From assembly GCF_026241095.1 (NCBI RefSeq), contig NZ_JAPFGB010000022.1, positions 1 to 64,000 on the forward strand: 64,000 bases of DNA, written 5' to 3'. A program made the translations under genes and the position numbers. Source of the stretch: Saccharopolyspora sp. NFXS83. GTDB lineage: Bacteria; Actinomycetota; Actinomycetes; Mycobacteriales; Pseudonocardiaceae. Under the pieces are notes generated by a model. That model was not told the origin of the DNA and did no database searches. It saw only the letters and a list, made by a program, of their open reading frames with translations. Below are positions 1-64,000 of this stretch, piece after piece; the first letter of the stretch is position 1; every line of letters starts with the position of its first letter.

Positions 1-1
1 G

Positions 2-17
2 CTGAGGTTCCGCTACC
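2..17 (+). repeat. arm of a dispersed palindromic element (edge copy)
   Basis: The 16 bases CTGAGGTTCCGCTACC are identical to 16087-16102, the right arm of the 100-base structured element between the lldD-like and sialidase-like genes. Bases 22-32 also carry an ACCAGAGCAA motif found next to the other copy. The rest of this copy would lie outside the window. That it belongs to a repeat family is inference from two copies. Confidence 0.5.
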
Positions 18-84
18 CGGACACCAGAGCAAAAAGAGCCGTGGAAGCAATCACTGAAGAAGACCTTCCACCGCACCACACCAA

Positions 85-185
85 CCACACGCCCAAACCG
101 GGGAAGGCCCTAAGAACACCCCACACGCCAAGCCGAGCGAGACCCCAAACCAACCCACACGCCAAACCGAACCCGGCCTTAGAAC
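85..185. repeat. imperfect direct repeats, C/A-rich
   Basis: Bases 85-117 and 155-185 are two similar units: each begins CCACACGCC, continues with an AAACCG-type core and a GGCC, and ends in AGAAC. A shorter third unit lies at 121-137. Unit spacing is about 35 bases. Function unknown; the strand bias (almost no G on the plus strand) sets it apart from the surrounding DNA. Confidence 0.45.
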
Positions 186-265
186 CCAACAAACCCGGCG
201 ACCGAGGATCCAAGGTCACCGGGTTGATGGTGTAAGTGGGCTGTTGTCTGGGCTTTCGTCCAGGA

Positions 266-682
266 CTACTGCTCGAACCGCCTCCGGAAGCGTTCTTCCA
301 TCCGTTGGGTGAAGGATCCACGTTCCCGTGGTTCGGGCTTCTTCCGGTCGCCGCCGGATGAGCCTGCGCTTCCCTCCCCTTCGGATTCCGCTTCTTGGCT
401 GCCACCACGCATCGCGGACAGCACTAGTACTGCTCCGCCGAACATCACGAGGAAGCCGACCACGCTCACCACGGGGATATCGGCCGGTTTGACCGGTATC
501 ACCACGCCGAGCACCAGCAGGATCAACCCCAGCGCGAACACGGCGATGCCTTGCAGGCGACGCCGTCGCGACGGACGGTGCAACCGTCCACCGCGCACGG
601 TGGAGACGAACTTCGGATCCTCGGCGTAGAGCGCGCGCTCGATCTGGTCGAGCAGTCGCTGCTCGTGCTCGGAGAGTGGCAT
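266..682 (-). CDS. DUF3040 family membrane protein
   Basis: 138-residue protein. The N-terminus has the LSEHEQRLLDQIERAL...DPKF motif that defines the DUF3040 family of actinobacteria, followed by a basic stretch, two hydrophobic segments (about residues 47-64 and 71-91) and a charged Gly/Ser/Arg-rich tail. The ATG start is preceded by a strong GGAGGAG ribosome site. DUF3040 proteins are small inner-membrane proteins without a known biochemical role; in actinobacteria they often sit near mraZ and division genes. Here it is a single gene, with a 254-base gap before the neighbouring methyltransferase. Confidence 0.9.
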   Translation of the reverse strand: MPLSEHEQRLLDQIERALYAEDPKFVSTVRGGRLHRPSRRRRLQGIAVFALGLILLVLGVVIPVKPADIPVVSVVGFLVMFGGAVLVLSAMRGGSQEAESEGEGSAGSSGGDRKKPEPRERGSFTQRMEERFRRRFEQ

Positions 683-936
683 GGCTCCTCCTCCGGCACA
701 GGTAACTCAGTGGCGCCGGAGACTCGGAGGGCACACCTCCGAGTGGGAACCCGGCGAACGCTTGGGGGCGTCACCGTCGAGGATACGGTTCCCGCGACGC
801 CACGACTACCCGCAGGGGTCAGGTGACGGATGCAAGGTTGCCGACATCATCCCCTCGGATCAACCGAACGGCCCAGCACCTGGGATTCGACCCGTACTTC
901 CGTCCCGGTTCGCCGCTGCGCGTCGGGCCTCTCCGA

Positions 937-1662
937 TCACCCTGGGAGACGTCCGATCGCGTGCAGCCGGGTCGCGATGTCCCGCAGCGGCGGGGTGGCG
1001 GCGACCGCGCGTTCGAGTTCGGCGAGGGTGTCGGCGCCTTGCCCTTCGTGGACCGATCCGGGCACCAGGTCGGTGAACACGCCTTGCCCTTGCACCAGGT
1101 CCACGACGAGGCCCGCTTCCCGCATGCGCAGTGCGAGTTCGTCGCCGTCGAACCGGCGCAGCACGGTGTCCCCGTCGCCGTCGTGCCTGCCGTCGGGGTC
1201 GCGGAACACGTGCAGCGCGTCGGCGGGCCGTCCGGCCAGCGCTCGGGCCAGCACCGCCGCGTAGCGGTTGGACACCAGCACCGACACGGCGCCGCCGGGG
1301 GCGGTGGCGGCGACCAGCGAGGAGAGCGAGGCGGCCACGTCGTCGACGTATTCCAGCAGGCCGTGCCCGAGCACCAGGTCGGCGCCGCCGGGCGGCGCGA
1401 ACGCGTGGAGCGCTTCGGTGTCGCCCTGCAGCGCGGTGATCAGCTGCGCCACTCCGGCGTCGGCGGCGCGGCGTTGCAAGGTGGCCAGCGCGTTCGGACT
1501 GGGGTCGACGACGGTGACCTCGCAGCCCGCGGAAGCCAGCGGTACGGCCCAGACTCCGCTGCCGCCGCCGACGTCCAGGACGCGGGGCGGGCGTCCGTCC
1601 CGGCGCGCACGGGCCTCGGCGATCTCTTCTTCCAGCACCCGGTGGACGGCGTCGGATCTCAT
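937..1662 (-). CDS. class I SAM-dependent methyltransferase
   Basis: 241 residues. Glycine-rich SAM-binding motif I (VLDVGGGSG, about residues 27-35), an acidic motif II (VVDPSPNAL) and a later motif around LGHGLLEYVDD give a Rossmann-fold methyltransferase of the Methyltransf_11/UbiE type. No substrate can be read from the sequence. It is divergently placed from the ParA-like gene; such a methyltransferase next to this ParA/glycosylase pair recurs in actinobacteria, as I recall it, but the link is not explained. The ATG start leaves a normal N-terminal helix before motif I. Confidence 0.88.
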   Translation of the reverse strand: MRSDAVHRVLEEEIAEARARRDGRPPRVLDVGGGSGVWAVPLASAGCEVTVVDPSPNALATLQRRAADAGVAQLITALQGDTEALHAFAPPGGADLVLGHGLLEYVDDVAASLSSLVAATAPGGAVSVLVSNRYAAVLARALAGRPADALHVFRDPDGRHDGDGDTVLRRFDGDELALRMREAGLVVDLVQGQGVFTDLVPGSVHEGQGADTLAELERAVAATPPLRDIATRLHAIGRLPG

Positions 1663-1753
1663 GGGCAGCAGCGTAATGGCGGGTCAGACCGGGCGACGCA
1701 CCGGCGGGGCGGGACGCCGGGGCGCAGCAGCACACGAGATCGGGCCTGTTCCG

Positions 1754-1765
1754 TAGGCTACGGGC
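1754..1765 (+). promoter_or_regulatory. leaderless-type -10 box of the parA-like gene
   Basis: TAGGCT at 1754-1759 fits the actinobacterial -10 pattern TANNNT and ends six bases before the GTG at 1766. No ribosome site is seen, so transcription probably starts at or next to the start codon. No good -35 is seen. Confidence 0.5.
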
Positions 1766-2653
1766 GTGCAAACGGTGGCAGTGCTCAGCCTCAAGGGCGG
1801 TGTCGGGAAGACGACCGTGGTGCTCGGGCTCGCTTCGGCGGCCATGCGCCGCGGCGCGCGGACCTTGGTGGTCGATCTTGATCCGCAGTGCAACGCGACG
1901 GCCGCGCTGGAACCGGACGAGACCCGCCTCGGTCTCAGCGATGTCCTCGCCGACCCGCGGGCGGAGGTGGTGCGTTCGGCGGTCGCGCCCAGCGGGTGGG
2001 GCGAGGAGGTCGACGTCCTGGTCGGTTCGGAGGACGCCGAGCTCTACAACGGTGGTCCCGACGACGGCAAGGGCGGCTTGGCGAAGCTCACCGAGGCGTT
2101 GTCCGCGCTGGACTCGTTGATCGCCGAGGGGGAGCTGCCGTACCAGCTGGTGCTGCTGGACTGCCCGCCGTCGCTGGGCAGGTTGACCCGGTCGGCGTTG
2201 ATCGCCGCTGATCGCGCGCTGCTGGTCACCGAGCCGACGATCTTCGCGGTGTCCGGGGTGCAGCGCGCGTTCGAGGCGGTGCAGGCGGAGCGCGCGGCGA
2301 ACAACCCGCGGCTGCAACCGCTGGGCGTGGTGGTCAACCGGGTGCGACCGCGGTCGCACGAGCACCAGTTCCGCATCGAGGAGCTGCGGGAGATCTTCGG
2401 ACCGCTGGTGATGCCGGTGGCGTTGCCGGATCGGCTCGCGGTGCAGCAGGCGCAGGGCGCGTGCCTGCCGATCCACCAGTGGGGAACGCCAGGCGCCCGC
2501 GAGGTGGCGTTGGGCTTCAACCTGCTGCTGGCCCGCACGTTGCGCGCGGGGCGGCGCAGGCAGGGCACCGAGCCGGCGCTGGACGATTCGTTCGACGACG
2601 ATCCCGGCGATCACGACCCCGAGCTCGACGACGGGTCGCTGCCGGGGGCCTGA
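1766..2653 (+). CDS. ParA/MinD-like ATPase (orphan)
   Basis: 295 residues. Deviant Walker A KGGVGKTT (residues 10-17) with the signature first lysine, switch-like DLDPQCNAT, and a hydrophobic Walker B ending LLDCPPS identify a ParA/Soj ATPase. The C-terminus is an acidic Asp-rich tail. There is no parB or parS nearby, so this is not the chromosome-partition ParA, which normally lies near oriC; orphan ParAs place or segregate other cargo. The GTG start has a -10 box six bases upstream and no Shine-Dalgarno, so it is probably leaderless. Its TGA overlaps the ATG of the glycosylase gene (TGATG), implying translational coupling. Confidence 0.9.
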   Translation: MQTVAVLSLKGGVGKTTVVLGLASAAMRRGARTLVVDLDPQCNATAALEPDETRLGLSDVLADPRAEVVRSAVAPSGWGEEVDVLVGSEDAELYNGGPDDGKGGLAKLTEALSALDSLIAEGELPYQLVLLDCPPSLGRLTRSALIAADRALLVTEPTIFAVSGVQRAFEAVQAERAANNPRLQPLGVVVNRVRPRSHEHQFRIEELREIFGPLVMPVALPDRLAVQQAQGACLPIHQWGTPGAREVALGFNLLLARTLRAGRRRQGTEPALDDSFDDDPGDHDPELDDGSLPGA

Positions 2654-3423
2654 TGCCCGAGGGGGACACGGTGTTCCTGACCTGCCATCGCCTGCACCAG
2701 GCGTTGGCGGGGGAAGTGGTGCTGCGCGGCGAGTTCCGCCACCCGCGGCTGGCCGAGGTGGACGTGACCGGCCGGACGGTGCGCGAGGTGCGCCCGGTGG
2801 GCAAGCACTTGCTGGTGCGCTTCGAGGACGGCTGGACGTTGCACAGCCACCTGCGCATGGAGGGCGCCTGGCACTTGTATCCGCCGGGAGCCCGGTGGCG
2901 GCGCCCGGCGCACCAGGTCCGCGCGGTGCTCACCGTGGCGCGGCGCAGCGCGGTGGGTTTCGAGCTGCACGAGCTGCGCTGGATCCGCACGGCGGACGAG
3001 GGCGAGCTCGTCGGGCACCTGGGGCCGGATCTGCTGGCCGAGGGGTGGGACGCGGCGTCGCACGCCGAAGCGGTGCGCCGTCTCACCGCGGATCCCGCCC
3101 GTGAGATCGGTGCGGCGCTGCTGGATCAGGCGGTGCTGGCGGGTTTGGGCAACATCTACCGCACCGAGGTGTGCTTCTTGCTGCGGCGGGCGCCGTCGAC
3201 GCCGGTGGCCGAGATCGACGCGGACCGGGCGGTGTTGCTGAGCCGCCGCCTGCTGCTGCGCAACGCCTGGAACCCGGAGCAGTCCACCACCGGCGATCCG
3301 CGCCGCGACGCCCGCCACTGGGTGTACGGCCGCCGCCGCTGCCTGCGCTGCGGCGGCGCGGTGACCCTTGACGCGCGCCCCGGCGACCGGATCACCTACC
3401 ACTGCCCGCACTGCCAGCCTTGA
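2653..3423 (+). CDS. nei2: Fpg/Nei family DNA glycosylase, Nei2 type
   Basis: 256 residues. Begins MPEGDT: after Met removal Pro2 is the catalytic nucleophile and Glu3 the acid of Fpg/Nei enzymes, which excise oxidised bases and nick the abasic site (bifunctional AP lyase). The central H2TH region (LLDQAVLAGLGNIYRTEVCF) is typical, and the C-terminus is a zinc finger with CLRC and CPHC pairs. Closest in character to actinobacterial Nei2 (endonuclease VIII-like). The ATG overlaps the upstream parA-like stop, and only this start leaves Pro at position 2, which decides the start. Base-excision repair, cytoplasm. Confidence 0.95.
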   Translation: MPEGDTVFLTCHRLHQALAGEVVLRGEFRHPRLAEVDVTGRTVREVRPVGKHLLVRFEDGWTLHSHLRMEGAWHLYPPGARWRRPAHQVRAVLTVARRSAVGFELHELRWIRTADEGELVGHLGPDLLAEGWDAASHAEAVRRLTADPAREIGAALLDQAVLAGLGNIYRTEVCFLLRRAPSTPVAEIDADRAVLLSRRLLLRNAWNPEQSTTGDPRRDARHWVYGRRRCLRCGGAVTLDARPGDRITYHCPHCQP

Positions 3424-3472
3424 TGCCCGGACCGGCCGTTCTCGCACCCGGGCACTCGAGCGAGGAGGGACG

Positions 3473-4750
3473 TCACGCCTCGCGGTGGGCTGAGACGGCG
3501 TCGGCCAGGCCGCGCAGCACGGGGTAGACGAGCACGATGCCGATGGAGCCCCACACGAGTCCGGTCAGGCGCAGCGCCCCCAGCGACAGCGTCAGGTCGC
3601 CGACTCCGGCGACGAGGGCGGTGCCGAGCACGGTGAGGTTGACGGGATCGGCGAAGTCCACGCCCGCTTCGCTCCAGATCCGCACCCCGACCAGCGCGAG
3701 CACGCCGACGACGACGAACAGCGCTCCGCCGAACACGCCCAGCGGCATGGTGCTGATCAGCGCGCTCAGCTTGGGGCAGAACGCGAGGAGCACGGCGCCG
3801 ACGGCGGCGATCATGCACGCCGCGGTCGAGTACACCCGCGCCGCGGCCATCACCCCCACGTTCGGGGCGTTGCTGCTGAGCGCGGAGCCGCCACCGGCGC
3901 CGGCCAGGGTGGTGGCGAGGCCGCCGCCGATGAGCGCGTCGCCGACTTGGCCGTCCAGGTTCCGCCCGCTCATCGCGGCCACGGCTTTGACGTTGCCGAC
4001 GAGTTCGGCGAGCACCACCAGCACCATGGGCGCCACGAACGGCACCGCGGACAGGTGCAGCTGCGGGGTGACGAACTCGGGCAGCCCGAACCAGGGTGCG
4101 CGGGCGACGGCGTCGAGGCGGGCCGGGTCGACCTGGCCGAGCAGCGCGGCGCAGATCCAGCCGCCGAGCACGCCCAGCAGCACGGCGAGCCGCCTCGGCA
4201 TCCCGCGGCTGAGCACGGTCGCGAGCACCACGATCACCAGGGTGATGGCCGCGGGCACCGGCTGGACACCGAACGAGGACACGGCTTGCGGTGCGAGGCT
4301 CAACCCGATCATCAGCACGATGCCCCCGGTGACGACCGGGGGCATCGCAGTTTCCAGCAGGCGCACGCCGAGCGCTTTGACCGCCACTCCGAAGGTGAAC
4401 ACGACGAGGCCCACCATCATGATCGCGCCGAGCAGCGCGCCTTGACCGGCGCCGCCGTGGTCGACGGCGGCGCCCATCGGCACCACGAACGCCACGGAGG
4501 CGCCCAGGTAGGCGGGGACCCGGTTGCGGGTGATGAGCAGGAACAGCAAGGTGCCGAGGCCGGAGAGCAGCAGCGTCGTCGAGGCGGGGAATCCGGTCAG
4601 CAGCGGCACGAGCATGGTGGTGCCGAACATGGCGATCAGGTGTTGCAGGCCGAACCCGACTGTCAGCGGCCAGCTGAGCCGTTCACCGGACCCCACGACC
4701 GCTTCGTCCACCAGCTGACGACCGTCGCCGTGCACGGTCCACAACGCCAC
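3473..4750 (-). CDS. NCS2 family nucleobase permease (uracil/xanthine type)
   Basis: About 425 residues with roughly 14 hydrophobic segments; the NCS2 (UraA/SLC23) fold is indicated by the early GLQHLIAMFG motif, the PVVTGGIVLMIGLSL segment and a later GLATTLAGAGGGSALSSNAPNVGVM stretch that follows the family's substrate-site pattern. It imports uracil or a related base with a cation. I chose the GTG at 4750 because GGAGG lies five bases before it; a GTG at 4792 would add 14 residues but has no ribosome site. It is separated from pspM by 175 bases and looks monocistronic. Confidence 0.88.
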   Translation of the reverse strand: MALWTVHGDGRQLVDEAVVGSGERLSWPLTVGFGLQHLIAMFGTTMLVPLLTGFPASTTLLLSGLGTLLFLLITRNRVPAYLGASVAFVVPMGAAVDHGGAGQGALLGAIMMVGLVVFTFGVAVKALGVRLLETAMPPVVTGGIVLMIGLSLAPQAVSSFGVQPVPAAITLVIVVLATVLSRGMPRRLAVLLGVLGGWICAALLGQVDPARLDAVARAPWFGLPEFVTPQLHLSAVPFVAPMVLVVLAELVGNVKAVAAMSGRNLDGQVGDALIGGGLATTLAGAGGGSALSSNAPNVGVMAAARVYSTAACMIAAVGAVLLAFCPKLSALISTMPLGVFGGALFVVVGVLALVGVRIWSEAGVDFADPVNLTVLGTALVAGVGDLTLSLGALRLTGLVWGSIGIVLVYPVLRGLADAVSAHREA

Positions 4751-4925
4751 ATTGCCCTCCCCGACTTTCCCCTCCCCGGGGAACGTTGCCACGTAACGTA
4801 GCGACAGTGGGAAGATTACTATTCGGCATCACATAATCAACCCGTCATGGGCTCATTCGAGTGAAAAATGAATCACGCGTGCTGACGTGGAGTCATCAGG
4901 GCGTCGTGCTTGACCGGTGCTTTCG

Positions 4926-5765
4926 TCACTGGCGGGACGAGTCCGCGGAACCCGCGGTGCCGCTCGCCCAGCCCAGCTCGTGCAACGCGGTGGCGAGCCC
5001 GGCCAACCGGTCCGTGGCGTCCTGCACCGCGTGGCGCTGCTCCGGTGCCCCGCTGGCCGCGACCGCTCGACCCGCGGCGGCGACCAGGTAGCGGTATCCC
5101 TCGATGCCTTCGTCGAGTTCGTCGCGCAGGCGCTTCGCGTCGGCGCGCAGCTCGTCCTGCTCGGTCGCGGGCACGTGCGGCAGCGCCGCCTCCACCGCCT
5201 GCAACCGGGACGCGACCTCGCGCAGCGCCGTCGCCGCCCGGTTCGCGGTGACGCGAGCGTCCTCGGCTTCGCCGAAGCCGTCCACGGTGAGCTGCGTCAA
5301 CGCCTGGTGCATGCTCTGCTCGGCGTCGCGCAGCAACCGCATGGGTTCGCGCGCCCGCGAGCCGCTCGGCGGCAGTTCCACGGGTTCGGGCGCCGGTTCC
5401 GGCAGCGGCGTCTTGAGCAGCCGCCGGTAGCGCCGCCACTCGGCGAACGAACCGAACGCCGCCGCGACGGCGACACCGCCGAGGCCGAACGCGGCGACGT
5501 CGAGCGAGGTCTCCAGCACGCCCGGAGCCACCGGGATGCCGAACTGGTGCGGCGCGAACGACACGTACGCGCCGGCACCGAGTCCACCCGTGCTCACCGC
5601 CCCGGCGGTGGCGTTCTGCCGTGCGCGCTTGCGCTTGCGCAGCAGCCGCGCACGAGGATCCCGCCACTGGGCGAGCTTGCGGCGGACCTGACCGACGACG
5701 GGGCCGCGCAGCTCACGCAGCGCGGCCTCGCCCCATTCCGCAAGTTCGTTCTTCCGCGGCGGCAT
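4926..5765 (-). CDS. pspM: phage shock envelope stress protein PspM
   Basis: 279 residues, similar in layout to the mycobacterial membrane protein Rv2743c (PspM): a basic N-terminal region rich in KRKRAR, two membrane segments around residues 52-105 separated by a short loop, then a long alpha-helical Glu/Ala/Arg-rich cytoplasmic part (about 140-270). In mycobacteria PspM works with PspA and PspN against cell-envelope stress. It lies 12 bases downstream of pspA on the same strand, so the two are very probably one transcript. The C-terminal half is coiled-coil-like. Assignment rests on composition, topology and context. Confidence 0.82.
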   Translation of the reverse strand: MPPRKNELAEWGEAALRELRGPVVGQVRRKLAQWRDPRARLLRKRKRARQNATAGAVSTGGLGAGAYVSFAPHQFGIPVAPGVLETSLDVAAFGLGGVAVAAAFGSFAEWRRYRRLLKTPLPEPAPEPVELPPSGSRAREPMRLLRDAEQSMHQALTQLTVDGFGEAEDARVTANRAATALREVASRLQAVEAALPHVPATEQDELRADAKRLRDELDEGIEGYRYLVAAAGRAVAASGAPEQRHAVQDATDRLAGLATALHELGWASGTAGSADSSRQ

Positions 5766-5777
5766 CGTCTTGGCCGA

Positions 5778-6599
5778 TCAGGCCTGGCCGGTCTGCGGGT
5801 TCTGCTGCTGTTGCGGGCGGGTGGCCGGCTCGGCCACGTCCCCGCTCGCCTGCTGTCCCCCGGTGACCTGTTGCTGGCCGCCGCCCATCGAGGCGCGCAG
5901 CTGCTCCAGCCGGTTCGCGCCAGCGGCGTCGACGGAGGCCTGCTGGACCTCCATCATCCGGCCCTGCACGCTGTTCTGCGCCAGCTCCGCCTCACCGAGC
6001 GCGGTCGAGTAGCGCTTCTCGATCTTGTCGCGGACCTCGTCCAGCGACGGCGTGGTGCCGGGCGCGGCCATGTCGCTCATCTGCTTGAGCGAGTTGGACG
6101 CCTGCTCCTGCATCTTCGCCTGCTCCAGCTGGCTGAGCAGCTTCGTGCGCTCGGCGATCTTCTGCTGCAGCATCTGGGAGTTGCGCTCGACGGCCTGCTT
6201 GGCCTGCTCAGCGGACTGCAGCGACTGGTCGTGCAGCGACTTGAGGTCTTCCACCCCCTGCTCGGCGGTGACGAGCTGGCTCGCCAGCTGGCTGGCGGTC
6301 TCCTCGTACTTCTGCGCCTTGGTGACGTCGCCTTCGGCGCGCGCCTGGTCGGCCATCACCAGGGCCTGCCTGGCCGAGGACTGCAGCTTCTCGACTTCGC
6401 CGAGCTGGCGGTTGAGCTTCATCTCCAGCTGCCGCTGGTTGCCGATCACCGAGGCCGCCTGCTGGGAGAGTGCCTGGTGCTGGCGCTGCGCATCCTCGAT
6501 GGCCTGCTGGATCTGCACCTTCGGGTCGGCGTTCTCGTCGATCTTCGACGAGAACGACGCCATCAGGTACTTCCAGAACTTCACGAACGGATTGGCCAT
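5778..6599 (-). CDS. pspA: PspA/IM30 membrane-stress protein
   Basis: 273 residues. Starts [26 protein letters not shown], the amphipathic helix that binds stressed membranes, followed by the long coiled-coil IM30 core (residues 25-220: [37 protein letters not shown]). PspA assembles rods or rings that protect leaking membranes (ESCRT-III-like fold). The last 40 residues are Gln-rich and disordered, absent from enterobacterial PspA. The start follows a GGAGGAG stretch directly. Forms a two-gene unit with pspM; clgR lies upstream but behind its own terminator-like hairpin. Confidence 0.97.
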
Positions 6600-6920
6600 C
6601 TCCTCCGCCTGCCTTCTCTCCTGCCGGTGCTGCCCGTGCGCGTTGTGCGACCGCCGCGAACCTCGACCCGACGCCTGAGGTCCGGCGCGGAGCCGGCTTC
6701 AGCCACGTCGTGTCCTGTCCTCATGATGCCGCCGCACCCATCGTGTCAGGGCGCGGTGTCCGGTTCCACCAGGATGCGTAGATCTCCGGGAAATTCCCCC
6801 AGGGACCACGAACGGTCACGACATGATCGAACCAGCACCGCCACCCGAGCTTTCGCCCGGGTGGCGGCCACGGTCCGCACGGTCCACCTGATCAACGCGG
6901 CGGAGCCCCGCAAGGTTCCT
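6600..6920. other. intergenic region between clgR and pspA
   Basis: No coding sequence is supported. It contains the clgR terminator hairpin (6839-6866) and, between about 6600 and 6838, must hold the promoter of pspA-pspM. I could not pick a confident -10/-35 pair or a ClgR box by eye. Confidence 0.6.
6839..6866 (-). terminator. hairpin downstream of clgR
   Basis: Nine-base perfect stem (6839-6847 with 6858-6866, CGCCACCCG/CGGGTGGCG) and a ten-base loop, 55 bases beyond the clgR stop. There is no clear U tract, as usual for actinobacterial terminators. It would separate clgR from pspA transcription. Confidence 0.55.
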
Positions 6921-7412
6921 TCAGGCTGCGACCACCACGCCGCCGGAGCTGCGCAGCGGCGGGCTGATCCGCTGGCTGAGCACCGGCTGCAACCGGTGTT
7001 CCTCGGTGAGGTCTTCGCTGGAGAGCTGCGCGTCGATTCCCGCTGCCTCGGTGTCGGCGAAGTCGGCGCCGGACAGGTCGGCCTCGCTGAGGTCGGCCCC
7101 CATCAGGCTCGGCACCAGGCGACCACCGTCGAAGTCCGCGGTCCGCTGCTCGACCATCGCCGCAGCGAGCACGGAGCCCGAGCCGTCGAGATCACCGGCG
7201 ACCGTGACCAGCAGTTCCGGCAGTGGCAGGTCCAGCGCGCCGCAGATCGAGGACAGCAGCTCGCTCGACGCCTCCTTGCGCCCCCGTTCCACCTCGGAGA
7301 GGTAGCCGAGGCTCACCCGGGCGGCGCGCGAGACGTCTCGCAGCGTACGAGACTGAGCGGTCCGGGCGCGGCGCAGCCTTTCACCGACTGCTTCCCGCAA
7401 CAACACGGTCAT
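6921..7412 (-). CDS. clgR: ClgR-type XRE regulator of Clp protease and psp genes
   Basis: 163 residues. The N-terminal helix-turn-helix (residues 7-66) carries the ClgR hallmark [20 protein letters not shown]. ClgR activates clpP, clpC and the psp genes in actinobacteria. The C-terminus is VVVAA; terminal Ala-Ala is the ClpP degradation signal known for ClgR and PopR in Streptomyces, which suggests the same feedback turnover. Residues 105-118 ([14 protein letters not shown]) read like pentapeptide repeats (A-D-L-x-x), which are absent from M. tuberculosis ClgR as I recall it. ATG start with GGAGGGAG upstream. Monocistronic by the downstream hairpin. Confidence 0.92.
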
Positions 7413-7600
7413 CGCGCGCCTCCCTCCTTCGTCGCTTACATCGTGCGCTACGCGTCAACGCCCCCTACGTTACTCATCGCGACGCGGTTTACGAGAGCGA
7501 TCACCCTCTAATCCGCCGAGGGCGAACGTCCCCGCTCCGGCGCGCAAGCGCGAATCGTTGACGATTCCGCAGCACTGGGCCGTCTGGGCACTCCGCAACC

Positions 7601-8077
7601 TCAACGAAGAATCGTGGCGAAGTGTTCCAACGCCACTCGAACGGCCGCCGTCCGCACGGCCGCGCGATCACCGTCGAGCCGCGTGGAGAGCACGGTCGTG
7701 CCGGTCGCTCCCGCGAATCCCAGGTGCACGGTGCCCGGCGCGGCCCCGTCCTGCGGGTCTGGCCCTGCCACCCCGGTCAAGCCCACTCCCCAGGTAGCGC
7801 CGCAGCGGTCGCGCGCTCCGGCCGCGAGCTGTTCGGCCACCTTCGGCTGCACCGCGCCACCGGTCGCCAGCAGCGCGGGGTCGACCCCGGCGAGGTCGGC
7901 CTTCAGGTCGGTGGCGTAGACGATCAGACCGCCGCGCACCACGGCGCTGGCGCCGGGCACGTCGGTCAGCGCCACCGCCAGCAGTCCCGCGGTCAGCGAT
8001 TCGGCCGTGGCCACGGTCTCGCCGCGGCGGCGCAGCAGCTCCAGCACGTCCGCCGCGCCGGCGGGCGAGTCGTTCAC
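7601..8077 (-). CDS. CinA C-terminal family protein (nicotinamide-nucleotide amidase type)
   Basis: 158 residues, the length of a stand-alone CinA C-terminal domain (PncC, YgaD). Motifs TAESLTAGLLAVALTDVPGAS, GGLIVYA and GLTGVAGPDP are characteristic. PncC deamidates nicotinamide mononucleotide to nicotinate mononucleotide in the NAD salvage cycle. The GTG start overlaps the pgsA stop (GTGA), so it is the third gene of the rimO-pgsA-cinA unit, a conserved actinobacterial order that in many bacteria leads on to recA. Here the next gene downstream is absent; clgR is 188 bases away. Confidence 0.93.
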   Translation of the reverse strand: MNDSPAGAADVLELLRRRGETVATAESLTAGLLAVALTDVPGASAVVRGGLIVYATDLKADLAGVDPALLATGGAVQPKVAEQLAAGARDRCGATWGVGLTGVAGPDPQDGAAPGTVHLGFAGATGTTVLSTRLDGDRAAVRTAAVRVALEHFATILR

Positions 8078-8700
8078 GAGCGCGTCGCCGTCGTCCGGCG
8101 ACCACGCGCCCGCAGCCGCACGGCTTGCACCACGTAATCCACTCCGGTCACCACGGTGACCAGCACCGCGGCCCCCATCACGATCCAGCGCACCGGTTCG
8201 ATCAGCCCGCCGAGCGGCACCAGGTACGCGGTGATCGCGATGGCTTGCAGCAGGGTCTTGAGCTTCCCGCCGCGGCTGGCGGGGATCACGCCGTGGCGGA
8301 TCACCCAGAACCGCAGCAGTGTGACGAACAGCTCACGCGCGATGATCAGCAGCGTGACCCACCACGGCAGGTCGCCGACCACGCTGAGGCCGATCAGCGC
8401 GGCCCCGGTCAGCGCCTTGTCCGCGATCGGGTCGGCGATCTTGCCGAAGTCGGTGATCAGGCCGCGCTTGCGGGCGAGCTCTCCGTCGATGCGATCGGTG
8501 ATGGCGGCGACCAGGAACACGACGACCGCGGCCCACCGCCACAGCGGCTGATGCCCGTCCTCCCACAGCAGCGCCACCAGGAACACCGGTACCAGTGCGA
8601 GGCGGGAGACGGTCAGCACGTTGGCGATGTTCAGCAGCGGCACCTGGCGGGGCTCCCCGCTTTGGGCGGATGATCCCGAGGCCGCGCCTTCGGTCGTCAT
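8074..8700 (-). CDS. pgsA: CDP-diacylglycerol-glycerol-3-phosphate 3-phosphatidyltransferase
   Basis: 208 residues with about five membrane segments. It carries the CDP-alcohol phosphotransferase signature D-x2-D-G-x2-A-R-x8-G-x3-D-x3-D, visible as DRIDGELAR followed by G...D...D around residues 66-91. The enzyme makes phosphatidylglycerophosphate, the precursor of phosphatidylglycerol and cardiolipin. ATG start overlaps the rimO stop (ATGA) and its own stop overlaps cinA (GTGA), so all three are translationally coupled. The N-terminal 20 residues are a Ser/Gly-rich extension. Confidence 0.95.
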
Positions 8701-10139
8701 GGTGTCTCCCCGGACCGTTGCCGTTCGGGCTCGTCGCCGATCGGGCGCACCACGAGGTCGACGCCTTCGCTGGCGATCACCCGGCAGTGCAGCACGTCGC
8801 CCACGGCGACCGTCCCAGGATCAGTGACGAGGCATTCGCCGTCCACCTCCGGGCCTTGGTGTTCGGCGCGCCCGGCGCAGCCGTCCTCGTGCTCGGTGTC
8901 GCGTTCGATCAGCACCCGGACCTCGCTGCCGATGCGGTCCTCGGCGCGCTGGTCGGTGAGTTCGTCGACGAGCGCGGACATCCCGGCGACGCGTTCGGCG
9001 ACGACGTCTTCGTCGAGCTTGCCGTCGAAGCCTTCGGCTTCGGTGCCGTCCTCGTCGGAGTAGCCGAAGACGCCGACGGCGTCGAGGCGGGCGCGGGTCA
9101 GGAAGTCGCGCAGTTCCGCGTAGTCCTCCTCCGTCTCGCCGGGGAAGCCGACGATGACGTTGCTTCGGATCCCGGCTTCGGGTGCGAGCTCGCGGATCTG
9201 GTCGATGAGCCCGAGGAAGGATTCGGTGGATCCGAAGCGCCGCATCCGCCGCAGCACGGATCCGCTGGCGTGCTGGAAGGACAGGTCGAAGTAGGGCGCG
9301 ACGCCGGGCGTGGTGGCGATGGCGCGGACCAGGCCGGGCCGGGTCTCCGCGGGCTGGAGGTACGACACGCGGACGCGGTCGATGCCGTCGATGCCCGCGA
9401 GCCGGGGCAGCAGGGTCTCCAGCGCGCGGGCGTCGGAGAGGTCCTTGCCGTAGGAGGTGGAGTTCTCGCTGACCAGGAACAGCTCGCGCACGCCCTGGGT
9501 GGCCAGCCAGGCCGCTTCCCCGAGGACTTCGTCGGGCTTGCGGGACAGGAAGGAGCCGCGGAAGGCGGGGATGGCGCAGAACGTGCAGCGCCGGTCGCAG
9601 CCGGAGGCCAGCTTCAGCGAGGCGACGGGGGCGTTGTCCAGCCTGCGGCGCGTCACCCGCGTCGAGGGCACCCAGCCGTGGCCGGGCACCGCGACCTCGG
9701 TGGCGGCGGCGGGGCGTTCGACCGGGGTGATCGGCAGCATCGTGCGGCGGTCCCGCGGCTGGTGCGAGGCGAGCGGGCGGTCCTCGACCACGTCGTCGAG
9801 CCGCTCGGCGAGCTGCGCGTAGTGGTCGAAACCGAGCACCGCGTCCGCTTCGGGAAGCTGTTCGGCGAGTTCCTGGCCGTAGCGTTCGGCCATGCAGCCC
9901 ACCGCGACGACCTTCGCGCCGGTGTCGGCCGCGGCCAGCAGCGTGTCCACCGAGTCCTTCTTCGCCGATTCGACGAAGCCGCAGGTGTTGACGACCACGA
10001 CGTCCGCGGAATCCTCGCCGTCGACCAGGTTCCAGCCGCGCTCGTGGAGGGTCCCGGCGAGTTCTTCGGAATCGACTTCGTTGCGCGCGCATCCCAGAGT
10101 GACCATGGACACTCGGCGCGGTGTGGACCCAGCAGGCAT
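8697..10139 (-). CDS. rimO: ribosomal protein S12 methylthiotransferase
   Basis: 480 residues. The N-terminal UPF0004 domain has the cluster cysteines ([24 protein letters not shown]); the radical-SAM domain holds [17 protein letters not shown], the CxxxCxxC motif; the last 65 residues are the TRAM domain. RimO adds a methylthio group to the beta-carbon of Asp89 of ribosomal protein S12. The spelling CTFCAIP and the context with pgsA separate it from MiaB. ATG start, first gene of the rimO-pgsA-cinA unit. Confidence 0.97.
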
Positions 10140-10186
10140 GACCCGAGGTTAGCCGCCGCCCTGAGCTCCGCTTCGCCCGCGCCCGG

Positions 10187-10375
10187 TCAGCGTTGCGGCA
10201 GGACGTCGACGGGGATCTCCGCGGCCACGTCCCCGGGCAGCTTCAGCGTTTCACCGGGGGCGTAGGTGGCGGCACTACGGTGCTCGCCGCCCTCCGGGCG
10301 CCACAGCACCTTCGCCTCTCCGTGGCGGCGGTCGCCGATGAGGTACACGGGTATTCCGGCCCGCGTCAGCCCCAC
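10187..10375 (-). pseudogene. remnant resembling the C-terminus of a Uma2-type protein
   Basis: 62 codons reading ...TRAGIPVYLIGDRR...GEAKVLWRP...TYAPGETLKLPGDVAAEIPVDVL. This resembles the last third of Uma2-family (PD-(D/E)xK-fold) proteins, which end in AGIPxYWIVD and a lysine-leucine-proline strand. The expected upstream catalytic part is missing: the frame stays open upstream but reads Trp/Cys-rich nonsense. I take it as a decayed fragment; it could be a real small gene, since GTG at 10375 has GGAG close upstream. It lies 47 bases before rimO on the same strand. Confidence 0.45.
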
Positions 10376-10469
10376 CTCCTGGTCCGAGCCTAGCGCGCAG
10401 CACCACCGCCAGTAACGATCTGACCACCGAGCGAGGTCTTCCGATCACCGTGCGCAATCCGAGGGCACA

Positions 10470-10498
10470 TCGACTCCAGCGTGCCGGAAAGGTAGCAT
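10470..10498 (+). promoter_or_regulatory. leaderless promoter of argA
   Basis: TCGACT (10470-10475) and TAGCAT (10493-10498) are separated by 17 bases and end seven bases before the ATG at 10506. No ribosome site is present, so the mRNA probably starts at the ATG. Confidence 0.6.
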
Positions 10499-10505
10499 CT
10501 CGTCC

Positions 10506-11042
10506 ATGCATGATTATGCGGCCGAGGCGATATCGATTCGGCGGGCACGGGTGGGGGACGTCCGCGGGATCAAGGCCCTGGTCGACTCGTACGCGGGCAA
10601 GGTGCTGCTGGCCAAGGAGCTCGTGACGCTCTACGAGCACGTCCAGGAGTTCTGGGTCGCCGAGCTCACCGCGCCCGACGACAGGCCACCCCAGCTGGTC
10701 GGGTGCGGCGCGCTGCACGTGCTGTGGGAGGACCTCGCCGAGATCCGCACCGTCGCGGTCGATCCGGCTGCCCGCGGTCACGGCGTCGGCCACCGCGTGG
10801 TCGGTCGTCTCGTGGAGCTCGCCGTCGAACTCGGCCTGACCCGCGTCTTCGTGCTCACCTTCGAGACCGCGTTCTTCCACCGCCACGGCTTCGCCCCGAT
10901 CGACGGCGCCCCGGTCTCCCCCGACGTCTACGACGAGATGCGCCGCTCCGCAGACGAAGGCGTCGCCGAATTCCTCGACCTCCCGTACGTCAAGCCCAAC
11001 ACCCTCGGCAACACCCGAATGCTCCTCGACCTCCCCGGCTGA
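10506..11042 (+). CDS. argA: amino-acid N-acetyltransferase (N-acetylglutamate synthase, GNAT type)
   Basis: 178 residues. GNAT fold with the acetyl-CoA loop VAVDPAARGHGVGHRVV (about residues 80-96) and the ending FHRHGFAPIDGAPVSPDVYDEM typical of the single-domain ArgA of actinobacteria (M. tuberculosis Rv2747). It acetylates glutamate or glutamine, the first step of arginine biosynthesis, and lacks the kinase-like domain of E. coli ArgA. As in Mycobacterium it lies between pgsA and ftsK, but here about 6.5 kb of other genes separate it from ftsK. Start chosen from the leaderless promoter. Confidence 0.93.
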   Translation: MHDYAAEAISIRRARVGDVRGIKALVDSYAGKVLLAKELVTLYEHVQEFWVAELTAPDDRPPQLVGCGALHVLWEDLAEIRTVAVDPAARGHGVGHRVVGRLVELAVELGLTRVFVLTFETAFFHRHGFAPIDGAPVSPDVYDEMRRSADEGVAEFLDLPYVKPNTLGNTRMLLDLPG

Positions 11043-11048
11043 CGAGCG

Positions 11049-11633
11049 TCACGTCGCACGCCCGTCCATCACGTCGACCAGCCGCCAGACACCACTGGAC
11101 GGATTGCGCTGGTGCTCGCATTCGTGCTCGCACCTGCGCTCGGCCCGCGCCCGCGCATCGGCCAAACCCTCCTTGTAATCGTCGAAGACGATCGACGCCT
11201 TCCGGTAGTGCCGCACGTAACGCTTGAGCCTGCGCTCAGCCGTCGCGCAGTCGGGTAACGCGCCGTCGTAGTCCTCGAAGTGCAGGAGCAGCCAGTACTC
11301 GAAGCACGGGTTGGACACAGCCAGCCTGATCTTCGCCTGCTTGGCGGCGGCGCGCGCCGCGTCGATGTCGAACTCGTCCACGTCGACCACGCACCAGATC
11401 TCGTCGTAGGCGTCGGGATTCCTGTTCCGCCACCGCTTGGCCTTCGACACCAGCGTGACCGGATCGACCGCCTCGCTCTCGAACTGCACGTCGACGGCCA
11501 GGGTTCGGAGGTGCGAGCGCAGCGCGCAGAAGTACTGGCGCTCGGTCTCCGCCGCGCCGCACAGCACCAGCACCAGGGGCTTCGAGGTCAGCTTGGGCCG
11601 ACGACGTCCGCCCCTGTTCTCCCGACGGGTCAC
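11049..11633 (-). CDS. rloB: RloB-like Toprim-fold protein, partner of the upstream AAA ATPase
   Basis: 194 residues. The motifs follow the RloB/OLD-nuclease Toprim pattern: CGAAETERQYF (residues 25-35), an acidic VVDVDEFD (82-89; Asp83, Asp85, Asp88) and NPCFEYWLLLHFED (107-120), which is a family signature. In most RloB proteins the first motif reads E-G-x-x-T-E; here the first Glu appears replaced by Gly, leaving Glu29 and Glu31. GTG start overlaps the ATPase stop (GTGA). RloAB pairs accompany restriction-modification loci in other bacteria and are regarded as candidate defence proteins; no function has been shown here. It converges on argA with only six bases between. Confidence 0.85.
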   Translation of the reverse strand: MTRRENRGGRRRPKLTSKPLVLVLCGAAETERQYFCALRSHLRTLAVDVQFESEAVDPVTLVSKAKRWRNRNPDAYDEIWCVVDVDEFDIDAARAAAKQAKIRLAVSNPCFEYWLLLHFEDYDGALPDCATAERRLKRYVRHYRKASIVFDDYKEGLADARARAERRCEHECEHQRNPSSGVWRLVDVMDGRAT

Positions 11634-12943
11634 CGGTCGACCCCGAACGCCTCCGCGAATCGCTCGGCCGCTGTGAACGGGACCGCGCCGTAACTGCCGT
11701 GCAGGTAGCGCCGTTCGTAGTTCTCGCTCTTGCGCGGTTTGAAGTCGGACAACGCGTAGAGCGAACTCCGCCCGGCGCGGTCCTTCTCCACGAACCACAC
11801 CGAATCACGCGGGAGCGATTCCTCGTCGAGCATCGTGCCGAGCAGGCTCGTGTCGTGGGTGGTGAGGATCAGCTGGGCCTGGCTGGTGTTGATCCGCTCG
11901 TCCCGGAACAGTCCGATCAGCCGGGAGCTGAGCAACGGATGCAGGCTGGTGTCGATCTCGTCGACGACGAGGACGGAGCCGGCGCGGAGCGCGGACAAGA
12001 CTACCGGCAGCAGCCCGATCCACTGCTGCGTGCCCTGTGATTCGTCGCGGAGATCGAACAGCTCCTCGCCGCTTTCCGCGTGCGCGAACTTGAGCAGCGT
12101 CTCCACATCCGGGCCACGGGCCTCCAGTTCGGCCACCCGGGATTTCCAGCGGTCTGCTTCTTCGGACTCACCCGCTTCCTCAGCCCGCTTCGCGCGCCAC
12201 AGGTACGACTCGATGCGGCTGCGATCTTCGCGTCGCTCCACCTGGACATCCGCGATGCCGAGGTCCGCCGCTCGGATCAGGTTCAACACCTGCTCCCGAG
12301 AGGTGTGACCACGTTCCAAGAGCTCGGCTAGTCGTCTAGCTCCGAGCATCGCCGGGCGGCTCGCAGCTGAGCTCCGGAATCGCAGGGTGCGCACGAACCA
12401 CCGGTGAACCGGCTGGATCTCATCGAACCGGGACTGCCCTGCCACGGAGAGCAGCAGGGCGTTCTCCCGAGTCATCTCCTCCAGCACCTCGCGCTTGACC
12501 TTCGCCGTCCGGACGGTCGAGCCGAACTTCACCTCACGGCCTTCGCGTTCGAAGAGCACCCGGCGCCGGTTCTCCGGATACGAGTAGAGCCACTCCTCGC
12601 GCACGGCGGAGTCGTCCAGGACGAACCCGTAGGTGTAACGGACGGACTCGATGACCAGCTCGACGACGAAGGTCGAGGGTTCTGCTCGTAGCGCGGGGTC
12701 GAGCCGGAACGGTCGCCTCGGCACACCATCGTCACCGTCCGCGTCCCAGTGGCCGAAGGAATCCACCACTGCCGACCGCATGAACCGCAACCCGTCCAGC
12801 AGGTTGGATTTGCCGGACGCGTTGGCCCCGTAGATCGCCGCCACCGGCAGGACTTCACGCGTCTTGTCGTAGGCGGGCATCAGGAGCAGCTCCTGCTCCT
12901 TCGCGAACGAGCGGTGGTTGCCGAGCCGGAAGCTCCGGAGCAT
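11630..12943 (-). CDS. rloA: RloA-like AAA ATPase (SMC/OLD superfamily)
   Basis: 437 residues. Starts MLRSFRLGNHRSF, the opening beta strand of RecF/OLD-like ATPases, with Walker A GANASGKS at residues 39-46, an ABC-type signature region, Walker B VLVVDEIDTSLHP near residues 325-337 and the H-switch ILTTHDTSLL. A charged helical insertion (about 230-280) stands where the coiled coil lies in relatives. With the overlapping RloB it forms a two-gene unit resembling ATPase/Toprim-nuclease defence pairs (OLD, PARIS, Gabija share this division of labour). ATG with GGAAGGTG upstream. Codon use is slightly less GC-extreme than that of its neighbours. Confidence 0.88.
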   Translation of the reverse strand: MLRSFRLGNHRSFAKEQELLLMPAYDKTREVLPVAAIYGANASGKSNLLDGLRFMRSAVVDSFGHWDADGDDGVPRRPFRLDPALRAEPSTFVVELVIESVRYTYGFVLDDSAVREEWLYSYPENRRRVLFEREGREVKFGSTVRTAKVKREVLEEMTRENALLLSVAGQSRFDEIQPVHRWFVRTLRFRSSAASRPAMLGARRLAELLERGHTSREQVLNLIRAADLGIADVQVERREDRSRIESYLWRAKRAEEAGESEEADRWKSRVAELEARGPDVETLLKFAHAESGEELFDLRDESQGTQQWIGLLPVVLSALRAGSVLVVDEIDTSLHPLLSSRLIGLFRDERINTSQAQLILTTHDTSLLGTMLDEESLPRDSVWFVEKDRAGRSSLYALSDFKPRKSENYERRYLHGSYGAVPFTAAERFAEAFGVDR

Positions 12944-13056
12944 GGGACACCTTCCGAGGTCGAGCTTCGAGCCTTATCGTGCAAGTTAACCGCAAAAAAC
13001 GGCCTGAGGGTACCGCAGCAGGCGTGTTCGCAGCGACACCATCGGGCGATCACCGC

Positions 13057-13788
13057 TCAGAAGAGATCGGCGATGGCTTCGGTGGTTCTGGGGGCGTTCT
13101 CCAACCAGAACTCGTGGGTGATGCCGTCCAAGCGGCGCAGGTCCCAGCCGAGGCGTTCCAGGTCGGCCGCCAGTGCCGGGGGCACGACCGCGTCGCCTTC
13201 GGCGGAGAGCACCACGGTGCTGGGCACGGCAGGTACCGCCGGGACGAACGGGTGGTGGGCGATGTCGCGGTAGACCTCGCCGATCATCTTCTTGTCGAAC
13301 CTGCGCTTCGCGCGCTCGGTGAGTTCGCGGGTGCGCGGGGTGTGCGCGGCGGCGGCCTGCTGCTGGTGGCCCCGGCGAGCGAGGGCGCTGATCACGAGGC
13401 TCACCGTGGGGGCCGCCCAGAACAGCCGGGCCCGCCAGCCGCTCGTCGGCAGCGCCAGCTGGAACCCCGGATCCAGGTACAGCGCGTGCTTCGGCGCCAG
13501 CGCTTCGACCGCGCGGGGCACGATCGAGCCGCCCAGCGAGTGGCAGGCCAGCACGTCCAGCCCCGTCGGCAGCGTGTCGACCAGGTCCGCGGCGAAGTCG
13601 TCGATCAGGTAGGAGCCGCCGCGCGGGCTGTCCCCGTGGCCGCGCAGGTCGACCGCGATCACGGTGTGCTCACCGCCTGCGGCCAGCGGCGCGGCGAAGT
13701 CGTGCCACAGCTCGCCCGACTGCCCCAGGCCGTGCACCAGGCCGACGGTGCGGGGTCCGCCGCCGAACGTCGTCGTGTTGAGCTTCAT
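13057..13788 (-). CDS. alpha/beta hydrolase
   Basis: 243 residues. HGLGQSGELW oxyanion-loop motif, nucleophile elbow CHSLGG (the usual first Gly is Cys), acid in SAEGDAVVP and catalytic His in GITHEFW near residue 224, so the triad is complete. No signal peptide, so cytoplasmic. Substrate unknown; the fold covers esterases, lipases and haloperoxidase-like enzymes. ATG preceded by AGAAGGA. Single gene between rloAB and the phospholipase gene, which points away from it. Confidence 0.9.
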   Translation of the reverse strand: MKLNTTTFGGGPRTVGLVHGLGQSGELWHDFAAPLAAGGEHTVIAVDLRGHGDSPRGGSYLIDDFAADLVDTLPTGLDVLACHSLGGSIVPRAVEALAPKHALYLDPGFQLALPTSGWRARLFWAAPTVSLVISALARRGHQQQAAAAHTPRTRELTERAKRRFDKKMIGEVYRDIAHHPFVPAVPAVPSTVVLSAEGDAVVPPALAADLERLGWDLRRLDGITHEFWLENAPRTTEAIADLF

Positions 13789-13939
13789 CGCCGTCCTTCT
13801 CCGAGCGCGTGATCGGCACCGAGCCTAGGCGGCTCCGGTGTCGCCGTTCCCGAGACCACCAGACACCCGATGGCGGCACATCATCCGAGCTTCACGCGGC
13901 GAAAACCCGCCTGATCCCGCGCGTACCACGCGAAACGGC

Positions 13940-13954
13940 TATAACACCGGTGTT
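13940..13954 (+). promoter_or_regulatory. -10 box overlapped by a perfect palindrome, phospholipase promoter
   Basis: TATAAC at 13940-13945 is a good -10 box. The perfect 12-base palindrome AACACCGGTGTT (13943-13954) overlaps its end, a position suited to a repressor. The phospholipase GTG follows 38 bases later behind GAGGAGA. Confidence 0.5.
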
Positions 13955-13992
13955 GATCCTTGCAGGCCCCACCCTGATCACGAGGAGATCCC

Positions 13993-14559
13993 GTGTTCCG
14001 TTCCGCCACTTCCCGCCGCGGGCTCGTCGCGTCCGTCGCCGCGGGCGCCGCGATGCTGCTGTCCGTCGGTACCGCCTACGCGGACCTCCCCGACGACGAG
14101 CTGCGGCAGGTCACCGACCAGTACCTGTTCGAGACCTCGCTGAGCGACTTCATCGATCTGCGGTCCGAGCAGCCGCACTCCGGCCAGCTGGACTGGTCGT
14201 CGGACAGCTGTTCCTGGTCGCCGGACGAGCCGCTGGGCTACGACTTCTCCACCAGCTGCGACCGGCACGACTTCGGCTACCGCAACTACAAGGCGCAGGA
14301 CCGGTTCTCCGAGGACAACCGGTTGCGCATCGACGACAACTTCAAGGCCGACATGTACTCGGGCTGCGCCGATGACTCGACGTGCGAGGCCGCCGCGAAC
14401 GTCTACTACGAGGCCGTGCGCCAGTTCGGCAACATGAGCGCGTCCACGGCGGAGGCGGTCGAGCAGGCCGACGTCAAGCCGGTCCACGCCGAGTCCGGCC
14501 AGGTCGTGGGCTTCGAGGCGAAGACGCGCACCGGGGAGACGATGCGCTTCGACTCCTGA
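13993..14559 (+). CDS. secreted prokaryotic phospholipase A2
   Basis: 188 residues with a Sec signal peptide (basic start, hydrophobic core, cleavage near AYA-DLPDD at about residue 30). The catalytic motif CDRHDFGYRNY (His-Asp pair, about residues 94-104) and two further cysteines in SGCADDSTC are those of the secreted bacterial PLA2 family typified by the Streptomyces violaceoruber enzyme, which hydrolyses the sn-2 ester of phospholipids with calcium. GTG start behind GAGGAGA. Followed by a strong hairpin terminator, so monocistronic. It has about 60 residues after the usual end of the PLA2 domain. Confidence 0.92.
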   Translation: MFRSATSRRGLVASVAAGAAMLLSVGTAYADLPDDELRQVTDQYLFETSLSDFIDLRSEQPHSGQLDWSSDSCSWSPDEPLGYDFSTSCDRHDFGYRNYKAQDRFSEDNRLRIDDNFKADMYSGCADDSTCEAAANVYYEAVRQFGNMSASTAEAVEQADVKPVHAESGQVVGFEAKTRTGETMRFDS

Positions 14560-14574
14560 TCCGATTCGCCGATG

Positions 14575-14610
14575 CGGGCGCGGTCACCGGTTCCTGGGTG
14601 ACCGCGCCCG
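14575..14610 (+). terminator. terminator of the phospholipase gene
   Basis: Perfect 14-base stem (14575-14588 with 14597-14610) around an eight-base loop, 15 bases after the stop codon. Confidence 0.8.
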
Positions 14611-14695
14611 TTGCCGCCGGACGGTGTTTCGCCGCCGCTGGGCTGGGTAATGTCGCCCGCGTCCGGCGATGACGACGTAGAGGAGACGGTGCTCG

Positions 14696-15913
14696 ATGGT
14701 GCGGCGGCAGATTCCACGCTGGTCCGAGTTGCGCCCGCTGCTGCGGGTGGAACCGCCGAAGTTGAACCCGACGGAGCGGCGCCTGTCGCAGGCGCACACC
14801 ATCGCGGACCTGCGGACGATCGCGCGTCGCCGCACCCCGCGCGCGGTGTTCGACTACACCGACGGCGCGGCGGAGAGCGAGACGAGCCTGCGACGGGCCC
14901 GGCGGACGTTCCGCGAGATCGAGTTCCACCCGTCGGTGCTGCGAGACGTGTCTACAGTGGACACGAGCAGGACGATCCTCGGCGAGCCGTCGGCGATGCC
15001 GTTCTCGTTGGCCCCCACGGGTTTCACGCGGATGATGAACCACGAGGGCGAGCCCGCGGTGGCGCGGGTGGCCGAGCGCGCGGGCATCCCCTACAGCCTG
15101 TCCACGATGGGGACGACGTCCGTCGAGGACCTCGCCGCGGCGGCGCCAGGGGCGCGCAAGTGGTTCCAGCTCTACGTGTGGCGCGACCGGTCCGCGGGCC
15201 TGGAACTGGTGCGCCGGGCGAAGGAGGCCGGGTACGAGGCGCTGATGCTCACCGTGGACACGGCGGTCGCGGGCGCGCGGATGCGGGACGTGCGCAACGG
15301 TTTGACGATTCCGCCGTCGCTGACGGCGAAGACGATCGCCGAGGGCGCGCTGCACCCGGCGTGGTGGATCAACCTGCTCACCACGGAGCCGTTGCGGTTC
15401 GCGTCGTTCACCCGCTGGGAAGGCACCGTCGCCGAGCTGATGAACGAGATGTTCGACCCGTCGCTGAGCTTCGCCGACGTGGAGTGGCTGCGGGAGATCT
15501 GGGACGGCCCGCTGATCATCAAGGGGCTGCAGAACGCGGCGGACGCGAGCAAGGTCGTGGAGCTCGGCGCGGACGCGGTGGTCCTGTCCAACCACGGTGG
15601 CCGCCAGCTGGACCGGGCGCCGACGATGCTGGAACTGCTGCCTCGGGTGCGCGACGCGATCGGGGACCGCGGCGAGATCATGCTGGACACCGGCATCCTC
15701 AACGGCGCCGACATCGTGGCGGCGGTGGCGCGCGGAGCCGATTCCTGCCTGGTGGGCCGCGCCTACCTGTACGGCCTGATGGCGGGCGGCGAGCGCGGCG
15801 CCCAGCGCGCCGTCGACATCCTGCGCACGGAGATCGAACGCACGATGCGCCTGCTCGGCGTGGACTCCCTGGCCAAGCTCGACGACTCGTACGCGACCCT
15901 GCGCACCCACTGA
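14696..15913 (+). CDS. lldD: FMN-dependent alpha-hydroxyacid dehydrogenase (LldD2-like L-lactate dehydrogenase)
   Basis: 405 residues. FMN-type (S)-2-hydroxyacid dehydrogenase: APTGF and MGTTSVEDLA for FMN binding, LYVWRD, LTVDTAVAGARMRDVRNG, catalytic His in SNHGGRQLDRAPTMLE (about residue 300) and the phosphate site ILNGADIVAAVARGAD...VGRAYLYGLMAGGE. The last stretch is very like M. tuberculosis LldD2 (Rv1872c). Likely oxidises L-lactate to pyruvate and passes electrons to quinone; other 2-hydroxyacids are possible, and MftD is a related family, but no mycofactocin genes are present. ATG behind GAGGAG. Monocistronic. Confidence 0.9.
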   Translation: MVRRQIPRWSELRPLLRVEPPKLNPTERRLSQAHTIADLRTIARRRTPRAVFDYTDGAAESETSLRRARRTFREIEFHPSVLRDVSTVDTSRTILGEPSAMPFSLAPTGFTRMMNHEGEPAVARVAERAGIPYSLSTMGTTSVEDLAAAAPGARKWFQLYVWRDRSAGLELVRRAKEAGYEALMLTVDTAVAGARMRDVRNGLTIPPSLTAKTIAEGALHPAWWINLLTTEPLRFASFTRWEGTVAELMNEMFDPSLSFADVEWLREIWDGPLIIKGLQNAADASKVVELGADAVVLSNHGGRQLDRAPTMLELLPRVRDAIGDRGEIMLDTGILNGADIVAAVARGADSCLVGRAYLYGLMAGGERGAQRAVDILRTEIERTMRLLGVDSLAKLDDSYATLRTH

Positions 15914-15998
15914 CGGAGAGGCCGCGCCACCCGGCCGACCATCGTCCGGTCACCGGCGAAGCCGCTGAGCAGCGACCACCAGAGCAAGACGACCACCG

Positions 15999-16098
15999 GC
16001 GGGTTCTCAGTGGCCTTCTCACGAGGGCAGCAATTGCGCGCGTGGCGGAAGCCACTCGCGAAATTGATCCCGCAGCGAGAAGACCACTGAGGTTCCGC
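15999..16098. repeat. 100-base structured palindromic element
   Basis: Arms 15999-16020 and 16077-16098 pair with 18 Watson-Crick pairs, two G-U pairs and two mismatches out of 22. Inside lies a second hairpin, 16031-16066: stems CAATT/AATTG, CGCG/CGCG and GTGGC/GCCAC separated by single mismatches and closed by a GGAA tetraloop. The right arm and the next four bases recur at 2-17. It lies between convergent genes. Either a dispersed REP/MITE-like element, a structured RNA, or an elaborate bidirectional terminator. Confidence 0.7.
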
Positions 16099-16140
16099 TA
16101 CCTCACCCCTGAGCAGAGCGACCAGCTCCGCCCGGAGAGA

Positions 16141-17421
16141 TCAACGCCCCGGTCGCGGGTCGAGCGGGGTGCGCTCGGTGTTCGCCGTGGCGGCGTCGCC
16201 GGAACCGTCGATCGATCCGGTGCCGAAGAAGGCCTCGCAGGGCCCGCCGATGTACTTCTCGAAGTCCGTGACCACGTGGATCAGCGACTCGCCGTCCTCG
16301 GTGGGCACCACCGACGGGCTGAAGCCGCGGCAGGTGCTGCCCTGGTTGTACTCGATGTGCACCGGCGCGTCGATCTCGCGCCAGCCGCGGGACAGGTCCG
16401 ACGGGTGGTCGTTGACCATCAGGGTCTTGCCGTTGCCGGGCGCCCAGCCGCCTTCGTCGCCCGCGAGCATCTGGTACGCGAGCACGAGCCTGCCGTTGGG
16501 GTCGTCACCGGGAGCCCAGGTGATCGTCGGGGTGCCCAGCGGCTGCCCGCCGGTCTCCGAGACGATTTCGGTGCCCGGGTCGCGGGGGTCGCCCCAGTCC
16601 CAGCCGTCCTCGGATTCGCGCATCCACACCGTGCACGTGTGCACCGGGTCGAAGTTGCACATTTCGTAGGTCATCACATAGGTGCCGTCCGGCAATTGGC
16701 GGACACCGGCCATCCCGGGGCGCACCCGGAATTCGTCCTGCTTGATCGCATCACGCTCGTCGGTCCAGGTGATGCCGTCCTTGGAGCGGATCTGAACCAT
16801 TTTCTGATCGTGGTTCGGATCCATGTCGTCGGAGTAGAACGCGACCAGGTCACCTTGTTCGGAGACGGTGAATTCCGGCTCCCAGATTCCTGGTCCCGGT
16901 GGCTTCGAGATCACGTCGGACATGTACGACCAGGTTCGCCCTTGGTCGTCGCTGCGCCACAGCCGGACGCTGCTGGTCCGGGTCTCCTCATCCGCGCCGA
17001 CTCCGGCGGTCCCCGCCCACAGCAGGGTGCCCGCGGGCATGTCGCCGACCTGCCGGGGCAGTTCGTAGAGCGTGGAGCAGCACATGCCCTTGGTGTCCTC
17101 GCCCGCCGGGTCGCGGATCTCGCCGACCGGTTGGAAGGACTTGCCGTCGTCGGTGCTCTCGTAGATCACCGCACGTCCGGCGTTGTCCACGTAGGTGGTC
17201 ATGCTGGCCATGACGCGCCCGTTGGCGGCACCGCTGTTCTCGAGCCGGACCAGGCGCGGGTAGCTGCTGCCGCCTTGCCGGAACATCTCGCCCTTCGAGA
17301 TGTCCATCGGCGTCACGTCACCGGCCGGCGGCTCGGCCCAGGCCGCGGCCTGGTACCAGCCGGTGAGCAGCAGCACCGACAGCGCGGTGGCGGCACCGGC
17401 TCGTGCTTTCTTGCCGTTCAT
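16141..17421 (-). CDS. secreted BNR-repeat (sialidase-fold) glycosidase
   Basis: 426 residues with a signal peptide (MNGKKARAG, hydrophobic core, cleavage near AWA-EPPAG). Asp-box motifs STDDGKSF, SDDQGRTW and RSKDGITW mark a six-bladed sialidase propeller, and YPRLVRLENSG near residue 54 resembles the first blade of GH33/GH93 enzymes. Cysteines (MCCS, CNF...HTC, TCRG, PCEAFF) suggest disulfides. The exact substrate cannot be read: sialidase and exo-arabinanase are both possible. ATG with GAAAGG upstream. Convergent with the lldD-like gene across the structured element; monocistronic. Confidence 0.8.
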   Translation of the reverse strand: MNGKKARAGAATALSVLLLTGWYQAAAWAEPPAGDVTPMDISKGEMFRQGGSSYPRLVRLENSGAANGRVMASMTTYVDNAGRAVIYESTDDGKSFQPVGEIRDPAGEDTKGMCCSTLYELPRQVGDMPAGTLLWAGTAGVGADEETRTSSVRLWRSDDQGRTWSYMSDVISKPPGPGIWEPEFTVSEQGDLVAFYSDDMDPNHDQKMVQIRSKDGITWTDERDAIKQDEFRVRPGMAGVRQLPDGTYVMTYEMCNFDPVHTCTVWMRESEDGWDWGDPRDPGTEIVSETGGQPLGTPTITWAPGDDPNGRLVLAYQMLAGDEGGWAPGNGKTLMVNDHPSDLSRGWREIDAPVHIEYNQGSTCRGFSPSVVPTEDGESLIHVVTDFEKYIGGPCEAFFGTGSIDGSGDAATANTERTPLDPRPGR

Positions 17422-17588
17422 CGCGAACCTTTCGGTCGAGGAGCGGCGCAGAATATATCTCGCGATGATCAGTCCGTGAACCCTCGTGGCACATTTCCAC
17501 CACTCCCCCGAGTGGCGGTGTCGTAGTCGTGAAAAATACGCGCCGAAGTCATTGCCGCGACGAAAATCACCGGTAAATACGGCAACGA

Positions 17589-17608
17589 CCCCACCTGATC
17601 AGGCGGGG
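17589..17608 (-). terminator. hairpin downstream of ftsK
   Basis: Inverted repeat CCCCACCT/AGGCGGGG with one mismatch and a GATC loop, eight bases beyond the ftsK stop. Confidence 0.5.
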
Positions 17609-17615
17609 CCGTCGA

Positions 17616-20114
17616 TCACTCCTCGGAATCCGGTGGCGGACCGCCGCGAATTGAGTACAGAGCGTTTTCCAACTCGTCCGGTTTCACCAGCACGTCGCGC
17701 GCCTTCGACCCTTCGGAGGGTCCGACGACACCGCGCGATTCGAGCAGGTCCATGAGCCGGCCCGCTTTGGCGAACCCGACGCGCAGCTTCCGCTGCAGCA
17801 TCGACGTGGAGCCGAACTGGCTGGTGACGACCAGTTCGGTGGCCTGCAGCAGCACGTCGAGGTCGTCGCCGATGTCGGAATCGACTTCCTTCTTCTCGCC
17901 CGCCTTGGCCGCGGTGACGCCGTCGGTGTAGTCCGGCTCGGCCTGCTCCTTGGTGTAGGACACGACGCGGTGGATCTCTTCGTCGCTGACGAAGGAACCC
18001 TGCACGCGCTGCGGCCGTCCGGCGCCCATCGGCAGGTACAGCGCGTCGCCCATGCCGATCAGCTTCTCGGCGCCCGGCTGGTCAAGGATGACCCGCGAGT
18101 CGGTGAGCGAGGACGTGGCGAACGCGAGCCGCGAAGGCACGTTCGTCTTGATCAGGCCGGTGACGACGTCCACCGAGGGCCGCTGGGTGGCGAGCACCAG
18201 GTGGATCCCGGCGGCGCGGGCCTTCTGCGTGATCCGCACGATCGCGTCCTCCACGTCGCGCGGCGCGGTCATCATCAGGTCCGCGAGCTCGTCGACGATG
18301 GCCAGGATGTACGGATAAGGCCGGTATTCGCGTTCGCTGCCGGGCGGCGCGGTGATCTCACCGGAGCGGACCTTGGTGTTGAAGTCGTCGATGTGGCGCA
18401 CCCGGTTGGCCTGCATGTCCTGGTAGCGCTGTTCCATCTCGTCCACCAGCCAGCCCAGCGCGGCGGCGGCCTTCTTCGGCTGGGTGATGATGGGCGTGAT
18501 CAGGTGCGGGATGCCCTCGTACGGGGTGAGCTCGACCATCTTCGGGTCGATCAGGATCATCCGGACCTCTTGCGGCGTGGCCCGCGCCAGCAGCGACACC
18601 AGCATCGAGTTCACGAAGCTGGACTTGCCCGAACCGGTCGAACCCGCGCACAGCAGGTGCGGCATCTTCGCGAGGTTCGCGGTGACCATGTGGCCTTCGA
18701 TGTCCTTGCCCAGGCCCATCACGAGCGGGTGCTCGTCACCGGAGGCGGTGGTGGAGCGCAGCACGTCGCCCAGCCGCACCATTTCGCGGTCGCTGTTGGG
18801 CACCTCGATGCCCACGGCGGACTTGCCGGGGATCGGCGCGAGCAGCCGCACGTTGTCGGTGGCGGCGGCGTAGGCGATGTTCTTGGTCAGCGCGGTGATC
18901 TTCTCGACCTTCACGCCGGGCCCGAGTTCGACCTCGTAGCGGGTGACGGTCGGGCCGCGCACGAAGCCGGTGACCTGCGCGTCGATGTTGAACTGCTCCA
19001 GGACGGCGGTGATCGCCTCGATCATGGAGTCGTTGGCCTTGCTGCGCGTCTTCGGCGCGTCCCCACCGGTGAGCGAGTCCAGCGGCGGCAGCTTGTAGTC
19101 GCCTTCGACGGCGCGGCTGATGGTGAGCTTGCCGGTGTCGGCGGGCTCGTCGGCCGTGTCGGCGGCGGGCACCTCGGCCGCCGCGGCCTTCGCCTTCCCG
19201 CGCGGCTTGGTGGGGGCCTCTTCGGGCACGTCGTCGATGGAGAGCTGATCGCTCTTGGCCTTGCCGCCGCTCTTGGCGGTGCCCTCGTCCACGGGCGTCG
19301 AGGCCTGGCGGCGCCGCGACGGGCGGCGCAGCTTCACCGTCTCGGGCGCGACCTCCTCAGCGGCGGGTTCGCCGTCTTCGACGGGCTTGCCGAGCAGGTG
19401 GTTGCGCACGGTGGCGAGCGTGGTGTCGGTGAGCAGCATCAGCCCGAACAGCGCCACGAGCACCAGCACGGGCACCGCGACCCAGCCGGTGAGCCCTTGC
19501 GCCAGCGGCCCGCCGGCGAGGAAGCCGAGCACGCCGCCCGCGGCGGGCCAGTCCTGCCAGCCGCTCGGCGCGCCGGAGCCGATGTGCAGCACGCCCAGCG
19601 CGCTCCAGCCGAGCAGCACCGAACCGAGCACCACGCGCGGCCGGGCTTCGGGGTTGTTGTCTGTGCTGGCGAAGAACACCGCGACCCCGGCGACGACGAT
19701 CGGCAGCACCAGCACCGCGTTGCCGATGACGAACCGCAGCCCCCAGTCGAGCCACTGCCCGACGGGGCCGCCCGCGTGCCACCAGATGCCGGCCGCGGTG
19801 ATCACGGCGGCGGCGAGCGCGATGATCGCGAGCCCGGTGCGCCCGTGCGCGGGGTCGATGTCCTTGGCGCGGCGCAGCACACCGCCCGTTCTGGGCTGGC
19901 CGCGCTGCGCGGTGGGCTTCTTCGCCGGGGCGCGGCGCGGCGCGTGGGTGGAGCCGCGGGAAGAGCCACCGCTGGAGGTGGTCTTGCGGCTTTTCGCGGC
20001 ACTGCCGTTGCTCTTCGTGCCGCCTGAGCTGCGTGTTGAGCTCTGGGCCCTGCTCTTCGAACCGGGTTGGGACTGGTTCTTGCGCTGGGCGCCGCTCGTG
20101 GTCCGGCCCGCCAT
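17616..20114 (-). CDS. ftsK: DNA translocase FtsK/SpoIIIE
   Basis: 832 residues. Basic Ser/Lys/Arg-rich N-terminus, four membrane segments (about residues 70-230), a low-complexity acidic linker, the alpha-beta motor with Walker A GSTGSGKSSF and Walker B LAIVDELADLMM, and the C-terminal gamma winged helix (QFGSTSMLQRKLRVGFAKAGRLMDLLE) that reads KOPS/SRS sequences. It anchors at the septum and pumps chromosome termini into daughter cells. The frame is open further upstream, but TACCGT lies seven bases before the ATG at 20114, which makes a leaderless start there and rules out the longer form. Transcribed away from the acyltransferase gene. Confidence 0.96.
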   Translation of the reverse strand: MAGRTTSGAQRKNQSQPGSKSRAQSSTRSSGGTKSNGSAAKSRKTTSSGGSSRGSTHAPRRAPAKKPTAQRGQPRTGGVLRRAKDIDPAHGRTGLAIIALAAAVITAAGIWWHAGGPVGQWLDWGLRFVIGNAVLVLPIVVAGVAVFFASTDNNPEARPRVVLGSVLLGWSALGVLHIGSGAPSGWQDWPAAGGVLGFLAGGPLAQGLTGWVAVPVLVLVALFGLMLLTDTTLATVRNHLLGKPVEDGEPAAEEVAPETVKLRRPSRRRQASTPVDEGTAKSGGKAKSDQLSIDDVPEEAPTKPRGKAKAAAAEVPAADTADEPADTGKLTISRAVEGDYKLPPLDSLTGGDAPKTRSKANDSMIEAITAVLEQFNIDAQVTGFVRGPTVTRYEVELGPGVKVEKITALTKNIAYAAATDNVRLLAPIPGKSAVGIEVPNSDREMVRLGDVLRSTTASGDEHPLVMGLGKDIEGHMVTANLAKMPHLLCAGSTGSGKSSFVNSMLVSLLARATPQEVRMILIDPKMVELTPYEGIPHLITPIITQPKKAAAALGWLVDEMEQRYQDMQANRVRHIDDFNTKVRSGEITAPPGSEREYRPYPYILAIVDELADLMMTAPRDVEDAIVRITQKARAAGIHLVLATQRPSVDVVTGLIKTNVPSRLAFATSSLTDSRVILDQPGAEKLIGMGDALYLPMGAGRPQRVQGSFVSDEEIHRVVSYTKEQAEPDYTDGVTAAKAGEKKEVDSDIGDDLDVLLQATELVVTSQFGSTSMLQRKLRVGFAKAGRLMDLLESRGVVGPSEGSKARDVLVKPDELENALYSIRGGPPPDSEE

Positions 20115-20121
20115 GGGACTT

Positions 20122-20127
20122 ACGGTA
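20122..20127 (-). promoter_or_regulatory. -10 box of ftsK (leaderless)
   Basis: TACCGT on the minus strand, seven bases before the ATG. A TGTGAC-like -35 lies about 18 bases further upstream. Confidence 0.5.
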
Positions 20128-20238
20128 TCTTGACCGGCCCCTTGCGTCACAGGTGGCACAGCGGCCACGGGGGTGTCGGGCCCGGGAATTTCACGTCTTG
20201 CGTCCACCGTTTCCGCCCTTGTGCGATCCTCACTCGTC

Positions 20239-21093
20239 ATGGTCGCCCAGCCCGTAGATCCAGTAGAGCCGACACGCCGCACCCCGCAGGCGTCCCAGCG
20301 GTCCCGCACCCGGTTGTTCCGGGAGGCGCCGCTGCTGTGGCGGGCGCTGCTGCGAGTGGACCGCGCGCTGATCCTGCTCACGGGTCGCCTGGAGGTGACC
20401 GGTGACGTGCCGGACGAGTTGCGCGGCAGGCCGCTGCTGCTGGCTTCGAACCACGTCGGCAACATCGACGCGCTGGTCGTGATGGCGGCGTGCGGCCGTC
20501 GGCGGCTGGCGCTGCGCTTCCTCGCCACGGGCGGCTTGTTCGACACCCCGGTGCTCGGTTCGATGCTGCGCCACTGCCACCACGTGCGCGCCGATCGAGG
20601 CAAGGCCAACGCGGCGCAGGCGCTGGACCACGTGGTCGGCGCGCTGGAGGAGGACCACCGCCCGGTGCTGGTGTACCCGGAGGGCCGGATCAGCCTGGAG
20701 CCCGGTCTGTGGCCGGAGCGCGGCAAGACCGGGGTGGCCCGGATGGCGCTCGCCTCGCGTGCACCGGTGATCCCGATCAGCCAGTGGGGCGCGCACGAGG
20801 CCATGTGCTACGGGATGCTGCGCGTCGAGAGCTCCCGCGACGTGCGGGTGCTGCTGTCGTCGTGGTTCGCGGCGATCCGCCGCCGCCCGGTGCTCAAGGT
20901 GCACTTCGGCGACCCGGTGGACCTGAGCGACCTGTCCGCCGACCGCGCCGGTGACGCCGTGCGCGCCAGGGACCGCATCATGCGCGCGATCACGGCGGGC
21001 CTCGTGCCGCTGCGCGCGGACGAGCCGGACGCGCCCCGCCACGAGGACCCGACCCGCGAGGTCACCGGCAAGCGCAGCCCCTGGCGTCCGTGA
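20239..21093 (+). CDS. PlsC-type 1-acyl-glycerol-3-phosphate acyltransferase
   Basis: 284 residues. Acyltransferase motif I as NHVGNID (N/H-x4-D, about residue 70), a ATGGLFDTPVLG segment, motif III as YPEGRIS (E-G-x-x-S variant), and a later PVIPISQWG. Such enzymes acylate lysophosphatidate or related lipids at the membrane. No clear transmembrane segment, consistent with a peripheral protein. I placed the start at ATG 20239; an in-frame GTG at 20221 and ATG at 20173 would extend it. Divergent from ftsK with a 124-base gap. Confidence 0.88.
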   Translation: MVAQPVDPVEPTRRTPQASQRSRTRLFREAPLLWRALLRVDRALILLTGRLEVTGDVPDELRGRPLLLASNHVGNIDALVVMAACGRRRLALRFLATGGLFDTPVLGSMLRHCHHVRADRGKANAAQALDHVVGALEEDHRPVLVYPEGRISLEPGLWPERGKTGVARMALASRAPVIPISQWGAHEAMCYGMLRVESSRDVRVLLSSWFAAIRRRPVLKVHFGDPVDLSDLSADRAGDAVRARDRIMRAITAGLVPLRADEPDAPRHEDPTREVTGKRSPWRP

Positions 21094-21401
21094 CGGACTC
21101 GCCGGCTACGGGCTCGTCCTTCGTCGAACGCGACAGGCCGGCAGCCGGTTGGTCTCGGCACCACTCGCGACGACCGAATGCGACAGGTTTCGTCTCCCCC
21201 AGCCGGCGCTATCGAGCGGCGTTCCCATCGGATTCGCCACTGCCCGCGATCGGCCGGACGTCTTGGGTCACCAATACCGTTCAACTGGGAATGCGCGTAA
21301 TCGTGCGGATTCGCGAAACACCTGGTGGAATGCGGACGCCCTGAGCAGACTGAGCCGATCGGCACCCGCCGCGGGCGCCGAAACGGACATCGAGGAATGA
21401 A
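21094..21401. other. gene-free stretch before the secreted peptidase
   Basis: About 308 bases of lower GC without a credible gene; the short frames here have no conserved motifs. It should contain the promoter of the peptidase gene, but I see no confident -10/-35 pair. Confidence 0.5.
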
Positions 21402-22991
21402 GTGCAGAAAACAGCGACCGCGACAGCGGCGACCGGCTTGCTGGCCGCCAGCCTGCTGTTCGCACCGGCGAGTTCCGCCGCCCCGACCGCCCCGGCTCCC
21501 TTCGAACCCGCCCCGATCTCCTGGGGTCCTTGCGAGGACGAGTCCTTGCAGAAAGCGGGCGCCGAATGCGGAATGCTCGAAGTTCCCCTGGACTACGCGA
21601 ATCCGGACGGGGAGAAGATCTCACTCGCCGTGTCGCAGGTGAAGCACACCGTGCCCGCGGACCAGTACCAGGGCGCGATGCTGCTCAACCCCGGCGGTCC
21701 CGGCGGTTCCGGCTTGTACTTGGCCACGTTGGGCGAGTCGGTTCCCCACGGCGCGGGTGCCGCCTACGACTGGGTCGGTTTCGATCCGCGCGGTGTCGGT
21801 TCGAGCAGGCCCGCGCTGTCCTGCGACCCGAACTACTTCGGCCACGACCGGCCCGACTACCTGCCGACCACTCCGGAGAAGGAGCAGGAGTGGCTCACCC
21901 GCACCTCCGGTTACGCGGAGGCGTGCGGCAAGACCGGCGGGGCGCTGCTGGACCACATGAAGACGACGGATTCCGTCGAGGACATGGAGAGCATCCGCAA
22001 GGCGCTCGGCCAGGAGGAGCTGAACTACTACGGCTTCTCCTACGGCACCTACCTCGGGCAGGTCTACGGCACGCTGCACCCCGAGCGGCTGCGCCGGGTC
22101 GTGATGGACGGCGTCGTCAACGCCGAGGACGTCTGGTACGACGCGAACCTGAACCAGGACGTCGCGTTCGATCGCAACATCAAGATCTTCTTCGATTGGG
22201 TCGCCCGCTACGACTCGGTGTACCACCTGGGCACCACCGGAGCGCAGGTCGAGCGGCTCTACTACGAGCAGCGCGCGAAGCTCGACGCACAACCGGCGGG
22301 CGGCGAGATCGGCTCGTCGGAGTGGACCGACCTGTTCCTGTCCGCGGGCTACGGGCAGACCGGGTGGGACAAGCGCGCCAAGGCGTTCGCGGGCTGGGTG
22401 CACCACGGTGACTGGCAGCCGCTGGTGGACATCTACGACGCGTCCAACACGCCCGGCGACGACAACGGTTTCGCCGTCTACAACGCCGTCCAGTGCACCG
22501 ACGTGCAATGGCCGCAGCAGTGGGGGCGCTGGCGCGCCGACAACTGGGTCACGCACGCGAAAGCACCGTTCGAGACCTGGGCGAACGCCTGGTACAACGC
22601 TTCCTGCCTGGACTGGCCGGCGAAGGCGGGAACGCCGGTGAACGTCGACGGCGGCAACGTCGAGGGCGCGTTGCTGATCAGCGAGGAACTGGACGCGGCG
22701 ACCCCGTTCCCCGGAGCGCTGGAGGCCCGCGAGCGGTTCCCGAACGCGAGCCTGATCAGCCTGCCCGGCGGCACGACGCACTCCGGTTCGCTGTCCGGCA
22801 ACGGCTGCGTCGACGACCGCATCGCCGAGTACCTGACCACCGGCGCCCTGCCCGAGCGCAAGCCCGGCGAGGGTTCGGACGTCACCTGCGAACCCCTCCC
22901 CCAGCCGACGCCGGAAGGTGCGGCGACCATCGGCCCGGAGCGCACGGAGCAGCCGAAGGTGCTCCAGGACGCACTGCGCCACTGGCGCTGA
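21402..22991 (+). CDS. secreted S33-family tripeptidyl aminopeptidase (Tap/SlpD-like)
   Basis: 529 residues. Signal peptide with cleavage near SSA-APTAP (about residue 27). Alpha/beta-hydrolase core: oxyanion region LNPGGPGGSG, DPRGVGSS, nucleophile GFSYGTYLG (about residue 210), acid in SEELDAATPF and catalytic His in GGTTHSG. The C-terminal TAP-like domain includes VDDRIAEYLTTGALP. Resembles the Streptomyces secreted tripeptidyl aminopeptidases and mycelium-associated peptidases that cleave tripeptides from N-termini of extracellular proteins. GTG start behind GAGGAA. Followed by a strong terminator; monocistronic. Confidence 0.93.
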   Translation: MQKTATATAATGLLAASLLFAPASSAAPTAPAPFEPAPISWGPCEDESLQKAGAECGMLEVPLDYANPDGEKISLAVSQVKHTVPADQYQGAMLLNPGGPGGSGLYLATLGESVPHGAGAAYDWVGFDPRGVGSSRPALSCDPNYFGHDRPDYLPTTPEKEQEWLTRTSGYAEACGKTGGALLDHMKTTDSVEDMESIRKALGQEELNYYGFSYGTYLGQVYGTLHPERLRRVVMDGVVNAEDVWYDANLNQDVAFDRNIKIFFDWVARYDSVYHLGTTGAQVERLYYEQRAKLDAQPAGGEIGSSEWTDLFLSAGYGQTGWDKRAKAFAGWVHHGDWQPLVDIYDASNTPGDDNGFAVYNAVQCTDVQWPQQWGRWRADNWVTHAKAPFETWANAWYNASCLDWPAKAGTPVNVDGGNVEGALLISEELDAATPFPGALEARERFPNASLISLPGGTTHSGSLSGNGCVDDRIAEYLTTGALPERKPGEGSDVTCEPLPQPTPEGAATIGPERTEQPKVLQDALRHWR

Positions 22992-23002
22992 TCAACACCG
23001 AC

Positions 23003-23033
23003 GAGGGCCGCACCGGATCCCGGTGCGGCCCTC
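23003..23033 (+). terminator. terminator of the secreted peptidase gene
   Basis: Fourteen-base perfect stem (23003-23016 with 23020-23033) and a three-base loop, 11 bases after the stop. Confidence 0.85.
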
Positions 23034-23292
23034 GCGTGCGTTCAGGGGCCGCTGGACCGGCCACCGCGCGTTCCCGGAGTGGTGCCGGGCCCTAGGAGCG
23101 GACGCGAGAAGCCGCAGACCGAGCCCATCCCGAGATCTCGCAGACCGCTTCAGTTAGCAGATTCCGCACCGGTGATCCACTGAATCCACCCCACCGTGTA
23201 GTTCGGCGTGAAAGCGCGGACACGGCGCCCTCCCGTTGGAACGATCTTGCGGTTCCCCGCGATTTCCACGTTCTCCCCGGAAGGAAACACCC

Positions 23293-24033
23293 ATGTCCGC
23301 AGTGGTTCCGCCGCCGACGACCCCGAAGAACGGTCTCGGCACCGCCGGATTCGTCCTCGGCCTGCTCGCCCTACTGTTCTCGTTCATCCCGTTCATCGGT
23401 GTGGTCGCCTGGCCGCTCGGCATCCTCGGTCTCGTCTTCGGCGTCCTCGGCATCGTCCGCGCGCGCAACGGCCAGGCGAACAACCAGGGCATGGCGATCA
23501 CCGGCACCGTGCTCGCCGGAATCGGGCTGCTGATCTGCATCGCCTGGGTCGGTGTCGTCGGCAGCGTCGCGAACGAGACCGCCGAGCAGTCCGAGTCCCT
23601 CGGCATCGAACCCCAGCACAGCCCCGTTCCCGCCGGTGACGCGACACCGGAGGTGATCGAGCTGGGCTTCGGCGAGGCCCACACCTGGCGCGGCGGCGAA
23701 GCCGTTCGGGTCGCCGCGCCGACCGAGCACCAGCCGAGCAGTCCGTACCTGATCGACTCCGACTCCCGTGGCGTCGCGGTGGACCTGACCATCACCAACG
23801 GCACGAAGCACGAGATCAACCCGATCTCCTGGGAAGTCACCGCCACCCACGGCGGACGGCCTGCCGAGTTCTCGATCGAGGACCGCCCGTTCACCAACGC
23901 GCAGATCCCGCCGGGCGGGGCCCTCACCATCACGCGGATCTTCCAGGTCGCACCCGGCACCGCCGACCTGCGGATCTCGGTGGCGCCCAGCGCCTTCGCC
24001 ACCGACACCGCGTACTTCCACGGCGACTTCTGA
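23293..24033 (+). CDS. DUF4190/DUF4352-type membrane-anchored protein
   Basis: 246 residues. Two N-terminal membrane segments (about residues 15-38 and 68-92) around GILGLVFGVLGIVRARNGQANNQGMAITG match DUF4190. The remainder (about 115-246) is extracytoplasmic and beta-rich with the DUF4352 pattern (VDLTITNGTKHEINPISWEVTATHGG...PGGALTITRIFQVAPG). DUF4352 proteins are immunoglobulin-like surface or secreted proteins of unknown role. ATG at 23293 behind GGAAGGA. Ends in its own terminator and faces the TetR gene. Confidence 0.88.
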   Translation: MSAVVPPPTTPKNGLGTAGFVLGLLALLFSFIPFIGVVAWPLGILGLVFGVLGIVRARNGQANNQGMAITGTVLAGIGLLICIAWVGVVGSVANETAEQSESLGIEPQHSPVPAGDATPEVIELGFGEAHTWRGGEAVRVAAPTEHQPSSPYLIDSDSRGVAVDLTITNGTKHEINPISWEVTATHGGRPAEFSIEDRPFTNAQIPPGGALTITRIFQVAPGTADLRISVAPSAFATDTAYFHGDF

Positions 24034-24041
24034 GTTGCACC

Positions 24042-24075
24042 GGACAACGCCCCGGCCTGAGCCGGGGCGTTGTCC
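24042..24075. terminator. bidirectional terminator between convergent genes
   Basis: Fifteen-base perfect stem (24042-24056 with 24061-24075) and a CTGA loop, between the DUF4190 stop and the TetR stop. It can serve both. Confidence 0.85.
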
Positions 24076-24080
24076 GAACC

Positions 24081-24692
24081 TCACTGAAATCCGGCGTCTA
24101 GGACGGCGTCGACGGCCAGGTACAGGGTGTTCGTCTCTGCGGCCAGCAGCGAGTCCTCGGCGGGCAGCGCCCGTTCTAGCGAGAGGCCGTTGAGGACCGT
24201 CATCAGGAACCTCGCGCGGCGCGCGTTGTCGCCCGCGGCGAGCACCCCTTCGTCCACGAGGACGGCCAGCCAGTGCTCGGTGCGGCGTCGGCCTTCGCGT
24301 TCCATGCCGAGGTAGACCGCCTTGATCTCCTCGGTCGGTTCCGGCGCGATGAACCCCTCGTAGACATTCCCGAAGGCCGCGCGCGCCTCCTGCCCCACCC
24401 CGGCGGGCGCGATCAGTTCCCGGAGGCAGGCGACCAATCGATCCCGCGGCGGCACCGAGCGGTCGTGGATCGCGTCGCCGGAGGCCACCATGTCGTAGAT
24501 GCCGGCGAGCACGGCGTCTTGGAGGACGCGCTGGGTCGGGAAGTGGTAGCGCAGCGAGCCCGTGCTCACCCCGGCCCGCGCCGCGACCGCCCGCACGCTC
24601 AGCCGCGCGGACGCGTCCTCGCCGAGCATCGTCGCCGCGGCCACCAGGATCCGGTGCCGAGTGCTCATCACCGGGTCGTCCGAGTCGTCCAT
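24081..24692 (-). CDS. TetR family transcriptional regulator
   Basis: 203 residues. N-terminal helix-turn-helix (LSVRAVAARAGVSTGSLRYHFPTQ, residues 33-56) is typical TetR, with a RutR/AcrR-like helical ligand domain behind (TetR_C_6-like: NVYEGFIAPEPTEEIK...). ATG at 24692 is preceded by GGAGGTGG. It faces the membrane-protein gene at 24828 across a 135-base gap that contains three CTARCAC-N3-GTGYTAG palindromes, so it most probably represses itself and that gene. The inducer is unknown. Confidence 0.92.
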   Translation of the reverse strand: MDDSDDPVMSTRHRILVAAATMLGEDASARLSVRAVAARAGVSTGSLRYHFPTQRVLQDAVLAGIYDMVASGDAIHDRSVPPRDRLVACLRELIAPAGVGQEARAAFGNVYEGFIAPEPTEEIKAVYLGMEREGRRRTEHWLAVLVDEGVLAAGDNARRARFLMTVLNGLSLERALPAEDSLLAAETNTLYLAVDAVLDAGFQ

Positions 24693-24720
24693 GTCCACCT
24701 CCGCTCCGCTCCGCACAGTA

Positions 24721-24737
24721 CTAGCACACCGTGATAG
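24721..24737. promoter_or_regulatory. TetR operator-like palindrome 1
   Basis: CTAGCACACCGTGATAG. Follows CTARCAC-N3-GTGYTAG with one deviation. Nearest to the tetR start, 28 bases away. Confidence 0.6.
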
Positions 24738-24744
24738 CGCTGTT

Positions 24745-24761
24745 CTAACACGCTGTGCTAG
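24745..24761. promoter_or_regulatory. TetR operator-like palindrome 2
   Basis: CTAACACGCTGTGCTAG, the best match to CTARCAC-N3-GTGYTAG. A TTGACA -35 element for the rightward gene begins two bases later (24763-24768). Confidence 0.7.
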
Positions 24762-24777
24762 CTTGACACTCAACGCG

Positions 24778-24794
24778 CTAGTACAGCGTGTTAG
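24778..24794. promoter_or_regulatory. TetR operator-like palindrome 3
   Basis: CTAGTACAGCGTGTTAG; its reverse complement matches operator 2 at 16 of 17 positions. It covers the region where the -10 paired with the TTGACA at 24763 should lie. Confidence 0.7.
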
Positions 24795-24827
24795 ACGGCT
24801 TTCCGGGGGACTCGGCGAAGGGGCGGC

Positions 24828-25478
24828 ATGCTCGAGGAGTGGCGGCGGGATCGGGCGGCGCGACGGGTGAAGAGCGGCGACGGGCGTCCGTTGAAGCCCT
24901 TCCGCTGGTGGCAACAGTTCAGCCGAGCACTGTGCTATCTCACGCTCGACGACCGCGACGGACGCCGAACGGTGTACGCCGTCGAGGTCCGGCACATGGG
25001 CGACAGCAACGGCGAGGTCAAAGCGCACCTGTTCCGCGACGGCAGGCACCACGCCGTATCCAAGGTCCCCGCCGCCTTCCCCGTCGACGGCGGCACGATC
25101 GAGGTCGCGACGAGCCAGGTCGGGCTCAAGCGCTGCCACTACGTCACCGCGGCGGGCGCGGAGCACCAACTCGTCCCGGACCCGAAATCCGCGGAAGGAC
25201 GCCGCGCCAGCCTCGAACGCGACCATCCGGTCATGAGCCGCGCGGTCGGTTTCCTCTCGGTGGTGCTGCTGGTCATCGGGGTGATCCTGCTCGTCATCCA
25301 GATCGCCGAGCCGATCTCCCGGGTACCTCCCATCGCGGAGAACATCGGGATCTTCGAATCACCGCTGCACCTGCCGATGTGGCTCAACATCGCCCTCACC
25401 CTCGGCGCGGCGCTGGCCAGCACGGAACGAGCGCTGCGCATGCGCTACCACTGGCTGCTCGACGCCGCCGGGAACTGA
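24828..25478 (+). CDS. membrane protein controlled by the adjacent TetR
   Basis: 216 residues, no named family recognised. The first 130 residues are soluble and beta-rich (basic start, RRTVYAVEVRHMGD, FPVDGGTIEVATSQVGLKRCHYV). Two membrane segments follow: about 138-160 (VGFLSVVLLVIGVILLVIQIA) and 178-195 (MWLNIALTLGAALA). The C-terminus is short and cytoplasmic. ATG with AAGGGG upstream. Divergent from tetR over three operator-like sites; a likely target of that regulator. No transport or enzymatic motif is visible. Confidence 0.8.
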   Translation: MLEEWRRDRAARRVKSGDGRPLKPFRWWQQFSRALCYLTLDDRDGRRTVYAVEVRHMGDSNGEVKAHLFRDGRHHAVSKVPAAFPVDGGTIEVATSQVGLKRCHYVTAAGAEHQLVPDPKSAEGRRASLERDHPVMSRAVGFLSVVLLVIGVILLVIQIAEPISRVPPIAENIGIFESPLHLPMWLNIALTLGAALASTERALRMRYHWLLDAAGN

Positions 25479-25511
25479 TCCCCTCCGGGTGGTCCGGTCC
25501 TGACGCGCGCG

Positions 25512-25540
25512 TGCCCCGAGCCGGAACTCGGCTCGGGGCA
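25512..25540 (+). terminator. terminator of the TetR-linked membrane gene
   Basis: Eleven-base perfect stem (25512-25522 with 25530-25540), seven-base loop, 34 bases past the stop. Confidence 0.75.
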
Positions 25541-25635
25541 TCGGAAGCGACGGTTCGGGTCAGAGCGCCGACGTTGTCGTCGTCCTGGAGCGCGGCCACC
25601 GCGGTGGGCTCGTTGCCACCGTCGCCGCACGGCGG

Positions 25636-25872
25636 CTAGGAAGCGGTCTGGTCGGGCGGAACATCGCTACCCGGGCCCGTCTGGTCGGGCGGAACATCGC
25701 TACCCGGGCCCGTCTGATCCGGCGGAACATCGCTACCCGGGGCCGTCAGGTCCGGCGGCACGTCGCCGTCGCCCTGGACCTGCACCGCCGGTGTCGGCGC
25801 GGCCAGTGCCGAGGCGGGCGCCGCCAGCAGCGCAGCCGCCGCGACGACCGCCGCTGTGGTGAATCGCTTCAT
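25636..25872 (-). CDS. small secreted protein with 11-residue tandem repeats
   Basis: 78 residues: signal peptide (MKRFTTAAVV..., cleavage near ALA-APTPA, residue 24) and a mature part of about 54 residues made of acidic proline-rich repeats, GSDVPPDQTGP three times with a degenerate unit before them. The DNA repeats are 33 bases long, two identical. No cysteine, no known domain. Composition suggests an extended secreted or wall-associated peptide. ATG chosen because it begins the signal peptide; the frame upstream is not protein-like. Confidence 0.75.
   Translation of the reverse strand: MKRFTTAAVVAAAALLAAPASALAAPTPAVQVQGDGDVPPDLTAPGSDVPPDQTGPGSDVPPDQTGPGSDVPPDQTAS
25646..25744. repeat. 33-base tandem repeat inside the secreted peptide gene
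   Basis: Units 25646-25678 and 25679-25711 are identical; 25712-25744 differs at a few bases; a partial fourth follows. Copy number may vary between strains. Confidence 0.85.
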
Positions 25873-25983
25873 CGTGTTGTCGTGCCCCTTCCACATCTCC
25901 CGATCGGGATGCGGACACGCTACGACGCCGGAGACCCCGATGGAGGCTCCTGGCTTCCGCGCAGGGATATCCTCCGATCGCCG

Positions 25984-26019
25984 CGTCGGAAACCCGGTGT
26001 GCGCACCGGATTTCCGACG
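25984..26019 (-). terminator. terminator of the dapA-RNase J unit
   Basis: Stem 25984-25999 with 26004-26019 with a single mismatch and a four-base loop, 12 bases after the RNase J stop. Confidence 0.8.
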
Positions 26020-26030
26020 GCGGCGACGGA

Positions 26031-27755
26031 TCAGGAACCGACCGGCAGCACGTTCGGGACGATCATCGGCCGGCGGCGGTACTTGTCCGCGACCCACTTG
26101 CCGACCACGCGGCGCACGGCCTGCGCGATGCGGTGGGTGTCGGCGATGCCCTCCGACTCGGTGCGCGCCAACTCCATCTCCACCAGCGGCACCACGTCGT
26201 CCAGCGCCTTCGGGTCGTCGGAGAAACCGCGGCCGGAGATCGTCGGGCTGGACACCGCCCGGCCCGTCGCCGCCTCCACTGCCACGGTGATCGAGATGAA
26301 GCCGCCCTCGCCCAGCACCAGCCGGTCCGACAGCGTGGACTCGCCGACGTCGCCGACGGACAGGCCGTCGACGTAGACGTGCCCGACCTCAACGCGGCCG
26401 GAGACCTTCGCGATGCCGTCGACGAGGTCGACCACCACGCCGTCCTCGGCGATCACCACCCGCTCCGCCGCCACCCCGGTCAACCGGGCCAGTTCGGCGT
26501 TCGCGCGCAGGTGCCGCCACTCGCCGTGCACCGGCATGACGTTGCTGGGGCGCACCGCGTTGTACAGGTACAGCAGTTCACCGGCCGACGCGTGCCCGGA
26601 GACGTGGACCTTCGCCCCGCCCTGGTGCACCACGTCCGCACCGAGCCGCACCAGGCCGTTGACCACGCCGAACACCGCGGTCTCGTTGCCGGGGATCAGC
26701 GAGCTCGCCAGCACCACCGTGTCACCGGCGCGGATGCGGATCTGCTTGTGCTCGCCGCGGGCCATCCGGGACAGCGCCGAGAGCGGCTCGCCCTGCGACC
26801 CGGTCGAGACGAACAGCACCATGTGCTCCGGCATCGCCAGCGCCTCGTCCAGCTCCACCAGCAGACCCGGCGGCACCCGCAGGATGCCCAGGTCGTTCGC
26901 GATGCCCATGTTGCGCACCATCGAGCGGCCCACGAAGCAGACCTTGCGGCCGTGCTGCTCGGCCACGTCCAGCACCTGCTGCACGCGGTGCACGTGGCTG
27001 GCGAAGCAGGCCACGATCAGCCGCTGCGTCGCTTTGCCGATCACCCGGTCCAGCACCGGGCCGATCTCGCGCTCCGGGGTGACGAAGCCGGGGACCTCGG
27101 CGTTCGTGGAGTCCACCAGGAACAGGTCCACGCCCTCGTCGCCCAGGCGGGAGAACCCGGCCAGGTCGGTGAGCCTGCCGTCCAGCGGCAGCTGGTCCAG
27201 CTTGATGTCACCGGTGTGCAGCACCACGCCCGCCGACGTGCGGATCGCGACCGCCAGCGCGTCCGGGATCGAGTGGTTGACCGCGAAGAACTCCAGGTCG
27301 AACACGCCGTGCTTGCTGTGCTGGCCCTCGGCGACCTCGACCAGCACCGGATCCTGGCGGTGTTCCTTGCACTTCGCCGCCAGCAGCGCCAGCGTGAACT
27401 TCGAGCCGACGACCGGCAGGTCCGGCCGCAGCCGCAGCAAGAACGGCACCGCGCCGATGTGGTCTTCGTGGCCGTGCGTGAGCACCACGGCCTCGACGTC
27501 GTCCAGCCGGTTCTCGATCGCCCCGAAGTCAGGCAGGATCAAGTCCACGCCGGGCGAGTCGTCCTCCGGGAACAGCACGCCGCAGTCGACGATGAGCAGC
27601 TTGCCCTCGTGCTCGAACACGGTCATGTTGCGGCCGACTTCGCCGATGCCGCCCAGCGCGGTCACCCGCAGCCCGCCCTCGGGCAGGGCCGGTGGCGGCG
27701 CCGACGCGGTCGGCGTCACGGGGTGGTTTTCGGAAGAAGTTGTGCGAGCGCTCAA
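26031..27755 (-). CDS. rnj: ribonuclease J
   Basis: 574 residues. Metallo-beta-lactamase/beta-CASP nuclease: ALGGIGEVGRNM, zinc motif LTHGHEDHIGA (H-x-H-x-D-H), LHTGDIKLD, DSTNAEVPG, beta-CASP motif A/B region FVSTGSQGEP, motif C SGHASAGE and MPVHGEWRH, then the C-terminal oligomer domain. RNase J is a 5'-3' exonuclease and endonuclease for mRNA decay and rRNA maturation. I place the start at TTG 27755: it overlaps the dapA stop (TTGA) and has AGAGG seven bases upstream. The next candidate GTG, 12 codons in, lacks a ribosome site. Same order as in M. tuberculosis. Confidence 0.95.
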   Translation of the reverse strand: MSARTTSSENHPVTPTASAPPPALPEGGLRVTALGGIGEVGRNMTVFEHEGKLLIVDCGVLFPEDDSPGVDLILPDFGAIENRLDDVEAVVLTHGHEDHIGAVPFLLRLRPDLPVVGSKFTLALLAAKCKEHRQDPVLVEVAEGQHSKHGVFDLEFFAVNHSIPDALAVAIRTSAGVVLHTGDIKLDQLPLDGRLTDLAGFSRLGDEGVDLFLVDSTNAEVPGFVTPEREIGPVLDRVIGKATQRLIVACFASHVHRVQQVLDVAEQHGRKVCFVGRSMVRNMGIANDLGILRVPPGLLVELDEALAMPEHMVLFVSTGSQGEPLSALSRMARGEHKQIRIRAGDTVVLASSLIPGNETAVFGVVNGLVRLGADVVHQGGAKVHVSGHASAGELLYLYNAVRPSNVMPVHGEWRHLRANAELARLTGVAAERVVIAEDGVVVDLVDGIAKVSGRVEVGHVYVDGLSVGDVGESTLSDRLVLGEGGFISITVAVEAATGRAVSSPTISGRGFSDDPKALDDVVPLVEMELARTESEGIADTHRIAQAVRRVVGKWVADKYRRRPMIVPNVLPVGS

Positions 27756-28693
27756 CGGTGCACCTCTGCTGCGGCATCGGGATTGACCAGGACCAGACCG
27801 GCGTCCCACAGATCGCTGGTGATCACCCGCACCTGCTCATCGGTGGCCTGCGGCAACGGCAGCCGGGGATGCCCGGTCTCATAGCCGCACAACCGCAACG
27901 CCGTCTTCGAGAAGATCACACCGCCCACGTAGTTCATCGACCGGTACACCGGCATCAGGCCGACGTGCACGTCCCTGGCGGTGGCGATGTCGCCCGCCTC
28001 GTACGCGTCGAGCATCTTGCGCAGCCGATCACCGACGACGTGCCCGATCACGCTGACGAAGCCGACAGCGCCCACCGACAACCACGGCAGGTTCAGCGGG
28101 TCCTCACCGGAGTAGTAGGCCAAGTCGCTGTTGGACAGCACCTCGCTGCCCGCCCACAGGTCGTGCTTGGAGTCCTTGACGGCCTTGATCTGCGGGTGTT
28201 CCGCGAGCCGCTTGAGCGTGTCGGTGTGGATGGGCACCACCGAGCGGGGCGGGATGTCGTAGAGCATCACCGGCAGCTCGGTCGCGTCGGCCACCGTCGT
28301 GAAGTGCGACAGCAGCCCTTCCTGCGGGGGGCGCGAGTAGTACGGGGTCACCACGAGCAGCCCGTGCGCGCCGGCCTTTTCCGCGGTGCGGGCCAAATCC
28401 ACGGAGTGCGCGGTGTTGTTCGTGCCCGCTCCGGCGACCACCGTCGCGCGGTCCCCTACCGCTTCGACGACGGCGCGCAGCAACTGCTCTTTCTCGTCAT
28501 CACTGGTCGTGGGACTTTCGCCCGTCGTGCCGTTGACGACCAGGCCATCGTTTCCGACGTGATCGACGAGGTAGGTCGCGAGCTCCTGAGCCAGCGCCAG
28601 GTCGAGCTTCCCGTCCGCGTCGAACGGCGTCACCATGGCGGTCAGGACCCGGCCGAACGGCCGACCTTCAGTGGCGGTGGGACAGACGGTCAT
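27752..28693 (-). CDS. dapA: 4-hydroxy-tetrahydrodipicolinate synthase
   Basis: 313 residues, TIM-barrel class I aldolase. AMVTPFDADGKLD, GTTGESPT and AGAGTNNT bind pyruvate and semialdehyde; YYSRPPQEGLLSHF and YDIPPRSVVPI contain the catalytic tyrosines; KAVKDSKHD holds the Schiff-base lysine. First step of the diaminopimelate/lysine branch, with dapB at 44.9 kb in this window. ATG chosen at 28693 because a TAGCGT -10 lies eight bases upstream. Coupled to RNase J by overlapping codons. Confidence 0.97.
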   Translation of the reverse strand: MTVCPTATEGRPFGRVLTAMVTPFDADGKLDLALAQELATYLVDHVGNDGLVVNGTTGESPTTSDDEKEQLLRAVVEAVGDRATVVAGAGTNNTAHSVDLARTAEKAGAHGLLVVTPYYSRPPQEGLLSHFTTVADATELPVMLYDIPPRSVVPIHTDTLKRLAEHPQIKAVKDSKHDLWAGSEVLSNSDLAYYSGEDPLNLPWLSVGAVGFVSVIGHVVGDRLRKMLDAYEAGDIATARDVHVGLMPVYRSMNYVGGVIFSKTALRLCGYETGHPRLPLPQATDEQVRVITSDLWDAGLVLVNPDAAAEVHR

Positions 28694-28701
28694 AACCCTT
28701 G

Positions 28702-28707
28702 ACGCTA
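28702..28707 (-). promoter_or_regulatory. -10 box of dapA
   Basis: TAGCGT on the minus strand, eight bases before the ATG; a near-leaderless start. Confidence 0.45.
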
Positions 28708-28932
28708 CCTGGTGAGTCCACTGGTCAGCGCGCCGCATCGACGGTGCTGGGCGGCACCGCGCCCCAGCACCGAAGATCGCGGAAACCTCGCGCTCCGAGC
28801 GCCGCGAAGCCGTCCAAGTTCCCGCAGATCAGGTTCACCGCAGCCGGATTTCCGGGACACGAGGCGAAATCCAGGTTCGGCCCGCCGTCTCGGCGGCGGA
28901 GCGGCGCGCGGTCACCGCCGGGGCACCCGACG

Positions 28933-28958
28933 CCCCGCTCCAGCGCACCGGAGCGGGG
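28933..28958 (-). terminator. terminator downstream of the TIGR03085 gene
   Basis: Nine-base stem CCCCGCTCC/GGAGCGGGG with an eight-base loop, 12 bases past the stop at 28971. Confidence 0.7.
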
Positions 28959-28970
28959 GCCGGGCGAGCG

Positions 28971-29597
28971 TCAGAACGAGCGGCGCAGGTCTTCCACCGC
29001 GAGCACGTCGGCATCGTTGCCGTCGATGTCGACCCGCACCTGGCGGCGGCTGAACGCGTGCAGCAGCAGCTCGCTCGGTTCACCGCTGATGCGCACGGTG
29101 CGCGGGCCGCGCTTCGCGGCGATCTCGGTGCCGTCCGGGCGGCGCAGCACCACGCCCACCGGGCTGCGGCCGTAGAACACCTTCGCCACCCGGGACAACG
29201 ATTTCCACAGCGCCTCTTCGCGCTCCGGCTCGGACGGCCGCGGCTGCCAGCCCGGCTGCGCCCGCCGCACGTCCTCGTGGTGCACGAAGAACTCGGCGGT
29301 GTTGACCGTCTCGTCCACGGCGCCGATGGCCAGCGGGTTCCACTTCGGCGCGCCTTCGCGCACGGTGGCGATCAGTTCCGGCCAGGCCTGCTCGCGCAAA
29401 CCCTGCTCCACCTTGTCGCCGCGCTCGGCCAGCGCCTTGACGAACTTTCCCGCCAGCGCGTCGGGGCGCCGCTCGCGCAGCACCAGGTGCACCGCGAGGT
29501 CCTTGGTCTTCCACTCACCGCACAGCGTCGGCGCGTCCGGCCCGACCCGGTCGAACAGGTCGCACAGTTCACGGCGCTCGTCATTGGCCACACCCAT
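28971..29597 (-). CDS. TIGR03085 family metal-binding protein (DinB/mycothiol isomerase fold)
   Basis: 208 residues. N-terminal four-helix part with LCGEWKTKDLAVHLVLRERRPD (His in the DinB_2-like position), VNTAEFFVHHEDVRRAQPGW (H-H-E-D metal motif, about residues 100-120) and a C-terminal beta domain (GPRTVRISGEPSELLLHAFSRRQ). This matches the actinobacterial TIGR03085 group related to mycothiol-dependent maleylpyruvate isomerases. Enzymatic role unknown. It starts 19 bases after the kinase stop on the same strand, so it may be co-transcribed with the kinases. Terminator follows. Confidence 0.9.
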   Translation of the reverse strand: MGVANDERRELCDLFDRVGPDAPTLCGEWKTKDLAVHLVLRERRPDALAGKFVKALAERGDKVEQGLREQAWPELIATVREGAPKWNPLAIGAVDETVNTAEFFVHHEDVRRAQPGWQPRPSEPEREEALWKSLSRVAKVFYGRSPVGVVLRRPDGTEIAAKRGPRTVRISGEPSELLLHAFSRRQVRVDIDGNDADVLAVEDLRRSF

Positions 29598-29616
29598 GCG
29601 CTCACCTTACCGGGGT

Positions 29617-31086
29617 TCAGTCCGCGGCGACCGGCGTCGTCAGCGGCGTGCCGTCGGCGCTGCGCACGTAGCAGTGCACGATCTGCGATCCCTCGTCGTT
29701 GGAGCTGTCGCCGTCGAGCGAGGTCCGCCGCTTGGCCTCCCACGCCTGCGCGGTGGGGATCACCGCGCCGTAGCGCAACGCCCGCTCCTTGTCCGGGTGG
29801 TCGATCTTGTCGGTGGCGAAGTGCGCGCCGCACATGCCTTCGGCGAACCGCGTCAGTTCGCGCCGGCCGGGATAGCTGACATCGCTGGTCGACCGTCCGC
29901 CGAACACGTCCCCGCTGGTGTAGATCTCCACGTCGTGCGCGGAATCGCACGGCCGGAACCGCTGCTGCGTGACGCGGTCGCCCGGCTCCAGCGCGGTGTC
30001 GGCGCACGGGTTGTCCTCGCCCATGTCGAACGGCTCCACATCACCGCCCGGACCGTAGGTCCGCGTCGGCTGCTGGGGGCCCGCGACGAGCGGATTGCCC
30101 CCGTCCGGGGCCGGGGAACCGCCCGGAGCACCGGCGACCGGCAGGAGCCTGCCGAGCAGCAGGCCTGCGACGAACAGGACCACCGCCGCGGGCACCGCCC
30201 CGATCAGCCACCACCGGCGCGAGCCGGACCGGCCGGACATCGCCCCGCGAGCCGGTTCCGCGCGGGCCGGCAGATCCGACAGCAGCGCACGGGCCTGATC
30301 CGGGGTGAGCCGGGCACGCGGATCGGTGGTGAGCAGACCCGCGACCAACGCTCCGATCGCCCCGTGGTCCCGGGACATCCGGGGTGTCTCGTTCAGCACC
30401 GCGTGCAGCGTCGCCGCGGTGGTCTGCCGATCGAACGGCAACCAGCCCTCCAGGGCGAAGAACAACGTCGCCCCCAACGACCAGAGGTCGCTCGCGGGCG
30501 TCGCGTCGTGGCCTCGAATGCGTTCCGGAGCCATGAACGCCGGAGAGCCGATGAGCGCACCGGTCGTGGTCAGGCGGGGATCGTCCACCGTCTGCGCGAT
30601 GCCGAAATCCGCCAGCTTCACGCCGTTGCCCGAGATCATGATGTTGCCCGGCTTGACGTCCCGGTGCACGATCCCGGCCGCGTGCGCGGCCTCCAATGCG
30701 GACAGCATCCGCAAGGCCAGCTCCGCCACCCGCGCCGGGGGCATCGGCCGCTGCGGTCCCACGACGTCGCTGAGCGTGACGGGATCCACCAGTTCCATCA
30801 CGATGAACGTGGCGCCGTTCTCGGTGAACACGTCGTGGACCGTGACCACCCCGGGATCGCTGAGCCTGCCCGCGATCCGCACCTCCTGCCTGAGGCGCTC
30901 GTCGAGCACGCGCCGTTCCGCTGCCGGGAGGCCTTCCGGCACGTGGAGCTGCTTGATCGCGACGTCCCGGTCGATCCTGGCGTCGCGGGCGCGCCACACG
31001 ATGCCCATGCCGCCGCGCCCCAGCTCACCGGTCACCTCGTAGCGGCCCCCGGCGAAACGCATTCCCGCGTCCATCCGCTCCGGCAC
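29617..31086 (-). CDS. transmembrane Ser/Thr kinase with Septum_form-like sensor (copy 1)
   Basis: 489 residues. Hanks kinase: G-loop GRGGMGIVW, Lys45 (VAIKQL), HRDVKPGN with Asp143, DFG at Asp160, APE as APERI. About residues 286-312 form one membrane helix; the outer 170 residues carry CADTALEP...RFRPCDSAHDVEIYTSGD, LTRFAEGMCGAHF and a terminal VHCYVRS: spaced cysteines and the C-x3-HD-x-E pattern of the Septum_form domain. GTG start with AGGGG six bases upstream. Tandem duplicate of the gene at 31175; followed by the TIGR03085 gene. Signal and targets unknown. Confidence 0.92.
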   Translation of the reverse strand: MPERMDAGMRFAGGRYEVTGELGRGGMGIVWRARDARIDRDVAIKQLHVPEGLPAAERRVLDERLRQEVRIAGRLSDPGVVTVHDVFTENGATFIVMELVDPVTLSDVVGPQRPMPPARVAELALRMLSALEAAHAAGIVHRDVKPGNIMISGNGVKLADFGIAQTVDDPRLTTTGALIGSPAFMAPERIRGHDATPASDLWSLGATLFFALEGWLPFDRQTTAATLHAVLNETPRMSRDHGAIGALVAGLLTTDPRARLTPDQARALLSDLPARAEPARGAMSGRSGSRRWWLIGAVPAAVVLFVAGLLLGRLLPVAGAPGGSPAPDGGNPLVAGPQQPTRTYGPGGDVEPFDMGEDNPCADTALEPGDRVTQQRFRPCDSAHDVEIYTSGDVFGGRSTSDVSYPGRRELTRFAEGMCGAHFATDKIDHPDKERALRYGAVIPTAQAWEAKRRTSLDGDSSNDEGSQIVHCYVRSADGTPLTTPVAAD

Positions 31087-31174
31087 TGCACACCCCTCCC
31101 GATGATCGCGGAGTGAGGATCATGTCACGACGAGTAGCGCGACGATCCCGTTTCGCGCATTCCTCCGGGCCGCC

Positions 31175-32623
31175 TCAACCAGTGGCGACCGAGGTGGTCA
31201 GCTGCACTCCGTCGGTGGTGCGCAGGTAGCAGTGCACGGCCTGCGAGCCGGCGTCGGAGTCGCTGTCGTCGTCCATCGCGGTCTGCCGCTTGAGCTCCCA
31301 GGACCGCTCCGAGGGCACCAGCGCGCCGTAGCGCAGCGCGGCGTCCTTGCCCGGCAGCACGATCTTGTCCGAGGCGAAGTACGCGGCGCACATCCCTTCG
31401 CCGAACCGGGCCAGCTCCGCCTCTCCCGGATAGGAGATGTCGTTGGTGGAGCCGCTGCCGAACGGATCTCCCGTCGCGTAGATCTCGAGGTCGTGCGGCT
31501 CCGAGCACCGGCGGATCTTCCCCTCCGGCACGGTCGAACCGGAACTCGGCCTGCCGAACGCGCACGGGTCGGACTTGCTCGGCGCGAAGGTCTCCAGATC
31601 ACCGCCCGGCCCGTAGCTCAGCGTCGCCTCCTCCGCCGCCGGGGCACCGGGGACCAGCGCGAACCGGCCGAGCAGCAGACCGGCCACGAACAGCACCACC
31701 GCCGCTGCGATCAGCGGGCCGCGGCCGAGGTCCTTCGCGCGAGCGGGAAATCGCGACCGCACCGCACCGGGACCTGCCGGGACCTGCGCCGTCGCCGTCG
31801 GACCGGGTCCGGCGGCCAGCAGTGCGCGGGCCTGCGCGGGGGTGAACCGGGCGCGCGGGTCGGCGATGAGCAAGCCCATGATCAGCGACCCGAGCGGGCC
31901 CTGCGTCCGGGTCATCCTGGGGGTCTCGCTCAGCACCGCGTGCAGGGTCGCCGCGGTGGTCTGCCGATCGAACGGCAACCAGCCCTCGGCGGCGAAGAAC
32001 AGCGTGGCGCCCAGCGACCACAGGTCGCTCGCGGGCGTCGCATCCGCGCCCTGGATGCGTTCCGGAGCCATGAACGACGGCGAGCCGATGATGCTCCCGC
32101 TGGTGGTCAACCGCGTGTCGTCCAGGGTCTGCGCGATGCCGAAGTCGGCCAGCTTCACCCCGCTGTCCGAGATCATGATGTTGCTCGGCTTGACGTCCCG
32201 GTGCACGATCCCGGCCGCGTGCGCCGCCTCCAACGCGGACAGCAACCGCCGGGCCAGCTCCACGACCTGCTCCGGCGGCATCGGGCCGCATTCGCCGACG
32301 ACCTCGGCGAGCGTGCCCGCCAGCACCAGCTCCATCACGATGAAGGTGCCGCCCGCTTCGCTGAGCACGTCGAACACCGTGACCACCGCCGGGTCGCTGA
32401 GCCGGCCCGCGGCCCGCGCCTCCCGCAGCACCCGCTCCTCGAACACGGCCCGCTCCGCCGGCGGCACCCCGTCCGGGACGTGCAGCTGCTTGATCGCGAC
32501 CTCGCGGCCGATCACCTGGTCCCAGGCCCGCCAGACGATGCCCATGCCGCCGCGACCGAGCTCACCGGTCACCTGGTAGCGGCGCCCGATGGTGCGCGTC
32601 AGCGCATCCGTCCGTTCCACCAC
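31175..32623 (-). CDS. transmembrane Ser/Thr kinase with Septum_form-like sensor (copy 2)
   Basis: 482 residues, same architecture and numbering as the next gene downstream: Lys45, HRDVKPSN with Asp143, DFG at 160, one membrane helix near residue 300. The sensor reads CAFGRP...IRRCSEPHDLEIYATGD, LARFGEGMCAAYF, and ends AVHCYLRT. The catalytic halves are nearly collinear with the paralogue; the juxtamembrane linkers differ in length and sequence. All catalytic residues are present. 88 bases separate the two kinase genes. Probable recent tandem duplication with retained function. Confidence 0.92.
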   Translation of the reverse strand: MVERTDALTRTIGRRYQVTGELGRGGMGIVWRAWDQVIGREVAIKQLHVPDGVPPAERAVFEERVLREARAAGRLSDPAVVTVFDVLSEAGGTFIVMELVLAGTLAEVVGECGPMPPEQVVELARRLLSALEAAHAAGIVHRDVKPSNIMISDSGVKLADFGIAQTLDDTRLTTSGSIIGSPSFMAPERIQGADATPASDLWSLGATLFFAAEGWLPFDRQTTAATLHAVLSETPRMTRTQGPLGSLIMGLLIADPRARFTPAQARALLAAGPGPTATAQVPAGPGAVRSRFPARAKDLGRGPLIAAAVVLFVAGLLLGRFALVPGAPAAEEATLSYGPGGDLETFAPSKSDPCAFGRPSSGSTVPEGKIRRCSEPHDLEIYATGDPFGSGSTNDISYPGEAELARFGEGMCAAYFASDKIVLPGKDAALRYGALVPSERSWELKRQTAMDDDSDSDAGSQAVHCYLRTTDGVQLTTSVATG

Positions 32624-32696
32624 GCCCGCCCCCTCCCCCGACCTTGTCTTAGAACGTTCATCCCATCGGACGAAAGGAGGCCGAGCGCGGTTCCCG

Positions 32697-33449
32697 TCAG
32701 CCTTCGCTGACGAAGGGGCTGGAAGCGACCTCGGAGCCGTCCTTGAGGGCGGTGATCTCGAAGTCGCCGAACACGTTCGGCGCGGCCTTCTGCAGCTGCC
32801 GCAGGCACTCGACGGCGAGCGAGCGGATCTCGACGTCCGCGTGCTCGCTGGCGCGCATCGCCACGAAGTGCCGCCACGCGCGGTAGTTCCCGCTGACGAC
32901 GATGCGGGTCTCGGTGGCGTTGGGCAGCACCGCGCGCGCGGCCTGCCGCGCCTGCTTGCGGCGCAGCGTGGCCTTGGGCTCGTCCGCGAACTTCTCCTGC
33001 AGCGCGTCGAGCAGCTCGGTGTAGGCGGCGACGCTGGCCTCGGTGGCCCGCACGAACTTCTCGTGCAGCTCGGGGTCCTCGGCGATCACGTCGGGCTCGA
33101 CCACCGCGGCGTCGCGTTCCGGCACGTAGCGCTGGGACAGCTGCGAGTAGGAGAAGTGCCGGTGCCGGATCAGCTCGTGGGTCAGCGACCGCGACATCCC
33201 GGTCAGGTAGAAGGTGACCGAGCCGTGCTCCAGCACCGAGAGGTGGCCGACCTCCATGATGTGCCGGAGGTACCCGGCGTTGGTCGCGGTCGCCGGGTTC
33301 GGCTTGTGCCAGGACTGGTAGCAGGCCCGGCCGGCGAACTCCGCGAGCGCCTGGCCGCCGTCCGCGTCGGTGGACCACTCCACGTCGGCCGGCGGGAAGA
33401 ACTCGGTCTTGCCGATCAGCTGGACATTCGGCGGCACGATGTCGGTCAC
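32697..33449 (-). CDS. thyX: flavin-dependent thymidylate synthase
   Basis: 250 residues. ThyX signature [14 protein letters not shown] (RHR-x7-S, about residues 95-108), plus [17 protein letters not shown] and the C-terminal [22 protein letters not shown]. Makes dTMP from dUMP with methylene-tetrahydrofolate and NADPH, unrelated to ThyA. Located, as in Mycobacterium, upstream of dapA and RNase J, though two kinase genes and a TIGR03085 gene intervene. GTG start at 33449 gives the usual length; AAGGG lies ten bases upstream. Confidence 0.96.
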
Positions 33450-33600
33450 GGTGCGCGGACCCTTCTCGGTTGGAGTGCGGATGTTCTGCCCGCTTGCCCG
33501 CGGCCGGGCGCTGGCGGTTTCGAGCGTAACCGGCTGCACCGACGTCCCGGCCCGACCGCCACGACGGCTCCGATGACGATCGCTGACACCATTGTGTCAC

Positions 33601-33635
33601 TTGCGCGACGTCATCGACGACGCCATAGTGGCGTC
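33601..33635 (+). promoter_or_regulatory. leaderless promoter with palindromic operator
   Basis: TTGCGC (33601-33606) and CATAGT (33624-33629) with a 17-base spacer end six bases before the ATG at 33636. The inverted repeat GACGCCA-TAG-TGGCGTC (33619-33635) covers the -10 and the transcription start, as an autorepressor site would. Confidence 0.6.
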
Positions 33636-34208
33636 ATGGACCTCAGCCCTTACATCGCCCAGCTTCGGGAAGACCTCGGCTCCGCCGCGTCGGCGGGCGA
33701 CGAGCACACCCGGCAGACCGCCGCCGCGCTGTCGGCGGCGATCGAGCCCGCCACCCGGCTCGCGATCATGAACGCGCTCTCCGACCTCGCCGCGGAAGTG
33801 ACGACGCACCTCGACGGCCAGGTCGTCGACGTCCGACTGGACGGCCGCGATGTCCGCGTCGTCGTCAGCGGTGGCGGCACCGCGCGTTCGACCGCGGCCG
33901 AGGAGGAACGACCACCACCTCCGCCGCCCGGCGCCGACGGCGGCGACATCAGCAGGATCACCCTGCGGCTGCTCGACGAGATCAAGTCGCAGGCCGAGCA
34001 GGCGGCTTCGACGCAAGGCGTCTCGCTCAACACCTGGGTGGCGCAGGCCGTGCAGGGCGCGCTGCACGGCGGCCGGCCGCGCGGCCCGTGGGACCACCGC
34101 CCTGGGCGCGGCCCGGGTTGGGGAGGCCCGCCCGGATCCGGCCGCTGGCGGCCGGACGGGCCGGACGACGGCCCCGGTTCACGGCTCCACGGCTGGGTGC
34201 ACGGCTGA
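33636..34208 (+). CDS. HicB/Arc-like ribbon-helix-helix protein
   Basis: 190 residues. N-terminal part (1-85) is helical then beta (VVDVRLDGRDVRVVVSGGG), a proline spacer, then a ribbon-helix-helix module SRITLRLLDEIKSQAEQAASTQGVSLNTWVAQAVQGAL (about 108-145) like the DNA-binding end of HicB antitoxins. The last 45 residues are Gly/Pro/Arg/Trp-rich. No HicA toxin is present. The ATG sits on a leaderless promoter overlapped by a palindrome that this protein may bind. It is followed after 25 bases by the DUF4097 gene. Confidence 0.82.
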   Translation: MDLSPYIAQLREDLGSAASAGDEHTRQTAAALSAAIEPATRLAIMNALSDLAAEVTTHLDGQVVDVRLDGRDVRVVVSGGGTARSTAAEEERPPPPPPGADGGDISRITLRLLDEIKSQAEQAASTQGVSLNTWVAQAVQGALHGGRPRGPWDHRPGRGPGWGGPPGSGRWRPDGPDDGPGSRLHGWVHG

Positions 34209-34233
34209 GCGCGACGGGAAGGCGGGAGAGGCG

Positions 34234-35208
34234 ATGAGCGGCAACAGCACGGGCGGGCCGGATTCCGAGGAGTCCGCCGGTCGGGAACCGAACGATCTGG
34301 TGCGGACGCAGGACTTCGACACCGCGGCTCCCATCGAGGTCGACATCGGCAACAGCATCGGGTCGATCACGGTCGAACTGGCGACGACGGACGTCACGCA
34401 CGTCGAGGTGCGCCACGACTCCGCGGCGGGCGGTACCGATTGGCGCAGCGGGCTCACCGGCCTGCTGAGCTGGGTCAGCGATCAGTTCGGCGACGCGGCG
34501 CAGCGCGGCGGTCTCGGTGAACGCGCCTTCGGCGAGCGCGGTCTCCGCGAACCGATGGCCGAGGCGGTGCGCCAGACCCGCGTCGACATGACCGGGAACC
34601 GGCTCACGGTGCGCACTCCGAGCACGGTGCCGCTGCGCACGGTCCCGTTGGCGATCACCGTCCGGGCACCGGCGGAATCCCAACTCGGGCTCCGCTCGGC
34701 GAGCGGCGAGGTGCGGGTGACCGGGTCGGCGGGCCGGGTGCAGGTGCAGTCCGGCGGCGGCGCGGTCTCGGTCGAGCAGGCCGCGGGCAACGCGATCGCC
34801 CGCACCGGCTCCGGGGCGCTGCGCTTGGGCGACATGGCCGCCGGAGTGCAGGCGCGCAGCGGCAGCGGCGATGTGGAGATCGTGTCCGTGCAGGCGGCGT
34901 CCTCGGTGGTGACCGGTAGCGGTTCGGTCTGGTTGGGCGCCGTTGAATCGGACGTGCTGGTGCGTTCGGGCAGCGGTGACATCGCCATCGCCGACGCCGC
35001 GGCGGGCCAGGTCGAGCTCATCACCGGGTCGGGTGGATTGCGGGTCGCGCTGCGGCACGGGATCGACGCCGAGGTCGACCTCACGTCCACCACCGGGTCC
35101 GTGCACAGCGACCTGGCGGTGTCGGAGGAACCCACCGCTCAGGAACCGGCGTTGCGGATCTTCGGCCGCAGCGGCAGCGGGGACGCGCTGCTCACGTCCG
35201 CCGTGTGA
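34234..35208 (+). CDS. DUF4097 family beta-repeat protein
   Basis: 324 residues. After an acidic start it is made of short repeated beta turns (SGEVRVTGSAG, TGSGALRLGDM, SGSGDVEIVSV, TGSGSVWLGAV, SGSGDIAIADA), the right-handed beta-helix signature of DUF4097. No signal peptide or membrane segment is visible, so it looks cytoplasmic. Role unknown. ATG behind GGGAGAGG, 25 bases after the ribbon-helix-helix gene, hence co-transcribed. Its last 17 bases overlap the convergent YcaQ-like gene. Confidence 0.88.
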   Translation: MSGNSTGGPDSEESAGREPNDLVRTQDFDTAAPIEVDIGNSIGSITVELATTDVTHVEVRHDSAAGGTDWRSGLTGLLSWVSDQFGDAAQRGGLGERAFGERGLREPMAEAVRQTRVDMTGNRLTVRTPSTVPLRTVPLAITVRAPAESQLGLRSASGEVRVTGSAGRVQVQSGGGAVSVEQAAGNAIARTGSGALRLGDMAAGVQARSGSGDVEIVSVQAASSVVTGSGSVWLGAVESDVLVRSGSGDIAIADAAAGQVELITGSGGLRVALRHGIDAEVDLTSTTGSVHSDLAVSEEPTAQEPALRIFGRSGSGDALLTSAV

Positions 35209-36421
35209 GGGCGCGCAGCGGGTCGATCAGGCGACCGTCGCCGCGCGACCCGATCACGACCCCGTCCAGCCCCAGCCAACCGGCCATCTCGGTGAGGGCG
35301 TCGGCGAGTTCCGGTGCGATCACCGCGGGGTCCTGACCGGGTTCGGCGAAGGCTCCGGGAACCCGCAGCACCTTCGCCGCCCGGTCGGCCTTCAGGTCGA
35401 CGCGGCCGACCAGTTCACCGTTGAGCAGGAAGGGGAAGACGTAGTAGCCGTACTCCCGCTTGGGCTCCGGGACGTAGATCTCGATGCGGTAGCGGAAGCC
35501 GAACAACCGCTCGGCGCGGGACCGCTCCCAGATCAGCGGATCGAACGGGCACAACAGGGCGCGCCCGCGCACGCGGCGGGGCGTGCGGGCCGCGGTGTGC
35601 AGGTACGCCTGCTGCCGCCAGCCAGCTACGGCCACGGGTTCGAGTTCGCCGCCGTCGACGAGTTCTGCCACGGCTCGCCGGGATTGCGACGGGCTCAGCC
35701 GGTAGTAGTCGCGGAGGTCGGACTCGGTGGCCACCCCGAGCGCCGCGGCGGACCGCAGCACCAGTTCGCGAACCGCGTCCTCCTCTGCCGGGTCGTGGGT
35801 GAGCACCTCGGACGGCAGCACCCGTTCCGGCAGGTCGTAGAGCCGTTCGAACCCCTTGCGGCTGCCGGTGGTGAGCTCGCCCATCGCGAACAGGAGCTCG
35901 CAGACCCGCTTGGTGTCGGTGCGGTTCCACCACGGACCGCGCCCTTGGCGGACGTCGCCCCCGATCTCCCGTTCCAACGTGCCCGCACCGACGGGGCCGA
36001 GGTCTTTGACGGCCGCGAGCACGTCATCGACGAGGCCGGGCGAGTTCTCCAGCAGTTCCCGTGATCGGCTGCGCCAGGATCCGCCGTACATCCGCATCCG
36101 CCATCGCAGCAGCGACCAGTCCCGCACGGGGATCAGCGATGCCTCGTGCGCCCAGTACTCGACGAACAACCGCGGTTTGGCCGCGGTCGACGACCAGGCC
36201 GCGTCGTCGAGCAGCGCAGCGGGATAAGCGCCGAGTCGGCTGAACAGCGGCATGTAGTGCGCCCGGACCGCGACGTTCACCGAATCCAGCTGCAGCAGTT
36301 TGGTGCGGCCCAACGCCCGGTTCAGGTGTTGGCGGGTCACCTGCCCGGTGGGCAGGGCATCGGTGAAACCTTGGGCTGCCAGCGCGGTGCGCCGAGCCGC
36401 CGCGGCGCTCATGGTCTGCAT
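35192..36421 (-). CDS. YcaQ/AlkX-type winged-helix DNA glycosylase
   Basis: 409 residues. HTH_42 family: early LGRTKLLQLDSVNVAVRAHYMPLFSRLG contains the QLD (Q-x-D) catalytic motif of the interstrand-crosslink glycosylases AlkX/YcaQ; later PFDPLIWERSRAERLFGFRYRIEIYVPEPKREYGYYVFPFL is the family's most conserved segment. E. coli YcaQ unhooks crosslinked bases. Start taken at ATG 36421 (MQTMSAAAARR). Its 3' end overlaps the DUF4097 gene by 17 bases on the other strand. Confidence 0.9.
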   Translation of the reverse strand: MQTMSAAAARRTALAAQGFTDALPTGQVTRQHLNRALGRTKLLQLDSVNVAVRAHYMPLFSRLGAYPAALLDDAAWSSTAAKPRLFVEYWAHEASLIPVRDWSLLRWRMRMYGGSWRSRSRELLENSPGLVDDVLAAVKDLGPVGAGTLEREIGGDVRQGRGPWWNRTDTKRVCELLFAMGELTTGSRKGFERLYDLPERVLPSEVLTHDPAEEDAVRELVLRSAAALGVATESDLRDYYRLSPSQSRRAVAELVDGGELEPVAVAGWRQQAYLHTAARTPRRVRGRALLCPFDPLIWERSRAERLFGFRYRIEIYVPEPKREYGYYVFPFLLNGELVGRVDLKADRAAKVLRVPGAFAEPGQDPAVIAPELADALTEMAGWLGLDGVVIGSRGDGRLIDPLRALTRRT

Positions 36422-36559
36422 CCGCGGAATGGTGCCATCCCGGTCTGACAGTTCCGGCGCCCGAACCGGCCGTCCTGCCGGATTCCCCCGAGGCACCACG
36501 TCCGCCGCTCACGCAGCCCCGGTGATCCCCTGCCCCCGCACGCCGGGGAGCGCGGGCGC

Positions 36560-36565
36560 TAGGTT
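36560..36565 (+). promoter_or_regulatory. -10 box of a leaderless GNAT gene
   Basis: TAGGTT ends seven bases before the ATG at 36573; no ribosome site. Confidence 0.5.
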
Positions 36566-36572
36566 GGCGCGC

Positions 36573-37139
36573 ATGGCTGATGCCGAGGTGCGGGCCGCGA
36601 CGCCCGCCGACGCCCCCGAGATCACCCGGATCCAGCTCGCGACCTGGCGCAGCGTGTACGGGGAGCTGCTGCCACCGGAGGTGCTCGCCGGACTGGATGA
36701 AGCGGAAACGGCTCAGCAGTGGACCGAGGCCCTCAGCGACGGGCCGACGACGGTGCTGGTCGCCACCGAAGGCGACTGGCTCGTCGGGTTCTGCGTGGCG
36801 GGCCCCGCTCCCGAGCAGGAAGCAGCGGCTGCGGACGGTGCGGCACCGGCCGACCTGGCGACCGTCGCGTTGGTGAGCGCGGTGCTCGTCGAACCTCGCT
36901 GGGGCCGCCGCGGACACGGCGGGCGGCTGCTGGCGACGATGGCGCGGCGCCTCACCGAGGGCGGGGCGACGCGCGGCATCAGCTGGATCCCGGAGGCCGA
37001 CTCGGTGTCCCAGGCCTTCTTCGAGCACGCGGGCTGGGGCCCGGACGGAACGGTGCGCACTCTCGACGCGGGCGGCCGTCCGGTGCGCGAGCTGCGACTC
37101 TCCGGCCCGCTCGACCTGCAATTGCACCACCACGAATGA
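36573..37139 (+). CDS. GNAT family N-acetyltransferase
   Basis: 188 residues. N-terminal VRAATPADAPEITRIQLATWRSVYG is the first strand and helix of the GNAT fold; the acetyl-CoA loop is VLVEPRWGRRGHGGRLLATM (about residues 108-127); AFFEHAGWGPDG closes the fold. Substrate unknown. An Ala-rich acidic loop (about 78-92) is inserted before the CoA strand. The ATG follows a -10 box by seven bases, so the transcript is probably leaderless. Confidence 0.9.
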   Translation: MADAEVRAATPADAPEITRIQLATWRSVYGELLPPEVLAGLDEAETAQQWTEALSDGPTTVLVATEGDWLVGFCVAGPAPEQEAAAADGAAPADLATVALVSAVLVEPRWGRRGHGGRLLATMARRLTEGGATRGISWIPEADSVSQAFFEHAGWGPDGTVRTLDAGGRPVRELRLSGPLDLQLHHHE

Positions 37140-37446
37140 TCCGGGCGCCGCGCACGACGGCGATCTCGAATCCGCGCATTCACCGGAAATTCATCTTGTC
37201 GGGCGCGAAACCACGACCCGGCGACAAATGCACAACGCGCTCGCCGCGCTTCTCGGCGAGTACCGATCGAGCTGAACCCGAACGCTCAGGTTCCCGGACG
37301 AATGGCAATTTTCGCTGCGTAGTGGAACTACTCGAGGAATTGGTTCCACGGCGGGGAAACGCGGCGCCGAATACCCGTGCGCCGAGTAGCGCTACCGCTG
37401 TGTTGCTAGCCTGTGGCGGACCGCACTCCGACATTCGGGTGGACAT
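37140..37446. other. gene-free stretch with a CAATT...AATTG hairpin
   Basis: About 307 bases of lower GC. It contains a hairpin GTAGT-GGA-ACTAC (37319-37331) flanked by CAATT (37306-37310) and AATTG (37338-37342), reminiscent of the core of the element at 16031-16066. A TAGCCT (37409-37414) could be the -10 of the following membrane gene. No coding sequence supported. Confidence 0.45.
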
Positions 37447-37938
37447 GTGCTGACCTCGATCGGATTGATCGCCTCCGCCTTCGGCATGTCCGTGGCCTCC
37501 GCGCTGGTGCCGGTGATCAGCGTCGAGATCTTCGTGGTCGGCTTGGTCCTCAAGAGCCCGGAAGTGCCGTGGTGGCTGCTGGCGCTGGTCGTGACCGTCG
37601 GCCAGATCGGCGGGAAGTTGCTGTACTACTACGCGGCCCGCGGCCTGATTCAGCTACCGCGCTTCATGCAGCGCAAGAGCGATCCTGGACGGCACCGGGG
37701 TCGGTGGGCCGCGTGGCTGGAGCGCTTCCGCTTCAGCTGTCAGACCCGCCCGGTGTGGGCCGGTGGTGTGCTGCTGCTCAGCGCGACGGCGAGCCTGCCG
37801 CCGTTCCTGGCGACGTGCGTGATCGCCGGCTGGGCGCGGGTGCCGGTGAGCACCTTCCTGATCACCGGGCTGGTGGGCCGCTTCGCGCGTTTCGCCGCGC
37901 TGGCCGTCGCCCCCGGCATCATGATCGCCTGGCTCTGA
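37447..37938 (+). CDS. small VTT/YqaA-like membrane protein
   Basis: 163 residues with about four hydrophobic segments. Pattern VISVEIFVVGLVL...VGQIGGKLLYYYAARG, then GGVLLLSATASLPPFLATCVIAGWARVPVSTFLITGLVGRFARF, follows the VTT (SNARE-associated, DedA-related) fold in a short YqaA-like form. These proteins are lipid scramblase/flippase relatives; no specific role can be assigned. GTG start with GGGTGGAC upstream. Downstream is a long-armed hairpin. Confidence 0.8.
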   Translation: MLTSIGLIASAFGMSVASALVPVISVEIFVVGLVLKSPEVPWWLLALVVTVGQIGGKLLYYYAARGLIQLPRFMQRKSDPGRHRGRWAAWLERFRFSCQTRPVWAGGVLLLSATASLPPFLATCVIAGWARVPVSTFLITGLVGRFARFAALAVAPGIMIAWL

Positions 37939-37956
37939 CGACCGGGAACGCACGGA

Positions 37957-38000
37957 CGCCGCCGCACGTGGACCACGCGTTCGTGCCCAGTGCGGCGGCG
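37957..38000 (+). terminator. long-loop hairpin after the VTT-like gene
   Basis: Eleven-base stem CGCCGCCGCAC/GTGCGGCGGCG (37957-37967 with 37990-38000) around 22 bases that hold a smaller CGTGG/CCACG hairpin. Confidence 0.65.
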
Positions 38001-38066
38001 ACCGTCCGCTCCTGATCCCGCGCGGTGCGCCGCGGCGACAGCACGGGAGATCGGTGCTCATCGGGG

Positions 38067-38312
38067 TCAGGGCAGCGGCAGCAGCTTCCCGGGGACTCCC
38101 GCGACGGAATCGAGCAGCCCGAGCACCGGGATGCCCAGCGGCGCGAAGGTCCACTTGTTGTGCAGGTCCCCGGTGTCCGGCTGGTCGACGATCACGACAC
38201 CGTCCTCTTCCGGGGCGGGCTGCGGTGCGGCGACGGCGGTCGCGGCGGACCCCAGCAGGGCGGTACCGACGAGTGCGGAGGCGGCGAGGCCGCGGCGCAA
38301 CGAGGCGTTCAT
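38067..38312 (-). CDS. small secreted protein (paired with 38335)
   Basis: 81 residues with a signal peptide (MNASLRRGLAASALVGTALLG, cleavage near AVA-APQPA, about residue 29). The mature part has an acidic start (EEDGVVIVDQPDTGD) then a hydrophobic Gly/Pro/Leu-rich end with PVLGLLDSVAGVPGKLLPLP. No cysteine. The ending resembles that of the neighbouring small protein (PVVGLLDALS). No family recognised. 22 bases separate it from the upstream gene, so they form one transcript. Confidence 0.72.
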   Translation of the reverse strand: MNASLRRGLAASALVGTALLGSAATAVAAPQPAPEEDGVVIVDQPDTGDLHNKWTFAPLGIPVLGLLDSVAGVPGKLLPLP

Positions 38313-38334
38313 GGCGAGGTTCCTTTCCGGAGGG

Positions 38335-38538
38335 TCAGCTCAGCGCGTCGAGCAGGCCGACGACGGGGTTGAGGGCGGCGGTGGGCAGACCGACGGTCGG
38401 GCTGAGCAGGCCGCCCGCGTCGACGCCGGGGATGATCCAGATGGACGGCGGTTCGGCCTGCGCGACACCGGCCCCTAGCCCGAGCAGGGCGAGACTCGTG
38501 ACGACCGCGGCCGTCACCCTGGCGGCACTTCTCGACAT
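38335..38538 (-). CDS. small secreted protein (paired with 38067)
   Basis: 67 residues: signal peptide to about residue 28 (AQA-EPPSI), then about 39 residues, IWIIPGVDAGGLLSP and NPVVGLLDALS, hydrophobic and Gly/Pro-rich, without cysteine. Strong AAGGAGA ribosome site before the ATG. Very short mature hydrophobic secreted peptides of this sort are common in filamentous actinomycetes; chaplins are a functional analogy only, and the chaplin cysteine/Gly-Asn pattern is absent. No family recognised. Confidence 0.7.
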   Translation of the reverse strand: MSRSAARVTAAVVTSLALLGLGAGVAQAEPPSIWIIPGVDAGGLLSPTVGLPTAALNPVVGLLDALS

Positions 38539-38745
38539 GGTGTTCTCCTTCTTCTTCCATCCCGCCGAGCGGCGGGAAGTCTCCGGCGCCCCGGTGGATC
38601 CGAGGCGGTGCGGCGCCTATCTCGGCAAGCCGTGCGCTGAGCGGCGGACCTGCCCGTGTCCGGCTCGTTGCGCACCGATCGCTCCGGCCGCCGCCGTCGT
38701 CGCCTCAGCGCCCGAACGGCGAAGCGGCCGGAGCACGGCGGGTTC

Positions 38746-39993
38746 TCAGCAGACGGCGTCGGTGGGTTTCGGGTTTCCCAGGCCGAACAGGGGACGCAGC
38801 AGCAACCCGGCGTACGTGCCTGCGATGGCGAGCACGCCCCACAGCCAGCCGTGCAGGCTGAACGAGGCGATGCCGGAGAAGTAGGCGCCGATGTTGCAGC
38901 CGCCCGCGAGCCGAGCCCCGATTCCCATCAGGACGCCGCCGAGCACGGCGCCGACGGCGAGCCGCCACGGGATGCGGCGGTGCAGGACGAACGCGCCCGC
39001 AGCGGCGGAGGCGATCAACGCGCCGATCATGATCCCGAAATCCATCACCGAGATCTTGTCGGCCAGCACGGACGCGTCGAGCTTCGCGGCGTTCTCCGGA
39101 ATGGCCCAGAACGGGGCGTCGGAGATGTCGATGCCGATCCAGCCGAGGAACTTCGCGCCCCACAGCCCGAACGCCGAGGTGATGCCCCAGGGTCCGCCGG
39201 AGATGAACAGCGTCAGCGCGTTGAGCCCGGCGAGCAGCAGTGCCCCGGCCCACAGCGGCCAGGAACCGCGCAGCACCCGCAGCAGGCCTCGTGCGGTGGG
39301 CGGTGCTTCGACCGGCGGCGGGGTGCGGCGGCGTTCGACGGCCAGCGACACGGCGACGACCGCACCGATGATCACCAGGGAGATCAGCAGCGCGCCCGGA
39401 TACCCCAGCGGGGTGTCGGCGAACGACACGGTGGGCCCGGTCTTCTGCAGCGCGCTGATCCAGGGGGCGAGGAACGCGCTGAGCACGGATCCGGCGATGA
39501 ACCCGCCGAGCGTGTAGAGGATCGCGGTCTGACCGCTGCCGACGGCGAACAGCGTGCCGGAGGCGCACGAGCCGCCGACCTGCATGCCGACGCCGAACAG
39601 GAACGAGCCGAGGATCACGCCGAGGCCAGCGGGGGCGACGGTGCCTTCGGGCGCGCCGGACAGGCCGAGGCCCGCGCCGAGGATCACCGCGAACAGCGCG
39701 CAGGCCACGGCGAGCATCAGCATGTGCGCGCGCAGTGCCCGGCCTTGCCCGACGGCGACGAGCTGCCGCCACGCCGAGGTGAAGCCGAACCGGGAGTGGA
39801 ACAGCACGGTGCCGAGGGCGAGGCCGACGACGTAGAGCACCGCGAGCTTCCAGCCCGCCTCGTGGGCGACGGCGAGGCCGACGACGACGGCCAGCAGGAC
39901 GCCGATGGTGACGACGCCGGGCCGCGCGGGCGGAGCCGCGGGCGGTGCCGGCGGCGGGGTTCTCTGTTCGCTGATCGTGTCCACTGCGGACAT
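38746..39993 (-). CDS. YeeE/YedE (TsuA-like) sulfur-compound transporter
   Basis: 415 residues, about ten to twelve membrane segments. Two internal repeats each carry the conserved cysteine motif: GVGMQVGGSCASGTLF (Cys143) and ARLAGGCNIGAYFSG (Cys366). This is the YeeE/YedE family; TsuA/YeeE imports thiosulfate through a relay of cysteines, and YedE relatives are linked to selenium metabolism. ATG behind AAGGAGAG. It begins 17 bases after the Met-rich membrane gene, so the two are co-transcribed, and the SELENBP1-like gene is just upstream. No TusA/YeeD partner follows. Confidence 0.9.
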   Translation of the reverse strand: MSAVDTISEQRTPPPAPPAAPPARPGVVTIGVLLAVVVGLAVAHEAGWKLAVLYVVGLALGTVLFHSRFGFTSAWRQLVAVGQGRALRAHMLMLAVACALFAVILGAGLGLSGAPEGTVAPAGLGVILGSFLFGVGMQVGGSCASGTLFAVGSGQTAILYTLGGFIAGSVLSAFLAPWISALQKTGPTVSFADTPLGYPGALLISLVIIGAVVAVSLAVERRRTPPPVEAPPTARGLLRVLRGSWPLWAGALLLAGLNALTLFISGGPWGITSAFGLWGAKFLGWIGIDISDAPFWAIPENAAKLDASVLADKISVMDFGIMIGALIASAAAGAFVLHRRIPWRLAVGAVLGGVLMGIGARLAGGCNIGAYFSGIASFSLHGWLWGVLAIAGTYAGLLLRPLFGLGNPKPTDAVC

Positions 39994-40010
39994 GCGGGCT
40001 CTCCTTGGTT

Positions 40011-41765
40011 TCAGGGGGTCAGGGGGCCGGAGACGGCAACAACGGTGCCACGTGGAACCCACTGACCGGCAGGTTCGGAGCCGTGCATTCCGCCACTCAT
40101 CCCCGGCATGTTCATCTGCATCGCGTCGACCTTGGCGGAGGCGTAGACGACGACGGGGTCGTCGACGACCTGGCCGCGGGCGGCGAGCCAGGTGTCGAAC
40201 CCGGCGACCGACGGCGGTTCGCCGCCGAACGCCTCGGACAGCGCCATCCCGTATTCGAGGGAGCGGTAGTCGCGGGGGTCGAAGCGCAGCGGCACGGCGG
40301 AGCTGGCGGTGGCCGTCGTGACGGGGCTGTGCATCAGCCACGGCGCGAGGTGCACGCCGTAGAGGTGCAGCGGTGCCTCGTTCTGCGATGCCGCGATCGA
40401 ATCGAGGTGTTCGGCCGCGTGCGTCCAGCCGCCCACGAGGATCAGCGCGCGGTCGGGGTGCGGCGCGTCGCCGGTGGGCAGCCCGGCCTGCGCCGCCGCA
40501 GCGCGGACGACGTCCGCCGCCTGCCGGGAGCGCGGTGAGTCGTCGCCGAGCACGGTGATGCCGGGTGCGCCGTTGCGGTGGATGTAACCGACGAGTCCGC
40601 GCAGCGCCTCGGCGTCGTCGTCCGCGAGCGCCTCGGCGGGGCAGGAGTGCAGCGGTGCCCGCTGCCCGGCGACGAGTCCGGCGAGCGCGACGCTGGCGCA
40701 TTCCGGCCCGTCCTGTCCGGTGGCGCCGGGCACGGCCGGTCCGTCGCCGGTGTCGACTTCGACGCTGCCCTGCTCGTCACCGCCGGTGCGCCGCAGTTCG
40801 ATGTCGCTGCGCCCGGCGGGCAGGTCCACTTCGGCCCACGTCCCGGAGGTGCCGGGCCGGGGCTGCGCCCGCACGGGCGTGCCGCCGGCGTGGACGGTGA
40901 TGTCGTCGGTGACGCTGTCGGGCAGGTGCACCAGGTTGCGGCCGGGGCGGTGCGGGGTGATCAGCACCGGCACGTCCTGGTCGGCGACGACGGCGTGGGC
41001 GAGCCGCGGCACTCCGGGCAGCGGCAGTTCGCCCGGTTTCGGGATGCCGGGCAGCACGGTCCACGCGACGAACGCGACGGCGACGGCGGCGGCGCCGTAC
41101 CGGTAGATCCGCCAGGGGTCGCCGCGCCGCAGCAGCACCGCCACGCCCGCCACGACCAGGGCGGCGACGACGATGAGCAGCAGCACCGCGCCGAATCCGG
41201 TCAGCAGCCGCCGGTCGGCGACGCCGATGAGCACGAGCTGCACGGCGGCGGCCACGACGAGCACGGCGGCGAGCGCCAGGGCGAGCGGTCCGGGCCGCAG
41301 GCCGCCTTCGGAGCGCTGTTCGGGGGGCACGGTGAGCCCGATGCCGGTCAGCCCGAACCAGGTGACGACGGCCGCGGTGACGATGGTGGTGACGAAGAAC
41401 TCGGCGGGCGAGTGCCCGATGGCGCTCTCCACCACGACGAGCACGGTGAGCGCGAAGCCCAGGTAGGCGGCGGGGGTGGGCCACCGCAGCGCGATCGGCA
41501 GCGCCAGCAGCAGCACGGCGTGCAGCACCGCGACGATGCCGTTGACGTCGAGCACGGGGATCGACAGCAGGCTCGCCGCGGCGCCCGCTCCGGCCGCGGC
41601 CCAGGCCGTCCACGTCGTGGCGCGGCCGGTCGCGCGGACGGTGGGGCGCAGCAGTCCGAGCCCGGCGGCCACGGCGGTGCCCCCGAGCAGCAGCACGCGC
41701 AGCACCAGCCCCGCGGCGTCCACCCCGGCCACCCCGGTGCCCGAATGCATACCGCTCATGTCCAT
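40011..41765 (-). CDS. Met/His-rich multi-domain membrane protein
   Basis: 584 residues. Residues 1-9 (MDMSGMHSG) and 549-561 (MQMNMPGMSGGMH) are Met/His-rich like copper-binding motifs. Residues 15-238 hold about seven membrane helices, CopD-like in size. Residues 258-340 (VLITPHRPGRNLVHLPD...WAEVDLPAGRSDIEL) resemble a YtkA/CopC-type beta sandwich. Residues 355-545 (GDDSPRSRQAADVV, LYGVHLAPWL, EYGMALSEAFGGEPPSVAGFDTWL) look like a type 1 periplasmic-binding fold. These readings are by eye. No named family is certain. It lies between the SELENBP1-like and YeeE-like genes on one strand. Confidence 0.75.
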   Translation of the reverse strand: MDMSGMHSGTGVAGVDAAGLVLRVLLLGGTAVAAGLGLLRPTVRATGRATTWTAWAAAGAGAAASLLSIPVLDVNGIVAVLHAVLLLALPIALRWPTPAAYLGFALTVLVVVESAIGHSPAEFFVTTIVTAAVVTWFGLTGIGLTVPPEQRSEGGLRPGPLALALAAVLVVAAAVQLVLIGVADRRLLTGFGAVLLLIVVAALVVAGVAVLLRRGDPWRIYRYGAAAVAVAFVAWTVLPGIPKPGELPLPGVPRLAHAVVADQDVPVLITPHRPGRNLVHLPDSVTDDITVHAGGTPVRAQPRPGTSGTWAEVDLPAGRSDIELRRTGGDEQGSVEVDTGDGPAVPGATGQDGPECASVALAGLVAGQRAPLHSCPAEALADDDAEALRGLVGYIHRNGAPGITVLGDDSPRSRQAADVVRAAAAQAGLPTGDAPHPDRALILVGGWTHAAEHLDSIAASQNEAPLHLYGVHLAPWLMHSPVTTATASSAVPLRFDPRDYRSLEYGMALSEAFGGEPPSVAGFDTWLAARGQVVDDPVVVYASAKVDAMQMNMPGMSGGMHGSEPAGQWVPRGTVVAVSGPLTP

Positions 41766-41869
41766 CGAGAGAACCTCACTCCAGCAGAATTTCCCGGCGC
41801 AGCGGGGGAAATCAGGTGTCGCGCCCTGGCGAGATCAGCGTGCCGGGCTTGCGACGCACGTTCCGGGCA

Positions 41870-41915
41870 GGCATCGGTGGGAAGCGCGGTGTCGAACCGG
41901 CTCCCCACCGATGCC
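41870..41915 (-). terminator. hairpin between the SELENBP1-like and Met-rich genes
   Basis: Twelve-base perfect stem (41870-41881 with 41904-41915), extended inward by three pairs, seven bases past the SELENBP1-like stop. It would attenuate or end that transcript. Confidence 0.75.
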
Positions 41916-41921
41916 GCGGAC

Positions 41922-43754
41922 TTACTTCAGATCCTCATCCGCGACGACGAACAGTTCGGAGTGCGGTTTGGCGTTCCCGAACGGTCCGTGCGGCCACGAC
42001 TTCCGGTTGAAGTTGATCCCGGTCTCACCGGTCACTTCGTCCTTGAAGGTCTCGTCGACGCTGACCTTGCCGTCCTTGGCCAGGTCGACCATGTTGACCT
42101 TGTGGTCGCCGTCGAGTCCGGAACGGGCCACGAAGTAGTTCGACACGGCGAGCCTGCTCGGCTGCTTGGTCTCCTCGTAGCGTCCGTCGGCGCCTTCGGT
42201 GAAGTTGTCGTAGGCGCCCCAGTGCGGCCCCGCGCCCGGCTGTCCCGGGTTGATGGGTGCCGCGCCGGCCAGCGTCGGGCAGTCCTGGCCGCCACCGTTC
42301 TCCGCCTTCTCGACGGTGTCGATGGTGCACTTGAAGTCGGTCCCGGCGTTGACGATCTTGGAGACGTCCAGGGTGTAGACGCCACCGGTGGATCCGGGGT
42401 CGTCCGGGCCGAGCGCGCCCTTCTGCCGCCCCTGCACCGCGCGGTACAGGAACTTGTCGTCGGGGCTGGTCTGGATCCAGCCGCCGTTGGAGCTGCTGCC
42501 CCTGGCGTCGTTGTTGGCCGGGTCGATGGCCTTCAACGCCTGCCCGTCGTCGAAGACCTGGGTCCAGCGCGGCGCCGGTGCGGTGATGTCCGGCGTGTAG
42601 AACACCGCACCGCCCTGCATGGTCTGGGCGAACGCACCCTTGTGACCGGGCAGGTTGGTGACGGTCGTTTCCATCACCGCGCGGCTCTCGGAGTGCAGCG
42701 GGTCGGCGGGGTCGGCCCGCGGCCCGTCGGGCAGGTAGGACACGGCCCGCAGCTTGGGGTGGTTGCGGTCGGAGATGTCCCAGGTTCGGACGGTCGGCCT
42801 GCGCAGGTACGGCGACGGCTGCTTGACCGGGTCCAGGATGATGTTGCGGGGTTCCGCGTAGTCACTGGTGATCAGCGTGTCCAGGTCTTCGCGAGCCTGG
42901 ATGCCGTGCGGGTTGGCGCAGGTCGGCTTGCCGAGTCGCGGCAGGTTGTCGCACAGCTTCGGGTCGTCGCCCTGCGGTGTCGCCGCGGGGGATTGCGACA
43001 GCACCTTCCCGTTCGGGTCGAATCGCACGACTTCCCCGGGACTGCCCGCGAAACCATTTCCGACGTGCACGGATCCGTCGTCGTACCGGTAAGGACCGGG
43101 TGCGACGGGACCACCCATGTAGGTGCCGTAGGAAGTGCCGTCCGACAGCGTCCAATACGCGTCCGGAACGGAACCGCCGAGCGTCTGGGTCGGCAGGCTG
43201 ACGCCCTTGAGCTCCAGGTTCGGCAGTTTCGTGACGTCGAACGCGTAAGTGGCACCGAGGAACAGGGCACCGGCGAAAATGGTGTCGCCCTTGTGCCACA
43301 CGTATTGCATGTGGTGCGGCTCGTTCTCCACCAACGGCCCGACGGTCGCGGTGTTGACGACCTTGCCGTAGGTCGACGAACCCTTGGTCGCGTCGATGAC
43401 GGCGAGGAAGTCGGGACCGGGAAGGGCGTTCTTCACCTTGTCGACGGGGTTTCCGATCGAACCGGGAAGATTCTTCACGTCCTTGACGGCGGTGTCGGCG
43501 ATGTTCTCGTCACCGGCCCACACCACCAGCCATTCCTTGCGCTTGCCGTCGGCTGCTTTGGTGGCGTTCCGGCTCACGACATGGTTGGTGACCGAGTAGT
43601 TCTTGCCGTCGGCTCCGGGCACCTGATGCGTCGTGACCTGCACGTCCGCGTAGGCCTCGGTATCACCGACCGGCAGCGTGACGGCACCGACGGCGAGCAG
43701 CGCGGCGGCCACCCCGGTCAGTCCCTTGCGCCATGCACGCGACTGGGTTCTCAT
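41922..43754 (-). CDS. secreted SELENBP1/SBP56 (methanethiol oxidase) homologue
   Basis: 610 residues with a signal peptide (cleavage near AYA-DVQVT, residue 36). It aligns by eye with human SELENBP1 along its whole length: PDFLAVIDATKGSSTYGKVV, VENEPHHMQY (His147-His148, like ELHHSGW), a propeller strand ATYAFDV, LITSDYAEPRN (like MISTEWAAPN), TWDISDRNHPK, SPDDKFLY (like SLDDRFLY) and KPHSELFV near the end (His598, like LAHELRY). Members are copper-dependent methanethiol oxidases or selenium carriers. The selenium-binding CSSC is absent. ATG follows GGAGAGAAG directly. Larger than the usual 460-470 residues, with insertions. Confidence 0.85.
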   Translation of the reverse strand: MRTQSRAWRKGLTGVAAALLAVGAVTLPVGDTEAYADVQVTTHQVPGADGKNYSVTNHVVSRNATKAADGKRKEWLVVWAGDENIADTAVKDVKNLPGSIGNPVDKVKNALPGPDFLAVIDATKGSSTYGKVVNTATVGPLVENEPHHMQYVWHKGDTIFAGALFLGATYAFDVTKLPNLELKGVSLPTQTLGGSVPDAYWTLSDGTSYGTYMGGPVAPGPYRYDDGSVHVGNGFAGSPGEVVRFDPNGKVLSQSPAATPQGDDPKLCDNLPRLGKPTCANPHGIQAREDLDTLITSDYAEPRNIILDPVKQPSPYLRRPTVRTWDISDRNHPKLRAVSYLPDGPRADPADPLHSESRAVMETTVTNLPGHKGAFAQTMQGGAVFYTPDITAPAPRWTQVFDDGQALKAIDPANNDARGSSSNGGWIQTSPDDKFLYRAVQGRQKGALGPDDPGSTGGVYTLDVSKIVNAGTDFKCTIDTVEKAENGGGQDCPTLAGAAPINPGQPGAGPHWGAYDNFTEGADGRYEETKQPSRLAVSNYFVARSGLDGDHKVNMVDLAKDGKVSVDETFKDEVTGETGINFNRKSWPHGPFGNAKPHSELFVVADEDLK

Positions 43755-44374
43755 CTTCTCTCCGGTCTGTAACTGATTTCCACCAACGTCTCGACACCAT
43801 TTCTTCTCATTCGGACTACGGGATTCGGACACGCAGGTGTCCCCACAACCGGTTTCCCGATGATCAGAATCGAGTGGAAACCGCTTCAGGGCACACGGGG
43901 TCACCGGACCACGCGGTCGCGTTCCGGAATCGGATGAATCGACGAGCCGACGGGGTCGAAATCGGATCAGGGAAGAATGCGGCCCGATGCTGCTTTCCCG
44001 GCGTCCGGCACCCGTTCATGCGGCTGCCGATCCGGGGATGGATTTCGTCCGGATCGGGTGCTGGTCAGGTCATCGGAAACGACCGCGAAATGCGTTTGCT
44101 CAGCGGATCGACCGCGGATGCGCGGAACCGCGCCACCCCGGCGAACGCAGTAATCAGAAACTACGACAGAGGGCGCTGGATTGCTGCTGCAAATCTACGT
44201 GCAGGCGGACCACCAGAGTGGCGAACCTCGACATGCGATAGATCATGCGGCGCCTGCGCAGACGATGTCAACTGACCGACCACAGCATGAGATGAAGGCC
44301 GCGAATCCCAGGCGAAAGCATTGCGAAACGGCAACCATCACCCGGATGCGGGTACCGGCGATGAGCCGGACGAA
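43755..44374. other. gene-free stretch between the SELENBP1-like gene and the dapB unit
   Basis: About 620 bases, the longest gene-free part of the window. Open frames here have no conserved motifs and unlikely composition. It must contain the promoter of the SELENBP1-like gene near 43760-43850. A GACCACCAGAG motif at 44207-44217 also occurs beside the structured element (15974-15984). Nothing else recognised. Confidence 0.55.
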
Positions 44375-44860
44375 CTACCGTTCCGCGTCCGCTTCGCCCC
44401 GCTGGAGCTCGATCGCCCGGCGCATCGCCTTGCGCCCTCGGTTGCGGTCCCCGGCGAGGTCGTACGCCTGCGCGAGGGCGAACCAGGCCCGCCAATCGCG
44501 CGGGGATTCTTCCAGCTCCGCCTGCTTCGCGTCGAACCACTCGTCGGCGGCTTCCCGCTCCACGCGGCCGGACGGGCGGCGCGGCAGGTGCGACACGTCC
44601 GGCAGCGAGCCTTCGTCGTGCAGCAGCCGCGCGAGCCGCTCCATCTGCGTCCCGAATCGGAGCTGGTCCACCACCAGCAGCGCGCCCAGCACCGGAAGCA
44701 CGAAGATCGCGACGCCGAGCGCCACGAAGATCGGCCGACCGGTGACGATCATCGTGATCGCCCGGCCGCCCATCAGCACCAGGTACACCAGCAGCACCGC
44801 GGCGACCACGAACGCCGCGGTGCGCGGGCCGAGCCCGCGCCGCCGCTCACCGTCGGACAT
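44375..44860 (-). CDS. membrane protein with TPR-like C-terminus
   Basis: 161 residues. Two membrane helices (about 14-34 and 41-64), a linker, and a TPR-like helical pair WRAWFALAQAYDLAGDRNRGRKAMRRAIELQ (about 122-152). In M. tuberculosis a comparable membrane protein (Rv2772c) follows dapB. Its ATG immediately follows the dapB stop (TGAATG), so it is translationally coupled to dapB. Function unknown. Confidence 0.88.
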   Translation of the reverse strand: MSDGERRRGLGPRTAAFVVAAVLLVYLVLMGGRAITMIVTGRPIFVALGVAIFVLPVLGALLVVDQLRFGTQMERLARLLHDEGSLPDVSHLPRRPSGRVEREAADEWFDAKQAELEESPRDWRAWFALAQAYDLAGDRNRGRKAMRRAIELQRGEADAER

Positions 44861-47007
<2,147 letters not shown>

Positions 47008-47047
47008 CTTCTCCGGGTCTCGTCGCCGTACGCCCTGCCACACGATA

Positions 47048-47082
47048 CGGCCCGCCCCGGACGTGCTGTCCGGGACGGGCCG
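47048..47082 (-). terminator. terminator downstream of pnp
   Basis: Fourteen-position stem with one mismatch (47048-47061 with 47069-47082), seven-base loop, 36 bases past the pnp stop. It separates pnp from pepR. Confidence 0.8.
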
Positions 47083-47118
47083 CCTTCGCCTCGCTGCTGA
47101 TCTCAGCGATTCATCGGA

Positions 47119-49380
47119 TCACTCGGCGGGCGCTTCCGCCGGAGCCTCGGCCGGGGTGTCCTCGGCCTGCGCGGCGGTGTCGCCCTCTTCGTCGACGACG
47201 ATGAGGCTGATCTTGCCGCGGTTGTCGATGTCGGCGATCTCCACGCGCAGCTTGTCGCCGACGTTCACGACGTCCTCGACCTTGCCGATGCGCTTGCCGT
47301 TGCCCAGCTTGGAGATGTGCACCAGGCCGTCCTTGCCCGGCAGCAGCGAGACGAACGCGCCGAACGCCGCGGTCTTGACCACGGTGCCCAGGAAGCGCTC
47401 GCCGACCTTCGGCAGCTGCGGGTTCGCGATGGCGTTGATCTTGTCGATCGCCGCTTCCGCGGACGGGCCGTCGGCCGCACCCACGTAGATGGTGCCGTCG
47501 TCCTCGATCGTGATCTCGGCGCCGGTCTCCTCGGTGATCGAGTTGATCATCTTGCCCTTCGGCCCGATGACCTCGCCGATCTTGTCGACCGGGATGGAGA
47601 CCGAGGTGACGCGCGGCGCGTGCGGGCTCATCTCGTCCGGCGTGCCGATGGCCTCGTCCATGACCTCCAGGATCGTGAACCTGGCGTCCTTGGCCTGGCC
47701 CAGCGCCTGCGCCAGCACGGCCGACGGGATGCCGTCGAGCTTGGTGTCCAGCTGCAGCGCCGTCACGAATTCCTTCGTGCCCGCGACCTTGAAGTCCATG
47801 TCACCGAACGCGTCCTCGGCACCGAGGATGTCGGTCAGCGCCACGTAGTGCGTCTCGCCGTCGACGACGTCGGACACGAGGCCCATCGCGATGCCCGCGA
47901 CCGAGGCCTTCAGCGGCACACCGGCGTTGAGCAGCGACAGCGTCGAGGCGCAGACCGAGCCCATCGAGGTGGAACCGTTGGAGCCCAGCGCCTCGGAAAC
48001 CTGGCGCAGCGCGTACGGGAACTCCTCGCGCGTCGGCAGCACGGGCAGCAGCGCCCGCTCGGCCAGCGCGCCGTGGCCGATCTCGCGGCGCTTCGGGCTA
48101 CCGACCCGGCCGGTCTCACCGGTCGAGTACGGCGGGAAGTTGTAGTGGTGCATGTACCGCTTGCTGGTCTCCGGACCGAGCGAGTCGATCGTCTGCTCCA
48201 GCCGCAGCATGTTCAGCGTGGAGACGCCCATGATCTGGGTCTCGCCGCGCTCGAACAGCGCCGAACCGTGCGCCCGCGGCACCACGCCGACCTCGGCGGA
48301 GAGGCTGCGGATGTCGGTCAGGCCGCGACCGTCGATGCGGACCTTCTCGGTGATGATCCGCTGGCGCACCAGCTTCTTCGTCAGCGAGCGGAAGGCCGCG
48401 CCGATCTCCTTCTCGCGACCGGCGAAGGGCTGCCCCTCCTCGATGCCGGCCTTCTCCAGCGCGACCTGCTTGATCTCGTCGAGGCGGGACTCGCGCTCCT
48501 GCTTGCCCGCGATGGCCAGCGCCTGCGCCAGGTCGCCGGACACCGCGCCTTCGACGGCGGTGTAGGCGTCGTCCTGGTACGCCGGGAACAGCGGGTACTC
48601 GGCGGTGGCCTTGCCCGCGGTCTGGGCCAGCTGCTGCTGGGCCTGGCAGAGGGTGCGGATGAAGGGCTTCGCGGCCTCGAGACCGGCGGCGACGACCTCT
48701 TCGGTGGGCGCCTGCGCGCCCTGGCCGACCAGGTCGACGGTCTTGTCGGTGGCCTCGGCCTCGACCATCATGATCGCGACGTCGTCACCGACGATGCGAC
48801 CGGCGACGACCATGTCGAACACCGCGCGCTCGAGCTGCTCGTAGGTGGGGAACGCCACCCACTGCCCGTCGATCAGCGCCATCCGGGTGCCGCCGACCGG
48901 GCCGGAGAACGGCAGGCCGGACAGCTGGGTGGAAGCGGACGCGCCGTTGATGGCGAGCACGTCGTACGGGTCCTTCGGGTCCAGGCTCATCACCGTGACC
49001 ACGACCTGGATCTCGTTGCGCAGGCCGTCCACGAAGGACGGGCGCAGCGGCCGGTCGATCAGCCGGCAGGTCAGGATCGCGTCGGTGGAGGGGCGGCCCT
49101 CCCGGCGGAAGAACGAGCCGGGGATGCGGCCCGCCGCGTACATGCGCTCCTCGACGTCCACCGTCAGCGGGAAGAAGTCGAGGTTGTCCTTGGGGTGCTT
49201 GGAGGCCGTGGTGGCCGACAGCAGCATGGTGTCGTCGTCCAGGTAGGCGACGACGCTGCCCGCGGCCTGCTTGGCCAGCCGGCCCGTCTCGAACCGGACC
49301 TCGCGGGTGCCGAAGGCACCGTTGTCCAGCACCGCGGTCGCTTCGTAGACGCCTTCGTCAACGTTGTGCGCTTGTGTCAA
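47119..49380 (-). CDS. pnp: polyribonucleotide nucleotidyltransferase (PNPase)
   Basis: 753 residues. Two RNase PH-like domains ([75 protein letters not shown]), a KH domain ([21 protein letters not shown]) and an S1 domain ([29 protein letters not shown]), then an acidic Ala/Pro/Glu tail. 3'-5' phosphorolytic RNA decay; in actinobacteria it also makes poly(A)-like tails and ppGpp-related products (called GpsI). TTG start with GAGGAG six bases upstream. Lies after rpsO, as in most bacteria. Confidence 0.97.
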
Positions 49381-49571
49381 GTGGAACTCCTCGTTTCAGG
49401 GGTCCACGGTCGCGCGGGGGAATCTTTCCGACGAGGCCGGTCATCGATCGAAGCCACCGGGCGGATGCCCGGAAGCCACTACCGAGGACCGGCGGATGAT
49501 GACCCGCCGTGGGCGTGGACCCACTTTCGTGCGCGGGCCTAGTGGCCCGCCTTCATGCGTTCAGTTGTGCA

Positions 49572-49606
49572 TCGGGGGAGCGATCCACTGTGGATCGCTC
49601 CCCCGA
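49572..49606 (-). terminator. terminator of rpsO
   Basis: Sixteen-base perfect stem (49572-49587 with 49591-49606) and a three-base CTG loop, six bases after the rpsO stop. In E. coli the rpsO-pnp junction is an RNase processing site; a similar role is possible. Confidence 0.88.
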
Positions 49607-49612
49607 CGTAGG

Positions 49613-49882
49613 TCAACGACGCAGACCGAGCCGCTGGATCAGCGAGCGGTAGCGCTCGATGTCGACCTTGGTCAGGTAGTTCAGCAGACGCCGACGCCGA
49701 CCGACCATCAGCAGCAGGCCACGACGCGAGTGGTGGTCGTGCTTGTGCATCTTGAGGTGCTCGGTCAGGCCCGAGATCCGGTTGGTCAGCAGGGCCACCT
49801 GGGCCTCCGCCGAGCCGGTGTCGGACTCGTGCAGACCGAAGTCGGTCAGGATCTGCTTCTTCTGAGCAGTGGACAGCGCCAC
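49613..49882 (-). CDS. rpsO: 30S ribosomal protein S15
   Basis: 89 residues, full length. [53 protein letters not shown] is the S15 signature. Binds the central domain of 16S rRNA early in assembly. GTG start behind AAGGAGAG. Transcribed toward pnp, with a strong hairpin between them. Confidence 0.98.
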
Positions 49883-50212
49883 GGGTGAACTCTCCTTGTT
49901 TCGCGTGCCGTGTCAAGTGTTGCTTCGGGTGCGCCTGGCACCGAGCGCCGAGCTCGAAGCCGGGATGAACACCGGGTGGGAACGCACCGGACACGACTCA
50001 CGGCCATCGCCACACCTCGCACACCGGGCGGCCCACACCGGATTCGTCGACCCCGGACTCACCGGGATCCCGGTCTTCGACGGCTCCGACCCCCAGGTTC
50101 GGCACCGACCAGGACACTGATCGGACCGGAACCCCGGACCGGCCGGTCTCACCGGGTACAGGCACACCGGACACGGCCGCCACGGACTACAGCCGGATCC
50201 GAGGCCAGGGTA
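49883..50212. other. gene-free stretch upstream of rpsO, ACCGG-rich
   Basis: 330 bases between the ThpR-like gene and rpsO, which should contain the rpsO promoter. Between 49970 and 50170 the pentamer ACCGG occurs nine times, mostly as (A/T)CACCGG. No coding sequence supported. Confidence 0.5.
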
Positions 50213-50809
50213 TCAGGGGCTCCCCCGTCCACCCTGCTCCCCTGCGGCTCGGCGTGGCACCGCCACCGAATGCACGGTCCGGTACACCGACCCGGCCGGC
50301 TCTTGATCGCTGCGCACCAGCGCGACCTCGGACGCGTCCCACCACGGGCCCGCGCAGTCGCCGAGCCGGGCGAGCAGCGCGCGCCGGTCCGGCCTGCCCG
50401 CGTTCCACCGGGCCAGGGTGAGGTGCGCCCGGAATCCGTCCGGGTCGCCTCCCGCCGCGAGCACCAGCGCCCGCAGCGCGCGGGCGTCGGAGTCGGCGGC
50501 GGGCTCGACGCCCGCCCACAGGACTCCGCGGAACGTCCCCGCTCCCGCGAGCCGCAGCCGCGGCGCCGTCGCCTCGGGCACGCGGTCGTCCAGCAGGGCC
50601 GCCCGGGCGGCGGGGTCGGCGGGCCCGTGGAAGCACAGCGTCAGGTGCCACTGCCGGGACGGCACGAGTCGGAAGCGCCGCAATCCCGCTCCGGCCCGCT
50701 CCAGCCCGGTCTCGTCGAGCACGCCGAGGAGGTGGTCGATCGCCTCCCGCGGCGGCCACACCGCCGTGAACAGGCGCGGAAGCCCTGGCTCGTCACCGAT
50801 TCTCCTCAC
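50213..50809 (-). CDS. thpR: RNA 2',3'-cyclic phosphodiesterase (2H family)
   Basis: About 198 residues. Two H-x-T-x motifs (WHLTLCFHG and AHLTLARW) place it in the 2H phosphoesterase superfamily, ThpR/LigT type; it begins PRLFTAVWPPREA like the family's RLFxAlxpp. It opens 2',3'-cyclic phosphate ends of RNA. The start is uncertain: I prefer GTG 50809, close to the first strand, while GTG 50851 adds 14 residues; neither has a good ribosome site. Downstream of the HTH gene on the same strand. Confidence 0.88.
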   Translation of the reverse strand: MRRIGDEPGLPRLFTAVWPPREAIDHLLGVLDETGLERAGAGLRRFRLVPSRQWHLTLCFHGPADPAARAALLDDRVPEATAPRLRLAGAGTFRGVLWAGVEPAADSDARALRALVLAAGGDPDGFRAHLTLARWNAGRPDRRALLARLGDCAGPWWDASEVALVRSDQEPAGSVYRTVHSVAVPRRAAGEQGGRGSP

Positions 50810-50863
50810 ACCGCGCAGTGTCCCAGCGTCGCCGGGCGCGGCGGGGTCCACGCCGGACGGACC

Positions 50864-51349
50864 TCAGGCCGGGTCACCGCTGGCCGCGCGGCGCAATAAG
50901 CCCGCCAGCGCCGGGTAGCGCCCGTCGATCAGCGCGGCGGCGGCCTCCAGCTCGCTCGGCTTGGCCGCGCCGCGCAGCACCGGCCACGCCGCTTCCTCGC
51001 CGTTGGCGCCCATCACCGGCAGCGTGTCCCGCCCCACCGAGGGCCGGGAGTCGCGCACGTCGGCCAGCGCCGCCCGGATCGCCTCCGACTCCCCCGCGGT
51101 CACGCCGGGAACGAGCACCTTGCGCTCCAGCATCACCAGCCGGGCCAGCACCGACGGGTTTCCGATCTTGGCGCGGCGACCGCTCATCACCTGACTGAGC
51201 ATCGGGGCGCTGATGCCGAGCACCTCCGCGAGCTGGGCCTGCGAGATCCGGAACGCCACCACGAGTCGGCGCACCCGGTCGCCCAGCGGTTCGCCGTACC
51301 ACTCCCGCTGCAGCTCCAGATTGCGCTGGACGCTCTTGTGTTCCGCCAC
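50864..51349 (-). CDS. XRE-type helix-turn-helix DNA-binding protein
   Basis: 161 residues. After a polar start the helix-turn-helix is RISQAQLAEVLGISAPMLSQVMSGRRAKIGNP (about residues 32-63); the rest is helical and Ala-rich with no known ligand domain. GTG at 51349 is preceded by GGGGGAG. Its targets are unknown. It lies between ribF and thpR on the same strand, 131 bases after ribF. Confidence 0.87.
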   Translation of the reverse strand: MAEHKSVQRNLELQREWYGEPLGDRVRRLVVAFRISQAQLAEVLGISAPMLSQVMSGRRAKIGNPSVLARLVMLERKVLVPGVTAGESEAIRAALADVRDSRPSVGRDTLPVMGANGEEAAWPVLRGAAKPSELEAAAALIDGRYPALAGLLRRAASGDPA

Positions 51350-51480
51350 CTCAGCTCCCCCGGTGCCACCGTCGAACGCCGCCACCGGAAGATCCCCGGA
51401 AGCGGCCGGTACTGAATACTGCCAGGTCGCAACGTGCCGCCGGACCGGTTTGCGAAATTCCTCCGCCCCCACGGAGTGGA

Positions 51481-52467
51481 TCAACCGCGCGCACTGAGGA
51501 TCTCACGGGTGTGCACGACGTCCTGGTTCATCTGCGCGATCAAGGCGTCGACCGAGTCGTAGCGCTCCATGCCGCGCAGCCTGCGCACGAAGTCCAACGC
51601 CACGTGCTCGCCGTAGAAATCGGCGTCCACATCGAGCACGAACGCCTCCACCGTCCGTTCCGTACCGGAGAACGTGGGATTGCTGCCCACCGAGACCGCG
51701 GCGGCCAGCGTCTCACCTGGCTCGGAGGAACCGCGGCGGCGATGGGTGAACCAGCAGGCGTACACGCCGTCGGCGGGCACCGCGGAGTACGCGGGGCTGG
51801 ACAGGTTCGCGGTGGGGAAGCCGAGCTCGCTGCCGCCGCGGCCGGCACCGCGGACCACGATGCCCTCCAGGCGGTGGTAGCGGCCCAGCGCCGAGGCCGC
51901 GGCCACCACGTCCCCGGCGTCGATGCACGAGCGGATGTAGGTCGAGGAGAACGTCACCGGCGCCTCGGTGGCCCCGTCGGAGCGTTCGGTCAGGCCGCTG
52001 ACGAGGCGGTCCGAGGCCACTTCGAAGCCGAAGCGGTCGCCCAGCTCCGCCAGCACCGAGATGTCGCCCGCCGCGCGGTGGCCGAACGTGAAGTTCTCGC
52101 CCACCACGACCACGGCCGCGTGCAGCCGCTCCACGAGCAGTTCGTGCACGAACTCGGCCGCGGGCATCCGGGACAGCTCGGCGGTGAACGGCAGCACGCA
52201 GAACACGTCCACGCCGAGGCCTTCGGCGAGTTCCGCGCGCCGCCGCAGCGTGGTCAGCTGCGCGGGGTGGCTGCCGGGGCGCACCACTTCGGCCGGATGC
52301 GGGTCGAAAGTCATCAGCACGCAGGGGACGCCGCGTTCCCGCGCCGCCCGCACCGCGTGCGTGATCAACTGCTGGTGTCCTTGGTGGATCCCGTCGAAGA
52401 CGCCGATGGTGACGACGCACCGGCCCCAACCGCCAGGGAGCTGCTCCAAACCGCGCCAACGCTGCAC
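51481..52467 (-). CDS. ribF: bifunctional riboflavin kinase/FAD synthetase
   Basis: 328 residues. N-terminal FAD synthetase: TIGVFDGIHQGHQQLI (nucleotidyltransferase motif), MTFDPHPAEVV, STYIRSCI; C-terminal flavokinase: GRGGSELGFPTANL, GVYACWF and VGSNPTF...VEAFVLDVDADFYGEHVALDFVRRLR. Makes FMN then FAD. I take the GTG at 52467 (VQRWRG), the same beginning as mycobacterial RibF. 37 bases after truB on the same strand. Confidence 0.97.
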   Translation of the reverse strand: MQRWRGLEQLPGGWGRCVVTIGVFDGIHQGHQQLITHAVRAARERGVPCVLMTFDPHPAEVVRPGSHPAQLTTLRRRAELAEGLGVDVFCVLPFTAELSRMPAAEFVHELLVERLHAAVVVVGENFTFGHRAAGDISVLAELGDRFGFEVASDRLVSGLTERSDGATEAPVTFSSTYIRSCIDAGDVVAAASALGRYHRLEGIVVRGAGRGGSELGFPTANLSSPAYSAVPADGVYACWFTHRRRGSSEPGETLAAAVSVGSNPTFSGTERTVEAFVLDVDADFYGEHVALDFVRRLRGMERYDSVDALIAQMNQDVVHTREILSARG

Positions 52468-52504
52468 GGCTGGCAAGCCTACTGCCTGCCTCCGGACAGG
52501 TCGT

Positions 52505-53518
52505 TCAGCCCGCCGGGGTCAGCACCAGCACCGGTCGCGCGGTACGCCCCTCGTCCTGCACCAGCGCCACCGCGCGACCGTCCGGCCCGAACACGCCGCA
52601 GGTGCCCGCGACGCCCGTCGCCGGGATGGTCTGCCCGTGGGTGAGCGCGCGCACCGTGCTCGCGTCGGTGTCATGGCGGGCGAAGGCGGTGGAGATGGCC
52701 TGGTCCAGGTCCATCGACAGGCCCGGTTCGGCTTCGAGCCGGTCCAGGGTGCGGGCGGTGGCCAGTCCGAAGGGGCCCACGCGGGTCCGGCGCAGCTGGC
52801 CGAGGTGGCCGCCGACGCCGAGCCGGGCGCCCAGGTCGCGCGCCAGCGCCCGCACGTACGTGCCGGAGGAGCACTCGACGATCACGTCGAGCTCGATCAT
52901 CCGGGTGGGCCAGGCGGTCGGCGAGGCGTCCGCCGCCGCTTCCGGCTCGACGGGAGCGGCTTCGGGTTCCGCGGCGCCCGCTTCCGCCTCGGCGTGGACC
53001 GCCTCCGGCTCGCGGATCGCCAGCAGGTCGAACCGCGACACCGTGACCGGCCGCGCGGCCAGCTCCACGTCCTTGCCCGCGCGGGCCAGCTCGTAGGCCC
53101 GCTTGCCGTTGACCTTGACCGCGCTCACCGAACTCGGCACCTGCTGGATGTCCCCGGTCAGCTCGGCGATGCCGTCCCGGATCGCCTGCTCGGTCACCCC
53201 GTCCGGGTCCGCCTGCGAGAGCAGCTCGCCTTCGGCGTCGTCGGTGCTGGTGGCCGCGCCGAGCCGGATCGTCGCCAGGTAGGCCTTGGTGTCCAGCGCC
53301 AGGTGCCCCAGCAGCTTCGTGGCCCGTTCCAGGCCGAGCACCAGCACACCGGTGGCCATCGGATCCAGCGTTCCGGCATGCCCGACCTTGCGGGTGCCCA
53401 TGATGCGCCGCACGCGGGACACCACGTCGTGCGAGGTCATGCCCGCCGGTTTGTCCACCACGAGCAGACCTGGCGGGACGGCGGGACGGTTGCGTGCTGT
53501 TCGGGAGTGCTCGGACAC
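52505..53518 (-). CDS. truB: tRNA pseudouridine-55 synthase
   Basis: 337 residues. GLLVVDKPAGMTSHDVV and VGHAGTLDPMATGVLVL with catalytic Asp52; later SSGTYVRALARDLG and the C-terminal PUA-like TruB_C_2 domain. Makes pseudouridine in the T-loop of tRNAs. Residues 170-204 are an extra Ala/Glu/Pro-rich acidic insertion between the catalytic strands, absent from E. coli TruB. GTG start at 53518. Followed closely by ribF. Confidence 0.96.
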   Translation of the reverse strand: MSEHSRTARNRPAVPPGLLVVDKPAGMTSHDVVSRVRRIMGTRKVGHAGTLDPMATGVLVLGLERATKLLGHLALDTKAYLATIRLGAATSTDDAEGELLSQADPDGVTEQAIRDGIAELTGDIQQVPSSVSAVKVNGKRAYELARAGKDVELAARPVTVSRFDLLAIREPEAVHAEAEAGAAEPEAAPVEPEAAADASPTAWPTRMIELDVIVECSSGTYVRALARDLGARLGVGGHLGQLRRTRVGPFGLATARTLDRLEAEPGLSMDLDQAISTAFARHDTDASTVRALTHGQTIPATGVAGTCGVFGPDGRAVALVQDEGRTARPVLVLTPAG

Positions 53519-53617
53519 GGCTGGCAATCATCCCCGACCCGTTCCGGCGCGGTGGCGGCGGCCCGTCGAAGCGGTGCTCCACCCCTGAACGCGCGGCGAA
53601 CGCGATCCGCGCGCCCG

Positions 53618-54940
53618 CTACGCCGCGGCGCCCACCTCGGCACCGACCACGGCCCACTTCCCCGACCGCGCCCGCAGCAGCAGGGTGATCAACCGCAGCA
53701 GCATGAACAGGCTCAGCCCTGTCCAGATCCCGGCCAGGCCCCAGCCGAAGGCGAGCGACAGCCAGATCAGCGGCAGGTAGCCGACGGCGGCGCTGAGCAT
53801 CGTCGCGGTCCGCAGGTAGCGCGCGTCGCCGGCTCCGAGGAACACGCCGTCGAGCGCGAACACGACTCCGGCGACGGGCTGCTGCAGCACGAAGAACCAC
53901 CACGCGTACGGCAGCTGCGCGAGCACCGCGGCATCGCTGGTGAACACCTTCGGCAGCACCGTCGCCAGCGCGGCGAACACCGCGCCGAGCAGCACGCCGA
54001 ACGCGAGGCCGTACCAGCTGATCTGCCGCGCGAGGCCCTTCGCCCGCCGCGCCGCACCGCCGCCGAGGGCCGCGCCCACCAGCGACTGCGCGGCGATGGC
54101 CAGCGAGTCCAGCACGAGCGCCAGGAAGGACCACAGCTGCCACACCACCTGGTGCGCGGCGGCGGCTTCGGCTCCGGTGCGGGCGGCGACCGAGGTCGCC
54201 GACAGGAAGCACGCCTGGAACGCCAGCGTGCGCAGCACCAGGTCCCGGCCCATGCCGAGCTGGGCGCGCATCGTCGCCGGGTCGGGCCGCAGCCCGGCGC
54301 GTTCCACCACGAGGGCCCGCAGGAACAGCGCCGCCGAGATGGACTGGCCGATCAGGTTCGCCACCGCCGACCCTTCCAGCCCCCAGCCCAGCGGGTACAC
54401 GAACAGCGGGCACAGCAGTGCCGAGGTGCCGTTGCCCGCGAGCACGAACCACAGCGGTCGCCGGGTGTCCTGCACCCCGCGCATCCAGCCGTTGCCCGCC
54501 ATCGTGATCAGCACCAGCGGTGCCCCGAGCAGCGCGACCCGCAGCCACCGCGCCGCCGCGTCCGCGATCGGCCCCTCCCCGGCGAGCAGTTCGGCGATGG
54601 GCACCGCGAACAGCTGCGCCAGCACCAGCAGCAGCACGCCGACGGCGATGCCGAGCCAGGTGGCCTGTACCCCTTCGGCGACGGCGTCCTTGCGGCGCCC
54701 CGCTCCGTGCAGGCGGGCGGTGCGCGCCGTGGTGCCGTAGGACAGGAACGTGAGCTGGCTGGACACCAGCGTGAACAGGGTGCCGCCGAGGGCCAGGCCC
54801 GCCAGCGGCACCGCGCCCAGGTGCCCGATCACCGCGGTGTCGACGAGCACGTACAGCGGCTCCGCCGCCAGCACGCCCAGTGCGGGCACGGCCAGCCCGA
54901 GCACCGTCCGCATCGGCACCCGCTCGGCGACCTCGCTCAC
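53618..54940 (-). CDS. dinF: MATE family efflux transporter (DinF type)
   Basis: 440 residues with 12 membrane segments in two MATE repeats. LAVPALGVLAAEPLYVLVDTAVIGHLGAVPLAGLALGG and the second-half GYLPLIWLSLAFGWGLAGIWTGL follow DinF. Exports organic cations or drugs with Na+ or H+. Located next to nrnA as Rv2836c is to Rv2837c, but a CGNR gene on the other strand is inserted. Starts 67 bases from that divergent gene. Confidence 0.94.
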   Translation of the reverse strand: MSEVAERVPMRTVLGLAVPALGVLAAEPLYVLVDTAVIGHLGAVPLAGLALGGTLFTLVSSQLTFLSYGTTARTARLHGAGRRKDAVAEGVQATWLGIAVGVLLLVLAQLFAVPIAELLAGEGPIADAAARWLRVALLGAPLVLITMAGNGWMRGVQDTRRPLWFVLAGNGTSALLCPLFVYPLGWGLEGSAVANLIGQSISAALFLRALVVERAGLRPDPATMRAQLGMGRDLVLRTLAFQACFLSATSVAARTGAEAAAAHQVVWQLWSFLALVLDSLAIAAQSLVGAALGGGAARRAKGLARQISWYGLAFGVLLGAVFAALATVLPKVFTSDAAVLAQLPYAWWFFVLQQPVAGVVFALDGVFLGAGDARYLRTATMLSAAVGYLPLIWLSLAFGWGLAGIWTGLSLFMLLRLITLLLRARSGKWAVVGAEVGAAA

Positions 54941-55007
54941 GACACCCTCCCGGTAAGCTGTGATTCCGGCATCCGCCCCTGACGCAGGCTATCGGTAAGG
55001 AGCTCAG

Positions 55008-55520
55008 ATGGACAGCGCCGATTACACGGAGCTGGCACTGCGGCTCGCGAACGCCGACCTCACCGGCCTGGACCGGCTGCGCGCGGCGCTGCACGACGAG
55101 CCGTGGTGGTCGGAACGCGTCCTCGAACACGACCTGGAAGTGCTGCGCACCGTCGCGACCGGCCTGCGCGACGCGTTCGACGCCATGATCGACGGCGACG
55201 TGGCGCGGGTGCAGGCGGCGACCAACGACCTGCTCGAACGGCACCCGCCCCGACCTCGGCTGTCCGGGCACGGGCCGAGCTGGCACGTGCACGTGGCCGG
55301 CCCGGACGCCCCGCCCGCCACGGAGGTCGCCGCCGCGGCGGCTTGGGGCTTGGCGCAGGGCGTCGTGCAGCACGGGACCGGCCGGTGGGGACGCTGCCAG
55401 GCCGCGGATTGCGCCACGTACTACCTGGACACCTCGACGAACCAGGCGAAGCGCTTCTGCTCGGCCCGCTGCGCGAACCGCGTCCACGTGGCCGCCTTCC
55501 GCGCCCGGCGCAAGAACTGA
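55008..55520 (+). CDS. CGNR zinc-finger (ABATE) transcription factor-like protein
   Basis: 170 residues. The C-terminal finger WGRCQAADCATYYLDTSTNQAKRFCSARCANRVHVAAFRARR (C-x4-C...C-x3-C with the C-x-N-R box) is the CGNR domain; the N-terminal ABATE part is helical. CGNR proteins are putative regulators of unknown targets. ATG with AAGGAG upstream. Divergent from dinF and convergent with nrnA. Confidence 0.92.
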   Translation: MDSADYTELALRLANADLTGLDRLRAALHDEPWWSERVLEHDLEVLRTVATGLRDAFDAMIDGDVARVQAATNDLLERHPPRPRLSGHGPSWHVHVAGPDAPPATEVAAAAAWGLAQGVVQHGTGRWGRCQAADCATYYLDTSTNQAKRFCSARCANRVHVAAFRARRKN

Positions 55521-55543
55521 CCCCTCTCGCGAACGCCCGGCGT

Positions 55544-56587
55544 TCACTCCAGCAGCGGGGCCTGCTCCAGAGCCGCGCGCACCGATTCGAGGACGTCCTC
55601 GGCGGACCCGTCCGCCGTGAACCCAGCCGCCAGCCGGTGCCCGCCGCCCCCGCACAGGTTCGCGGCCTTGCCGACGTCGACGCGCCGGTCCGCGCGCAAC
55701 GACACCGACCAGCGGTCCGCGGCGATCTCCTTGAGCACCACCGCCACCTCGGCTTCCGCCGTGGTCCGCAGGATGTCGATCACGCTGTCGAGTTCCTCGC
55801 TGCGCACCGGTTCGGACTCCGCGAGCCGCACCACCGCGTGCACCAGCCCCAGTCCCTGCGCCGCAGCGGGTTCCAGCCCGGCTTGGCCCAGCACCCCGGA
55901 GAGCATCGGCAGCCAGGCGAACGGGTGGGTGTCCATCAGGGAGCGGGTCAGCTCGTCCGGCTCGACCCCGGCCTCCAGCAGACGAGCCGCCACCAGGTGC
56001 GTGGACGCCTGCGCGCGGCGGAACCTGCCGCTGTCGGTGACCAGGCCCGCGTACAGGCACCGCGCGATCGGCAGGTCCAGCGGGGCGCCGAGCTCGTCGA
56101 GCAGCCGCAGCACCAGCAGCACCGTCGCCACGGCCGTCTCGTCGATCACGTGGTGGGTGCCGAACCGGGGGTTCGCCACGTGGTGGTCGATGTTGAGCAC
56201 CGAGCCACCGGCGTCGATGGTGGCCCGCACCCGGCCCGCCAGCGCCCCGAGCCGTTGCAGGCTGCCCGCGTCGCACACCACCAGCAGTGGCGGCGCCGCG
56301 GGCACCTCGTCGGCGGGCACGATCAGGCCGTCGGTGTCCAGCACCTGCAGCGACCGGGGAACCGCACCCGGATGCCCGAACGACACCCGCACCCGGGCTC
56401 CCCTGCCCCGCAGCGCCCGGCCCAGCGCCAACGCACTGCCCAGCGCGTCGGCGTCCGGGTTGACGTGGGCGAGCAGCGTGACGTCGGAGGCTCCGGAGAG
56501 CAGCTTCGCTGCCGCCGCCACCTCCGCCGAGAGGGACTCGGCGCCGGTGCCCTCACCGGGCTGAGCGGTTCCGGGTTGCCCGTTCAC
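55544..56587 (-). CDS. nrnA: DHH-family oligoribonuclease / pAp phosphatase
   Basis: 347 residues. DHH motifs AHVNPDADALGSALALG, VVCDAG, NIDHHVANPRFG and the DHHA1 end GGGGHRLAAGFTADG. Equivalent to M. tuberculosis Rv2837c, which degrades nanoRNA, pAp and cyclic dinucleotides. The GTG at 56587 has GGAGGTG six bases upstream; a TTG overlapping the rbfA stop at 56665 would add 26 Trp/Cys-rich residues and is less likely. Follows rbfA on the same strand. Confidence 0.95.
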   Translation of the reverse strand: MNGQPGTAQPGEGTGAESLSAEVAAAAKLLSGASDVTLLAHVNPDADALGSALALGRALRGRGARVRVSFGHPGAVPRSLQVLDTDGLIVPADEVPAAPPLLVVCDAGSLQRLGALAGRVRATIDAGGSVLNIDHHVANPRFGTHHVIDETAVATVLLVLRLLDELGAPLDLPIARCLYAGLVTDSGRFRRAQASTHLVAARLLEAGVEPDELTRSLMDTHPFAWLPMLSGVLGQAGLEPAAAQGLGLVHAVVRLAESEPVRSEELDSVIDILRTTAEAEVAVVLKEIAADRWSVSLRADRRVDVGKAANLCGGGGHRLAAGFTADGSAEDVLESVRAALEQAPLLE

Positions 56588-56661
56588 AGGGTTCACCTCC
56601 ACGCCGAACGCGCCGCACGACCACGACGCCGCCCATAACGCACCGCATTCGAGCGGCCGGT

Positions 56662-57171
56662 TCAACCACTGTGTGGCGGACGCCGCAGATCGGCATCCGT
56701 GCCGGTCAGCGACTCGTCACCAGGTGTTTCCTCATCGTCATCATCGGTGTCGGCCGGTTCCGCACGGTAAGGGTCCGCTTCTCCCGCGTGCTCCGCTCCG
56801 GAAGCCAGCCGAGCGACCTCCGCGTCGGCCTCCTTGGCCCGCGCGACGAGCTCCTCCATCCGCCGCGCGTCGTCCGGCACGGTGTCCGCGACGAACGTCA
56901 GCGTCGGCGTGAACCGCACTCCGGTCTGCGCTCCCACGCGGGTGCGCAGCACACCGGTGGCGCTGGACAGGGCGGCGGCCGTCGACGCGTAGTCGCTGTC
57001 GTCGCCGAACACGGTGTAGTAGACCGTGGCGTCCCGCAGATCCGGGGTGACCCGAGCGTCGGTGATCGTCACCATCGCCAGTCGCGGGTCCTTGACCTCG
57101 TACTCCAGCCCCGAGGCCACGATCTGCGCGATGCGCTTCGCGAGCCTGCGGGCGCGCGCCGTATCCGCCAC
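56662..57171 (-). CDS. rbfA: 30S ribosome-binding factor A
   Basis: 169 residues. KH-like core [55 protein letters not shown] and [22 protein letters not shown]; the last 45 residues form an acidic Asp/Glu-rich tail common in actinobacteria. Helps mature the 16S 5' end and acts in cold adaptation. GTG at 57171 with GGAGGAGG six bases upstream. Confidence 0.97.
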
Positions 57172-57370
57172 GGCGCACCTCCTCCGTCGATCCTGCGCCC
57201 GGGGATCCGGGCGTGAACATGGGTCCGTGTCTCCGGCGGCCGAGCCGCCACGGCACGGCTCCCGGCTGCGGCCCTCGGCCGGTCGGCCCACGACGACCGG
57301 AGCACCGGCACGGGCGGGCGGCACCGGCGCGGCGAAACCGCCCGCAACCGGTGCAACCCGTCGACCGCCG

Positions 57371-57664
57371 TCAGTCTTCCGGCCCCAGCATGCGCTGCCG
57401 GGCCGACAAGAGTTCCACTTCGGGGCGCGCGGCGACCGCGCGCTCACACGCCTCCAGCACCTCGCGCACGTGCGAGGCGTCGCCGGAGACCACGCTCACT
57501 CCGATCAGCGCCCGGCGGTGCAGGTCTTGATCCCCTGCTTCCGCCGCGGCCACCTCGAAGCGCTTCCGCAGCTCGGCCACCACGGGCCGCACCACGGCAC
57601 GTTTCTGCTTCAGCGAGTGGACGTCGCCGAGCAGCAAATCCAGTTCCAGCGCACCGACGTACAT
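57371..57664 (-). CDS. ylxP: DUF503 (YlxP) family protein
   Basis: 97 residues. [36 protein letters not shown] is the DUF503 signature, with a ferredoxin-like fold. It always sits near infB and rbfA; role in ribosome biogenesis is inferred only. ATG at 57664 begins the conserved strand. It follows infB after its terminator and precedes rbfA by 199 bases. Confidence 0.92.
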
Positions 57665-57698
57665 CAGCGTCGTCTCCCCGAGCCTTCCGGCCCGCACG

Positions 57699-57736
57699 AC
57701 CGCCGGGGGCCGCCCATGTGGACGACCCCCGGCGGT
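57699..57736 (-). terminator. terminator downstream of infB
   Basis: Eleven-base stem ACCGCCGGGGG/CCCCCGGCGGT (57699-57709 with 57726-57736), extended inward by two pairs after a mismatch, six bases beyond the infB stop. Confidence 0.75.
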
Positions 57737-57742
57737 AGCGGA

Positions 57743-60700
57743 TCAGCTACGCGGCTTCTCCCGCATCTCGTAGGTCTCGATGATGTCGTCGACCTTCAGG
57801 TCGGAGTACGACCCGAGCGTCAGACCACATTCGAACCCGTCGCGGACCTCGGTCGCGTCGTCCTTGAACCTCTTCAGCGAGCTGAGGGTGAGGTTCTCGG
57901 CGACGACCACGCTGTCGCGCATCAGTCGGGCCTTGGCGTTCCGGCGCATGATGCCGTCGGTGACCATGCAACCGGCGATCGTGCCGACCTTCGAGGACTT
58001 GAAGACCTCGCGGACCTGCGCCCGACCGAGCTCGACCTCTTCGTACTCGGGCTTGAGCATGCCCTTGAGCGCCTGCTCGATCTCTTCGATCGCCCGGTAG
58101 ATCACCGAGTAGTACCGGATCTCCACGCCTTCGCGGTTGGCGACCTCGGCCGCCTTGCCCTCGGCCCGGACGTTGAAGCCCAGGACGATGGTGTTCTCCG
58201 CGGTGGCCAGGTTGATGTCGGACTCGTTGATGCCACCGACACCGCGGTGGATCACCCGGAGCTCGACCTCTTCGCCCACGTCGATCTTGCTGAGCGATTC
58301 CTCCAGCGCCTCGACGGTACCGGAGTTGTCACCCTTGATGATCAGGTTGAGCTGGTTGGTCTCCTTGAGCACCTTGTCCAGGTCTTCCAGGCTGACGCGC
58401 TTGCGCTTGGCCGCGTTCTGCGCCTCCCGGATCCGAGCACCGCGGCGGTCGGCGATCTGCCGAGCCACCCGGTCCTCGTCGACGACCAGGAACGTGTCGC
58501 CGGCACCCGGCACCGAGGTGAACCCGATGACCTGCACCGGACGCGCCGGCGTCGCCACCGTGACGTCCTCGTCGTGCTCGTTGATCATCCGTCGGACGCG
58601 ACCGTGCGCGTTGCCCGCGACGATCGAGTCACCGACCCGCAGCGAACCGCGCTGCACGAGGACCGTGGCCACCGGACCGCGACCGCGGTCCAGGTGCGCC
58701 TCGATCGCCACGCCCTGGGCCTCCATCTCGGGGTTGGCCCGCAGGTCCAGCGCGGCGTCCGCGGTGAGCAGGATCGCCTCCAGCAGGCCCTCGATGTTGG
58801 TGCCCTGCTTGGCGGAGATCTCGACGAACATGGTGTCGCCGCCGTACTCCTCGGCCACCAGGTTGTACTCGGTGAGCTGCTGGCGGATCTTGTCCGGGTT
58901 CGCACCCTCGACGTCGATCTTGTTCACCGCGACCACGATCGGCACACCCGCGGCCTGCGAGTGGTTGATCGCTTCCACCGTCTGCGGCATGACGCCGTCG
59001 TCGGCGGCGATCACCAGCACGGCGATGTCCGTCGACTTCGCACCACGGGCACGCATGGCGGTGAACGCCTCGTGACCAGGGGTGTCGATGAAGGTGATCG
59101 GGCGCTCGTTGCCTTCGAGCTCGGTGACGACCTGGTAGGCACCGATGTGCTGGGTGATGCCACCGGCCTCACCGGCCTGCACGTTGGCCTTCCGGATCGT
59201 GTCCAGCAGCCGCGTCTTGCCGTGGTCGACGTGACCCATGACGGTCACGACCGGCGGCCGTGCCGCGAGCTGCTCGTCGGAGCTGTCCGGGTCGCCGAAG
59301 TTGATGTCGAACGACTCCAGCAGCTCCCGGTCCTCGTCCTCCGGGCTGACCATCTCGACCCGGTAGTTCATCTCCTGGCCGAGCAGTTCGAGGATCTCGT
59401 CGGAGACGGACTGGGTCGCGGTGACCATCTCACCGAGGTGGAACATCGCCTGCACCAGCGAAGCCGGGTTGGCGTTGATCTTCTCGGCGAAGTCGGTCAG
59501 CGAAGCACCGCGGCGCAGGCGCAGGGTCTCCCCGCCACCGCGCGGGAGGCGGACACCGCCCACCGACGGCGCCTGCATGTTGTCCATGTACTCCTGGCGC
59601 TTCTGCCGCTTGGACTTGCGGCCACGACGCGCCGGACCACCGGGACGGCCGAAGGCACCGGCCGCGCCACCGCGACCGCCACCACCGGGACGGCCACCGC
59701 CGCCCGGACGACCGCGGAAACCGCCGCCTGCCGGGGGCCCACCGGCGGGAGCACCGCCGCCGCCACCACCGGGACCGCCGCCACCGCGGAAGCCGCCGCC
59801 ACCGCCACCGGGACGACCGCCGCCGCCACCGGGGCGGCCACCGCCGCCACCGGGACCACCGGGACGACCGCCACCGCGACCGCCGCCGGGACCACCGGGG
59901 CCACCACCGGAGCGGGCCGGGCGCGAGGGCATCATGCCGGGGTTCGGCCGAGGCGGCATCATGCCCGGGTTCGGGCGGTTGCCGCCGCCTTCACCGCCGC
60001 CGCGCGGAGCCGGAGTACCGGACGCCGGAGCGGTGCCGGCGCCACCCTGACCACCGCGGTCGGGACGCTGTCCCTGACCACCGCGGCCGGGGCCCTGACC
60101 GCCCTGGCGCTGCTGCTGCTGTCCACCGCCGGCACCGCCACCGGGCCGCGGCGGACGCTGCGCCGGAGCGCCGGAGCCGACGCCGAACGGGTTGTTGCCG
60201 ACGCGCGGCGAACGCGGGCCGGGCTTGGGCTTGGAGCCCTGCGGCTTCGGCGGCACGGTGCCGTCGCCTTCGCCGCCCTGCTTCTGGTCCTGCTTCGGGC
60301 CGGGACGCGGGCCGGGCTTCGGGCCGGGGCGCGGAGCCGAACCGGTCGAGCCGCCCTGCGCACCGGCGGCACGCTCCTCGCCGCCCTGGGGCGCGGCCTC
60401 CTGCTGGGAGCCTGCCTGCGCGGCGGGCGCCTGAGCGGCAGGTGCCTGCTCGAACGGCGTGGTCTCCGGAGCCGGAGCCTGCGGGCTCGGCTTCGGACCC
60501 GGCTTGGGGCCGGGCTTGGGGGCACCGGTGCTCTCACCGGGGGCCTGCTGGCCGCCGGTGGACTGGCCGCCGCCCTGCTGGTCACCGGGCTTCGGGCCGG
60601 GAGCGGGGGCCTGCGGGCGCGGTCCGGGCTTCGGACCGGGCTTGGGCGCACCTTCACCGGCGGCACCGGACTGACCTTCGGGCTTGCGCGGCGGCGCGGG

Positions 60701-60895
60701 CTTCGCGCCACCGGAGCGGCCGTTGGGCTTGCCGGACTTGGGGTATGCGTCGCGGAGTCGGCGCGCCACCGGGGCTTCCACGGTGGACGACGCGGACTTG
60801 ACGTACTCGCCCTGCTCGGCGAGCTTGTTGAGGACTTCCTTGCTCGTTACACCGAGCTCTTTTGCGAGCTCATGCACGCGGGCCTTGCCTGCCAC
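57743..60895 (-). CDS. infB: translation initiation factor IF-2
   Basis: 1050 residues. N-terminal IF2_N helix bundle ([22 protein letters not shown]), then about 370 residues of low-complexity linker (Pro/Lys/Gly repeats such as GPKPGPKPG, followed by Gly/Arg/Pro-rich [10 protein letters not shown]), a second IF2_N, the G domain ([24 protein letters not shown]), EF-Tu-like domain 2, IF2 and C-terminal domains. Delivers initiator tRNA. GTG at 60895 follows AGGAGA closely. The linker is unusually glycine-rich on a background of strong GC bias. Confidence 0.97.
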
Positions 60896-61011
60896 TGCTC
60901 TCCTCATCTGGGTGAGGCCGGGCGGCAGTCCCGCTCGACCTCGTCCTATTGCCGATGCGCGTTCATGTCTTCAGCTTCACGGCTGATTCATGACGGGTCG
61001 ACCTGCTTCCT

Positions 61012-61410
61012 TCAACTGCTTCCGCACGGGAGGTTCCCGCGTCGGTCTGGGGATGAGCCGCTCGCCGACGGCTTCCCGGAGTCCGGATCGGAGTCCAGGT
61101 GTGCCTGCACGGCCGAGAGGTCCAGCGGACCCGGCACTCGGAGTGCGCGGGGGAACGCTCGACGTCGCTCGGCGAGCCGAAGGCAACGGGGATCGGGGTG
61201 CAACCATGCTCCCCGGCCCGGTCGCCGACTTCGGGGATCGGGGACGGCGGCGGAACCCGCGGAGCCGTCCTCGGCCACTACTCGCAGCAGCTCGGTGGCC
61301 GACGTTCGGAGACGACATCCGACACAGGTCCGAACCGGTCCATCAGCACGGTCGATGCCGTGCGTACCGGGCGATCTTGTGCGGATTCTCGCTCCCTCGC
61401 GTCGAGCCAC
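61012..61410 (-). CDS. ylxR: YlxR (DUF448) RNA-binding protein
   Basis: 132 residues. PVRTCVGCRLRTSATELLRVV, GRGAWLHPDPRCLRLAERRRAFPRALRV is the DUF448 signature (YlxR, an RNase P-associated or nucleoid protein in other bacteria). GTG at 61410 is five bases after a TAGAAT -10 box, so the mRNA is leaderless and the N-terminus has about 33 residues before the fold. The C-terminus is a Ser/Asp-rich tail. 116 bases before infB. Confidence 0.88.
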   Translation of the reverse strand: MARREGARIRTRSPGTHGIDRADGPVRTCVGCRLRTSATELLRVVAEDGSAGSAAVPDPRSRRPGRGAWLHPDPRCLRLAERRRAFPRALRVPGPLDLSAVQAHLDSDPDSGKPSASGSSPDRRGNLPCGSS

Positions 61411-61415
61411 CAATG

Positions 61416-61421
61416 ATTCTA
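61416..61421 (-). promoter_or_regulatory. -10 box of ylxR (leaderless)
   Basis: TAGAAT on the minus strand, five bases before the GTG; the best -10 match of the window. The -35 is weak. Confidence 0.6.
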
Positions 61422-61463
61422 ACCCGTTGCCGCCAGGACTTGTATCCGAGTCCGTCACCGCGG

Positions 61464-61490
61464 TGGCGGCCGGTCGTCGGCCGGCCGCCA
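61464..61490 (-). terminator. hairpin between nusA and ylxR
   Basis: Ten-base stem TGGCGGCCGG/CCGGCCGCCA with a seven-base loop, five bases after the nusA stop. It may end or attenuate the rimP-nusA transcript ahead of ylxR-infB. Confidence 0.75.
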
Positions 61491-61495
61491 CGGGG

Positions 61496-62581
61496 TCATT
61501 CCGCGGTACCGACCGCGGGCAGTTCGTCGGCTCCGGACGCACCGGCGCCGGGGTCGGTTCCGGGCGGCGGGGCGACCGCCTGCCCGGCGGATGTGGTCGG
61601 CGAGCCGGGGTCGGCGTCGCTGCGGATGTCGATCCGCCAGCCGGTGAGCCGCGCGGCGAGCCGGGCGTTCTGCCCTTCCTTGCCGATCGCGAGCGACAGC
61701 TGGAAGTCGGGCACGACGACGCGCGCGGTCTTGGCGCGCTCGTCGACGACCTCCACCGAGATCACCTTGGCCGGCGACAGCGCGTTGCCGACGAAGGTCG
61801 CCGGGTCCTCGGAGAAGTCGATGATGTCGATCTTCTCGCCGCCCAGTTCGCTCATCACGTTGCGCACGCGCGACCCCATCGGGCCGATGCAGGCGCCCTT
61901 GGCGTTGACGCCGCCGACCGTGGAGCGCACCGCGATCTTCGAGCGGTGCCCGGCCTCGCGGGCGACGGCCGGGATCTCGACGGTGCCGTCGGCGATCTCC
62001 GGGACCTCCAGCGCGAACAGCCGCCGCACCAGGTTGGGGTGGGTGCGCGAGAGCGTGATCTGCGGGCCGCGGGCGCTGCGGGAGACGCCGACGACGTAGC
62101 ACTTGACCCGCGAACCGTGGTCGTAGCGCTCGCCGGGCACCTGCTCGGCGGCGGGGATGACGCCTTCGCTGTCCCCGACCTGCACGATGACCATGCCGCG
62201 CGAGTTGGCCTTGGCGTCGCGCTGCACGACACCGCCGAGGATCTCGCCCTCCTTGGTGGAGAACTCCCCGAAGGTGCGCTCGTGCTCGGCGTCGCGCAGC
62301 CGCTGCAGGATGACCTGCCGCGCCGTGGTCGCCGCGATCCGCCCGAAGCCTTCGGGCGTGTCGTCCCATTCCTCGTCGACCGCGCCCTCGGAGTCCAAGG
62401 TGTGCGCGAGCACGCGCACCACTCCGGTCTTGCGGTCCACTTCCACCCGGGCGTGCTGCTGGTGCCCTTCGGTGTGCCGGTATGCCGTCAGCAGCGCTGA
62501 TTCGATCGCTTCCAGGACCGTCTCGAACGGGATGTCCTTGTCGCGTTCGATCGCTCGCAGCGCGGCGATGTCGACGTTCAC
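61496..62581 (-). CDS. nusA: transcription termination/antitermination factor NusA
   Basis: 361 residues: N-terminal RNA polymerase-binding domain ([37 protein letters not shown]), S1 ([11 protein letters not shown]...[12 protein letters not shown]), KH1 ([13 protein letters not shown]...[19 protein letters not shown]) and KH2 ([23 protein letters not shown]). The actinobacterial form lacks the E. coli acidic repeats and ends in a disordered tail. GTG start overlaps the rimP stop (GTGA). Confidence 0.97.
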
Positions 62582-63129
62582 CTCGACTCCTCCGTGTCTT
62601 CCCGGTCGTCGCCTTCCGGGCCGTCGGCCGCCCGCTTGAGCAGGACGAGGTCCTGCGCCGGTGGCTGCTGGAATTCCACCTCGACCACCGCGCGCTCGAT
62701 GTCACGGTAGGCCAGCGTCCGGATCTGCTGCTCCGCGAGCACCTGGACGCTCTCGTCGTCGGCGGCTCCGACGCGCGCGGTGAGTTCACCGCCGTCGGAA
62801 AGCTTGATCTTGACCAGGCGGTGCTTGGCGCGGCGCCAATGCCGGGGCCGGGTCAGCGGCCGGTCGGTGCCGGGCGAGGTCACCTCCAGGGTGTACGCCC
62901 CGGCGAGGACGTGTTCGTGTGCGTCCAGCACCTTCGACACGGCACGGCTGAGCTCGGAGATCTCGTCGAGACCCACCCCGTCGTCGGAGTCCACGACGAC
63001 CTTCACCAGGCGGCGTCTGCCTGCCTGCTGCACGTCGAGCTCCTCAAGGTCGAAACCGGCCGCGGACACGGCATCGGCGACGACGGGCTCCAGCAGCGCG
63101 ATGGACTCATCGCGCGGCGGGCTGGACAC
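62578..63129 (-). CDS. rimP: ribosome maturation factor RimP
   Basis: 183 residues. [58 protein letters not shown] and [30 protein letters not shown] are the RimP signatures; the C-terminal SH3-like part is followed by an acidic tail. Needed for 30S assembly. GTG at 63129 with AAGGAG seven bases upstream. First gene of the rimP-nusA unit, divergent from the lipoprotein gene. Confidence 0.96.
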
Positions 63130-63375
63130 GTTGGCACTCCTTGAATCGGGGATGATCGGGTCACTTCGGAGGTGATCGGGCCGGACCGATCGTGCGGCCC
63201 GGCGACGCCCGGTTCGGGCGGCGCCGCCTTCGTCTGGACTCGCGAAACCGCGTCCGGCGCTGGGCGCGCGGGCCGCGGTCGTCCAGCTTATCTGGTCGGT
63301 TCCAGGCACAGCGCGCCGTGGCCTCCGTGCGGGCCGACGCCACCCTCCTGGGCCTGCCTGGCAGGATGGATCAGC

Positions 63376-63873
63376 GTGCGAGCCCCCTTCTCCTCCCGTC
63401 ACCCGAACGGGCCTTCGCGGGTCGGACGCCGCGAGGTGTTGCGGCTGTTCGCGGCGTTGCCCGCCGTCGCCGTGGTGACCTCCGCGTGCGCCGGTGGCGA
63501 GGACGCGCCCGACCCGTTGGCGGCCCTGGCGACCGCGGCGCGATCGGATGCCGCGCTGGCGCAGGGCGTCGCGCGGACGCATCGAGCGCTGGGGGCGGAG
63601 GCGGGCGCCGTCGCGGAGATCCGGTCGGAGCACGCGCGGCTGCTGCAGCGGGAGATCGACCGGCTGGACCCGCCGGACGAGCCGCGCAGGCACCCGGCGC
63701 CCGCAGTCCAGGTGCCCGGGTCGGCGGATGCGGCGAAGACCGAGTTGAAGCGGGCGCTGGCGCTCGCCGAGCAGTCCGCGGCGAAGCTGTGCCCGACGTT
63801 GCCGGGTTACCGCTCGGGGCTGACCGGTTCGGTCTCGGCCAGCTGCGCGAGCTTGGCGGAGGTGCTGGCGTGA
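63376..63873 (+). CDS. lipoprotein (Rv2843-like)
   Basis: 165 residues. Twin Arg then a hydrophobic stretch (GRREVLRLFAALPAVAVVTSACAGG) with lipobox VTSAC: Cys42 would be lipidated and the R-R suggests Tat or Sec export. The mature part is helical and Ala/Glu/Arg-rich with SAKLCPTLPGYRSGLTGSVSASCASL at the end (two Cys). In M. tuberculosis Rv2843 occupies the same place beside rimP. GTG start; the stop overlaps the next gene (GTGA). Function unknown. Confidence 0.85.
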   Translation: MRAPFSSRHPNGPSRVGRREVLRLFAALPAVAVVTSACAGGEDAPDPLAALATAARSDAALAQGVARTHRALGAEAGAVAEIRSEHARLLQREIDRLDPPDEPRRHPAPAVQVPGSADAAKTELKRALALAEQSAAKLCPTLPGYRSGLTGSVSASCASLAEVLA

Positions 63874-64000
63874 GCGAGGAACTGCCCGAAGCGGGCGCGA
63901 CCGCGTTGGCCGCGGCGTTGCGCGCGGAGCACGCCGCGGTGTGGACCTACGAGCTGGTGACGGCGTTCGTGTCGCGCCCCCAGGTCCGCTCGGCGGTCGC
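63870..64000 (+). CDS. DUF4439 ferritin-like protein, truncated by the window end
   Basis: Only 43 codons are in the window: GTG start overlapping the lipoprotein stop, then LAAALRAEHAAVWTYELVTAFVSRPQVRSAV, the first helix of DUF4439 (ferritin-like four-helix bundle, Rv2844-like). It is co-transcribed with the lipoprotein gene. The gene continues past 64000. Confidence 0.8.
   Translation, partial: MSEELPEAGATALAAALRAEHAAVWTYELVTAFVSRPQVRSAV

Follow-up and report, generated by a model that had tools for sequence, protein, structure and literature searches.

A predicted secreted propeller protein, a receptor-like membrane protein and a YeeE-type transporter as a putative sulfur-scavenging operon of Saccharopolyspora

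What is the function of a gene set that combines a SELENBP1-like protein, a membrane protein with a Met/His-rich tail and a YeeE/YedE-type transporter? We addressed this question for a locus of Saccharopolyspora sp. NFXS83, the window, that is, the whole stretch of DNA analysed, being the first 64,000 nucleotides of contig NZ_JAPFGB010000022.1. A preliminary description of this DNA had reported three same-strand genes and read them as a secreted sulfur/copper system, in which an oxidase of the methanethiol oxidase/SELENBP1 family would act outside the cell, with the membrane protein supplying or sensing copper and the transporter taking up a product. The observation is confirmed and its interpretation is partly supported. 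All three genes lie on the minus strand and together exactly fill positions 38746-43754, matching the coordinates reported before:

41922-43754, minus strand: gene A, 610 aa, predicted secreted propeller protein, remote SBP56/SELENBP1 relative
40011-41765, minus strand: gene B, 584 aa, eight predicted membrane helices
38746-39993, minus strand: gene C, 415 aa, YeeE/YedE-superfamily protein
40080-40121, minus strand: Met/His-rich tail of B, residues 549-562, overlapping a low-confidence part of the structural model

Gene A starts with the ATG at 43754 and is followed by gaps of 156 nt (A-B) and 17 nt (B-C); the start ATG of C lies inside a longer computed ORF. Long antisense ORFs are present at the locus, as expected for high-GC DNA, and the minus strand is backed by homology. 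Gene calling mistook an antisense ORF for a gene over C in the window and apparently did the same over B in the sulfite-reductase loci L138 and L143 and in L193, where B was left uncalled. Counts of B and C in the 81 named loci (the window together with the 80 best of 91 A relatives) and in the loci drawn from the genome sets, such as L193, are therefore lower bounds, whereas the tally over 200 genomes of the same family is independent of gene calling.

Some match to A was found in 70 of these 200 genomes, extending over at least 300 residues in 67. B lies within 6 kb of A in 66 of the 71 A copies, corresponding to 65 of 67 genomes, with only 5 copies having no B within that distance; it is then always downstream and on the same strand (66/66), in most cases within 188 nt (59/66). 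The adjacency of A and B is thus not due to chance. For 32 of the 71 copies (32 of the 67 A-holding genomes), C is encoded downstream in the same orientation; 15 copies have it within 7 kb but on the opposite strand, and 24 lack it in the surrounding 7 kb. C occurs somewhere in the genome far more often with A (61/67) than without it (31/133; Fisher p 4e-21, kinship ignored). Rare adjacency of the three genes had been named in advance as grounds for abandoning the preliminary proposal; the A-B pair withstands this challenge in 65 of 67 genomes, and the complete set on one strand is seen in 32 of 67. B was called in at least 72 of the 81 named loci. Outside the family, A is rare in the genus taken as Streptomyces (3/199 genomes), and the A protein of another Saccharopolyspora record (L066) is 89% identical to that of the window. 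Several records are shared between the named loci and the genome sets (L192 = L145, L198 = L140, L200 = L139, L205 = L118), so that these loci are not independent.

Alignment of the DNA upstream of A from the window and 6 relatives exposed a short ORF as a conserved block, with a promoter-like site directly ahead of it in the window:

44242-44271, minus strand: promoter-like site TTGACA-18-CATGAT, 1 found versus a mean of 0.2 in shuffles
44154-44234, minus strand: leader-peptide ORF, 26 codons, HVDL...SALC, Cys codon close to the 3' end

A transcript starting just past the promoter-like site would begin at or near the ATG of the leader peptide. The HVDL...SALC motif was recovered upstream of A in 49 of the 81 named loci under a loose rule and in 47 under a strict one, compared to 0/81 on the antisense strand under either rule and 3/742 (loose) or 1/742 (strict) in other stretches of the same loci. 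The remaining 32 loci, including all those from Streptomyces, Actinomadura and Nocardioides, show no HVDL-type peptide. Against the NCBIfam model NF042934, "putative leader peptide", the window peptide scored 23.0 bits (E 4.4e-5) and those of two relatives 23.8 and 25.2 bits, all below the cut-off of 27. Cysteine leader peptides have been predicted ahead of cys operons in several actinobacteria, according to the excerpts of PMC1262725 consulted, and an extract of PMC9031893 refers to Canestrari et al. on mycobacteria, in which leaderless ORFs with contiguous Cys codons bring about attenuation in response to cysteine. The window peptide resembles these known leaders (mycobacterial polycysteine uORFs, NF042934) in being a short ORF before sulfur genes that ends close after a Cys codon and has a promoter-like site directly ahead. 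Unlike the polycysteine uORFs, it carries a single Cys codon within HVDL...SALC rather than a Cys run, and no attenuator structure was identified, a search for a terminator having returned none. ORF 44154-44234 is a candidate cysteine-responsive attenuator, and its Cys codon makes cysteine sensing likely. The excerpts of open-licence PMC papers contained no description of an HVDL-type peptide as a sulfur signal.

Searching the genome with NF042934 yielded 24 places at E up to 10, of which 18, the window included, had E < 0.1. The cut-off was passed at 11 places, the window place (21.1 bits in the genome search) not being among them. Weak matches were also obtained in 10 of 14 control genomes, never above the cut-off, so that weak matches alone mean little. 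We examined the stretch behind each of the 17 sibling peptides and typed chosen downstream genes. By our reading of the first or next same-strand gene, 9 peptides precede sulfur genes, the sulfur-related NCBIfam matches all being under cut-off except that to SfnG:

L226, sulfur: NMT1-like binding protein, then an alkanesulfonate-monooxygenase-like gene
L229, sulfur: TauE; a UDP-sulfoquinovose-synthase-like gene lies close by in the opposite orientation
L230, sulfur: Cys/Met-metabolism PLP enzyme
L233, sulfur: alkanesulfonate-monooxygenase-like
L235, sulfur: sulfite reductase and a PAPS_reduct-domain gene that looks CysD-like
L238, sulfur: rhodanese as second gene
L240, sulfur: NtaA/DmoA-like monooxygenase, 273.4 of 279.7 bits
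L241, sulfur: SsuC-like and alkanesulfonate-monooxygenase-like genes
L242, sulfur: SfnG dimethylsulfone monooxygenase, above cut-off
L227, compatible with sulfur: NMT1-like binding protein
L228, compatible with sulfur: luciferase-like monooxygenase
L231, compatible with sulfur: sodium:dicarboxylate-type symporter
L232, compatible with sulfur: molybdopterin oxidoreductase
L234, no sulfur sign: no NCBIfam match
L237, no sulfur sign: metabolite/H+ symporter
L236: PdxR-like regulator as second gene
L239: near a contig end, left untyped among the 17

Most units behind an NF042934-type peptide thus look tied to sulfur, and the survey makes A-B-C one of several such units in this genome.

The neighbours that take the place of C point in the same direction. 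In some lineages without an adjoining C, the A-B pair sits with sulfite-reduction genes. A sulfite reductase comes after A and B in L138, L139, L143, L144 and L145 (a single protein cluster, typed in L139; B uncalled in L138 and L143) and lies behind A in all 3 Streptomyces genomes with A (L192, L193 and L194, the first being the same record as L145), and a divergent CysH-type gene lies upstream of A in L138, L139, L193 and L194. L193 additionally carries an APS kinase, a CysN-type GTPase and an NMT1-like binding protein. In the Nocardioides locus L129, A-B-C is preceded by a rhodanese protein that also matches metallo-beta-lactamase, though weakly and below threshold. Some loci depart from this pattern. 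In L203, A has other redox genes as neighbours, coming after those for a molybdenum-cofactor protein and a 2Fe-2S protein; L204 appears similar judging from its sequences. In L198, L199, L201 and L202, A is surrounded by genes of apparent natural-product clusters, the typed neighbours being an NDP-hexose 2,3-dehydratase, a homocysteine S-methyltransferase and a class-V aminotransferase (L198), another class-V aminotransferase (L199), and carboxylesterases and a berberine-bridge-type oxidase (L202); a glycosyltransferase label in this group was given from sequence starts only. No B was called at the loci of 3 distant A relatives (L195-L197). The sulfur role already suggested in the preliminary description draws its support mainly from two new lines of evidence, the leader peptide and the neighbours that replace C, and on this basis A-B-C very probably takes part in sulfur assimilation.

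Which reaction might A contribute? Its single hydrophobic segment, N-terminal residues 11-30, is read as an export signal, and A is predicted to be secreted, in agreement with the preliminary description. The top Foldseek match was the SBP56 structure 2ece (E 2.9e-17), with which A shares the beta-propeller fold, and its profile aligned to that of 15 SBP56 proteins with an hhalign E of 1.6e-9; with E values of up to 1 allowed, all 26 A relatives matched SBP56, the best at 1.3e-5. By contrast, A scored 15.7 bits against Pfam SBP56 (PF05694; cut-off 34) and 20.8 bits against NCBIfam MtoX, far under the cut-off of 650. The SELENBP1 homology that had been proposed hence holds at the remote level and not at that of either curated model: by fold and profile comparison, A is a remote relative of SELENBP1/methanethiol oxidase, with a predicted exported beta-propeller. 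According to the consulted passages of PMC10362175, human SELENBP1 requires H73, H74, H137, H140, D189 and E252; those of PMC5739008 name H89, H90, H140 and H412 for the enzyme of Hyphomicrobium and describe a copper enzyme of the periplasm whose gene neighbours are SCO1/senC and mauG. The mapping of human residues onto A is one that we infer from motif order and near-constant offsets. A H147/H148 align to SBP56 H67/H68, equivalent to the human pair H73/H74, and are invariant in two alignments (18/18 and 26/26 relatives); E362 aligns to SBP56 E245, the counterpart of the human Glu ligand E252, and is invariant in 26/26 relatives and in at least 90% of the 18 in the second alignment. The human HxxH (H137/H140) is not kept, the aligned residues being D198 and W201, and the column of the Asp ligand D189 holds P282, with H283, invariant in 26/26 relatives, one column off. 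H511 stands at the Q position in the GGPQ motif of SBP56, and H598, near the C-terminus and outside the alignment, may be the counterpart of the last SBP56 His. Thus, A as aligned keeps only part of the predicted metal site, which looks like a variant, perhaps for another metal or substrate. In sum, A resembles MtoX/SELENBP1 in the propeller fold, the HH pair and one Glu ligand, as well as in the sulfur context and in export, a feature of bacterial MtoX; it differs in falling under both curated cut-offs, in the lost HxxH with its first His replaced by Asp, and in being longer by roughly 150 residues, and by Pfam and NCBIfam neither of its partners B and C is SCO1/senC or mauG.

B is predicted to have eight membrane helices within residues 17-240, followed by a beta domain (254-338) and an alpha/beta domain (350-545). 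The latter appears to resemble type-I periplasmic binding proteins such as AmiC and LivK (predicted fold, VIA), with no PDB sequence match; unlike in those proteins, the domain is fused after eight membrane helices, and the trio includes no ABC transporter gene. The Met/His-rich tail noted before recurs, Met plus His making up 19.5% of the tails compared to 2.7% over whole B in 69 of the 72 B proteins (3 were unparsable), but only 44 of these 69 have their richest 18-residue stretch within the last 75 residues. A Met/His N-terminus is seen in many relatives. Pfam and NCBIfam gave no SCO1-like match for B. The role of copper supplier or sensor assigned to B in the preliminary description is unsupported as stated, B being more than a copper donor.

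C matched Pfam Sulf_transp with 229 bits (cut-off 27), and its closest PDB sequence is TsuA. The two cysteine motifs seen previously, GGSCASG and GGCNIG, are present and provide two of the three TsuA cysteines. All three are conserved and required in TsuA/SoxT, and thiosulfate is contacted by one of them at the outer face, as stated in the sections of PMC11073785 and PMC11582611 consulted. Aligned to TsuA (6leo), C has G70 at the position of the first cysteine and retains the other two as C143 and C366. None of these three residues varies among the 20 aligned C proteins (that of the window plus 19 chosen out of a cluster of 28), nor does a C-terminal C415. The missing cysteine we take to be the outer-face one of TsuA. 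C also remained under the cut-off of the TsuA equivalog model (85.9 bits versus 400). C is thus similar to TsuA (YeeE)/SoxT in belonging to the Sulf_transp family with two of three channel cysteines, and to SoxT also in its apparent coupling to an outer sulfur-handling step; it departs from TsuA in the Gly at the first cysteine position, the extra invariant C-terminal Cys and the missed equivalog score. With the first cysteine gone, thiosulfate appears doubtful as the cargo of C, and the earlier reading of the transporter is to that extent unsupported.

These features bear on how the set could work. That A is a copper methanethiol oxidase to which B delivers copper while C imports thiosulfate or sulfide agrees with the SBP56 fold and the kept HH and Glu residues, with the Met/His-rich tail of B, and with a sibling leader peptide heading an NtaA/DmoA-like monooxygenase in the same genome, DmoA being the enzyme that converts dimethyl sulfide to methanethiol; yet the MtoX score of 20.8 out of 650 bits, the loss of HxxH, the first TsuA cysteine absent from all 20 C proteins and the lack of an SCO1-like match for B render this reading unlikely. 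Less probable again, and quite improbable in our view, is that A is non-catalytic and forms with B an outer pair that binds or senses a sulfur compound (or selenium) and controls or feeds C, since A has a conserved His/Glu set and homology to an enzyme family, and also occurs without B. A copper-handling system with incidental sulfur chemistry, for which the Met/His tail of B and the Met/His N-terminus of many relatives could be cited, is very improbable given the leader peptide common to sulfur genes, the sulfur-reduction neighbours and the result that none of the three proteins matches a copper family (Pfam, NCBIfam).

Our preferred reading builds on the established leader-peptide ORF, operon-like layout, conserved partners and predicted folds, and takes A-B-C as an operon for scavenging sulfur that would be induced by cysteine shortage; we lean towards this scheme as a whole. 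When charged Cys-tRNA is low, ribosomes would slow on the leader peptide, allowing read-through of the 400-nt leader into A-B-C. Outside the membrane, exported A would oxidise an organosulfur compound in a metal-dependent manner, a small thiol being the most likely candidate, and so release inorganic or sulfane sulfur. B would be anchored beside A, its binding-protein-like domain taking the substrate or product, and its Met/His tail may supply metal. C would import the freed sulfur through the two remaining channel cysteines and the terminal cysteine, for cysteine synthesis. The SfnG-, Ssu- and DmoA-like enzymes of the sibling units would degrade sulfones, sulfonates and sulfides intracellularly, and A could handle outside thiols, such as methanethiol; methanethiol as the main substrate of A is a tentative suggestion, more readily doubted than the scheme itself. 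Some methanethiol oxidases yield sulfane sulfur instead of sulfide, judging from the consulted part of PMC10936201, so that the product of known methanethiol oxidases is itself disputed.

In open-licence PMC, no paper was found on selenium-binding protein together with Saccharopolyspora or on DUF6239, and, as far as titles and the starts of abstracts go, nothing on the trio appeared among the papers listed under YeeE, thiosulfate and actinobacteria or under methanethiol oxidase and Streptomyces. A-B-C is best filed as an uncharacterised variant among sulfur-acquisition systems, its components being remotely related to known families. It is close to an even call, leaning slightly to the negative, whether it represents an undescribed actinomycete route in which an exported SBP56-superfamily enzyme with a rewired metal site opens an organosulfur compound, the receptor-like B passes the sulfur on and a two-cysteine YeeE-type channel takes it in, under a cysteine-sensing leader peptide of the HVDL...SALC family that marks a sulfur regulon across the genome. 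If so, a common unnamed gene pair would gain a function in a group rich in antibiotic producers, where A is found in 67 of 200 same-family genomes, and the SELENBP1 superfamily would gain a new branch with an altered metal site for comparison with enzymes of disputed product. The leader peptide would furnish a sequence marker for a sulfur regulon, usable to assign other unknown genes, and soil actinomycetes would draw sulfur from outside compounds when cysteine is short.

Directly downstream of the gene for the YeeE/YedE-superfamily transporter C lie two small open reading frames with signal-like starts:
38067-38312, minus strand, small ORF of 81 aa
38335-38538, minus strand, small ORF of 67 aa
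The former is a member of a small-protein cluster present in 15 loci.

In G110, one of the 200 same-family genomes searched, a stretch of 450 bases (G110:C1:2558197-2558646) contains two pieces of A, the secreted propeller remotely related to SELENBP1, together with the 26 C-terminal residues of C, an arrangement which looks as if the middle of an A-B-C operon had been lost by deletion. At loci L203 and L204, A occurs without the membrane protein B and is adjoined by one 2Fe-2S and one molybdenum-cofactor protein (protein types assigned in L203 only); an aldehyde-oxidising partner beside A would fit a formaldehyde-releasing reaction. Paralogues of the A family are also contained in the apparent natural-product clusters of L198, L199, L201 and L202, where they possibly perform sulfur chemistry within biosynthesis. 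The L198 cluster carries a tandem pair of them as well as genes for an NDP-hexose 2,3-dehydratase, a homocysteine S-methyltransferase and a class-V aminotransferase.

The motif search detected no leader peptide upstream of A in L079, L081, L083 and other Pseudonocardiaceae loci, in which it may be diverged or differently placed. Among the 17 stretches L226-L242 of the NFXS83 genome, many sulfur genes sit behind an HVDL-type leader peptide. This peptide could serve as a marker for finding more sulfur genes across actinomycetes.
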